A stretch of DNA of 32,785 bases. Source: a virus. Location of the stretch: positions 1 to 32,785 of IMG/VR virus record IMGVR_UViG_3300043403_000262. One strand, 5' to 3'. Numbering within the stretch: the stretch's first letter is position 1; every line of letters starts with the position of its first letter. Made by a program: the position numbers and the translations under genes. Shown in pieces: positions 1 through 32,785 of this stretch. The notes beneath the pieces are model-generated. The model was not told the origin of the DNA. It was given only the letters and a program-made list of their open reading frames with translations, and ran no database searches.

Positions 1-58
1 GTGTGCCGTTTGCGTCAGCAGCCCAGCCATTAGCGGCTATGCTACAGAAATATAAACG
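1..58. repeat. Terminal direct repeat, left copy (circle junction)
   Basis: The first 58 bases recur as the last 58 bases in the same orientation with two substitutions (positions 30 and 52 of the repeat, T here and A in the other copy). This is what the ends of a circular or circularly permuted phage genome look like when the assembly overlaps itself. It also carries the stop codon of the adjacent leftward gene, so it is unlikely to be an insertion-type target duplication. The non-identity means either population variation or assembly error. A true terminal redundancy maintained by replication would normally be identical. Confidence 0.8.
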
Positions 59-378
59 TAACCTTCCGCAAACCATATTCCTGCGGAGTTATGTATTTCT
101 TTCTTCATGTCTGCGAATAATTCGCAGATAGAACAGTTCATCATATAGCCCTTGTAAATTAGTTGTACGCCCTCGCAACCATGCTCGCTGCACCTATCTA
201 CGGAAATTAATATTTCTCGCTCCATCATCTCTCCATTCCATTCTAACACTTCAGGCGTAGGAGTATTTAGGTAGCGGTTGTATATTGAATCCATTGCATC
301 ATCATCGTGATTCTCCTCGCTTAAACCTAATTCCTTGCATTTATTTTCTGCCAAATCGTTTTTTACGATTTTCGCCAT
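37..378 (-). CDS. Small protein with a possible zinc-binding Cys cluster, last gene of the early leftward block
   Basis: This is a 113-aa protein of unknown function. The start chosen is ATG 378 (MAKIVKND), which follows an A-rich leader. An in-frame ATG at 429 would add 17 residues, and the extension to 441 would need TTG. The C-terminal half has two cysteine pairs, CSEHGC and then CSIC about a dozen residues later, spaced as in small zinc ribbons or knuckles, so nucleic-acid or protein binding is possible but not shown. The middle is acidic (EENHDDDAMD). It ends inside the terminal repeat; in the circular genome the next leftward gene is the SPFH protein. In the right-hand repeat copy its penultimate codons change Tyr to Phe. 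Confidence 0.65.
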   Translation of the reverse strand: MAKIVKNDLAENKCKELGLSEENHDDDAMDSIYNRYLNTPTPEVLEWNGEMMEREILISVDRCSEHGCEGVQLIYKGYMMNCSICELFADMKKEIHNSAGIWFAEGYVYISVA

Positions 379-541
379 TTTTTTAAGATAACTTATGACG
401 GTATTTGTACTCGAAACTGATAGTCCCATGATGAAATTCAAAATTAAGAGTGAATAAATAAGCCGCTAACAGTTGCAGCTCCGTAAATTGCAGCATTCAA
501 AACGCAACCAAAACTCGCTGCAAGTTCGTAGTTGCTTGTCA

Positions 542-667
542 TTATTCGCAAGTAAATTCTTCAGGAAATTTGCTTGCTATTTTCTGGAAAAAGTCAAGAA
601 TCGAAGAATATCCAAGACTTTTTGCCACACGCCTGGCAGTCCAAAGGTCTAATTCTGAAAAATCCAT
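542..667 (-). CDS. Short ORF of 41 aa, possible truncated DNA-binding protein
   Basis: An ATG at 667 opens a 41-codon frame (MDFSELDLWTARRVAKSLGY...) ending in TAA at 542. It sits in an otherwise gene-free stretch from 430 to 779 and is in the same direction as its neighbours. The segment WTARRVAKSLGYSS resembles the first helices of small phage regulators of the Bro-N/antirepressor sort (family resemblance only, from memory). The rest of a domain is missing, so it may be a tiny regulator or a remnant. The remaining bases of the gap (430-541 and 668-779) show only A/T-rich sequence and a few GTTGCAG-like words that recall the iterons at 1.6 kb. Confidence 0.4.
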   Translation of the reverse strand: MDFSELDLWTARRVAKSLGYSSILDFFQKIASKFPEEFTCE

Positions 668-779
668 TCCATTAATAGGCACTGTAAAATCGTGTTTTTA
701 GTATTTTTCGTAATTACCTTCAAAAAAAACTACTATTAGAACCTCGTATAACATCATAATATTTTGTGCATAATAAAAA

Positions 780-1031
780 CTATTCCTCAATATCTTCCAA
801 AAACCTTTTCCCTCTGGTCAATAAATCCAATGCAAGCATTATCATTTTTCTTACCACCTTATCCAGCTCACCATCAACATTTTGCCTTATATCCTCTAAT
901 GTGTAAATTTTTCCGTTGCGGTAGCACATATACGGCTTATTTTTGCCATAATCGGGATGCGCTTCTAAGTATTCAATAACCTTGGCTCTTAGCCCATGGT
1001 CATCGTAATTATTTGCTATTATCAAGAGCAT
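780..1031 (-). CDS. Hypothetical protein, 83 aa
   Basis: Not recognised. It is a compact, mostly helical, charged protein (MLLIIANNYDDHGLRAK...) with no signal peptide or obvious domain. Its ATG lies directly after the stop of the upstream gene (2-nt gap), so the two are almost certainly co-translated. It belongs to the block downstream of the putative origin and primase-helicase, where phages keep small early host-takeover or replication accessory genes. No specific role can be assigned. Confidence 0.7.
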   Translation of the reverse strand: MLLIIANNYDDHGLRAKVIEYLEAHPDYGKNKPYMCYRNGKIYTLEDIRQNVDGELDKVVRKMIMLALDLLTRGKRFLEDIEE

Positions 1032-1032
1032 A

Positions 1033-1413
1033 TTAAGTAAATAATAAATTTACGGTTGCAGGTTCTAACTCCTCTGTCATAATCGCGCCTTCCAAATCAG
1101 AAGTATCTGTAACAGCTAATACTAGCTTACCTAGCATCTCTTGAATACCTTTATCGAAAGTTTTCGAATAAGCCCACATATTCCATCCAGTATCATTATA
1201 TTTAGAAAGCTGAACAGCTGAATGAGTTGGTATTTTACTCCCCTCGCTGACATAGATAGAGAATCTCATTTCCCAATTAAATCCTTCCGATATATCTGTG
1301 CTTATATTCTTTGCTGCATAGGGAGAATCATTTATGATTTTCTCGACTGCCTTCTGAAAAAGAGTAATTATCTCTTTTTTCGTTAGTCTGTTTTGTTTTT
1401 TGATTTTTGCCAT
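1033..1413 (-). CDS. Hypothetical protein, 126 aa, first gene after the putative origin
   Basis: Not recognised. The N-terminus is basic (MAKIKKQNRLTKKEI), followed by an amphipathic helix and a mixed alpha/beta body. There are no cysteine clusters or membrane segments. The 16 bases ending in its start codon (AACATTTTTCTTTATG on the coding strand) are identical to those of the gene at 6583-7272, so the two genes share a leader. It reads away from the iteron region and probably has its own promoter there: A/T-rich palindromic sequence lies at about 1430-1500, but no clear TAnnTTTG box was found. Confidence 0.75.
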   Translation of the reverse strand: MAKIKKQNRLTKKEIITLFQKAVEKIINDSPYAAKNISTDISEGFNWEMRFSIYVSEGSKIPTHSAVQLSKYNDTGWNMWAYSKTFDKGIQEMLGKLVLAVTDTSDLEGAIMTEELEPATVNLLFT

Positions 1414-1553
1414 AAAGAAAAATGTTGAGTGAAAATGTTAAAAAAATATTTTTCTCCCAGACTTTTATTTTTTTAGGTACTTTTTCAAAAAAAAACCTAA
1501 AAAGTATGTTTCAGTCGTTGGAGTTAATTGAATATCAATTTATTATGGTAGCC

Positions 1554-1784
1554 TTACGTTGTTGCAATGAGCGTTGCAGCCCTTTTTCCCATTGCAACAG
1601 GGTAGCGTAATTTATTGATTATCAGATATTTTGACTGTTGCAGTGGCGTTGCAATAAAAATTTGAGTGAAACATTCCATTGCAACATTTTATTGCAACAC
1701 TGCAACGCCATTGCAACGCTCATTGCAACAACGTAATTAAATGAATATCAATTAATTAAGCCACTTTTTGGGTTTGTTGCAATA
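1554..1784. repeat. Iteron cluster, candidate replication origin
   Basis: Eleven copies of a 9-bp word of the form GTTGCA(A/G)TG or its complement lie here. On the plus strand they start at 1561, 1573, 1637, 1648 and 1776. Reversed copies start at 1590, 1677, 1690, 1698, 1709 and 1721. Several are spaced 8-13 bp apart. The outermost reversed copies form a 25-bp perfect inverted repeat with 1554-1578. An A/T-rich tract follows (1780-1835) and the primase-helicase gene ends at 1846. Iterons plus an A/T-rich element beside a replication gene is the classical layout of an initiator-dependent origin. The whole 432-bp stretch 1414-1845 holds no credible gene. Confidence 0.6.
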
Positions 1785-1845
1785 AAAAAAATATAAAAAT
1801 AAAGTTATAGAAACTTATATATTTTTTTACAATTTTGGCGTTTTT

Positions 1846-4800
1846 TTAGGATTTTGGGGTAATTTTGGATTTCAGACTAGATAATTGGTTTGCATCAATC
1901 AATTCTAACCCAAATTTCTTCGCCACAATTTCATAATCAATGCACATAGTTCTAAAATTGCCTTGAGGCTCAATTTTTTTCTTTGGAGCTTTTTTCTTGG
2001 CTTCTGCGATTTCATCAGCATCTTTTGCCATTCTTGTCGCAATTGATTTCGCCACAAAATATTCAGCATCTTCCAGCCGCCTGCGCATCTCAAATTCGGA
2101 TAACATTCTATTTATATCCGTACCCATCGCCTTGAAAGAATCTTTGTACAGGCGATAAAGCCTTTCGAATCTAAATTTCAGCGCAATTCCTTCCCATAGC
2201 ATTTCTCCCGTTTCCTCATTTGCAATTTGCTCCGCATCTATCTTAAATACAACCTTTTGGTTTTTATCTTCCCACGCCAATTGGAGTATGCTCCAAAATT
2301 CTTGCAATGGCTCCATATTGCGCTCCAATCCAATTTGCTCAATAATTTTATCCACACACATTTCCTTAATTTCCTGCTCATTCAAAGGGAAAGAAATAAG
2401 TCTGTTGCGTAATAGAATAATAATCGTACCTGCAATAAAAGTTGCGCTCTCATAATACCTATCCTCTACTCCGTCATATTGCTGTTTTACCTGTTCTCGA
2501 AAATACTTTTTCAGTTCCTGATGTACTTTCACATAGTTTTCAGTTACAACTTTTCTATGCTTCAGGATTCCAACAGAAACTTGAGAGAGATTAGATTCTA
2601 ATAGCTTAACAACTTCCTCATAAGCCGCATATTGCTCCTTCGTTCTATCAGAGTTTTGGGTAAGCTCCAAAACAAAAAGGCGCGTGCGAAAGGCATTATA
2701 AATACTTTCTGTTGGAATCTCATTTGAAGTCGTAAAAATCCCACCTCTTACGGTTTTCGTAATATTTCTTTGCGTTTCAACATCAAAGATAGTATGCCCA
2801 TTCCCCTGTGCAAAGCCCTGTAACATTTTGATTTGCTTGTGATAGTTTGCGCCCCTCTTAAAATCGTCTAATACATGAACTGTATTTTGGATTCCTTCCA
2901 AAGCCGCTACTATACCAGGAATAGAAGTATTATCATTCAAAAGGTCGTGCGTTCTACCCTCTCCAAAGAATTGCGTATTAAGTGTAGCGAGTTTCGTTTT
3001 TCCTGAAGATGCCTGTGTACTCCAAAGCCAAAAAATAGGGAAAAAATTGCCATGTACCTTCATCGTAAAATCAAAGAAGCAACAAGCCATTGTATAGCAA
3101 GTAGTAAGCAGGGCTTCATCTCCCCATGCACGTTGGATAATTTGCGCAACAGTAAAAATATCATATTTGGATTGCTTGTATTGGAACTGTTCAAAATCGC
3201 TATACACTGTACCTAATTTTGAATCAGATAATAAGGATAACTTATATCCTGTATTATTTTGGTCCATTATGATAGATTTTTCATTTGGCTGCAATATCTG
3301 ATAATCACGCAAAGAAAAAGCAGCGTTTGAATAGAAATACATCTGCGCATTTTCATTCCAGCCCGCATTATGCACGCTCGCAATCATTGGCAACTCTTGA
3401 TTGAAATATTGGATAAGGTAGCGATGATGGTTTTCGTTGGTATTCGAATAGTTGAAACCGAATGACATCACAAATTTGTAAAAAGCCTGTGAAGTAGCAA
3501 GATCTTCCTCTGGAATGGTAAGGTATAATCTATCCTTTCCTGGATTCCAAAGCTCCACTTCCCAACCAAAACGCCTTTTTCCGTTTTTTCGTGCAAGTGT
3601 AATATCCGTGCGAGCTGTAACTTCCATGCAAAAATTTGCAATATGCGTCCCCATTACATGAATGCCATTTTCATCAACCGTTACATCGGCATATTGCTTT
3701 TCATTGCCTTCCTCTTTCAGTTCTTCCAATGCCTCCTTAATCGCAAGATTAAAGGCTTTTTTCTTGAATATTTGTCCAGCTTCGTCAGTCCACTGATTGC
3801 GGCTGCTAGGACTTGGAATTATGGCAACATAACGCGCAATTTTCGCCATGAAATTAGCCCTATCTTCAGTTTGTGCATCGGCAGGAATTTCGGAGGCATT
3901 CCAACGCCTATTTACCGCCCAAACTAGCCAATTTACAGTATGATAGCCCAAATGCTTTACTACTAATTCCTTGGAATAGTGCGCACACCAATCTGGAATT
4001 TTATTATCAATGAATTGGAAGTTTTTTTCAGCAATAAAATTAATTGCCTTGTTCTCGTACTTGGTATATACTTCTTTGCCAATATCATCAATATCAGATT
4101 TTGCTTTGCAGGCTGCATCTTTGAACCAAAAGAAGGAATCATTGGGGGCTTTATGCTGTATTTTTTCAGGAAAAAGTACTACGCGCACTTGAAAACCATT
4201 TGCCAAAAACACCTCAATTTCCCTGTCTGTTGCGTCTTTTCCCGCCTTATCATTATCTCTGAAAAGTACAACCTTTGTCGTAATTTTCTTAATCTCCGCA
4301 ATGTGATTATCAGATATACTCGCACTTCCCGTAGCTACTGCCGCTAAACCGTACTCATACAAACGCATTACATTAAAATAGCCTTCGCACACATACAGCC
4401 AATCATTATTTTTCAATAACCTACCCGCCGTATAAAGCCCATATAAGTATTTATCTTTGTCGTAATACTCATTATTGCGGCTATTTTTGTACTTAATGCC
4501 GTTTCCATTTTGTTTGCTATGCAATTCACGACCTGCAAAACCGATTGTATTGCCTCCCCTATCCAAGAATGGAATCATAATTCTATCCAAAAAGAAATCT
4601 TTATACTGATTTCCATTGTCAAGGGAGGACAAAAGTGATATTTCTTCGCACAGGGCTAAATCCTTGGTTACAAAATGCGCAGCATTGGGCGCGTAGCCAA
4701 TACCAAAAGTTATGAGCGTATCAATGCTTAATTTTCTGCCAGATAAATAGTTTTTCGCCTCATCAGATTGCTTTAGGCTTTGTTGGAAATAGATATTGGC

Positions 4801-5178
4801 ATACTCCAGCATCTCCTTAGAAGTTTTTCTACGGATTTGCTTCTTTTGCCAAAGCTCCTTATCTACCCCATTTTGAGGCTGGTCGTACTCAATGTGTATT
4901 TTTTCCATATTACACACTTTTTCGATTGCCTCAAAATAAGAACATCTCTCCATTTTCATCACAAAACCAATAGCACTATCTCCACCTTCCATAGAAGAAA
5001 AGCACTTCCACACAGGCTTGCTAGGCGTTACGACAAAGCTAGGAGTTCTCTCATCTTGAAAAGGCGATTTACCTTTCCAAGACGCGCCCGACCTTCTTAG
5101 TTTAGTGTAATGAGAAATTACACTAACCATATCCGCTTCTTTTGCCTTATCTATTGTATTTTGCGAGATGAATGCCAT
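1846..5178 (-). CDS. Toprim primase-helicase fusion protein
   Basis: This 1110-aa replication protein combines a DnaG-type primase with an AAA+/SF3-like helicase. Residues 1-90 follow the DnaG CHC2 zinc-domain fold, but the ligand positions read S38, Q41, C59 and S62 (normally C-H-C-C), so zinc binding is probably lost. The Toprim part follows, with E265 in CEGYFNV and D308/D310 in FRDNDKAG, the metal-binding acids of primases. The C-terminal half has a variant P-loop at 721-728 (TQASSGKT), Walker B VHVLDD at 767-772, a sensor-1 TTSNE ending at 820 and candidate arginine fingers at R831/R833. It should prime and unwind DNA at the adjacent iteron origin. The start is the ATG at 5178, with MAFISQNTIDKAK typical of the family. 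Confidence 0.9.
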   Translation of the reverse strand: MAFISQNTIDKAKEADMVSVISHYTKLRRSGASWKGKSPFQDERTPSFVVTPSKPVWKCFSSMEGGDSAIGFVMKMERCSYFEAIEKVCNMEKIHIEYDQPQNGVDKELWQKKQIRRKTSKEMLEYANIYFQQSLKQSDEAKNYLSGRKLSIDTLITFGIGYAPNAAHFVTKDLALCEEISLLSSLDNGNQYKDFFLDRIMIPFLDRGGNTIGFAGRELHSKQNGNGIKYKNSRNNEYYDKDKYLYGLYTAGRLLKNNDWLYVCEGYFNVMRLYEYGLAAVATGSASISDNHIAEIKKITTKVVLFRDNDKAGKDATDREIEVFLANGFQVRVVLFPEKIQHKAPNDSFFWFKDAACKAKSDIDDIGKEVYTKYENKAINFIAEKNFQFIDNKIPDWCAHYSKELVVKHLGYHTVNWLVWAVNRRWNASEIPADAQTEDRANFMAKIARYVAIIPSPSSRNQWTDEAGQIFKKKAFNLAIKEALEELKEEGNEKQYADVTVDENGIHVMGTHIANFCMEVTARTDITLARKNGKRRFGWEVELWNPGKDRLYLTIPEEDLATSQAFYKFVMSFGFNYSNTNENHHRYLIQYFNQELPMIASVHNAGWNENAQMYFYSNAAFSLRDYQILQPNEKSIIMDQNNTGYKLSLLSDSKLGTVYSDFEQFQYKQSKYDIFTVAQIIQRAWGDEALLTTCYTMACCFFDFTMKVHGNFFPIFWLWSTQASSGKTKLATLNTQFFGEGRTHDLLNDNTSIPGIVAALEGIQNTVHVLDDFKRGANYHKQIKMLQGFAQGNGHTIFDVETQRNITKTVRGGIFTTSNEIPTESIYNAFRTRLFVLELTQNSDRTKEQYAAYEEVVKLLESNLSQVSVGILKHRKVVTENYVKVHQELKKYFREQVKQQYDGVEDRYYESATFIAGTIIILLRNRLISFPLNEQEIKEMCVDKIIEQIGLERNMEPLQEFWSILQLAWEDKNQKVVFKIDAEQIANEETGEMLWEGIALKFRFERLYRLYKDSFKAMGTDINRMLSEFEMRRRLEDAEYFVAKSIATRMAKDADEIAEAKKKAPKKKIEPQGNFRTMCIDYEIVAKKFGLELIDANQLSSLKSKITPKS

Positions 5179-5187
5179 AATACGGTA

Positions 5188-5460
5188 TTATTTCCTTTTG
5201 AAAAACCAATAAAAGTTTGGGGCAAGCCCCAATTCAACACTATCTGTCATTTTTGCGGCACAGCCTGCCTTGACCATCGCAAAGTAAACCTCTATAATTG
5301 GGATATTTACCCCCATAAAAGCCTTAATCTTTGCTTGTATTTCCTCCGTAGTGAACGCAAATTCCGCATCACTGATAGAATCCGTATGCGTATAATCGTT
5401 ACAAATGAGCGCGATTGCTTGCTCTAATAGCTTGTTATCATTAGGCTCTATTGTATCCAT
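5188..5460 (-). CDS. Small protein, possibly winged-helix, upstream of the primase
   Basis: This 90-aa protein ends 9 bp before the primase-helicase start, so it is in the same transcript. Residues around FTTEEIQAKIKAFMGVN to VKAGCAAKM have the helix-turn-helix-strand rhythm of a winged-helix domain, and the C-terminus is basic (FFKRK). That would fit a DNA-binding partner of the helicase, but this is inference from pattern only. Its start overlaps the end of the upstream gene by 20 bp, indicating translational coupling. Confidence 0.7.
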   Translation of the reverse strand: MDTIEPNDNKLLEQAIALICNDYTHTDSISDAEFAFTTEEIQAKIKAFMGVNIPIIEVYFAMVKAGCAAKMTDSVELGLAPNFYWFFKRK

Positions 5461-5650
5461 CTTGCGTACAAAGAATATTAATTTCAGTCATTAGTGTATT
5501 CATTTTGCTATTATATCTCTCAATAGCATCTTTCTGAATCTCCTGCGTATAGTTGGTAGTTTCTTGCTTTGCAGCATTTTTCATGCTGTATGCAATGCCC
5601 TCAAGCTCCGTACATAAAAGGAGAAGGCGAAATTTTTGGTCGTTTGTCAT
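5441..5650 (-). CDS. Hypothetical helical protein, 69 aa
   Basis: Not recognised. It is almost entirely alpha-helical by composition (heptad-like leucines in KFRLLLLCTELEG and MNTLMTEINILC), without membrane segments. It overlaps the genes on both sides (4 bp upstream, 20 bp downstream), so it is part of a tightly coupled early operon. A small oligomerising accessory protein is possible. Confidence 0.65.
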   Translation of the reverse strand: MTNDQKFRLLLLCTELEGIAYSMKNAAKQETTNYTQEIQKDAIERYNSKMNTLMTEINILCTQDGYNRA

Positions 5651-5943
5651 TTTATTGAATTTTTAAGCTCACCAATAATTTTCATTTTAGCTTCAAAAAC
5701 GTCCTCAAAATCAGTTTTGAGTTCCTTTTCTCTCGCTTCAGCTATATCCATTGCCTCTTTTGCGTTATCCGCCAAAAGATATTCACTTACTTCCTGGTTA
5801 AATCTATCCTTTTCAGGACCAGAGTAAATGATACTTGTTTCACTATCGTCTAAATTGATGTTGTGAACCTTAAAAGTACGAAGTGCCATAGAAGCCGTAC
5901 AAAACCAGAATACGAATTGCGAAATTTGAAATTTGCTTTGCAT
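5647..5943 (-). CDS. Hypothetical protein, 98 aa
   Basis: Not recognised. The N-terminus is hydrophobic (ISQFVFWFCTASMAL) and the C-terminal half is a long charged helix (about residues 52-98) with high coiled-coil tendency. The hydrophobic segment is short for a transmembrane helix and lacks a clear cleavage site, so membrane association is uncertain. It is co-transcribed with its neighbours in the early leftward operon and overlaps the next gene by 4 bp. Confidence 0.65.
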   Translation of the reverse strand: MQSKFQISQFVFWFCTASMALRTFKVHNINLDDSETSIIYSGPEKDRFNQEVSEYLLADNAKEAMDIAEAREKELKTDFEDVFEAKMKIIGELKNSIK

Positions 5944-5965
5944 AATTTTGAAAATTTATATGTGA

Positions 5966-6238
5966 TTAATTTGAAACTTCTGAAATAAAGCTCATTTCAA
6001 TAGCTTCATTCAATTTTTGGCGAAAAGAAAAATCTTTGTCAATGTTATTTTGAATTTTATCCTCAATTTCCCACAATTCTTCTGCTGTCATAGATTTCGG
6101 AATAGTGAGAATTGATTTCCGCATTAAGCGTTTTTTGCGGCTAGGCTCAATATCAAGTTTTGCCGCCATTTCAAGGAAAGCCCAACCTATGGACTGTCTA
6201 AGGAACTCTCTCAATGTCAAAGGATTGTTATTATTCAT
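5966..6238 (-). CDS. Hypothetical protein, 90 aa
   Basis: Not recognised. The start chosen is ATG 6238, where ATGAATAA overlaps the stop of the upstream gene. An ATG at 6250 (MTKT) is equally possible, and the ATG at 6319 would intrude far into the upstream gene. The protein is helical, with a basic patch (EPSRKKRLMRKS) followed by an acidic helix (TAEELWEIEDKI). This layout is seen in small DNA-binding or anti-sigma-like phage proteins, but no domain can be named. Confidence 0.65.
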   Translation of the reverse strand: MNNNNPLTLREFLRQSIGWAFLEMAAKLDIEPSRKKRLMRKSILTIPKSMTAEELWEIEDKIQNNIDKDFSFRQKLNEAIEMSFISEVSN

Positions 6239-6581
6239 CGTCTTCGTCATAATGATGTACAAATATGTAATTGTATAATTGCTTGAAATCGTCAGAATGG
6301 CGGCAAAGGAAAGAGGCATTAGGGCGGTCTTCGATTGCTATTTTTAGCCCAGGAACGGGACATAGTATTTTCACCTGTATTTCCGTAGGCTCTTCTAAAT
6401 CCCAATAAGTAACTTCTACGTAAGGATTAAGATGCGATGTGTCTGGACCGTATGCCGAAAAAATAATACTATCCTTCTGATTTCGGTAAATATGAATATT
6501 CGGCGTGATGCTTAAAGATTTTACAATCCACTCAAAAAGATTCTTAGCAGCCTCAATTTTAATTCTTATAGCCTGTGTCAT
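6231..6581 (-). CDS. Hypothetical protein, 116 aa
   Basis: Not recognised. An N-terminal amphipathic helix (IKIEAAKNLFEWIVKSL) leads into a beta-rich middle (EVTYWDLEEPTEIQVKILC) and an acidic tail (HHYDEDDE). It lies 1 bp after the upstream gene and overlaps the downstream one, so it is coupled to both. It is an early gene of unknown role. Confidence 0.7.
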   Translation of the reverse strand: MTQAIRIKIEAAKNLFEWIVKSLSITPNIHIYRNQKDSIIFSAYGPDTSHLNPYVEVTYWDLEEPTEIQVKILCPVPGLKIAIEDRPNASFLCRHSDDFKQLYNYIFVHHYDEDDE

Positions 6582-6582
6582 A

Positions 6583-7272
6583 TCAATTGTGTAAAAAGTG
6601 GAAAGAAAATGTATCAGAATATCTATTTACGCAATCCTCAAGCATATCCATTAGAGAAAGAATATTAGAATGAGAAAAAGATGGTGTTAGCTTTAATATC
6701 TCGCTTTTATTCGGGCGGGCAAGCCATACGCCGATACTGCCTGAATATCCACTGTCGTAATCCCCATAGCTGTAATACCTAATATTAAATCTGATATAAA
6801 AATTAGCTTGAGGAGCTATGCCCTTGGAAGCCTTAAATGCCGCCTCTGTAACACCTGTCGCAACTAAAGTAAGTTGAGGCTGCTCCACTTCCGTATAAGA
6901 AGTATCAAAGTTTGAGGTTTCTTCGACCTCATATTCTTCTTCGCCGCATATATTCTGTAAAATAGTGCGAGCGCGTGAGATTAAGTCGTGTTTTTGGTAA
7001 TCGTAACCCATAATCTTGAAATTGTTATTTGGATAATAATAATTGAGATATTCCGCCGCATTATCAAAATCAGATTCTGCAACATTTTCGGGCGAAACGG
7101 TAGAACCAGCGATTTCCTCCCACTCTTCAAAATCGAAAGAATCATTATCCACTTCTATAATTTGCCCAGCTTCTATTGCCATGGCTGCTTGCGCAATGCC
7201 CAAATCATAAGCACAGTTGCCATACATGAATATGGTGCTGTCATCTGTATATTTTTCGGCAGAATATCCCAT
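6583..7272 (-). CDS. First gene of the leftward early operon, unknown, 229 aa
   Basis: This acidic protein of 229 aa is not recognised. Strongly acidic stretches (VDNDSFDFEEWEEI, CGEEEYEVEETSNF) surround an alpha/beta C-terminal half with many Tyr and Gly residues (RYYSYGDYDSGYSGS). No membrane or signal segment is seen. It lies immediately left of the switch, so it should be the first product made when the leftward promoter is released; small acidic early proteins of this kind are often DNA mimics or anti-host factors, but that is speculation. The start ATG at 7272 is preceded by the same 16-bp leader as the gene at 1033-1413. Confidence 0.75.
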   Translation of the reverse strand: MGYSAEKYTDDSTIFMYGNCAYDLGIAQAAMAIEAGQIIEVDNDSFDFEEWEEIAGSTVSPENVAESDFDNAAEYLNYYYPNNNFKIMGYDYQKHDLISRARTILQNICGEEEYEVEETSNFDTSYTEVEQPQLTLVATGVTEAAFKASKGIAPQANFYIRFNIRYYSYGDYDSGYSGSIGVWLARPNKSEILKLTPSFSHSNILSLMDMLEDCVNRYSDTFSFHFLHN

Positions 7273-7330
7273 AAAGAAAAATGTTAAAGATTTTTTGCAA
7301 TTGATTGTAAATAAATTTACATTTGTCGCT

Positions 7331-7370
7331 CATTTGTCATTTATGACATTCATTTGTCATTTTTGACATT
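7331..7370. promoter_or_regulatory. Two tandem TGTCATnnATGACA operators
   Basis: Two 20-bp units (19/20 identical) lie head to tail. Each contains a palindrome: TGTCATTTATGACA at 7335-7348 and TGTCATTTTTGACA at 7355-7368, centres 20 bp apart (two helical turns, same face). A degenerate third unit starts at 7320 (CATTTGTCG). They lie between the divergent transcripts, next to a weak -10-like TAAATTTA (7312-7319) for the leftward gene. They are the natural operator for the repressor encoded at 7459, by analogy with other temperate phages. Confidence 0.7.
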
Positions 7371-7379
7371 GTAAAATAG

Positions 7380-7425
7380 GTTTAAAAATTTGAACTTTCC
7401 AAATTTTCGGTTCATATATTTGAAC
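7380..7425. promoter_or_regulatory. Second operator pair overlapping the rightward promoter
   Basis: Two 16-bp near-palindromes, GTTTAAAAATTTGAAC (7380-7395) and GTTCATATATTTGAAC (7410-7425), lie 30 bp apart. They coincide with promoter boxes for the repressor gene: TTTG at 7389-7392 and TATATTTG at 7415-7422, a perfect TAnnTTTG, with a 22-bp spacer. Their sequence differs from the TGTCAT operators, so a second regulator, perhaps the XRE-like protein at 8338, may act here. Confidence 0.6.
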
Positions 7426-7458
7426 AAATATTTATATTCTAATAACTTTTTAATATTT

Positions 7459-7881
7459 ATGCCTGATTTAACTAATGAAAAAGAACTTGAAAGCGAAAAA
7501 TCGCAACTCGCCATAAGGTTGAATAAGATTCTTTCATATTATAATATTGATAGAAAGGATATAATTTCACAGTTAAATATAGGAAAGTCTAGGCTTAGCA
7601 ATTATTTGACGGGAAAAAACTTTCCAGATTATACGTTTTTAAAGGAAATATCTATTTTGTACAAAGATTTGAACATGAATTGGTTTTTAACTGGGGAAGG
7701 TGAAATGATAATAGATAATGACTTATCATTGTCCGAGCCTAATAGCGAATACAAAGTATCTGATAAGGAAAAAAATGAAACTCCTTCCCTATTAGAGAAT
7801 GCACAAAAAGAAATAGAATATTTAAAAAAGCAGGTAGAAGACAAAGAATTAATTATATCACTTTTAAAACCAAACAAATGA
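7459..7881 (+). CDS. Phage repressor, XRE/CI-type HTH with C-terminal coiled coil
   Basis: This 140-aa protein has a helix-turn-helix of the XRE/lambda-repressor family at about residues 16-62 (SQLAIRLNKIL, recognition helix near GKSRLSNYLTG). It is followed by the typical NMNWFLTGEGEM motif and, at 110-136, a heptad coiled coil (ENAQKEIEYLKKQVEDKE) in place of a peptidase domain. Bacteroidota phage and conjugative-element regulators often have this form. With no LexA-like protease part, induction by RecA cleavage is unlikely; the antirepressor at 27355 is a more likely inactivator. ATG 7459 was chosen because upstream in-frame codons overlap the promoter and would need TTG. It overlaps the next gene by 4 bp. 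Confidence 0.85.
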   Translation: MPDLTNEKELESEKSQLAIRLNKILSYYNIDRKDIISQLNIGKSRLSNYLTGKNFPDYTFLKEISILYKDLNMNWFLTGEGEMIIDNDLSLSEPNSEYKVSDKEKNETPSLLENAQKEIEYLKKQVEDKELIISLLKPNK

Positions 7882-8336
7882 TGAGAATATTAACATTTAT
7901 TTTAATTCTGGTATCTTCCTCCATTTATGCTCAAAATGACTATAAAATAATGATGGAAGGTAATAAAGAATTAATAGTTCAGAAGGTTATTATAAAAGAC
8001 TCAACCACCTACGTAGTAGATATAAATTATCACACCTATATTATTGATAGAAATAAGATAAAGTTTGTGAGTCCCCAAATAACAATGATGCCCATAAGCA
8101 AGCTAAATACAGCAGGTAGTTTATTACATTCTGGAGCAGGCAGTTTATTATTTGGAATGGGAGTAGGCGCATTAGGAACTGGAGCTTCACTTCTATTGCC
8201 GCAATTTATATCAGGCAGCGAAAAAGTAGCGGGATATATAGGTGTAGGGGCAAATCTTCTTTCAATCGGATTTGCAATTGATGGTTTATCCAAAATACGA
8301 AAAGCAGGCAAAGTATTAGATGCAAAAAAATACTAA
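7878..8336 (+). CDS. Exported small protein in the lysogeny operon
   Basis: This 152-aa protein has a clear signal peptide (MMRILTFILILVSSSIYAQ, cleavage near residues 18-19). A beta-rich segment follows (VQKVIIKDSTTYVVDI), then a glycine/alanine-rich hydrophobic half (about 78-138) able to insert in or span a membrane. It overlaps the repressor stop (ATGA), so it is translated whenever the repressor is, that is in the lysogen. Exported lysogeny-expressed proteins commonly act in superinfection exclusion or lysogenic conversion; the sequence supports location and timing, not the mechanism. No family recognised. Confidence 0.8.
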   Translation: MMRILTFILILVSSSIYAQNDYKIMMEGNKELIVQKVIIKDSTTYVVDINYHTYIIDRNKIKFVSPQITMMPISKLNTAGSLLHSGAGSLLFGMGVGALGTGASLLLPQFISGSEKVAGYIGVGANLLSIGFAIDGLSKIRKAGKVLDAKKY

Positions 8337-8337
8337 T

Positions 8338-8673
8338 ATGATACACATAGGGCAATTAATTAAGCAAAAAGTAAAGGAGTCCGAGCGTAAGCGCGATACA
8401 ATAGAGAAAGAACTGGATATGGTACGCTCCAATTTGGATAATATCTTTACACGCGAAACCATTGATACAGGGCTATTATTGCGCATAAGTAAGGCTTTGG
8501 ACTATGATTTTTTCAGGCACTATTCCGCCACAATTCCAAACGCAAAATGTGAGCTTCCTACGCCCGAAAATAGCCTAATCTATTCCATTTCGCAACATTT
8601 TGAAATTTTCAAGGAAAATGCGGAAAAATGTATTGGTACATTTTCGGCACAAGAAGAAGAAAAAGAAATATAA
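8338..8673 (+). CDS. Small XRE-like regulator
   Basis: This 111-aa protein has an N-terminal helical domain (IGQLIKQKVKESERKRDTIE...RSNLDNIFTRETIDTGLLLR) that matches the XRE/lambda-repressor-like fold seen in small Bacteroidota regulators. ISKALDYDFFRHY is a typical end of the domain. The rest is a helix-rich tail ending EEEKEI. ATG 8338 follows the upstream stop by 1 bp. Candidate targets are the TGTCCAT repeats just downstream or the GTTCAn6TGAAC sites at the switch, giving a Cro- or excisionase-like counterpart to the main repressor. Function inferred only. Confidence 0.7.
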   Translation: MIHIGQLIKQKVKESERKRDTIEKELDMVRSNLDNIFTRETIDTGLLLRISKALDYDFFRHYSATIPNAKCELPTPENSLIYSISQHFEIFKENAEKCIGTFSAQEEEKEI

Positions 8674-8680
8674 AAAATTA

Positions 8681-8859
8681 TGTCCATGAGCTTGTCCATT
8701 TGTCCATAGAGCATGGACAAATTATTTTGTATTGTATTGATTTTTAGGTATTTGTATAGTAGCATACGAAACTCCCGTAGCTGCTACAAATTTTCAAAGC
8801 AATTGATTATCAATTAATTACAAAAATTATTGTCCATAAAGTATGGACATTCATGGACA
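8681..8859. repeat. TGTCCAT repeat cluster, candidate attP arm sites or operator
   Basis: Seven copies of TGTCCAT or its complement lie between the XRE-like gene and the integrase. Direct copies start at 8681, 8693, 8701 and 8831; inverted ATGGACA copies start at 8713, 8843 and 8853. They form two palindromes: TTTGTCCAT (8699-8707) with ATGGACAAA (8713-8721), and TGTCCATA (8831-8838) with TATGGACA (8842-8849). About 110 bp of A/T-rich DNA between the two clusters includes a hairpin at about 8758-8792 (GTAGCA/TGCTAC). Two groups of short repeats around a central core is how phage attP arm-type sites are arranged; an operator for the integrase promoter is the alternative. Confidence 0.5.
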
Positions 8860-8886
8860 AACTCATATCCGAAAAAATGTAGGATT

Positions 8887-9981
8887 ATGAGCAAAAAAAA
8901 TGTTGCCCCAAGCGAAAATTATTACAAGGTCTATGACTGCAATAAAGACCTTAGCCAAAAATGGTTTGTCCATTACACGCACGAAAAAAAGCGCGTGAAG
9001 ATATATACCATGAAAGAACATGGCATAAATATCAATGCCCATGATACAGCAGCAGATAGGCTTGTAGCTGCAAATCTCATTATTAAGTATTTGAAGGGAG
9101 AGTATGTAAAACCATTTGAGATCGAAAAGCTAGTATCTGATATGCTATTAGGTATAGAGATGCGCATTATCAGCAAAAAAAGTAAACAGTGTATGGGCGC
9201 GTATGTGCATACTTTTGCGGCTTATTTGGAAGAAAGTGCCATAAATAGTATGCAAATGTTTGATAAGGAGCATTTCATTTATTGGCTGAAAAATAAAAGG
9301 GAATTGCACAACTCCACCATTAATCATTACATTGGAAAACTGAAAAGTATTTTCAAGCAAATTATAAAAAATGGCAATTGGCAACAAGAAAACCCATTTT
9401 CGGAAGTCAGTCGCTTGAAATCAAGTGCCACCTCTGCAAAATATTTCACCCGCCAGGACCTTACACGCCTGAAGCCCTATCTTGATAAGCATCAGGAGTT
9501 GAATATGTATGTACAATTCATGTATTATTGCTTCATTCGCCCTAATGAATTGCGCCAAATGAAGGTATCTGATATTAATTTGGAAGAAAAAAAGATACAA
9601 GTAAGGAGCAAGATTTCCAAAAATGAAAAAGCCCAATATATTGTTATTCCCATGCCTTTTTATGGGCAAGTATTGGCTTTTCTTGATGGAAAAGTCAATA
9701 GTGATTACCTTTTTAGCGGGAAAAATGGCAAAATGTTGTATATCAATGCAATGTACAATAAATTTCGTAAGTTGCTATCGGCAGCAGGATTTGACATTAC
9801 GCAGTATAGTATCTACTCTATGAAACATACGGGAGCAGTACAAGCCGTATTAAATGGAATAGATGTAAAAAGCCTTCAAATACAATTAAGGCATAGCAGC
9901 CTTGATATTACGGACCAATATTTGAAGCAAATAGGCATACAAGACTTGGTTAATTTAAGGGATAATTTTCCGAGTTTTTGA
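8887..9981 (+). CDS. int: Tyrosine recombinase, phage integrase
   Basis: This 364-aa integrase catalyses site-specific integration and excision between attP and attB. It has an N-terminal arm-DNA-binding region (about 1-75), a SAM-like core-binding domain (about 98-180) and a catalytic domain (about 185-364). Catalytic positions are R218 (FIRPNELRQ), a beta-hairpin lysine near 242-248, K313 in YSMKHTGA (the usual HxxR box is YxxK, a form I associate with Bacteroidota integrases), H336 (QLRHSS) and the nucleophile Y345 (DQYLK). The start is ATG 8887; the frame upstream runs through the TGTCCAT repeats and would need TTG. The gene faces the lytic block and ends at a bidirectional terminator. 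Confidence 0.95.
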   Translation: MSKKNVAPSENYYKVYDCNKDLSQKWFVHYTHEKKRVKIYTMKEHGININAHDTAADRLVAANLIIKYLKGEYVKPFEIEKLVSDMLLGIEMRIISKKSKQCMGAYVHTFAAYLEESAINSMQMFDKEHFIYWLKNKRELHNSTINHYIGKLKSIFKQIIKNGNWQQENPFSEVSRLKSSATSAKYFTRQDLTRLKPYLDKHQELNMYVQFMYYCFIRPNELRQMKVSDINLEEKKIQVRSKISKNEKAQYIVIPMPFYGQVLAFLDGKVNSDYLFSGKNGKMLYINAMYNKFRKLLSAAGFDITQYSIYSMKHTGAVQAVLNGIDVKSLQIQLRHSSLDITDQYLKQIGIQDLVNLRDNFPSF

Positions 9982-9987
9982 AAAAGG

Positions 9988-10019
9988 AAATAGGGCAGTT
10001 TTTAAAAACTGCCCTATTT
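9988..10019. terminator. Bidirectional terminator between integrase and tape measure genes
   Basis: This is a perfect 32-bp palindrome, with AAATAGGGCAGTTTTT pairing with its complement. Because the arms begin and end in A/T runs, it gives a GC-core hairpin followed by U residues in both directions. It separates the rightward integrase (ends 9981) from the leftward tape measure gene (ends 10134). The remaining bases 10020-10133 contain only a small hairpin (ACGCTA/TAGCGT at 10042-10056). Confidence 0.85.
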
Positions 10020-10133
10020 TCGTAAAAGCTCGCCACTCATAACGCTATTTTAGCGTATTTAAAATGTTATTTTGTTGTTATCGCTTTATTTTGATATGTT
10101 TCAATGAATAATACGATATACTATAAAATAGCA

Positions 10134-13088
10134 CTATGCCCTATTTGCAGCCGTTTTTATCTTATCGACCTCCTCAAACGTATCTTGCAAAGTAGAATAA
10201 GTGATATACGCCTCCAATTTTGTCTTTTGCGTGCGCACTTCCTCTGTGAGAATAATCAATTGGGCGACCACAGGTGAAACATCTACATTATTATAAGAAG
10301 GCGTACTAGCTGCGCTTCTTGGAATGGAAGTAACGGGAGCAGTAGCAAGCACACCACCGCCAGCAAAGATGGGCGCACCGTTTTTGTGCATACTATTATA
10401 AAGTAGTTGCTCCATTATCCATCCATTATTCTTAGTAGTTTCTTTGGAATAGATGTGATACATTTCGCCTCCTTCCATTTCGCCCACTTTTTGCCCACTT
10501 CCATTATCAATAAGCGAAATTCCGCCTTGAGAATGACTTGCGCCTACTGCGATGCCGCCGCCTTTTGAAAATTCTGGGATAGGCTTTGCCGCAATTACAG
10601 CCGTTTGGATTGCACCTGTCACGCCAGCAAAGGCTGCAAGTACGCCTGTCGGGTCTTTTGTCAAGGCTGCCGTAATTGCAAGCGCAGTATTTATGAGCGA
10701 CTGTACTATCGCAAGCTGCTTTTCCTTTACCGCTTGGTCATGCTTGTATTTGGAAATGCGTTTTTGCGCGTCAAGTTCGATTGCCTCTTTTTCCTTCGCA
10801 TATTTTTCCTCCGAAATGCGCCCTTTTGCCTTTTCTGTATCGAGTTTTCGAAGCCTTTCAGTCTTTACTTTTTCCGCATCTGATATTTGTTTCTCGGCAG
10901 CATACTGCGAAAACTGCCCCAATGCGCCCAAAGCCGTTTGAAGCGTGTCAAGTGCCGCGTTTTTTACCTCTTGGCGAAAGGCGATTTCCTTTTCTTTGGC
11001 TTTTTCTTCTGCCGCAATGCGTTTTTCGATTTCAGAAATTTGGTTTTCGGTAGTTTCCGTAGCCAAAGCCATCATTCGGTTTGCAAGCTGTTGTTCAGCA
11101 GTCAATTTACCGTTGTTTGCAGCTACGAAATCCTTCGTACTTATTTCATTAAGGTCTTTTACGTTCTTTAACGCCTCTTTTGTGTATTTAAGTCGCGTTT
11201 TAGCCTCTTCACTGCCGTATTTTTCGACAATTCCAAGGCGTATTTGCTCATATTGTGCCAGAATGTCTGCTTTTTCGGCGGCTGAAATAGCTTCGTTTTG
11301 CTTAATCTCGTTCTCTTTTGCTGCAATTGCTGCAATTTCTACCCGCTTTTTCTCCTCAATAATGGCAATTTCCTTATCTAATCCATCTTGCATTGCTGCA
11401 ATTCGCTGTTCAATAAGGATTTTTTCGGCTTCTAATGTGCTTTTATTGTACGTTTCACGCGATTTTTCTGCCTCTTTTTGTGCCTTTTCCTGTTCTTTTA
11501 GTGCTTTTTCCGCCTCTTTCTTAGCTTTATCCTCCGCTCCGCTACCAAAAATACGATTTTCAGGCTTATTCGCAGGTGCATTATTGCCCTCTACGGGAGT
11601 TGTTCCCTTTATTTTGCCCAATGCCTCATTATAATTTTTGGCAAAAGAATCCCCTAATCCCTTACCCGCTTCGCCAAAATTTTTCTTAAACTTATCAATA
11701 CTTTCAGAGATATTCAAAGGGTTAGTTATGGCATCTTTGATGAATGTACCAATAGAAGAAAATACCTGTACTGTTCTTTCTCCAAGGCTATCCCATTGCT
11801 CGCGTATGGTCGCTACCGTAGCGATAACGCCCGCAACCAAGTAAGAAAATGCGGAAATAGTTTCTTTTATGGCTTTGCCTACCAATCCTAGAGGTGTCGC
11901 CCACAATACGATGGCTTCTTTGACTTTTCCCAACCAAGGATAGGTTTTTGCCAATACATCTATCCAATTAGAAATTGGCTTTACAATGGAAACTATCAAT
12001 TCATACCATGTAACCATGGTACGCCATAATTCTGCTACTCCCTCCCCTATTGGAGTGAGCCATTCCAATAATTTATCTCCCGCATTAAGCAAAAATTCAC
12101 CTGTTGCCTCTTTTGCATTTGTCATCATTACCGAAAACTTGCCAAAAGAGTTTGTACCTATATTTGCCGCAACTTCCGTACTTCCTGCAAACTTATCCAA
12201 ACCCGTAGAAATAGCATCTAAGGAAAGATTATCCTTATCCAAGGTTATTCCCCAATTTTGGATTGCGTCCATTTCTCCCCGCATGGCTGCGCCTACCGTA
12301 TCTACTGCTTGTGCCAGGTCCATACCATTAGCGGAAGCGGCATCCGCTATTTTTGGCAAAAGAAACTCAATTTCATTTCCATACAAGCCTAATATTTTGA
12401 GTTGGGCTTGCGCATCTTGTATTTGGGCAGAGTTAAACATTCCATTGCTTGCCTCTTCCAAAGCATTTGACTGCTCAATAAGTCTTTGAAATACTTCTTC
12501 TGATTCTCCGCCATTTACGACCAAACTTTGATGTAGTTTTGCCGATGACTTTGCGGCAGCATCGAAGGCGGCAATCGCATCTCCTGCAAATTGTACAATC
12601 TTATCCACAGCTAACGCACCTATTGCGGCAGGAGCAAGCGGCAGCAATCCAGAAACGGCAGAGGAAGCACCTTCTGAAAAAGAGGCAAAACGACTTTTCC
12701 CTTTTTCCATTTCCTTCCCTATCTCGCCAATAGAATCCTTTACTTTGTTTTTTTGTATTCTGACACTTTCGAGCTTTTGGGCAGTACGGATATAATCTTC
12801 CGTTCCTTCTGTGAGCTTTTTTAGCTCGCGCTCCGCCGCTTTTTCAGCATTACTTAGCCTTTGGTAAGAAGTGAGCGTACCACTTTCTATTTGCTTAGAA
12901 AGTTTTTCCATCTCATTCCTAACCTTATCTATCTCTTTGGACTTTTGCCCAAATTCTACCGTACCTTCAGTAAGTTGCTCTTGTTCTTTAGCGAGCTTAT
13001 TGTATTGTTTTGTGAGCTTTTCAAGCTCTTTATTTGCTTGGTCGGTAACGGCGGAAATGACAAGTTGAATTTCTCCTTGTTTTGGCAT
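10134..13088 (-). CDS. Tail tape measure protein
   Basis: This 984-aa protein sets tail length and is ejected with the DNA. A coiled-coil N-terminus (about 1-140, rich in Lys/Glu) precedes hydrophobic segments (about 150-195 and 380-430, such as GLLPLAPAAIGALAVDKI). A long Ala/Lys/Glu coiled coil follows (about 510-800), then a Gly-rich region with a hydrophobic C-terminal part. This composition and its being the longest late gene identify it. At roughly 0.15 nm per residue (the known ruler relation) the tail would be about 150 nm long, which fits a siphovirus. It starts 4 bp after the tail-completion gene. Confidence 0.9.
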   Translation of the reverse strand: MPKQGEIQLVISAVTDQANKELEKLTKQYNKLAKEQEQLTEGTVEFGQKSKEIDKVRNEMEKLSKQIESGTLTSYQRLSNAEKAAERELKKLTEGTEDYIRTAQKLESVRIQKNKVKDSIGEIGKEMEKGKSRFASFSEGASSAVSGLLPLAPAAIGALAVDKIVQFAGDAIAAFDAAAKSSAKLHQSLVVNGGESEEVFQRLIEQSNALEEASNGMFNSAQIQDAQAQLKILGLYGNEIEFLLPKIADAASANGMDLAQAVDTVGAAMRGEMDAIQNWGITLDKDNLSLDAISTGLDKFAGSTEVAANIGTNSFGKFSVMMTNAKEATGEFLLNAGDKLLEWLTPIGEGVAELWRTMVTWYELIVSIVKPISNWIDVLAKTYPWLGKVKEAIVLWATPLGLVGKAIKETISAFSYLVAGVIATVATIREQWDSLGERTVQVFSSIGTFIKDAITNPLNISESIDKFKKNFGEAGKGLGDSFAKNYNEALGKIKGTTPVEGNNAPANKPENRIFGSGAEDKAKKEAEKALKEQEKAQKEAEKSRETYNKSTLEAEKILIEQRIAAMQDGLDKEIAIIEEKKRVEIAAIAAKENEIKQNEAISAAEKADILAQYEQIRLGIVEKYGSEEAKTRLKYTKEALKNVKDLNEISTKDFVAANNGKLTAEQQLANRMMALATETTENQISEIEKRIAAEEKAKEKEIAFRQEVKNAALDTLQTALGALGQFSQYAAEKQISDAEKVKTERLRKLDTEKAKGRISEEKYAKEKEAIELDAQKRISKYKHDQAVKEKQLAIVQSLINTALAITAALTKDPTGVLAAFAGVTGAIQTAVIAAKPIPEFSKGGGIAVGASHSQGGISLIDNGSGQKVGEMEGGEMYHIYSKETTKNNGWIMEQLLYNSMHKNGAPIFAGGGVLATAPVTSIPRSAASTPSYNNVDVSPVVAQLIILTEEVRTQKTKLEAYITYSTLQDTFEEVDKIKTAANRA

Positions 13089-13091
13089 GGC

Positions 13092-13667
13092 TTATTTTGA
13101 GGTAATTAAGTTGAACTCTTTTCTAATATTCTCGGCAAGATTCTTTTCCAATTCGCTCCTAATTTGTGCTTTAAGCGTGCCTATTCGCTTATTTATGGTT
13201 TTATTCCACCATTCTTTTTGCTTTTTATCCTGCCAATCTGTGCGCAGGCGTGAGTAGGCTATAGCACGCGCAATGCGCTTAATTACGTACTCTCCCGAAT
13301 TCATTTTCTTAGAGTTGGCAGCTACGCCAATGGGCGAAATGCCCGCAGGATAGCCCGAAACATATTGGAAGTTTTGCAAGCCTGTCGCCTTTACAAAATC
13401 ATACATCGCTTTGGTAGGCGGGACTTTGTATTTATACTTCATGTCCGAAAAACGCCCGTAGCTATTGAATATCATGCTTATACGTGCGCTTGCTTCGGAG
13501 TCAGAAGCCGTAGTGAAAAAGTCTAACGACTGTTTTAGGGAGCCAGTGAGCTTTACATTTTTTTCTTCTATTGCTTGTTTCAATAGAAGAATAGTTTGGC
13601 GTGTCCATTCTGCCATTACTTCCTGAATGGATTGCTCAAGATTGAATTGGGAAATATCTGAAGCCAT
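13092..13667 (-). CDS. Putative tail completion or minor tail protein (gp10-like)
   Basis: This is a 191-aa protein. An N-terminal helix ends in VKLTGSLKQSLDFF, a pattern like the HK97-gp10/tail-completion family, in which LTGxL-type segments occur near the start. A Tyr/Gly/Pro central part and a very basic C-terminus (WQDKKQKEWWNKTINKRIG) follow. ATG 13667 was chosen; an in-frame ATG at 13712 would add 15 residues. It is immediately upstream of the tape measure gene and downstream of a terminator, with the 15-bp late element (degenerate copy, 13713-13727) 47 bp before the start, so it should head its own transcript. Confidence 0.6.
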   Translation of the reverse strand: MASDISQFNLEQSIQEVMAEWTRQTILLLKQAIEEKNVKLTGSLKQSLDFFTTASDSEASARISMIFNSYGRFSDMKYKYKVPPTKAMYDFVKATGLQNFQYVSGYPAGISPIGVAANSKKMNSGEYVIKRIARAIAYSRLRTDWQDKKQKEWWNKTINKRIGTLKAQIRSELEKNLAENIRKEFNLITSK

Positions 13668-13712
13668 ATAACGCAAAAAATATCCGCAATTTACAATTGC
13701 GCATATTCTCAT

Positions 13713-13727
13713 TAAACCCTAAAAATG
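13713..13727 (-). promoter_or_regulatory. Late promoter element, degenerate copy
   Basis: On the coding strand this reads CATTTTTAGGGTTTA, 12/15 identical to the element CATTTATGGGGTTTT found upstream of four other late genes. It lies 47 bp upstream of the start at 13667 and directly after the terminator of the preceding gene, as expected for a promoter. Confidence 0.4.
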
Positions 13728-13730
13728 AAC

Positions 13731-13760
13731 AAAAAAACAGCGAACCTTCTGAGTTCGCTG
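13731..13760 (-). terminator. Intrinsic terminator after the 112-aa gene
   Basis: Arms CAGCGAAC (13738-13745) and GTTCGCTG (13753-13760) pair perfectly around a 7-nt loop. On the leftward transcript the hairpin is followed by seven U (13731-13737). It lies 45 bp downstream of the gene ending at 13805. Confidence 0.85.
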
Positions 13761-13804
13761 CAAAATACCTATATCAAAGCAAAAAAAAGACCCAAAACGC
13801 CAAG

Positions 13805-14143
13805 TTAAAAATTATCCCTCACCCACGCCCAAATATCGTAAGGGCTAGTTAGGTTATTCCCATCCGCCTGAAAGAATACAACGTCATCAGATAACTTCTG
13901 ATTATCTATTTCTAAATACTCCCTCCCTACTGATACGACAATACTTCCCGCAGCAGTAAAATTGCCTTCAAAGTCAATCCCCTTCGAAGTAATTTGGCAC
14001 TCCTTTTTTTGGGCTGTAAGACTAGTAGAGACAAAATTCCCTTCATTATCCACCGCAATATGAGCAGTTCCTGCATCTATTACAGCTTTTTGGATAGTAA
14101 TTCTATCTCGACCACTTTGTATGATAATTCCTGTAAATGCCAT
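13805..14143 (-). CDS. Hypothetical beta-rich late protein, 112 aa
   Basis: Not recognised. It has a repetitive short-beta-strand pattern (TIQKAVIDAGTAHIAVDNEGNF, then SKGIDFEGNFTAAGSIVVS, where the word EGNF appears twice about 29 residues apart). This is typical of small virion decoration or tail-fibre-associated proteins. The frame above 14143 would require TTG, so ATG 14143 (MAFTG) is used. It is flanked by terminators on both sides (14200-14229 and 13731-13760) and preceded 43 bp upstream by the 15-bp late element at 14186-14200, so it appears to be an independent single-gene unit. Confidence 0.65.
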   Translation of the reverse strand: MAFTGIIIQSGRDRITIQKAVIDAGTAHIAVDNEGNFVSTSLTAQKKECQITSKGIDFEGNFTAAGSIVVSVGREYLEIDNQKLSDDVVFFQADGNNLTSPYDIWAWVRDNF

Positions 14144-14185
14144 AACAATAATTTTATGCAATAATATAGGTAAAAAAAGGAATAG

Positions 14186-14200
14186 AAAACCCTATAAATG
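14186..14200 (-). promoter_or_regulatory. Late promoter element
   Basis: Coding strand CATTTATAGGGTTTT, 14/15 identical to the copies at 23650 and 31119. It lies 43 bp upstream of ATG 14143. A -7-like TATTATTG (7 of 8 matches to TAnnTTTG) lies 19 bp downstream of the TTTT, so the TTTT end would act as the -33 region. Confidence 0.55.
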
Positions 14201-14229
14201 CCAAAGGTAGCGAAATCGCTACCTTTGGC
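14200..14229 (-). terminator. Strong hairpin directly after the 94-aa gene
   Basis: Arms GCCAAAGGTAGCG (14200-14212) and CGCTACCTTTGGC (14217-14229) form a perfect 13-bp stem with an AAAT loop. It starts 3 bases beyond the stop codon at 14233. The following U-run is poor (AUUUAUAG on the leftward RNA), so termination relies on the stem, and the hairpin could also protect the 3' end. Confidence 0.65.
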
Positions 14230-14232
14230 TTA

Positions 14233-14517
14233 TCAGAATCCAAAACGTTCCATATTGTATTTTACGGCTTCCTCCCCTATCACTTTTTGGTGATATATTT
14301 TGATGCCCGTATCTTTCTTATTGGTGATGCAAGAAGGATAATCATATTTATAATGAATGTGGTTGAATACTATCATGGTATCACTATCCGAAAAAATTCG
14401 CATTCGCTTGTAATGCGTTTTTGAGCTTTGAATGTCCTTTTTGTATGCGTTTGGATAAGGATGCGCCGTTTCACGGATAAAGCCTAAATCCTGTATTTGT
14501 GCTAATATGAGTGGCAT
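14233..14517 (-). CDS. Hypothetical protein, 94 aa, under a GAAATTTC operator
   Basis: Not recognised. It is rich in Tyr, His, Lys and Ile (RMRIFSDSDTMIVFNHIHYKY), probably alpha/beta and basic. The frame continues upstream to 14577 only with a TTG start and would run through the inverted repeat, so ATG 14517 is chosen. The four-site GAAATTTC inverted repeat lies 17-70 bp upstream, so this small gene looks individually regulated, unlike the tail genes around it. It ends at a strong hairpin. Candidate moron; role unknown. Confidence 0.6.
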   Translation of the reverse strand: MPLILAQIQDLGFIRETAHPYPNAYKKDIQSSKTHYKRMRIFSDSDTMIVFNHIHYKYDYPSCITNKKDTGIKIYHQKVIGEEAVKYNMERFGF

Positions 14518-14533
14518 AATGAGTATGATTTGT

Positions 14534-14587
14534 TTGAAATTTCTTGAAATTTCAACATTTGGTTGCTGAAATTTCAAGAAATTTCAA
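14534..14587. promoter_or_regulatory. Four-site GAAATTTC inverted repeat, candidate operator
   Basis: Two 21-bp arms (14534-14554 and 14567-14587) are perfectly complementary around a 12-bp centre. Each arm contains two copies of the palindrome GAAATTTC, at 14536, 14546, 14568 and 14578, that is 10, 22 and 10 bp apart. Ten-bp spacing puts paired sites on one helix face, as for cooperative dimers. It occupies the space between the four-TM gene (ends 14603) and the 94-aa gene (start 14517). The same octamer recurs in the tandem repeat at 16017-16056. Confidence 0.6.
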
Positions 14588-14602
14588 GTAGTGAGTAGGT
14601 CT

Positions 14603-15802
14603 TTAGTTTTCTTCCATTGGTTCTGGTACTTCGCAATAGGTGTAAGGCATATTCATTTTGCCGCATATTCTCTCTATTCGCATCTCGTTTGTTTCCCATT
14701 GCTCAATAAGAGCATCTAGGTCAAAAGCATCTTCAGTGTAGCATTTTTTGAAACGGGTTTTCAGTGTGCTGCGATAATTCATCGCTTTCCTGTGTTCTGC
14801 GACATCACTATTAGATGTCGCTTTTCCGTTTCCCATTCCTGCGCCTCCCGATGGTGGTGGCGGCGTTTCATTTTTTACTGGCTTTTCTACTGCGATAGGG
14901 GCAGGAGTAGGGGCAGCAAATTCAGCTGTTTTCTCTATTTTCTTAGGTTGTTCTACTGTCTTTTCATTTTCCTGTACTCCGCCTGTTCTATATGATTTTA
15001 GCTGCATAGAACGGTAGCCCCAAAAAATAAAAATAATCAACTTAATAATCTCAGCTCCCAATGCTAAAATAGAAAGGTAATGAACGGCTTTTTTAGCTTT
15101 ATCGCTGAAAAGCTCAACTTTAGTTGCATTTGCTTTTTCAGTAGCGGTAGATAGGGAAGTAATCGCGCCCAATGCTTGCGTATTTTGGGATTCAAGTTCT
15201 TTTATGCGCTTATTTGCTTGAGGTGTTGGTTTACCTTTCCAAGCATATATGCCTTTACCCTTACCATTTCTAAGCTCCTCAATTTCCTTTTTATTTGCAT
15301 TTATTGTGGAATTGATTGATTCGGAAGACTTTGCTACGCTTTCTATTTCGGGCTGCACTTGGTTTGTTTCCGCAATAATTTCCATTCCCGTAATAGCTCC
15401 ATAAAGAATGATTCCTGTAAAAAGTATGCCCATGCCTCCCAATACAACGTCCAAACGTCCAGTAACAAATATCTTTTTACAAAATGGTTCCCAATTCCCT
15501 CTTAGCATTACTTCCACCGCCAATGCAGCTCCAAATGCAATTCCTAAAGAAATTATATTGGCTAAGATAACGCCGATAAGCTCAATAAGATGTGGGCAAG
15601 TAACGCGGTAAATAAGAGCCATTGTACTTAGTAGTGTAATCGCCGCAAAGAAATGGATTCCCCATTTTGTGCCTCTGTACATGACTGCCAATTCATTTTC
15701 AGGATTGCCAAAATCAGAATCAAGCTCCAATTGTTTTTGCTCAATTGCTCTGCGCTCTTCTTCCGTTGCGAATAGTTTGATGTTTTTTACATTAAAATCC
15801 AT
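14603..15802 (-). CDS. Four-TM membrane protein with periplasmic or cytosolic coiled coil
   Basis: This 399-aa integral membrane protein belongs to no family I recognise. Predicted helices are at about 47-66, 72-98, 118-139 and 240-261. Between the third and fourth, residues 145-235 are a charged coiled coil (NSTINANKKEIEELRNGKG). After the last helix comes a proline-rich linker (APTPAPIAVEKP, TPPPPSGGAG) and a soluble tail with Cys residues. Architecture of this kind occurs in plasmid and phage membrane proteins of Bacteroidota and could serve lysis, exclusion or entry; none is shown. ATG 15802 is used, the earlier in-frame start being TTG. Upstream lie a leader AACATTTTTCTT, the structured RNA at 15827-15940 and a good promoter. 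Confidence 0.75.
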   Translation of the reverse strand: MDFNVKNIKLFATEEERRAIEQKQLELDSDFGNPENELAVMYRGTKWGIHFFAAITLLSTMALIYRVTCPHLIELIGVILANIISLGIAFGAALAVEVMLRGNWEPFCKKIFVTGRLDVVLGGMGILFTGIILYGAITGMEIIAETNQVQPEIESVAKSSESINSTINANKKEIEELRNGKGKGIYAWKGKPTPQANKRIKELESQNTQALGAITSLSTATEKANATKVELFSDKAKKAVHYLSILALGAEIIKLIIFIFWGYRSMQLKSYRTGGVQENEKTVEQPKKIEKTAEFAAPTPAPIAVEKPVKNETPPPPSGGAGMGNGKATSNSDVAEHRKAMNYRSTLKTRFKKCYTEDAFDLDALIEQWETNEMRIERICGKMNMPYTYCEVPEPMEEN

Positions 15803-15826
15803 AATCAATAATAAGAAAAATGTTAT

Positions 15827-15940
15827 AAAAAAAGAGGAAGCCCGCTACTCAAATCAAATTGCCTCTCCGCCAAGAGATACAACTTAATATTGAAATAGCG
15901 GGCTTCCCCGAAAAATGATTAGCTGTGGCGGCAACTATTA
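15827..15940 (-). ncRNA. Predicted structured RNA A ending in an intrinsic terminator
   Basis: From the promoter at 15947-15978 a leftward transcript would start near 15940. It would fold into a closing 12-bp helix, GGAAGCCCGCTA with TAGCGGGCTTCC (15836-15847 and 15896-15907), around a 48-nt interior holding a small hairpin (CTCT/AGAG near 15863-15876). Right after the helix comes a U-run (complement of 15827-15833). This predicts a roughly 110-nt terminated RNA, or an attenuator in the leader of the four-TM gene 25 bp further on. An ordinary terminator for the upstream tail gene is the simpler alternative, but the large loop is atypical. Confidence 0.5.
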
Positions 15941-15946
15941 ACGCCA

Positions 15947-15978
15947 CAAATGTATATACTCTTTTGGTAATTGCCAAA
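15947..15978 (-). promoter_or_regulatory. Promoter with TTTGGYAATTRCCAAA operator
   Basis: On the leftward strand: -33 TTTG (complement of 15975-15978), 20-bp spacer, -7 TACATTTG (complement of 15947-15954), a full match to the Bacteroidota TAnnTTTG consensus. The -33 box is the start of the near-palindrome TTTGGCAATTACCAAA (15963-15978). A second inverted repeat, TGTGGCG/CGCCACA (15924-15930 and 15942-15948), overlaps the -7 box and start site. Just upstream is an 11-bp inverted repeat AAATATCTTGT/ACAAGATATTT (15976-16007). Confidence 0.7.
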
Positions 15979-16016
15979 TATCTTGTGCATTTTTATACAA
16001 GATATTTGACATTTCT

Positions 16017-16056
16017 TGAAATTTCAATCAAAAGCATGAAATTTCAATCAAAAAGA
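16017..16056. repeat. Two tandem 20-bp repeats carrying GAAATTTC
   Basis: TGAAATTTCAATCAAAAGCA (16017-16036) is followed directly by a copy with a few changes at the end. The GAAATTTC palindromes start at 16018 and 16038, 20 bp apart. The second unit runs into the last codons of the distal tail gene ending at 16048. It uses the same octamer as the operator at 14534-14587, so one regulator may act at both places around the four-TM gene. Confidence 0.5.
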
Positions 16057-17871
16057 GAGTTGTACGCACTTTGCTTTAGCAATGGTGAAGCCTTTTTGAG
16101 TTACGCCAATGGAAAGTGTTTTGATAAGATACAATCGGTTTTGTATGCGTAATTTTTCGCCAAGATTAAGATTCAAGAATTGCGCCCATGTAAAAGCCAA
16201 TGGAACAGTAACTATTTTTCCATTAGTAGCATTTAGCCAGTTCTTCCACCAATGGTCGTATAAGGCAAAATCTCCGCCGCGCCATTTTATAGAGTAGGGG
16301 AGGATTGCGTTTCCATTATCATCATAGATATTGGAAGTGCCAATTGGATAAGTACCAAAGCCATTCGGGTCGGTGTGCATACCCGCAAATGAAAAAACCC
16401 TGAAAGAATAATCTTCTTTTTCTCCAGAAAAATATATTTCGCTGTTGCCTTTCTGCTTCACGATGGGGATAATCCCTGAATGGTAGGTAATGAGTGCAGA
16501 AGTTCCAGTATAATCTTCATAAGCATAATCAATAGAAATATTTTTTGTCGTATCAATTGTACCTACAGCTGAACTGTAGGTATTCCCTCCTTTTCCTATT
16601 TTGAGTTTCGGAGTTTGTGGAATTGCGCTGTTTTTCAGAAGTCCTGCCGCCTTCAAATATCCTTTGTGCGCGGAGCTGAAAAAACGAATAGTACCATTAT
16701 TATCGGTGATGGGGAAGGTACTCGCTACATCTTCTTTCAAATTCTCATCTGCGACTAATTCTGCGTATTGGGTATAGTTTTCGTCAGTAGCATCTATACC
16801 CATTTCGAAAAGGTAGCCTTTTTCTGTGATTTCAGTCGGCGCAATGGTATAATTACTCGCAACTGTACATTCAATTTCAATCGCATTTGAAATTGTGTTA
16901 GTTCTAGCATCTATTTTTAATTGTTTTTTCCGAAAATCAAATGAAATTGAAAGGTTGTACAATTGTGCTAGCCCATTCAAAAACTCCTTAATTGTGATAT
17001 TAGGAACGTGATTTTTGAGATTGATAATTGGCTTATTGCACGTATTACGGGTGAAGGTAGATATATCCTCCAAAAAATCTAGTGCGTAGGTGTTATATAT
17101 AATGAGTTTCTTTGTTCCTTCTTCTCTAGCCCAATCGCCAGTAAGGGTATATCCTAATTGCTTAGAAATATACCTCAATATTGATACTACGTAAGGATAA
17201 GGCACAAAGGTAGAAGCTGTTGGGGGAGTTATGGGCGTAGTATAATTAGCCATTACGCCGTCATTAATAATTACTGCGCCAGAAGGAGGCTGCCAAAAGG
17301 ACTGCAATTTGAAATCCCAGAAATTCACCACCTTGCTATAAGTATGTGGCGCATCCAAACCCGTATTCGCATCTGCATTATCTCTATAGAAATCCTCATC
17401 ATATACAGGAGTAAAAACAAAATCCCATTCATTAGAAGTGTGCATTACAGAATCATTTGCACACTCATACATATTTGAATACTGCCCTGGTCCAGTTCCT
17501 ATCAATGCTCTATCTCCGCCCAAATCAATCTCACGTAAGAGCGAATCAAGCACGGTAGTATCAAATTGATATTCAAGAATATAAGCCGATACTTTTGTCG
17601 AAATATTCGATATTTTCAAATTGCCCTGTACCAACAAAACTCCGTCAAAATATACATTGCATGGATAGGCTTCAAATTTTTGCAGCGAATCTGCAAGATT
17701 CACAAAACCTAATTTTTGAGCGTTATTGTCACTTAGTGGCAAATCAATTGGATAGGAATAGCCCTGCTCCTCTATTGCATTTTTGAATAGGGGAGAGAGG
17801 AACTCAAATTGAATCGCCATTTCGGGAAATGTATCAAGGTAGCCAATGCCCTCTAACTCTATTTGTATCAT
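16048..17871 (-). CDS. Large distal tail (tail-tip) protein, 607 aa
   Basis: This 607-aa beta-rich protein starts 2 bp after the preceding 533-aa gene. The N-terminus (MIQIELEGIGYLDTFPEMAI...PLFKNAIEEQG) is of the kind found at the start of tail-tip proteins in Bacteroidota phages, as I recall, with structural strands continuing throughout. Many Asn/Tyr/Gly-rich segments (YDDNGNAILPYSIKW) suggest an exposed, carbohydrate-facing or receptor-contacting surface. No enzymatic motif seen. It is transcribed as part of the connector-tail operon and probably acts with the 533-aa protein at the tail tip. It could instead be a tail spike base; assigned by position and composition. Confidence 0.6.
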   Translation of the reverse strand: MIQIELEGIGYLDTFPEMAIQFEFLSPLFKNAIEEQGYSYPIDLPLSDNNAQKLGFVNLADSLQKFEAYPCNVYFDGVLLVQGNLKISNISTKVSAYILEYQFDTTVLDSLLREIDLGGDRALIGTGPGQYSNMYECANDSVMHTSNEWDFVFTPVYDEDFYRDNADANTGLDAPHTYSKVVNFWDFKLQSFWQPPSGAVIINDGVMANYTTPITPPTASTFVPYPYVVSILRYISKQLGYTLTGDWAREEGTKKLIIYNTYALDFLEDISTFTRNTCNKPIINLKNHVPNITIKEFLNGLAQLYNLSISFDFRKKQLKIDARTNTISNAIEIECTVASNYTIAPTEITEKGYLFEMGIDATDENYTQYAELVADENLKEDVASTFPITDNNGTIRFFSSAHKGYLKAAGLLKNSAIPQTPKLKIGKGGNTYSSAVGTIDTTKNISIDYAYEDYTGTSALITYHSGIIPIVKQKGNSEIYFSGEKEDYSFRVFSFAGMHTDPNGFGTYPIGTSNIYDDNGNAILPYSIKWRGGDFALYDHWWKNWLNATNGKIVTVPLAFTWAQFLNLNLGEKLRIQNRLYLIKTLSIGVTQKGFTIAKAKCVQLSF

Positions 17872-17873
17872 GG

Positions 17874-19475
17874 TTAATGAATTAGCTTTTTATTCGCAAA
17901 CTTATCCGCATTGAATTGATATTCGAATTCAAATTCGAGTGCGTATAATTGCGCGTCATTTTTGTACAAGGAAAAACTCTGCGAATTGATAACAACAGGC
18001 AAATATTTCCCATTTGGTTCGCTTCCTGTATTGTCGTACTCGCAATGGTATATTTGCGGTGAAGTGAGGAACTCCTGCAAATATTTAATATCCTCAATAC
18101 TCACCCAACCTGTACTCGCTTTGATACGCTTTGCGGCGGAAAGATTATTTACCTTCCTTTCGCCCTCTTCAGTTTTGTATTTCCAAGACATTTGCTTAGA
18201 AAATTCTTCTACATTGATTCTAATTCCTATTTCTGGATTAGTAGTAGTGCGCAGCGAGTCAAAACCTCCCAATGAATTTTCGAATAGAAAAAACATTTCC
18301 CTATCCTTAGCGCAATTAGAAGCCAGCCTGTACGTTTGTGTTGGGCTAATTACTATAGGGGAAGTGAACATTGTTGTGGAATATAGAAAAACTGTCCACG
18401 TATCTACAACCTTGGAAGGGTCGAAACCGCCTACATTCAATTGATTATAGCCCGTTGGAATGATATATTCATAATACCGATTGAAAGTATGCGTAGAATA
18501 TACCACATTTTGAAACGTCCCATCGGTATATATAATTCTGCCTTTCAGCTCTGCCGTAATAGTTGCAGGAGCGTAGAAAATAGAATATATAGGATAGAAA
18601 TACAAATATTCAGGCTGCATTTTTGATGCAATTTTCTCTTTTGGCTGCCAAGTACGCCAAAAATCTGCCGCGAATAGGGGGTAAGTCAGTCCCGCAGAAG
18701 GATATTCCTGCCAAGGGACACCTCCTTTTAAAATGAAAAACCTCGTGTCAAAGTCTATGTTTTGGTATGTTACAGGATTCCCATAACCTTCCGCAAATTC
18801 TAATCTTACATAGCACATTGGCGTAGTACATTCGCTTATATTTGTTTGGTGGAATACAGGAAGCTGCGCCCTTACAAATGAAGATAGCACTTTATTAAGT
18901 TTAAAAGTTGCTTTCCATGGGCTTTTTTTCATGGGGACTGCTGCCAATGAAGCAACTTTCTTTTCAGGTTCGCCAGAAAGAGTGACAAAAATGTCACAAA
19001 TGATATTATAATTTTCGGGGAATACATCTGGCGTCCCTACACCTATAAGTGTAGCAGTTGCGCCTGTAATATCCGTACTTACCTCTAAGAAAGAATCATA
19101 TTCAGCATTGATGAATAAGTAACCAGGCGTATTAGAAAATGCGCACTTATTGATGTGGTAATTCTGTTGTATAACGGGAATCAATATGGTATTAATCCAC
19201 GTATCAATAGGAAGCGAAATGTTTTCTTCTACGAACAAACCAGAGTCGGGAATAGTCGCGCCCGTAGGCAATACAAGTACCGTAATATCTTGCCCATATA
19301 AGTGAAAGATAATCTTTTCGCCCGCCGCCACAGTTGCCGCCGTAAATTGAATCCAATATCCCCAACTTGAAGTAGGGGAGTAGCCTTGCCATTGTGCGCC
19401 TCCTTTCACCTCAAACGGGATAGGATTGTCTGAATGTGCGAGAAGAAATGGTTGTGTAAGTATTGTTAGTGACAT
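17874..19475 (-). CDS. Large tail structural protein, 533 aa
   Basis: This 533-aa protein is almost entirely beta-strand, with an aromatic-rich composition (SSWGYWIQFTAAT, YYEYIIPTGYNQL). The first residues (ILTQPFLLAHSDNPIPFEV) follow a form I associate with structural proteins in Bacteroidota phages and prophages. The last third (SKQMSWKYKTEEGERKVNNL to QLYALEFEFEYQF) looks like a conserved assembly domain, while the centre is variable-looking. It lies 3 bp after the 151-aa connector gene and 2 bp before the 607-aa gene. A tail-tip or receptor-binding role is inferred. Confidence 0.6.
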   Translation of the reverse strand: MSLTILTQPFLLAHSDNPIPFEVKGGAQWQGYSPTSSWGYWIQFTAATVAAGEKIIFHLYGQDITVLVLPTGATIPDSGLFVEENISLPIDTWINTILIPVIQQNYHINKCAFSNTPGYLFINAEYDSFLEVSTDITGATATLIGVGTPDVFPENYNIICDIFVTLSGEPEKKVASLAAVPMKKSPWKATFKLNKVLSSFVRAQLPVFHQTNISECTTPMCYVRLEFAEGYGNPVTYQNIDFDTRFFILKGGVPWQEYPSAGLTYPLFAADFWRTWQPKEKIASKMQPEYLYFYPIYSIFYAPATITAELKGRIIYTDGTFQNVVYSTHTFNRYYEYIIPTGYNQLNVGGFDPSKVVDTWTVFLYSTTMFTSPIVISPTQTYRLASNCAKDREMFFLFENSLGGFDSLRTTTNPEIGIRINVEEFSKQMSWKYKTEEGERKVNNLSAAKRIKASTGWVSIEDIKYLQEFLTSPQIYHCEYDNTGSEPNGKYLPVVINSQSFSLYKNDAQLYALEFEFEYQFNADKFANKKLIH

Positions 19476-19478
19476 ACA

Positions 19479-19934
19479 TTAGCAAAGAAAATCCGCCTCT
19501 TGATTGCGAATAGTGAAGGAACAACGCGCTCCGTAGCAGTTGTCCGAAAAGTTAGTTTCTATGGATTCAATGGAGATATTATCTCCAATATGAATATATC
19601 CAGCCGTGCGCATTTCCTTAATCACTTTTTCTGCAATGCGTACCGCCTTATCAATCGCATTATCTTGCCCATCATACTCTTCCACAGGCTGCCCTGCCAA
19701 TATCACGAATGAACCAATGGTATTTTTCAGCATATTATCACCTCTTTCAATGTATTGAAAGTCTGGATTTTCTGCCCACAGTACAGGATAAGAAATATTT
19801 GATGCCATTGCTTCCTCAATGCGGCGGCTTTCGCCATAGTAGAAAGAATTAATTTCGAGCGTACTGCCGAAACTAGCCCCACTATTTGTGACTACATTTT
19901 GGAAAAAGTTTTTATATTGATTAGGATATTGCAT
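19479..19934 (-). CDS. Putative head-tail connector or tail terminator, 151 aa
   Basis: This 151-aa alpha/beta protein is of the right size and position (after the portal-proximal genes, before the large tail genes) to be a tail terminator or connector. It contains ESRRIEEAMASNISYPVLWAE and a closing strand pair (DNCYGARCSFTIRNQE), which is how many small tail-terminator-like proteins are built. No firm family match. It overlaps the upstream gene by 14 bp, implying coupled translation. Confidence 0.5.
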   Translation of the reverse strand: MQYPNQYKNFFQNVVTNSGASFGSTLEINSFYYGESRRIEEAMASNISYPVLWAENPDFQYIERGDNMLKNTIGSFVILAGQPVEEYDGQDNAIDKAVRIAEKVIKEMRTAGYIHIGDNISIESIETNFSDNCYGARCSFTIRNQEADFLC

Positions 19935-20715
19935 TTCTTTTTTGTGCTTGTTTTATTGCCTCATTGTCATAATGCTTTTTGCATAGAAAAGCCATTACAT
20001 TGTGCAGCTTGGAATATTGTATTTTTTCTTCATCAGCAATGCCACCCGCCAAATCCCAAATAATGCCTATCCAACCAAAATCAGGTTGCGATGAGCTTTC
20101 TTCCTCCTCTTCATCGCGCTTACGAAAAAGAGGCACGTATTTCTTCGCAAGTGTTTTTTTGCAACCGATAAAAAACAGCAAAAAATACATTTTGAATTGA
20201 ATGCTCAATTCTTCCATATTTTTTAGGCGTTTTTCAATTAGCACAGGATTGAAACGCTCGCGCACATCACCATCAAAATCTACCTCATTATAATTATCTG
20301 CCCTTTTGGGTCGGCAGAGAGATAGAATTAGATTATCAATTTTGGAGTAGTCGCCATTGGCTACCATCTCGAAATATCTGTCCGCATAAGTATATTCTAT
20401 TACGTTACATCTTTTCAGATACTGTTCAGGTAAGTAGTATTCAATTCCACCGACCTTAAATACAGAAATAACAGGAGTATCAAAATATTCATCATAAGCC
20501 CAATCCAAATATGTAAGTATATCATGTACTTGGTCATCCCGCAAAGCATAGAATAGTGGGAGCAACTTTTGAGGAAAAAAACTTTTCAAAAGTTCTATTC
20601 TATTTTCTACGGTATCACGAATCAAAAATGGCGAAAGTAAAATAACAGATTTTCCCAACACCTCATAGCTTTGAGGAATAGAAATTTTCTCATCATTTAG
20701 TTTTACTTCTAACAT
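19921..20715 (-). CDS. Hypothetical protein in the connector region, 264 aa
   Basis: Not recognised. It is a helical, acidic protein. A basic/hydrophobic helix (QFKMYFLLFFIGCKKTLAKKY, about 175-195) precedes an acidic patch (RKRDEEEEESSSQ) and a C-terminal helical part. The hydrophobic stretch is short and contains charges at its edge, so a soluble protein is more likely than a membrane one. It overlaps the holin-like gene upstream by 23 bp and the connector gene downstream by 14 bp. A virion assembly factor or chaperone is conceivable, but no programmed frameshift signal was found. Confidence 0.6.
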   Translation of the reverse strand: MLEVKLNDEKISIPQSYEVLGKSVILLSPFLIRDTVENRIELLKSFFPQKLLPLFYALRDDQVHDILTYLDWAYDEYFDTPVISVFKVGGIEYYLPEQYLKRCNVIEYTYADRYFEMVANGDYSKIDNLILSLCRPKRADNYNEVDFDGDVRERFNPVLIEKRLKNMEELSIQFKMYFLLFFIGCKKTLAKKYVPLFRKRDEEEEESSSQPDFGWIGIIWDLAGGIADEEKIQYSKLHNVMAFLCKKHYDNEAIKQAQKRNAIS

Positions 20716-20935
20716 AGCTTTCCAAAATTTTTAACATTTCGGTATTTTGATTAATGATGTTTTTGGTTTCTTCCGATAGTACAATAAATTTTTCCATCAG
20801 AGATTCCCTTTTTTGTTGCATTTCATCCATCTTACCTTCCAACTGCTTTTGTTTCTGAAGGAAATAATACAGCCCAATAGTGAGCAAAAGAACTGAAAAG
20901 CCTTGATTAGCGGCTAAACTCCAAAAATTTTCCAT
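20693..20935 (-). CDS. BhlA/UviB-like holin candidate
   Basis: This 80-aa protein has one N-terminal transmembrane helix (QGFSVLLLTIGLYYFLQ, about 11-27) and then a charged coiled coil (KQKQLEGKMDEMQQKRE to LEKIL-type heptads). The pattern xNQGFxxLLLxxGLYYxLxKxxxxE is close to the BhlA/UviB bacteriocin-holin family, where the helix follows a conserved QG and the soluble part is basic-acidic helix. If so it permeabilises the inner membrane at the end of the lytic cycle. It lies inside the connector-tail operon, so it is made late. No endolysin sits beside it. A structural coiled-coil membrane protein is the alternative. Confidence 0.5.
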   Translation of the reverse strand: MENFWSLAANQGFSVLLLTIGLYYFLQKQKQLEGKMDEMQQKRESLMEKFIVLSEETKNIINQNTEMLKILESYVRSKTK

Positions 20936-20950
20936 AGACAGATATTATAA

Positions 20951-21994
20951 TTAAAATAACCCTAACGACTTTTGCTCTCGCCAATAATGCTCATAATTTT
21001 CGTGATTATGAATGTGAGGAAATCCATTGTCACATGGTTGCACAGGAGAATTTAGAAGGTATGGTTGTCTTAACTTAAAGCAATCTGTTTGCTGGTAAAT
21101 AGGATATTTATCGTTATTCTTATCAAGGTAACTTTTTAGCGCAGAAAGGTACATCAATCCTTTATCATGCGCATCTTGGCGAATTAATGAAATTTGGTCT
21201 TTTGTAAGTACAGCAAATACTTTGTTTCTCATTTCGGGAAGTGCCGTAATTAATACGCCATCTTCTATCACTGCATTGAGGGTAGGGGCTGCCTCAAAAA
21301 TAGTGAGCCATGCCAAGGCACTTTTAATCTTATCAAATAAAGTCAATTCATCTAAAGATAAAGTATTTTCAGCATTTTTTGTTTTCAAATCCTGCACAAA
21401 ATCTTCGCATAGTACAGGTGTAATATACTTTTCTTCGCACAACTTAATATGTGGGCGCAAAGTAAGGAAGGTAGAAACAGAACTGCCCATTCCCAAATAT
21501 TCATTCAACTCCGCATTGCTGCGAAAGAAGTATTTTGAATAGATTGTGTAAGCGGTTGAGCTTACCCAATCTGGGAATGAGCCTTGGTTCGATTGCAAAT
21601 ATGAATAAGTAAACTCCCTATAATCGTCAGCAGTGCGCCAAAAAGACAAACGCGCATCATTGTATTTTCCTACGGAAGTAGGGGAGCTAGTCCCTTCCTT
21701 CGCGCTAACATCTTGAAAGCCTAATTCGGAAATGTGAATGTTTAGTTGCGGAGCTGCAATGTACATACTGAAGTTTGCAATCATTGGCTTTGCAAAAGTC
21801 AATAGTTCTTCCTGCTCTGGAGTAAGAGAATCATTTGTAATATTTGTATCGAGAAGCGCGTACAAAGTATCGCCCAACACAGCCTTCGCAAATTTCAACT
21901 CCGCTTGCATTACAAACGGAAGCAATGTATTCCAAGCAATATTTTTATTGATGCCTGTACTCGCTTTTATTGTTTCTGTATCTCTTACTAACAT
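20951..21994 (-). CDS. DUF6712-like connector protein, 347 aa
   Basis: This 347-aa helical protein lies directly after the portal gene (2-bp gap). The opening (MLVRDTETIKASTGINKNIAW) and the helical body with DDYREFTYSYLQ and ALAWLTIFEAAPTLNA resemble the DUF6712 proteins found after the portal in Bacteroidota phages. That name is given from memory and not verified. Position argues for a head-completion, adaptor or connector role. The C-terminus is His/Asn-rich (PHIHNHENYEHYW), possibly metal-binding. Confidence 0.5.
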   Translation of the reverse strand: MLVRDTETIKASTGINKNIAWNTLLPFVMQAELKFAKAVLGDTLYALLDTNITNDSLTPEQEELLTFAKPMIANFSMYIAAPQLNIHISELGFQDVSAKEGTSSPTSVGKYNDARLSFWRTADDYREFTYSYLQSNQGSFPDWVSSTAYTIYSKYFFRSNAELNEYLGMGSSVSTFLTLRPHIKLCEEKYITPVLCEDFVQDLKTKNAENTLSLDELTLFDKIKSALAWLTIFEAAPTLNAVIEDGVLITALPEMRNKVFAVLTKDQISLIRQDAHDKGLMYLSALKSYLDKNNDKYPIYQQTDCFKLRQPYLLNSPVQPCDNGFPHIHNHENYEHYWREQKSLGLF

Positions 21995-21996
21995 AT

Positions 21997-23313
21997 TTAT
22001 GCGGGCATTACAGTTTGTACACCTGTTGGATTTTTATCCAACGTTTCCAACGAAATATTTTCAATCCCAAATTGTAACCCAGGATAAGTTACGTCCCAAC
22101 CGTTCACAATCTTGATTGTATCCAAAACGCTTAACAAGCGTTTGCGTGGGCGTGAAGCGTGTAACTTATGCCAAATTTCAAACGCTTGGCGCATCTCACT
22201 TCCTGAAGAAAGTTTTCCCGCCGTATCAATACCACTCAAAGTTGAGTGCATAGAAAAACCCGAAGTTGTTGCAGTATTGGATTGGTCGAAAAGCACAGAA
22301 AAAGCCTCATCATGCAAATCGGCACTAATAGGCGTAATGCGAATAATACCCTTTTCTGCAAATTCTTGTGGCGACATTACGGTGTAGATAGTTTTGCCTA
22401 CATTGCTTGCGCCACTCATACACGCCTCAATATCCCTTTGCAACTTCTGTTTTGCTTCTCTCATCTTTTCTTCATTCCCCGAAAAACGTGCAAAGTAAGA
22501 TTCCGAAATCTCCACCAAATAACGCACTACATAACCATTATCAATGCCCGCGTTATGCCATACGGGAATTTTATTGGCTAGTTTTAGCCATTCCCTAGTT
22601 CCATACCAAGATGGAAGCCCATAATAAGGAAATCCTGGCGTATAATCTTTTACATGAAATGCGTATTTAGGGAATAGATTACTTTGCGCCCATTTCAATC
22701 TATCAACTTTATTTCGCGGCGGTTCTGTGTGCGCATTTACGCGCACTACATTTGTATCTTTTGCATTTTGCCAGTCGCCACAAAATAAGAAGTTTTCAAT
22801 AATTCCATTTTCATTTGCTGCCTGCGCACGCGCAGTTGTAGCATCTTGATGAAAAATGCTATCAATTTTTTTGCCTTTATTAAAAAGCACTTCGAACCAG
22901 GCATTTCCAAAAAATACGTAATCTGTTGCAGCTTTGAATAATTCTTCATTGAAATTATTTGCATCAAACCAATCTTGTATTTCAGGCGCATCAATTAACT
23001 CAAGGGTCTTTTTCCCATTAATAAGAACCTCCTTATAACAATTCACTTTGCTACCTGCGATTAATTTCGCTTTTGTATCAAGGATTGCAGGAGCTATATT
23101 ATTGTCAAGTAAGATATTTAGAATATTTTCAGGCTCTCTATTCTTAGAATCACCATACCATTGTGCGATATTCCATTTTTTTAGAATGGGAGATTTTTTG
23201 TAAGAACCAACAGAGTCGCGCATTACTCCGCCCTCCGCAAAATGTTTCTTATTTGCAGATTTATATACGATTGCAGAAGAATCGCCGCTAAGATATAATT
23301 CGAATCCTTCCAT
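21997..23313 (-). CDS. Phage portal protein
   Basis: This 438-aa portal forms the dodecameric ring at the capsid vertex for DNA entry and exit. Supporting segments are an N-terminal portion leading to NILLDNNIAPAILDTKAKLI, the WFEVLFNKGKKIDSIFHQDA strand region, the stem/wing part GYVVRYLVEISESYF, and a C-terminal clip with GKLSSGSEMRQAFEIWHKLH, characteristic of HK97-like portals. The length is normal for the class. It follows terL and a 98-aa gene, and its ATG overlaps the stop of that gene by one base (TAATG). Confidence 0.8.
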   Translation of the reverse strand: MEGFELYLSGDSSAIVYKSANKKHFAEGGVMRDSVGSYKKSPILKKWNIAQWYGDSKNREPENILNILLDNNIAPAILDTKAKLIAGSKVNCYKEVLINGKKTLELIDAPEIQDWFDANNFNEELFKAATDYVFFGNAWFEVLFNKGKKIDSIFHQDATTARAQAANENGIIENFLFCGDWQNAKDTNVVRVNAHTEPPRNKVDRLKWAQSNLFPKYAFHVKDYTPGFPYYGLPSWYGTREWLKLANKIPVWHNAGIDNGYVVRYLVEISESYFARFSGNEEKMREAKQKLQRDIEACMSGASNVGKTIYTVMSPQEFAEKGIIRITPISADLHDEAFSVLFDQSNTATTSGFSMHSTLSGIDTAGKLSSGSEMRQAFEIWHKLHASRPRKRLLSVLDTIKIVNGWDVTYPGLQFGIENISLETLDKNPTGVQTVMPA

Positions 23314-23609
23314 TAGTGATGCACTGGTATATTATTGAATTTAATAATTCTTGAAATTTTTATCGTCCGAAATCTATCTTTTTCTGAAAGTGCGTCCAAA
23401 TCCCCCACAATCACAACGCCTTTTTCCTTGATTCTGTATTTGAATTTACTTCCTTCAGTCGGAGCAGCAGCATAGTTTGGCTTGTGTCCTTTTTGCGCTC
23501 TTTTGATAGTGCGCAATTCTCCTTTTTCTTTCACAAATGTAATAGAAAAACTTCCCTGAATTGCGCTCAAATCTATTTGCGCCAATACTTGTGCTATGCC
23601 TATTGCCAT
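23313..23609 (-). CDS. Hypothetical protein between terL and portal, 98 aa
   Basis: Not recognised. It is a small basic, strand-rich protein: QGSFSITFVKEKGELRTIKRAQKG, then FKYRIKEKGVVIVGDLDAL, which pairs as beta-hairpins. It is translationally coupled to the portal (shared base). Upstream are the late element at 23650-23664, 41 bp from the ATG, and the promoter-like inverted repeat at 23772-23828, so it starts a late transcript. A head or packaging accessory is plausible by position. Confidence 0.65.
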   Translation of the reverse strand: MAIGIAQVLAQIDLSAIQGSFSITFVKEKGELRTIKRAQKGHKPNYAAAPTEGSKFKYRIKEKGVVIVGDLDALSEKDRFRTIKISRIIKFNNIPVHH

Positions 23610-23649
23610 GCCTTTTTTTTTACAAATTACTTACTGTTTTACTACAATA

Positions 23650-23664
23650 AAAACCCCATAAATG
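23650..23664 (-). promoter_or_regulatory. Late promoter element
   Basis: Coding strand CATTTATGGGGTTTT, identical over 15 bp to the copy at 31119-31133. The similarity continues: 15 bp further both have GTTTT reading plus-strand (AAAAC leftward), and both have TAATTTGTA (complement of 23621-23629 and 31090-31098) at exactly the same distance of 29 bp. It lies 41 bp upstream of ATG 23609. Confidence 0.6.
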
Positions 23665-23771
23665 TTTGTTTCTCATATATTTATAGAGAATTATTTGATT
23701 ATAATTTTATTGTATCTGAAAATAGACTTATTTGTCTGATTTTCATAGATTTGAGGGTGCGCCCTTTAACA

Positions 23772-23828
23772 TTTTGGCAATTACTCAATCCATTTTTTGC
23801 GGAAATATGAAAATAGCAATTGCCAAAA
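23772..23828. promoter_or_regulatory. Inverted repeat of the GGCAATT family after terL
   Basis: TTTTGGCAATT (23772-23782) and AATTGCCAAAA (23818-23828) are perfect 11-bp inverted arms around 35 bp. They belong to the same TTTGGYAATTRCCAAA family as the promoters at 15963 and 28093. They begin at the last codons of terL. No clear TAnnTTTG box at the correct distance was found here, so this site may be a regulator site only. The rest of 23610-23771 is A/T-rich with the late element at 23650. Confidence 0.5.
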
Positions 23829-23829
23829 A

Positions 23830-25347
23830 TTATACAATAGAACCTATGTTAATACTCACATTTTCGCTGCCATAAGTAGATATTCCAGCAATATTTTTGT
23901 ATTTATTGAAGATTAAGTAATCAAAAGCATCAGAAAGATGGGTTTGTTTTTCTATGCCTAAATTGTCATCACGTTCACTATTCTTATTTTTGCTATAATC
24001 ATTATTAACTGGACTCAATTGGATAGACACAATCAAGTCTTTACAGTTATTCATATTGATTTTTATTTTGGGACATTTGGCTACGCGCCCGCCAAGTATG
24101 TCATTTATAGCGTGATACTTCTTTGTATGAGATGGGTTGTTGGTACGCTCCACCTTATTCGCATACAGAACTTTGTTTTGTCGGAAAATCCTTTCTACAA
24201 TGTCATAAGAAGATAGTGCTCTATCACTTTTCGAGTGTCCCGTATGGTCCCCCCAAATATTTATAATATTCTTATGGGATTGATAAGCCCTTAAAAAGCT
24301 ACTTAAAACCCTTTGCAATGGACGCTGAGAATCGTCATCTACATTCAAAGTTGCTTCAGAAGATTTCGCATAAAAGGTATCAAATATTTTCAGCTCCCCA
24401 TTATATTCCTGCGCAATAATCATACACGTAACCCGCGCACCAAAATCAAAAGAAATATCCAAAGCCAATTCGGGATTGTAGTCTGTTGCTTTTGGCGCAA
24501 AAGAAGATAAATCACTAATGGATAAAGTTGCAGCAGCATAATTATAAGAAGCGTAATAGGTATGATTTTGCTCCGAAAAATCAGGATAGAAACCAGAGGC
24601 AAAGATATTAGCACGTTTGTTCTTGATTTCAATTTCATATATCATTGCAGGAAGTATTTTCTTTTGGCGTTCAAAATACTCCTTACCCAATACCAAAATA
24701 TTATCAAATGATGGGCGTTCCAAATACAATACATTTTTTGGGTCTTCCTTCGCCAGTTCCGCGTAATCCAAAACCCATTGCCCAGAAGAAAGCCAAGGCA
24801 TTGTGCCTGTCAGAATAAGCGTTTGATGTTTTGGGTGATTATACCTGTGTATATTTCCCCTAATCATTACTGCATATTCCTTATTGAATTTATCCTTATT
24901 TATTCCTTGAATCTCATCTGCTGCGCCCCAATCGTAAGAACCTCCTAAGTTTAGGTTTGGTCTATCCATTGAGAGGATTTCAATACAAGAGCCATTGAAA
25001 ACAGTTACCGTATTTTCATACTTTTTCATTTTCAATAGCGGTTCTGCGAAATAAGGAGGCGGTTTTTTGCCCACTACGTAATGCCCTGGTCTATTTGGCT
25101 TATCTTCCACCATTCCCATCTCGTGCCAAAAATCTAGTATCTGTGGTAAGAATTTCGTAATAGCTTGCGTATAAGTTTGCGCAAGCAGGAAACCCCTAGA
25201 CCTTGGTAGGTTATTTACGCAACTATAAGATTCCATGGCAATAATTTTCGTTTTACCATATCCACGCCCACAAACTCCTACTTTCATTTTTGCTGGATGT
25301 GAAAGAAAATATTGCTGACCTGGGTGCATGAATATTTTCTTTCTCAT
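23830..25347 (-). CDS. terL: Terminase large subunit
   Basis: This 505-aa ATPase-nuclease packages DNA into the prohead. The Walker A region is at 25-33 (VCGRGYGKT). A Walker B-like GAADE is at 141-145. The RNase H-fold nuclease acids are D297 and/or D301 (ALDISFDFG), D367 (WGDHTGHSKSD) and D473/D476 (HLSDAFDYLIF). The length and order of motifs match terL. Its ATG overlaps the stop of the small subunit gene by 4 bp (TerS ends 25344). The last codons lie against the inverted repeat at 23772-23828. Confidence 0.9.
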   Translation of the reverse strand: MRKKIFMHPGQQYFLSHPAKMKVGVCGRGYGKTKIIAMESYSCVNNLPRSRGFLLAQTYTQAITKFLPQILDFWHEMGMVEDKPNRPGHYVVGKKPPPYFAEPLLKMKKYENTVTVFNGSCIEILSMDRPNLNLGGSYDWGAADEIQGINKDKFNKEYAVMIRGNIHRYNHPKHQTLILTGTMPWLSSGQWVLDYAELAKEDPKNVLYLERPSFDNILVLGKEYFERQKKILPAMIYEIEIKNKRANIFASGFYPDFSEQNHTYYASYNYAAATLSISDLSSFAPKATDYNPELALDISFDFGARVTCMIIAQEYNGELKIFDTFYAKSSEATLNVDDDSQRPLQRVLSSFLRAYQSHKNIINIWGDHTGHSKSDRALSSYDIVERIFRQNKVLYANKVERTNNPSHTKKYHAINDILGGRVAKCPKIKINMNNCKDLIVSIQLSPVNNDYSKNKNSERDDNLGIEKQTHLSDAFDYLIFNKYKNIAGISTYGSENVSINIGSIV

Positions 25348-25889
25348 TCGATTTCAGAAAAGTCAATATCTAATGGCTGTTTTTCCATATTCTCTTTTAG
25401 CGTTTCCAAATCGCCACTAACCGTTACAACTTGTGGAAGTTTGAGGTTAGACATATCAATACTTACCTGCACAGGGTCGAATAGCTTATCAAGTTTAGAG
25501 ATAGAATCCAGCGCGTGCAGGTGATTAGCTAAATCATTCAATTCCAATGCTTTTTTTGCTGCGCGTAGATACATCTCTTTCATAATGGCTTTACTTCCCA
25601 TCTTATCGCCTTCCTGAATATCTCCGTACAATTTTTGGCTTTGAGAAATGAGCCTGTATGCTTGGGCGTGCGCAAGCGAAAACTCCGTTTCAATCATTTT
25701 TACGCATTGGGTATTGCTATGACCCGCAACAAGATATTGATTTATGCGGCGGTATTGATTGAGCTTTTCAGTATCTTTTTGGGATAGCTTTTTAGTGCCG
25801 CCCGAAAACATATAATCTCTAATTCTATCTAACTCATCTTTCTTATCAATGCTTTGGCTTGCGAGTTTGGATATTTCTTTGCGTCCCAT
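25344..25889 (-). CDS. terS: Terminase small subunit
   Basis: This 181-aa DNA-binding component recognises the packaging site and loads TerL. A helix-turn-helix-like segment is at about 52-86 (AGHSNTQCVKMIETEFSLAH), the central coiled-coil oligomerisation region contains MYLRAAKKALELNDLANHLHAL, and the C-terminal tail is acidic (PLDIDFSEIE), typical of the part that contacts TerL. It is immediately upstream of terL with a 4-bp overlap. Confidence 0.8.
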   Translation of the reverse strand: MGRKEISKLASQSIDKKDELDRIRDYMFSGGTKKLSQKDTEKLNQYRRINQYLVAGHSNTQCVKMIETEFSLAHAQAYRLISQSQKLYGDIQEGDKMGSKAIMKEMYLRAAKKALELNDLANHLHALDSISKLDKLFDPVQVSIDMSNLKLPQVVTVSGDLETLKENMEKQPLDIDFSEIE

Positions 25890-25901
25890 ATAGTAGTATT
25901 T

Positions 25902-26633
25902 TTAGGCGAATCTTTGGCGATACAAATCTATTGCATCAATAATCTTTTGCGCTTTTTCTGTGTGCTTCCCATCGGCTACCTTCTTCACATTCTTTGAGCG
26001 AAGTACAGAAATTTGAGTTTTATGTACTTTCATTTCTGATTCACTCATCTTTGCCAATTCTCTATCTGTTTTCATCCAATCATATTCGAAACCATTCATG
26101 GGAGTAGTGGGAATTTCTTCGTCCCCTTTCAATCTCCTATTTATGGCAGCCGATTGCTCCTCAATTTCATTGATACTCACCAATACCCGCGCACGCCCTT
26201 CATTATCCTCATCGGCAAAAGTGCCAAGGGAATTACTCAACTTTGCTTTTTGTCGGTATAAGGCTGCAAGTTGCTCTGTAAGTTCGCTTTCCTTCTTTGC
26301 TTCTGCCTCCGAAATATCACGCGCATTTTCTTCCTCTTCTTTTTCTTCCTGTACAGGCGTATCTTCGCCTTTTTCGCCTTCATCTTCCTTTTCTTCCTGT
26401 ACAGGCATATCTTCTAATGGTGAGAGCAAATTCAAATCTTGGTCGAAGTGCGCACGCGCATTTTCGGGCAAGCACGTCCAAAGCTCATAGCGCACGTAAG
26501 TATCACGCGCACGCTCATTGCGGCTCATCATTTGGTATAGCCCTGGATTGTTGCCTAATTTCTCATAATGCTTAAGCAATACTTCATTATCAAGCTCCTT
26601 ATTTTCAGTAAGATATTTTAATAATTCTTGCAT
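25902..26633 (-). CDS. Acidic late protein upstream of terS, 243 aa
   Basis: Not recognised. The N-terminus is helical (MQELLKYLTENKELDN). Residues near 80-110 contain two copies of a near-identical acidic unit, TPVQEEKE and MPVQEEKE (low-complexity Glu/Asp/Lys). A helical C-terminal half follows, ending KKVADGKHTEKAQKIIDAID. ATG 26633 is used, because the longer frame would need TTG and cross a perfect inverted repeat. The location ahead of terS suggests a packaging accessory or scaffold-like factor. It is preceded by a promoter/operator (26641-26680) and the late element (26678-26692). Confidence 0.65.
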   Translation of the reverse strand: MQELLKYLTENKELDNEVLLKHYEKLGNNPGLYQMMSRNERARDTYVRYELWTCLPENARAHFDQDLNLLSPLEDMPVQEEKEDEGEKGEDTPVQEEKEEEENARDISEAEAKKESELTEQLAALYRQKAKLSNSLGTFADEDNEGRARVLVSINEIEEQSAAINRRLKGDEEIPTTPMNGFEYDWMKTDRELAKMSESEMKVHKTQISVLRSKNVKKVADGKHTEKAQKIIDAIDLYRQRFA

Positions 26634-26640
26634 ATAAATA

Positions 26641-26680
26641 GTAATTGCCACAAAGATAGTTCTTTGTGGCAATTACCAAA
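26641..26680 (-). promoter_or_regulatory. Promoter embedded in a perfect 16-bp inverted repeat
   Basis: GTAATTGCCACAAAGA (26641-26656) is perfectly complementary to 26661-26676 with a TAGT centre. On the leftward strand the -33 TTTG (complement of 26677-26680) and -7 TATCTTTG (complement of 26651-26658) are 18 bp apart, with the -7 box inside the palindrome. It carries the GGYAATT word of the late-promoter family twice, in opposite directions. An operator covering both promoter and start site would let a single protein shut the promoter. Confidence 0.65.
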
Positions 26681-26692
26681 ACCCCGCAAATG
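26678..26692 (-). terminator. Hairpin terminator of the 93-aa gene, overlapping a late-element-like sequence
   Basis: CCCGC (26683-26687) and GCGGG form a hairpin on the leftward RNA followed by GUUUU, so it can end transcripts from the 93-aa gene (ends 26702). The same bases (CATTTGCGGGGTTTT leftward) match the 15-bp late element in 13 of 15 positions and directly precede the promoter at 26641-26680, so terminator and promoter are fused. Confidence 0.5.
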
Positions 26693-26701
26693 CGGGCTAT
26701 A

Positions 26702-26983
26702 TTATGTATTTATTGGTTGTTCCAACTTTGCAGGATTGAGGTGCCAGGTATTATGATATTCCTTTTCGGCATTTTTCATTTCCCTAAGAACACCTATAAG
26801 GAAATGGAATAAATGCGCATTTTCTGTGTCGAAAATATTCCCACCTTGGCAAAGTTCCATAGTGCCTAAAAGCACTGTTAAGTCATAGATTTTGTCCAAA
26901 TCCTCTTCTAAGCAATAAGAGTTTTGAAATAGTTTGTTCAGAATAAACTGTGTTTTTGTGGGTTGTTTTGCTGTATTTTCCAT
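26702..26983 (-). CDS. Hypothetical protein, 93 aa
   Basis: Not recognised. It is a helical protein: an initial polar segment (MENTAKQPTKTQF), then helices with NKLFQNSYCLEEDLDKIYDL and AHLFHFLIGVLREMKNAEK. No membrane segment. Its leader (26984-27110) contains hairpins, GCATAG/CTATGC at 27009-27028 and TCCCGT/ACGGGA at 27032-27077, suggesting post-transcriptional control. It may share the antirepressor's regulation or be a separate moron; evidence does not decide. Confidence 0.6.
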   Translation of the reverse strand: MENTAKQPTKTQFILNKLFQNSYCLEEDLDKIYDLTVLLGTMELCQGGNIFDTENAHLFHFLIGVLREMKNAEKEYHNTWHLNPAKLEQPINT

Positions 26984-27126
26984 TATTTTCGCGTTTAATG
27001 GTTTTTGCGCATAGAAAAACGGCTATGCACTTCCCGTTCTGCGAAAAACATACACAAGGTACAAACCCCTTACGGGAGATAGGAAGGCAAAGCCGATATA
27101 TTATAATATAGTTATAGCTAAGAACT
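26984..27126 (-). other. Structured leader of the 93-aa gene, no coding ORF
   Basis: No credible gene. On the leftward strand the region contains GCATAG/CTATGC (27009-27014 and 27023-27028), TCCCGT/ACGGGA (27032-27037 and 27072-27077), a short GGC/GCC pair near 27086-27094 and the A/T palindrome TATATTATAATATA (27098-27111). A promoter near the A/T palindrome would give a transcript led by these hairpins. No TAnnTTTG box of good quality was found. Confidence 0.4.
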
Positions 27127-27200
27127 AAAAAAGCCCTTGCAATGCTTTGCAGGACTACTTACAGTCCTTGTGTTTTTGTTTTTCGCATTGCAAAGGAAAG
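27127..27200 (-). ncRNA. Predicted structured RNA C ending in an intrinsic terminator
   Basis: On the leftward RNA, CCTTTGCAATGC (complement of 27185-27196) pairs with GCATTGCAAGG (complement of 27135-27145), with a one-base bulge, and is followed by GC and six U (27127-27132). Inside is a perfect AGGACT/AGTCCT hairpin (27151-27156 and 27163-27168). A -7-like TATTTTTC (7/8) lies about 27 bp upstream of the fold, but no matching -33 was found. It could be a short RNA of about 80 nt or a large-loop terminator for the antirepressor transcript, which already has its own hairpin at 27314-27354. Confidence 0.4.
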
Positions 27201-27313
27201 AACTATTTTTGATATGTGCAAGAAAAATATACAGTTTTTCGTAAATTATTTTTATTGTATAAAATGTTTGTATGTTTTTGTATAAGATTTTTGGAAAAGT
27301 ATTAAAAGTTATA

Positions 27314-27354
27314 AAATATTCAACTATTCGTGCGTTACGAATAGTTGAATATTT
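27314..27354 (-). terminator. Terminator of the antirepressor gene
   Basis: AAATATTCAACTATTCGT (27314-27331) is perfectly complementary over 18 bp to 27337-27354, with a GCGTT loop. It abuts the stop codon at 27355. On the leftward RNA it is followed by U-rich sequence (UUUUAUAAC). Just past it, 27255-27283, three TTGTAT words (two as TTTTGTATAA-like) match the elements near the promoter at 28093. Confidence 0.75.
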
Positions 27355-27885
27355 TTAGTTCAAAGCGAGTAAAGTCTGTCCAGTGAGTAAATCCGTATCT
27401 AACTCATTCAAAACTTTAGTACAGGTTTTTCTTTTAGACTTCAATTCTGCGATTCTTTGTGTGCGCGTATCATTTTTTAGTTCCTCTTCCAATGCTGCAA
27501 TTTCGGCTTCCGCATTTTGCTTTTCACACAAAGTATTGTATCTGTAAGTAAGTTGCCCATGAAAATGATTGTAAAGAATTTCATAGCATTTCCTACGGTA
27601 TTTTTGCAATTCTTCACTTTCAGAACGGATTGAAAAAAGCCAGCCATAAACAAACATTTCGGGCAAACATACCATTTCTTGAAGCCTTCCAGATGAGTCG
27701 TGTATATGCTGTTTAGCATATACACCGCCTAAAATATCGTCTTTTTTTAGGTTCTGATATTGCCTATCATAGTTCACGCCTAGCGCGTCACATATTGGCT
27801 TTACCGCCACAAACCAAGTACCTTCAGCATTAAGAATAGAAATATTTTTGCCATTAAAATTAAGCGTTTTGAAAATGTTTTCCAT
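27355..27885 (-). CDS. Antirepressor with P22_AR_N-type domain
   Basis: This 176-aa protein has an N-terminal domain (about 1-112) that matches the P22 antirepressor N-terminal family. TWFVAVKPICDALGV (23-37) precedes DRQYQNLKKDDIL, then CLPEMFVYGWLFSI (73-86) and KYRRKCYEILYNHFHG (95-110). The C-terminal helix (about 118-150) is a coiled coil. Such proteins inactivate repressors and force lytic growth. It lies far from its presumed target at 7459, inside the late region, between head genes and terminase. Upstream are the promoter at 28077-28108 and the structured RNA at 27930-28070; downstream a strong terminator. A standalone regulated unit is likely. Confidence 0.85.
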   Translation of the reverse strand: MENIFKTLNFNGKNISILNAEGTWFVAVKPICDALGVNYDRQYQNLKKDDILGGVYAKQHIHDSSGRLQEMVCLPEMFVYGWLFSIRSESEELQKYRRKCYEILYNHFHGQLTYRYNTLCEKQNAEAEIAALEEELKNDTRTQRIAELKSKRKTCTKVLNELDTDLLTGQTLLALN

Positions 27886-27929
27886 AATAATAAAATGTTT
27901 TTGAAGTGAATAAAATAAAACATTTAACC

Positions 27930-28070
27930 AAAAAAAAGCATCAAAGCCAAGTAGAACATAGTTTGCACAAACACCGCAGTAGCAAAGCGGAATTTCTATG
28001 TTCCCTTAGCTTTGATGCCAATGGGAGTAAACGACTGTAAATGAAGCTACTCTATTGCTTGTTTGTTTGT
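27930..28070 (-). ncRNA. Predicted structured RNA B ending in an intrinsic terminator, upstream of the antirepressor
   Basis: Leftward transcription from the promoter at 28077-28108 would produce an RNA starting near 28070. It folds as nested helices: an outer GCATCAAAGC/GCTTTGATGC (27938-27947 and 28009-28018, 10 bp), a middle GAACATAG/CTATGTTC (27954-27961 and 27996-28003, 8 bp) and an inner CCGC/GCGG (27974-27977 and 27987-27990). The outer helix is followed by eight U (27930-27937). So a roughly 140-nt terminated RNA, or a leader attenuator 45 bp before the antirepressor start, is predicted. The neat nesting sets it apart from a plain terminator. Confidence 0.55.
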
Positions 28071-28076
28071 GCGCTG

Positions 28077-28108
28077 CAAATATGAGTAGTATTTTGGTAA
28101 TTGCCAAA
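28077..28108 (-). promoter_or_regulatory. Promoter with TTTGGYAATTRCCAAA operator
   Basis: On the leftward strand the -33 TTTG (complement of 28105-28108) is 20 bp from -7 CATATTTG (complement of 28077-28084, 7/8 of TAnnTTTG). It shares with the promoter at 15963 a 19-bp stretch centred on TTTGGTAATTGCCAAA (28093-28108). Upstream is a 12-bp perfect inverted repeat, TTTTGTATAAAA with TTTTATACAAAA (about 28111-28145). Confidence 0.65.
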
Positions 28109-28141
28109 TATTTTGTATAAAAATATATAAATATTTTATAC

Positions 28142-28170
28142 AAAAAAGTGTAAACTTCTCAGCTTACACT
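28142..28170 (-). terminator. Terminator after the 169-aa head/tail gene
   Basis: On the leftward RNA a hairpin with arms of about 10 pairs (AGTGTAA/TTACACT core, extended by a GU and two further pairs) closes on a GAGA tetraloop, and U6 follows (28142-28147). This ends transcripts of the gene finishing at 28263 just ahead of the next promoter. The motif AACATTTTTCTT lies on the plus strand at 28174-28185. Confidence 0.85.
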
Positions 28171-28262
28171 CCTAACATTTTTCTTAAGTGGAATTTTTTC
28201 AAAATTATGGATACAAACCCTCACACTAATTTCATGGCTCGAAATTGGAATGGAATCATTGC

Positions 28263-28772
28263 TTACAATGGAATTGTGCCTGTATAGTAGGGGGCTTTCG
28301 TGATATGCCCAATGGATTGAATTGTAATATCAGTCCCTTTTTTGTCCGTACTGCCAAGTTTTCCTGTACCGCTTTTCATTGTCATTACTTCGGCATAATT
28401 AACCTTATTACCAATGATGCGCATAGTTCCATCAGGAAATTTTGCAATCACAACGCATTTTGCGCCCGCCGCTTTTTGGAGAGCTAAATCTACAGCCGCT
28501 GTCATTCCTTTTACTTTTAAGGTAATCATTTGCTTGAAATGCAGAGAATCCGTAGTTCCTAGCATTTCTTCGTCAAGCAATGATTCTTCCCTTACCGCAA
28601 CCAATGGGTGAAATACTTTCGTAGCCTCCATTGTAATATTGGTAGAAATGATTAACGTACCTGCTCCTACGGCAGGGATAGTGTCAATATCTTCTACCGC
28701 CGCCCAATATAACTCTGTAACTCCTGGTGCATTGGGCCCGCAGTTAGGAATTACATCTACAATTTCGCACAT
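28263..28772 (-). CDS. Virion structural protein after the major capsid gene, 169 aa
   Basis: This 169-aa protein is rich in beta strands (ISTNITMEATKVFHPLVAV, MITLKVKGMTAAVDLALQK). The terminal part (TDITIQSIGHITKAPYYTG) recalls tail-tube or tail-sheath C-terminal strands. It follows the major capsid gene by 61 bp and is followed by a terminator. Tail tube, head decoration or head-tail joining are all open; the tail-tube reading is the one I prefer, weakly. No enzymatic motif is present. Confidence 0.55.
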   Translation of the reverse strand: MCEIVDVIPNCGPNAPGVTELYWAAVEDIDTIPAVGAGTLIISTNITMEATKVFHPLVAVREESLLDEEMLGTTDSLHFKQMITLKVKGMTAAVDLALQKAAGAKCVVIAKFPDGTMRIIGNKVNYAEVMTMKSGTGKLGSTDKKGTDITIQSIGHITKAPYYTGTIPL

Positions 28773-28833
28773 AGTTTATACTAAGTTATGAAGTTATACT
28801 ATTTATAAATATACAATTATAAGTAACTAGCTT

Positions 28834-29781
28834 TTAAGCCGTAGCATTACAAAATAGGTACTTGTGAAATGCGATTTGCGTACCTAATTCAAACTCCATT
28901 AAGATGTCGAAATAAGTTCCATTATCCTTTGTTTTAAGTATAAAGTTGTCAAGATTTGCCTGCGCAGTCCCTACCTGCAAATTGCGCTTGTAAGTGCCAA
29001 TGATTCTTTTCGACAAACCAACAGTTAAGGAAACTTCTCTTTTGATTTTTACGGAAGGATAATCTTCGTGTACAATCGTATCAAGGTCCAACATTTCAGG
29101 GTTTTGCCCGTAATGTGTTGCTCTATACTTTTGCTTATACCAAATGAATAATTGCTCTGAAAGCAAAATTTGTGCATCTGGCTGCCCACGCACCCCGTCC
29201 GACATCGCCAAAATAACTTCATCTACCGCATCCATGATGTTTGCGGCTGTCGGAGTTCCCACTGTACTCACAGGCGTAATAGTCCCCGCCGTAATTCCAT
29301 CAGCAATTTGCTTCCTAAATCCATCACAAATATCATTTACTCCTGGTGTAGTAGCAGCAGGAGCATAAACGCCTTGCCAAATTGTTTTCTTACGAATAGC
29401 ATCTCTGTTTATGCGCACAATCTCATCAATCAGAAACTGCTCCAAAGGAATCTCATTTGGATTAAATACGCCTTTGCCTGTCAGTTTTCTATAATTTGCG
29501 TAGTATTCCTTAGCAAAAACTGGTTCTGCAATCAATGCAGGACGAACTTTGAGTTTGCTTGCATTGAATTTTTGTGTGTCAACCGCTGTGTAAGCATATT
29601 TGAATGGCTTTGCTCCTTCCGAAACCTCCAACTCTACTGTTACTAATTCATCTGGAATTCCTGTTTCGAGTTCAAAATTATTGTCGAAAGAGGTGTCTGC
29701 AAGCAATTTTGTGAAGATACCTTCCTTATTTTCAAGGCAGTAAGCTCCAACTTTGCCCGCCAAATCAGTGAAATTTGCCAT
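28834..29781 (-). CDS. Major capsid protein
   Basis: This 315-aa protein is consistent with an HK97-fold major capsid protein. A short N-arm (MANFTDLAGKVGAYCLENKEG) precedes an E-loop-like region with many charged and Asn residues, then the P-domain spine helix (NEIPLEQFLIDEIVRINRDA) and the A-domain (AANIMDAVDEVILAMSDGV, QILLSEQLFIWYKQKYRAT). C-terminal strands follow (NFILKTKDNGTYFDILMEF). No separate delta domain is visible, so scaffolding is presumably supplied by the preceding gene. It is 28 bp downstream of the protease/scaffold gene. Confidence 0.8.
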   Translation of the reverse strand: MANFTDLAGKVGAYCLENKEGIFTKLLADTSFDNNFELETGIPDELVTVELEVSEGAKPFKYAYTAVDTQKFNASKLKVRPALIAEPVFAKEYYANYRKLTGKGVFNPNEIPLEQFLIDEIVRINRDAIRKKTIWQGVYAPAATTPGVNDICDGFRKQIADGITAGTITPVSTVGTPTAANIMDAVDEVILAMSDGVRGQPDAQILLSEQLFIWYKQKYRATHYGQNPEMLDLDTIVHEDYPSVKIKREVSLTVGLSKRIIGTYKRNLQVGTAQANLDNFILKTKDNGTYFDILMEFELGTQIAFHKYLFCNATA

Positions 29782-29809
29782 ATATTTTTAATTTTAAGTA
29801 TGGTTACAA

Positions 29810-31087
29810 TTATTTTTTTCCAAATCTTCTTTCATACTCCGCATTTACTTGCGCTTGGTATTCTGAAACTGGCTCTTCAGGTGCGGCTTTTTTATCCTCA
29901 CGATTAAGAATCGTTCTATCCGTTGCAGGTTGTGCTTCCAATGCCTGTACTCTATCCACCATTTGTTGGTATTGCTCTTTCGTTACATAGCCCGCTTTTA
30001 CTTGCTCTTCTGCTGCTTTTTGTAATGCTTTTATATCAGAAGTTAGTTTTTGTACCGATAGAGAAAGTGCGTCAATTTCTTTCCCTGACGATTGCTCTGT
30101 TTGGGTTACTGTCGGTTCGATTCGTGTAATTGTGCCGCCTGCCGTAGTAATCGTGATTCCAGATTGGTTGGAATCAGAAGCCGTAATATCGTGATTGCCA
30201 TCGGGAACGGGATTGCCTTCCGCATCATTCACCATATCGCCAACGCCAATGAAGCTATTATCCGTTTCTACCACAATCGCAGAACCATCTGCAATAGTAG
30301 CATTAATGCTTAATTTTTCTTTTCGTGCCATATTATTGAACTCTTGAATTAGCTTTCGTAGTGTAGCAGTTTTCCTCATACCGCCAAAATCCAACCCAAA
30401 GAAAGTAGCTACCCGCGTAAGCAAATCTCCCTTGGTAAATAGACCAGAAGTTGCAGCAGGTTCATCTACCAAATCGCTTGCATCTAGGCTGGCAATATCT
30501 ACATATACTTTGCCCGTATCTAGTTCTCCATGTTCGCTTGGGTTGTAAGTGTCCCCATTTTCAGTTGTATATATGAGGTTGCCATGCCCATCATAATTAT
30601 CACCGAAAATTTTTATCCCTTTATCTGTTTTGAAATATGTGTTCCTGTAACAGAACACAATCGAATTGCCAAACAAATCGGGGGCATCTTTGCTCAATTG
30701 CATAATGTAATCTCCCAATTTCCCATTAGGAGAAAGATTAGCAGCTTCAGCCAAATGCAAATCGGCAATAGCGTAAGTGCCGTTTTCATCTTCCATTACC
30801 CTGAAATTATCGTAATACCCAAGGTAAGTGCCGAAGCTTTCCTTACACATTTCGGGATGCCCAAAACGGCACTTGATACGGCGATTTTGCGCTTTTTGTA
30901 CCGTTTTTTCCACAAACTCGGCATCTATCCAAGTGCCATGCCCTTTAGCTTCTCCTTCTTCGACAATACGGACATCTTTCAGCGTCATGGTATTACCATT
31001 CGCCTGGCCAGGTTGCTCCGCCAATATGCCCTGCGAAAAGCATACAGGACCACTTCCTTTAAGATATGTTTTATTTGCCAATTTCAT
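29810..31087 (-). CDS. Prohead protease fused to a scaffold
   Basis: This 425-aa protein has an N-terminal part (about 1-205) with the layout of phage prohead proteases: His in RFGHPEM, Ser in LFGNSIVFCY, and the LVDEPAATSGLF motif that resembles the LVDxPA signature of this class. The next part (about 250-320) is a beta-rich segment (FIGVGDMVNDAEGNPVPDGN) and the C-terminus is a coiled coil (IDALSLSVQKLTSDIKAL), characteristic of scaffolds. It would self-cleave and shape the procapsid. ATG 31087 (MKLANKTY) is used, since the frame above needs TTG. The late element at 31119-31133 lies 32 bp upstream. Confidence 0.75.
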   Translation of the reverse strand: MKLANKTYLKGSGPVCFSQGILAEQPGQANGNTMTLKDVRIVEEGEAKGHGTWIDAEFVEKTVQKAQNRRIKCRFGHPEMCKESFGTYLGYYDNFRVMEDENGTYAIADLHLAEAANLSPNGKLGDYIMQLSKDAPDLFGNSIVFCYRNTYFKTDKGIKIFGDNYDGHGNLIYTTENGDTYNPSEHGELDTGKVYVDIASLDASDLVDEPAATSGLFTKGDLLTRVATFFGLDFGGMRKTATLRKLIQEFNNMARKEKLSINATIADGSAIVVETDNSFIGVGDMVNDAEGNPVPDGNHDITASDSNQSGITITTAGGTITRIEPTVTQTEQSSGKEIDALSLSVQKLTSDIKALQKAAEEQVKAGYVTKEQYQQMVDRVQALEAQPATDRTILNREDKKAAPEEPVSEYQAQVNAEYERRFGKK

Positions 31088-31118
31088 AGTACAAATTAAT
31101 AGAAGTTTTGCTTTATGC

Positions 31119-31133
31119 AAAACCCCATAAATG
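31119..31133 (-). promoter_or_regulatory. Late promoter element
   Basis: Coding strand CATTTATGGGGTTTT, identical to the copy at 23650-23664, with AAAAC and TAATTTGTA downstream at the same spacing (29 bp to the latter, complement of 31090-31098). It lies 32 bp upstream of ATG 31087, so it should drive the head operon (protease/scaffold and major capsid). Confidence 0.6.
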
Positions 31134-31156
31134 GAAACTGTGCGATTAGTTTATGC

Positions 31157-31225
31157 TGCCACGAATTACACAAATTTTCACGAATTAAAACCTAGAATTT
31201 GTGTTAATTCGTGCAATTTGTGGCA
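31157..31225. repeat. Imperfect inverted repeat built from CACGAATT-like units
   Basis: TGCCACGAATTACACAAATT on the left and its near-complement on the right (GTTAATTCGTG, then CAATTTGTGGCA) form a long stem with small bulges around CTAGAATTT. Within each arm CACGAATT/CACAAATT units repeat about every 10-11 bases. No U-run follows on either strand, so it is not a standard terminator. The sequence resembles an interspersed repeat seen in many Bacteroidota genomes (recalled, unverified). It lies between the 132-aa gene and the head operon. Confidence 0.55.
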
Positions 31226-31314
31226 AAAAAACGCAAAAAAACGAACAAGCTTGCCTATATTTTTGCTAGCATAGATTAGTCGTTCAGTTACCATAAATGA
31301 TAGAAAACTAAGTA

Positions 31315-31713
31315 TTATTGTTTTCTATATCTATCATATATTTTCAAAGCTGCTTTGAGCGTAAGGTCATCTTCTGAAAGTCCACAATACTCAAGATAAT
31401 TACATACAGCTTGTTTTATTGTGATTTCCGCTAACCTTTGCCCATCTACGAAGGAGACAAGCTGCGCAAAGAAAAGGCGTGTAAATAGCGGTTCAAAAAT
31501 AGGTCTATTAAGGCTATTAAGCCTATCCGACAAACCTATCTCTAAGGTTGTTTGCATTTTTTGATGCCTGTATTCGTAATCCAGATTTGCCTGTACGATT
31601 TCAGCTCCAAGTATATCATTCAGCTCTACGAATGGAACTTCTCCAAATCGCTTAATAATATATTTTTTGATGAAGGGACTTGTTTTGAAAGCCTTGATAT
31701 TTTTTGTGCGCAT
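31315..31713 (-). CDS. Hypothetical protein, 132 aa
   Basis: Not recognised. It is a helical, basic-start protein (MRTKNIKAFKTSPFIKKYIIKRFG) with an amphipathic helical body (RPIFEPLFTRLFFAQLVSF) and a C-terminal helix ending KALKIYDRYRKQ-like. No clear domain; possibly nucleic-acid-binding. It is preceded by its own promoter at 31731-31762 and separated from the head genes by 227 bp holding the repeat at 31157-31225. Confidence 0.65.
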   Translation of the reverse strand: MRTKNIKAFKTSPFIKKYIIKRFGEVPFVELNDILGAEIVQANLDYEYRHQKMQTTLEIGLSDRLNSLNRPIFEPLFTRLFFAQLVSFVDGQRLAEITIKQAVCNYLEYCGLSEDDLTLKAALKIYDRYRKQ

Positions 31714-31730
31714 TTGCTAAGTATTTTAGG

Positions 31731-31766
31731 CAAAAATATACAAAATATTTGACATTGGCAATTACC
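31731..31766 (-). promoter_or_regulatory. Promoter of the 132-aa gene with a GGCAATTACC site
   Basis: On the leftward strand: -33 ATTG (complement of 31759-31762), 20-bp spacer, -7 TATTTTTG (complement of 31731-31738, full TAnnTTTG). The start would lie about 10 bp from ATG 31713. The -33 box is inside GGTAATTGCCAA (31755-31766), the same word as in the promoters at 15963, 28093 and 26641. The following AATGTCAAATATTTTGTATA-like stretch also occurs near 15990-16013. Confidence 0.65.
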
Positions 31767-31798
31767 TATTTTTTTATGCGGATGACCGCGTTACTTTG

Positions 31799-31835
31799 CA
31801 AAAAAGGGGGGGGAAGCCGTTTGGCTTCCCCCCCC
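31799..31835 (-). terminator. G8-C8 hairpin terminator
   Basis: GGGGGGGGAAGCC (31806-31818) and GGCTTCCCCCCCC (31823-31835) form a perfect 13-bp stem around GTTT, followed on the leftward RNA by U-residues (complement of 31800-31805). It closes the cassette of the SPFH gene and the 39-aa ORF. Eight consecutive G-C pairs in an A/T-rich genome is unusual and is a place where assembly length errors are likely. Confidence 0.85.
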
Positions 31836-31854
31836 ATGTGCTTTGTGCCTCCAG

Positions 31855-31974
31855 CTAAATTATAAGTGTTCCAAATTTTGGCTTTTTTTCATTCGCCTTT
31901 TTGAGTTCCTTCTTTAATTTGCGAGGCAACTTTTCCTTTATTTCAAAAGGCTTTTCTTTGATTTGCTTTTCCAT
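31855..31974 (-). CDS. Small lysine-rich protein, 39 aa
   Basis: A 39-codon frame (MEKQIKEKPFEIKEKLPRKL...) ends 20 bp ahead of the strong terminator. It is very basic, with K/E alternation, and a short hydrophobic end (FGTLII). Alternative starts upstream (32052) would run through a perfect hairpin (32016-32050), so ATG 31974 is preferred. A real gene is likely because it sits between a promoterless hairpin and a terminator in the SPFH cassette, but length is too short to be certain. Confidence 0.45.
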   Translation of the reverse strand: MEKQIKEKPFEIKEKLPRKLKKELKKANEKKPKFGTLII

Positions 31975-32015
31975 CGCGTTGAGATTTGAAGTTGTGAATA
32001 TACGAATAATGTTTT

Positions 32016-32050
32016 GTATTGCCGCACCTTTGTGAATGGTGCGGCAATAC
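32016..32050. other. Perfect 13-bp hairpin between the SPFH gene and the 39-aa ORF
   Basis: GTATTGCCGCACC (32016-32028) and GGTGCGGCAATAC (32038-32050) are perfect complements with a 9-nt loop. No U-run follows in the leftward direction (AAAAC follows), so it is not a standard terminator. It may stabilise or separate the message of the SPFH gene, or be a protein site. Confidence 0.5.
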
Positions 32051-32100
32051 ATCCATTGGCGGTTATTGGAAATATGTATTACTCCCCACTTCTAATAATA

Positions 32101-32643
32101 TTATCTTTTTGTATCTACAAGATAGGACATCGGCATCCAAGCAGAATCTTGCACTAACCTATAAACCTTGGATTCAAAAAAAGAGGATACAGATAATTGT
32201 TTTATCTCTATACCCCAATCTGTACGCTCTAATGCTTGAATCGCAGATTTTTCAATACCTTGTACCGTACAATTATTGAAATCTGTGTTGTAAATATATT
32301 GCGTATTAGATTGTTGTACCACCCCACAAATAGTGGATTCAAAATCTGAAATTTGGGAGTACATTTTTGATATATCTACCAAAATATAACCTACAATAAC
32401 GGTTACTGTAACAGTTTTACCATCTTTTGTATTTATCGTTTGTGGAGATAGGTTTATGAAATGCAACCTTGTATGGTGTACGAAACAAGTATCAAGGTAG
32501 GGTATTCTGAAATAAACACCTGGATTTAATATTTTAATTCTATTGCCAAGCCTAATTCTAATCCCCTGTTCCCATGGTAATACTACTATCCACCATTTAA
32601 AAAGACCTTCTACCTTTTCAATTATCGCTTTTAACCAATCCAT
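32101..32643 (-). CDS. SPFH/Band 7-domain protein (short stomatin-like)
   Basis: This 180-aa protein starts with an amphipathic or membrane-embedded segment (MDWLKAIIEKVEGLFKWWIVVL). The SPFH signature follows: PWEQGIRIRLGNRIK, LNPGVYFRIPYLD and the strand-rich TINTKDGKTVTVTVIVGYI. The part normally holding a C-terminal coiled coil is absent, so it is shorter than cellular stomatins (about 250-300 aa). SPFH proteins scaffold inner-membrane microdomains and can modulate proteases (as HflK/C does for FtsH). In a phage, interference with a host membrane protease or superinfection is a plausible inference. It is followed by a 39-aa gene and a terminator, as a separate cassette beside the circle junction. 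Confidence 0.75.
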   Translation of the reverse strand: MDWLKAIIEKVEGLFKWWIVVLPWEQGIRIRLGNRIKILNPGVYFRIPYLDTCFVHHTRLHFINLSPQTINTKDGKTVTVTVIVGYILVDISKMYSQISDFESTICGVVQQSNTQYIYNTDFNNCTVQGIEKSAIQALERTDWGIEIKQLSVSSFFESKVYRLVQDSAWMPMSYLVDTKR

Positions 32644-32682
32644 TTGTGTTATTATTTTATTGGGAATATAAAACCGCCAACA

Positions 32683-32751
32683 TTGCTGCTAACGACAACG
32701 GCACAAAGAAAAAAACTGAACTGCTTAGTGTGCCGTTTGCGTCAGCAGCCC
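32683..32751. repeat. Imperfect inverted repeat at the circle junction
   Basis: GCTGCTAACGACAACGGCACA (about 32686-32706) pairs with sequence in the right terminal repeat (about 32730-32750), 18 of 21 positions, around an A-rich loop (AAGAAAAAAACTGAACTGCT). In the circular molecule this hairpin follows the stop codon of the gene at 37-378 and precedes the SPFH gene. It could be a terminator-like structure or a junction-specific site such as a packaging or recombination element. Confidence 0.5.
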
Positions 32752-32785
32752 AGCCAATAGCGGCTATGCTACAGAAATAAAAACG
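32728..32785. repeat. Terminal direct repeat, right copy
   Basis: Same 58 bases as positions 1-58 with two T-to-A differences. See the left copy. If the window is a closed circle its true length is about 32,727 bp, and the leftward gene at 37-378 continues uninterrupted into the leader of the SPFH gene. Confidence 0.8.

Follow-up and report, generated by a model that had tools for sequence, protein, structure and literature searches.

The segment 1530-1845 of a 32,785-bp virus record, which was analysed over its whole length and is hereafter called the window, probably serves a temperate siphovirus-like phage as its replication origin, acting through the primase-helicase encoded beside it; we put the probability of this reading, mechanism included, at roughly 0.72. 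That the array of short words in this segment is an iteron-type replication origin beside the primase-helicase gene, as the original prediction held, is well supported by comparison, since arrays of other words occupy the same place in relatives. Sequence and structural models further make it probable that this true phage has an origin of the SaPI/PICI type whose initiator is the primase-helicase.

Genomic context

The window encodes a CI-like repressor (7390-7881), a tyrosine integrase, a tape-measure protein, a portal, a large terminase and an anti-repressor (27355-27885). Because it has its own portal, large terminase and tape-measure genes, the element is a phage and not a helper-dependent satellite of the PICI kind. 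The ends of the record (1-58 and 32728-32785) are direct repeats identical at 56 of 58 positions, with two mismatches, and the record may therefore be a nearly complete genome; it may be complete or circular, or the end repeat may be an attachment site. The virus is probably an unclassified temperate siphovirus-like phage of Bacteroidota. This host is suggested by the nearest named relatives of the primase-helicase in the phage collection, which include Flavobacterium and Cellulophaga phages of the Duneviridae, all less than 30% identical. Single-protein searches of IMG/VR retrieved no close relatives of the primase-helicase, terminase or portal, and a single-protein search of GTDB genomes retrieved none of the primase-helicase. 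The window also encodes a protein with an SPFH/Band 7 domain (32101-32643; Pfam E 3e-14), which is unexpected for a small phage.

An inverted array of GTTGCA words

The putative origin lies in an intergenic region at 1414-1845, between the minus-strand open reading frames 1033-1413 and 1846-5178. This gap measures exactly the 432 bp of the gene-free region originally described. It contains eleven GTTGCA words at 1561-1784, five on the plus and six on the minus strand. The predicted number and split thus stand for the GTTGCA cores, but the full 9-mer GTTGCA(A/G)TG, which had been claimed for all eleven, fits only seven of them; three others read GTTGCAATA and one reads GTTGCAGCC. On the plus strand are GTTGCAATG (1561-1569), the variant GTTGCAGCC (1573-1581), GTTGCAGTG (1637-1645) and the variant GTTGCAATA (1648-1656 and 1776-1784). 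The minus strand has GTTGCAATG four times (1590-1598, 1677-1685, 1709-1717 and 1721-1729), the variant GTTGCAATA (1690-1698) and GTTGCAGTG (1698-1706). Same-strand neighbours inside one word block are spaced 8-13 bp from start to start, and AT spacers part the blocks. The array begins 62 bp from the primase-helicase stop, on its 3' side. Throughout the 32.8-kb window, every match to the full word (7/7) and to GTTGCAAT (8/8) falls inside the array.

The perfect 25-bp inverted repeat of the original prediction was found as well, with its left arm TTACGTTGTTGCAATGAGCGTTGCA at 1554-1578 on the plus strand and its right arm at 1712-1736 on the minus strand. It contains ten of the eleven words, the one at 1776-1784 lying outside. 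A second inverted repeat of 22 bp (86%) is nested, its left arm at 1632-1653 (plus strand) pairing with 1701-1722. In 5000 dinucleotide shuffles of the 432-bp gap, 7-mers reached at most six copies and 8-mers at most five, versus eight observed for each; the longest perfect inverted repeat among 150 shuffles was 18 bp, versus 25 bp in the window. A hairpin origin was considered and not adopted, the DNA fold z-score of -6 being attributed to the inverted repeat. No Rfam family or tRNA was found in the searched sequence, and the 21-base arm pattern had zero matches in IMG/VR. GC skew has no inflection at 1.6 kb; it tracks gene direction and is uninformative. Fifteen GTTGCA words also occur in tandem in a Candidatus Anammoxibacter contig (L121:2708-2960); the pattern there repeats regularly and does not resemble the putative origin.

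The A/T tract and IHF-consensus sites

An A/T tract follows the words, as had been predicted. The 60-mer with the lowest G+C of the whole window (6 G+C of 60) starts at 1777 and ends at 1836; it sits at the array edge and borders words on one side only. The whole tract (1777-1845), which separates the last word from the stop codon of the primase-helicase gene, is a candidate DNA unwinding element. The window array also has three matches to the IHF consensus WATCAANNNNTTR, namely, the putative bend site TATCAATTTATTA (1533-1545, plus strand) and two sites in the AT spacers between word blocks, AATCAATAAATTA (1608-1620, minus strand) and TATCAATTAATTA (1746-1758, plus strand).

Unguided comparison of 24 arrays placed TGATTATCA/AATCAAT, located in the AT spacers, among the most shared 7-mers, and these motifs match the same consensus. 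Altogether, 25 arrays contain 21 IHF-consensus sites versus a shuffle mean of 0.89 and a maximum of 4 (500 shuffles), and the density is 3.67 per kb in arrays versus 0.16 per kb in the rest of these loci, a 23-fold difference, although the test was not blind because the motif had been picked after several arrays had been read. At least one such site is present in 13 of the 25 arrays. These sequences suggest that a host protein of the IHF/HU type may bind the AT spacers.

The adjacent primase-helicase

The proposed initiator is the 1110-aa primase-helicase encoded at 1846-5178 on the minus strand, assigned from Pfam, from a profile match to Cch and from its predicted fold. Its N-terminus contains a DnaG zinc ribbon, DNAG_N and Toprim (residues 5-347, Pfam). 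The predicted architecture continues with an AAA+ helicase like Cch and SaPI Rep and ends in a C-terminal winged-helix-like domain; the approximately 760 residues after Toprim, taken alone, matched no Pfam family. In a profile search, the helicase half matches SCCmec Cch (5dgk, E=1e-11). The model of residues 345-1110 has a mean pLDDT of 78, and the best structural match of the helicase model is again Cch (Z 26.1, rmsd 5.5, 478 residues). SaPIbov1 Rep is matched with Z 23.2 (rmsd 5.2, 451 residues), and MCM helicases, at Z about 15, score well below both. The helicase half is thus related to Cch and, by this kinship and its predicted fold, a putative self-loading helicase like SaPI Rep and Cch. 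The original prediction had recognised no RepA-like initiator. The idea that an initiator is missing is not supported, given the kinship of the adjacent protein with SCCmec Cch, to which the initiator SaPIbov1 Rep is related.

The profile alignment to DUF927 proteins spans the AAA+ part only, and Pfam detects neither DUF927 nor HTH_56 in the window protein at E 0.1. Since both are absent, we regard the protein as related to the Pfam family of SaPIbov1 Rep and Cch and do not file it there; across its own family, DUF927 was detected in 2 of 35 members. The C-terminal winged-helix-like domain (residues 966-1110, encoded at 1846-2283 on the minus strand) is the proposed word-binding part. Folded alone, it gave weak fold matches (Z 4.5 or less), the best of which were winged-helix proteins.

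Recurrence of the layout in other phages

An alignment-based scan of IMG/VR yielded 80 loci, about 45 with a full-length primase-helicase homologue. The comparison set comprised 36 distinct loci (less than 80% identical) encoding the primase-helicase, with relatives picked by primase similarity. The best 7-mer cluster of a locus was accepted at a score of 9 or more, which was reached in 28 of the 36 loci, whereas 164 dinucleotide-shuffled loci never exceeded 7.2. For the window, only the surroundings of the primase-helicase were scanned, since another array, next to the integrase, has a slightly higher score. The strongest cluster starts at most 340 bp 3' of the primase-helicase stop in half of the set (18/36, with scores of 9.5-26) versus 1.09 loci expected under uniform placement. 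It lies elsewhere in ten loci, and eight have none at threshold within the sequence scanned.

The same layout, with mostly private words, is found again in numerous distantly related phages, among them phages known to infect Flavobacterium. Flavobacterium phages laban6-1 and FPSV-D15, for instance, have GTTGAGA arrays in both orientations directly behind the primase-helicase gene. Words found in the arrays are GTTGAGA, TGTAGTT, GGATGTG, GTGTGGA, GTTGGTC, GTTCCGC, TGTAGCC, GTGGAAA, TGTAGGT, GTCGGGA and TGTTGAA, among others. The word usually differs from phage to phage, and what recurs is the arrangement of blocks and spacers. Reading of the sequences revealed a common plan, in which inverted word blocks in the middle are flanked on each side by an AT spacer and then by a further word block. 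Arrays located elsewhere mostly keep this plan, the exception being that of L016.

The putative initiator and alternative explanations

Sequence and fold make the primase-helicase itself the most likely initiator. Loci L087 and L089 encode DnaG in a short gene of its own, and their array (L087:8359-8660 and L089:8380-8660) starts at most 3 bp from the end of a separate SaPI Rep/Cch-like gene with DUF927 and HTH_56, the helix-turn-helix domain of Cch; by their sequence, these loci look like SaPI-type replicons in other phage lineages. In L069 and L072 the gene immediately before the array (L069:7492-7780 and L072:9854-10160) encodes a DUF5906 helicase; here another helicase family shows the same order of gene and array. 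Because arrays follow these genes, the array goes with the helicase-initiator and not with the primase. Similarity of words and similarity of primase-helicases are correlated (r 0.41-0.54, depending on the domain). With the N-terminal primase controlled in a partial Mantel test, the C-terminal domain did not covary with the words (partial r 0.06, p 0.23), and for this reason its proposed role as the word-binding part rests on analogy and predicted fold.

From these features we infer binding, bending, melting, loading and origin activity in the following form. The C-terminal winged-helix-like domain would bind the GTTGCA words, forming two assemblies of opposite orientation, and a host IHF/HU-type protein would bend the AT spacers, bringing the inverted word blocks together. 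The A/T tract 1777-1845 would then melt, the helicase would load itself as hexamers, and the fused primase would make the first primers.

Alternatively, the array could be an origin whose words are bound by another phage or host protein, which then recruits the primase-helicase in the way that lambda O and plasmid RepA recruit DnaB. Such a binder would be consistent with word similarity not tracking the C-terminal domain once the primase is controlled, and with the ten loci in which the array does not adjoin the primase-helicase gene. We nevertheless consider it unlikely, given that the helicase resembles self-loading initiators and that no Rep_3/RepA-type or other plasmid-type initiator family was found among the ORFs scanned with Pfam and PHROGs, small ORFs being covered in part. 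The product of 5188-5460, previously put forward as a possible word binder, matches no Pfam or PHROG family. Neither it nor the other small replication-module genes of the window have a detectable homologue in any fetched relative locus, though arrays persist there, and this candidate loses its appeal accordingly. The presence of genes for a CI-like repressor and an anti-repressor, together with short inverted words that suit dimeric repressors, would agree with operators or stoperator-like sites bound by one of these two proteins. However, the stretch 7273-7389, which separates the repressor gene from the divergent gene 6583-7272, has no GTTGCA, the nearest single word being at 7078, inside a gene, and the array sits 3' of one leftward gene and recurs behind the helicase gene; a regulatory element thus has little probability.

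Plasmid iteron arrays can serve in partition, incompatibility or copy control, and the window array might be a site of this type and not a start site. Such a role seems very improbable here, with no ParA/ParB-like family among the ORFs scanned and with this as the sole GTTGCA array of the window. Least credible is a palindromic mobile element or a recombination site carrying integrase arm sites. An attP site, too, combines inverted word blocks and IHF-type sites, and the perfect 25-bp terminal inverted repeat could hint at a MITE, but a separate array at 8681-8872 is a better attP candidate. It is built of other words (TTGTCCAT), with GTCCAT/ATGGAC in both orientations, has its own IHF-consensus site (8808-8820) and lies directly 5' of the integrase gene (ATG at 8887), so that its words are candidate integrase arm sites. 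As for a MITE, the 16-base core pattern occurs in at least 118 genome stretches, where about 120 are expected by chance (257 Gb, both strands), and no similar intergenic array was present among the core-pattern matches listed from genomes.

Relation to known replication systems

The origin of phage lambda, served by the O protein, and plasmid RepA origins combine iterons with an A/T-rich unwinding element, and several involve bending by IHF or HU. Unlike in those systems, no O-like or Rep-type initiator was seen among the ORFs scanned here, and the window array is placed after the replication gene and not within it. In phage P4, the origin iterons are bound by the C-terminal domain of the alpha protein. 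The primase of the window protein belongs to the DnaG/Toprim family, unlike that of P4 alpha. Much as proposed here for the window protein, P4 alpha unites primase and initiating helicase activities in one protein (PMC7145576). SCCmec Cch resembles the helicase half of the window protein by the profile (E=1e-11) and fold (Z 26.1) matches given above. It differs in having no fused primase; furthermore, DUF927 was detected in just 2/35 members of the window protein's family and not in the window protein. The C-terminal domain of Cch2 binds direct repeats downstream of its gene, at a putative SCCmec origin (PMC7581432).

Like the window, the SaPI/PICI origin of the SaPIbov1 Rep type has short iterons within AT-rich DNA directly 3' of the gene for the initiator, and in both the predicted initiator is a self-loading AAA+ helicase that has a DNA-binding domain at its C-terminus; some of these elements fuse primase and helicase, as here (PMC6092414, PMC7581432). 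By contrast, the window element is a phage with portal, terminase and tape-measure genes, its fused primase is of the DnaG/Toprim type, and its word blocks form inverted arrays with IHF-consensus sites between them. The SaPI/PICI-type layout was said in a 2018 paper to occur in no other known bacterial replicon; the sequences compared here suggest that many phages have it, too.

More tentatively, and with doubts outweighing confidence, this class of phages, many of which probably infect Bacteroidota, may use origins with SaPI-type self-loading initiators, where private words on a constant scaffold of bend sites would act as a diversifying origin code that prevents prophages and satellites residing in the same cell from triggering one another's origins. 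Our literature search found no origin mapping in Bacteroidota phages, whose origins, as far as we could find, are largely unmapped. The present analysis gives a concrete candidate origin and initiator for the window and for some two dozen relatives, one of them laban6-1, a cultured Flavobacterium phage. With many words on one scaffold, these arrays would also be a natural data set for how a winged-helix initiator reads DNA.
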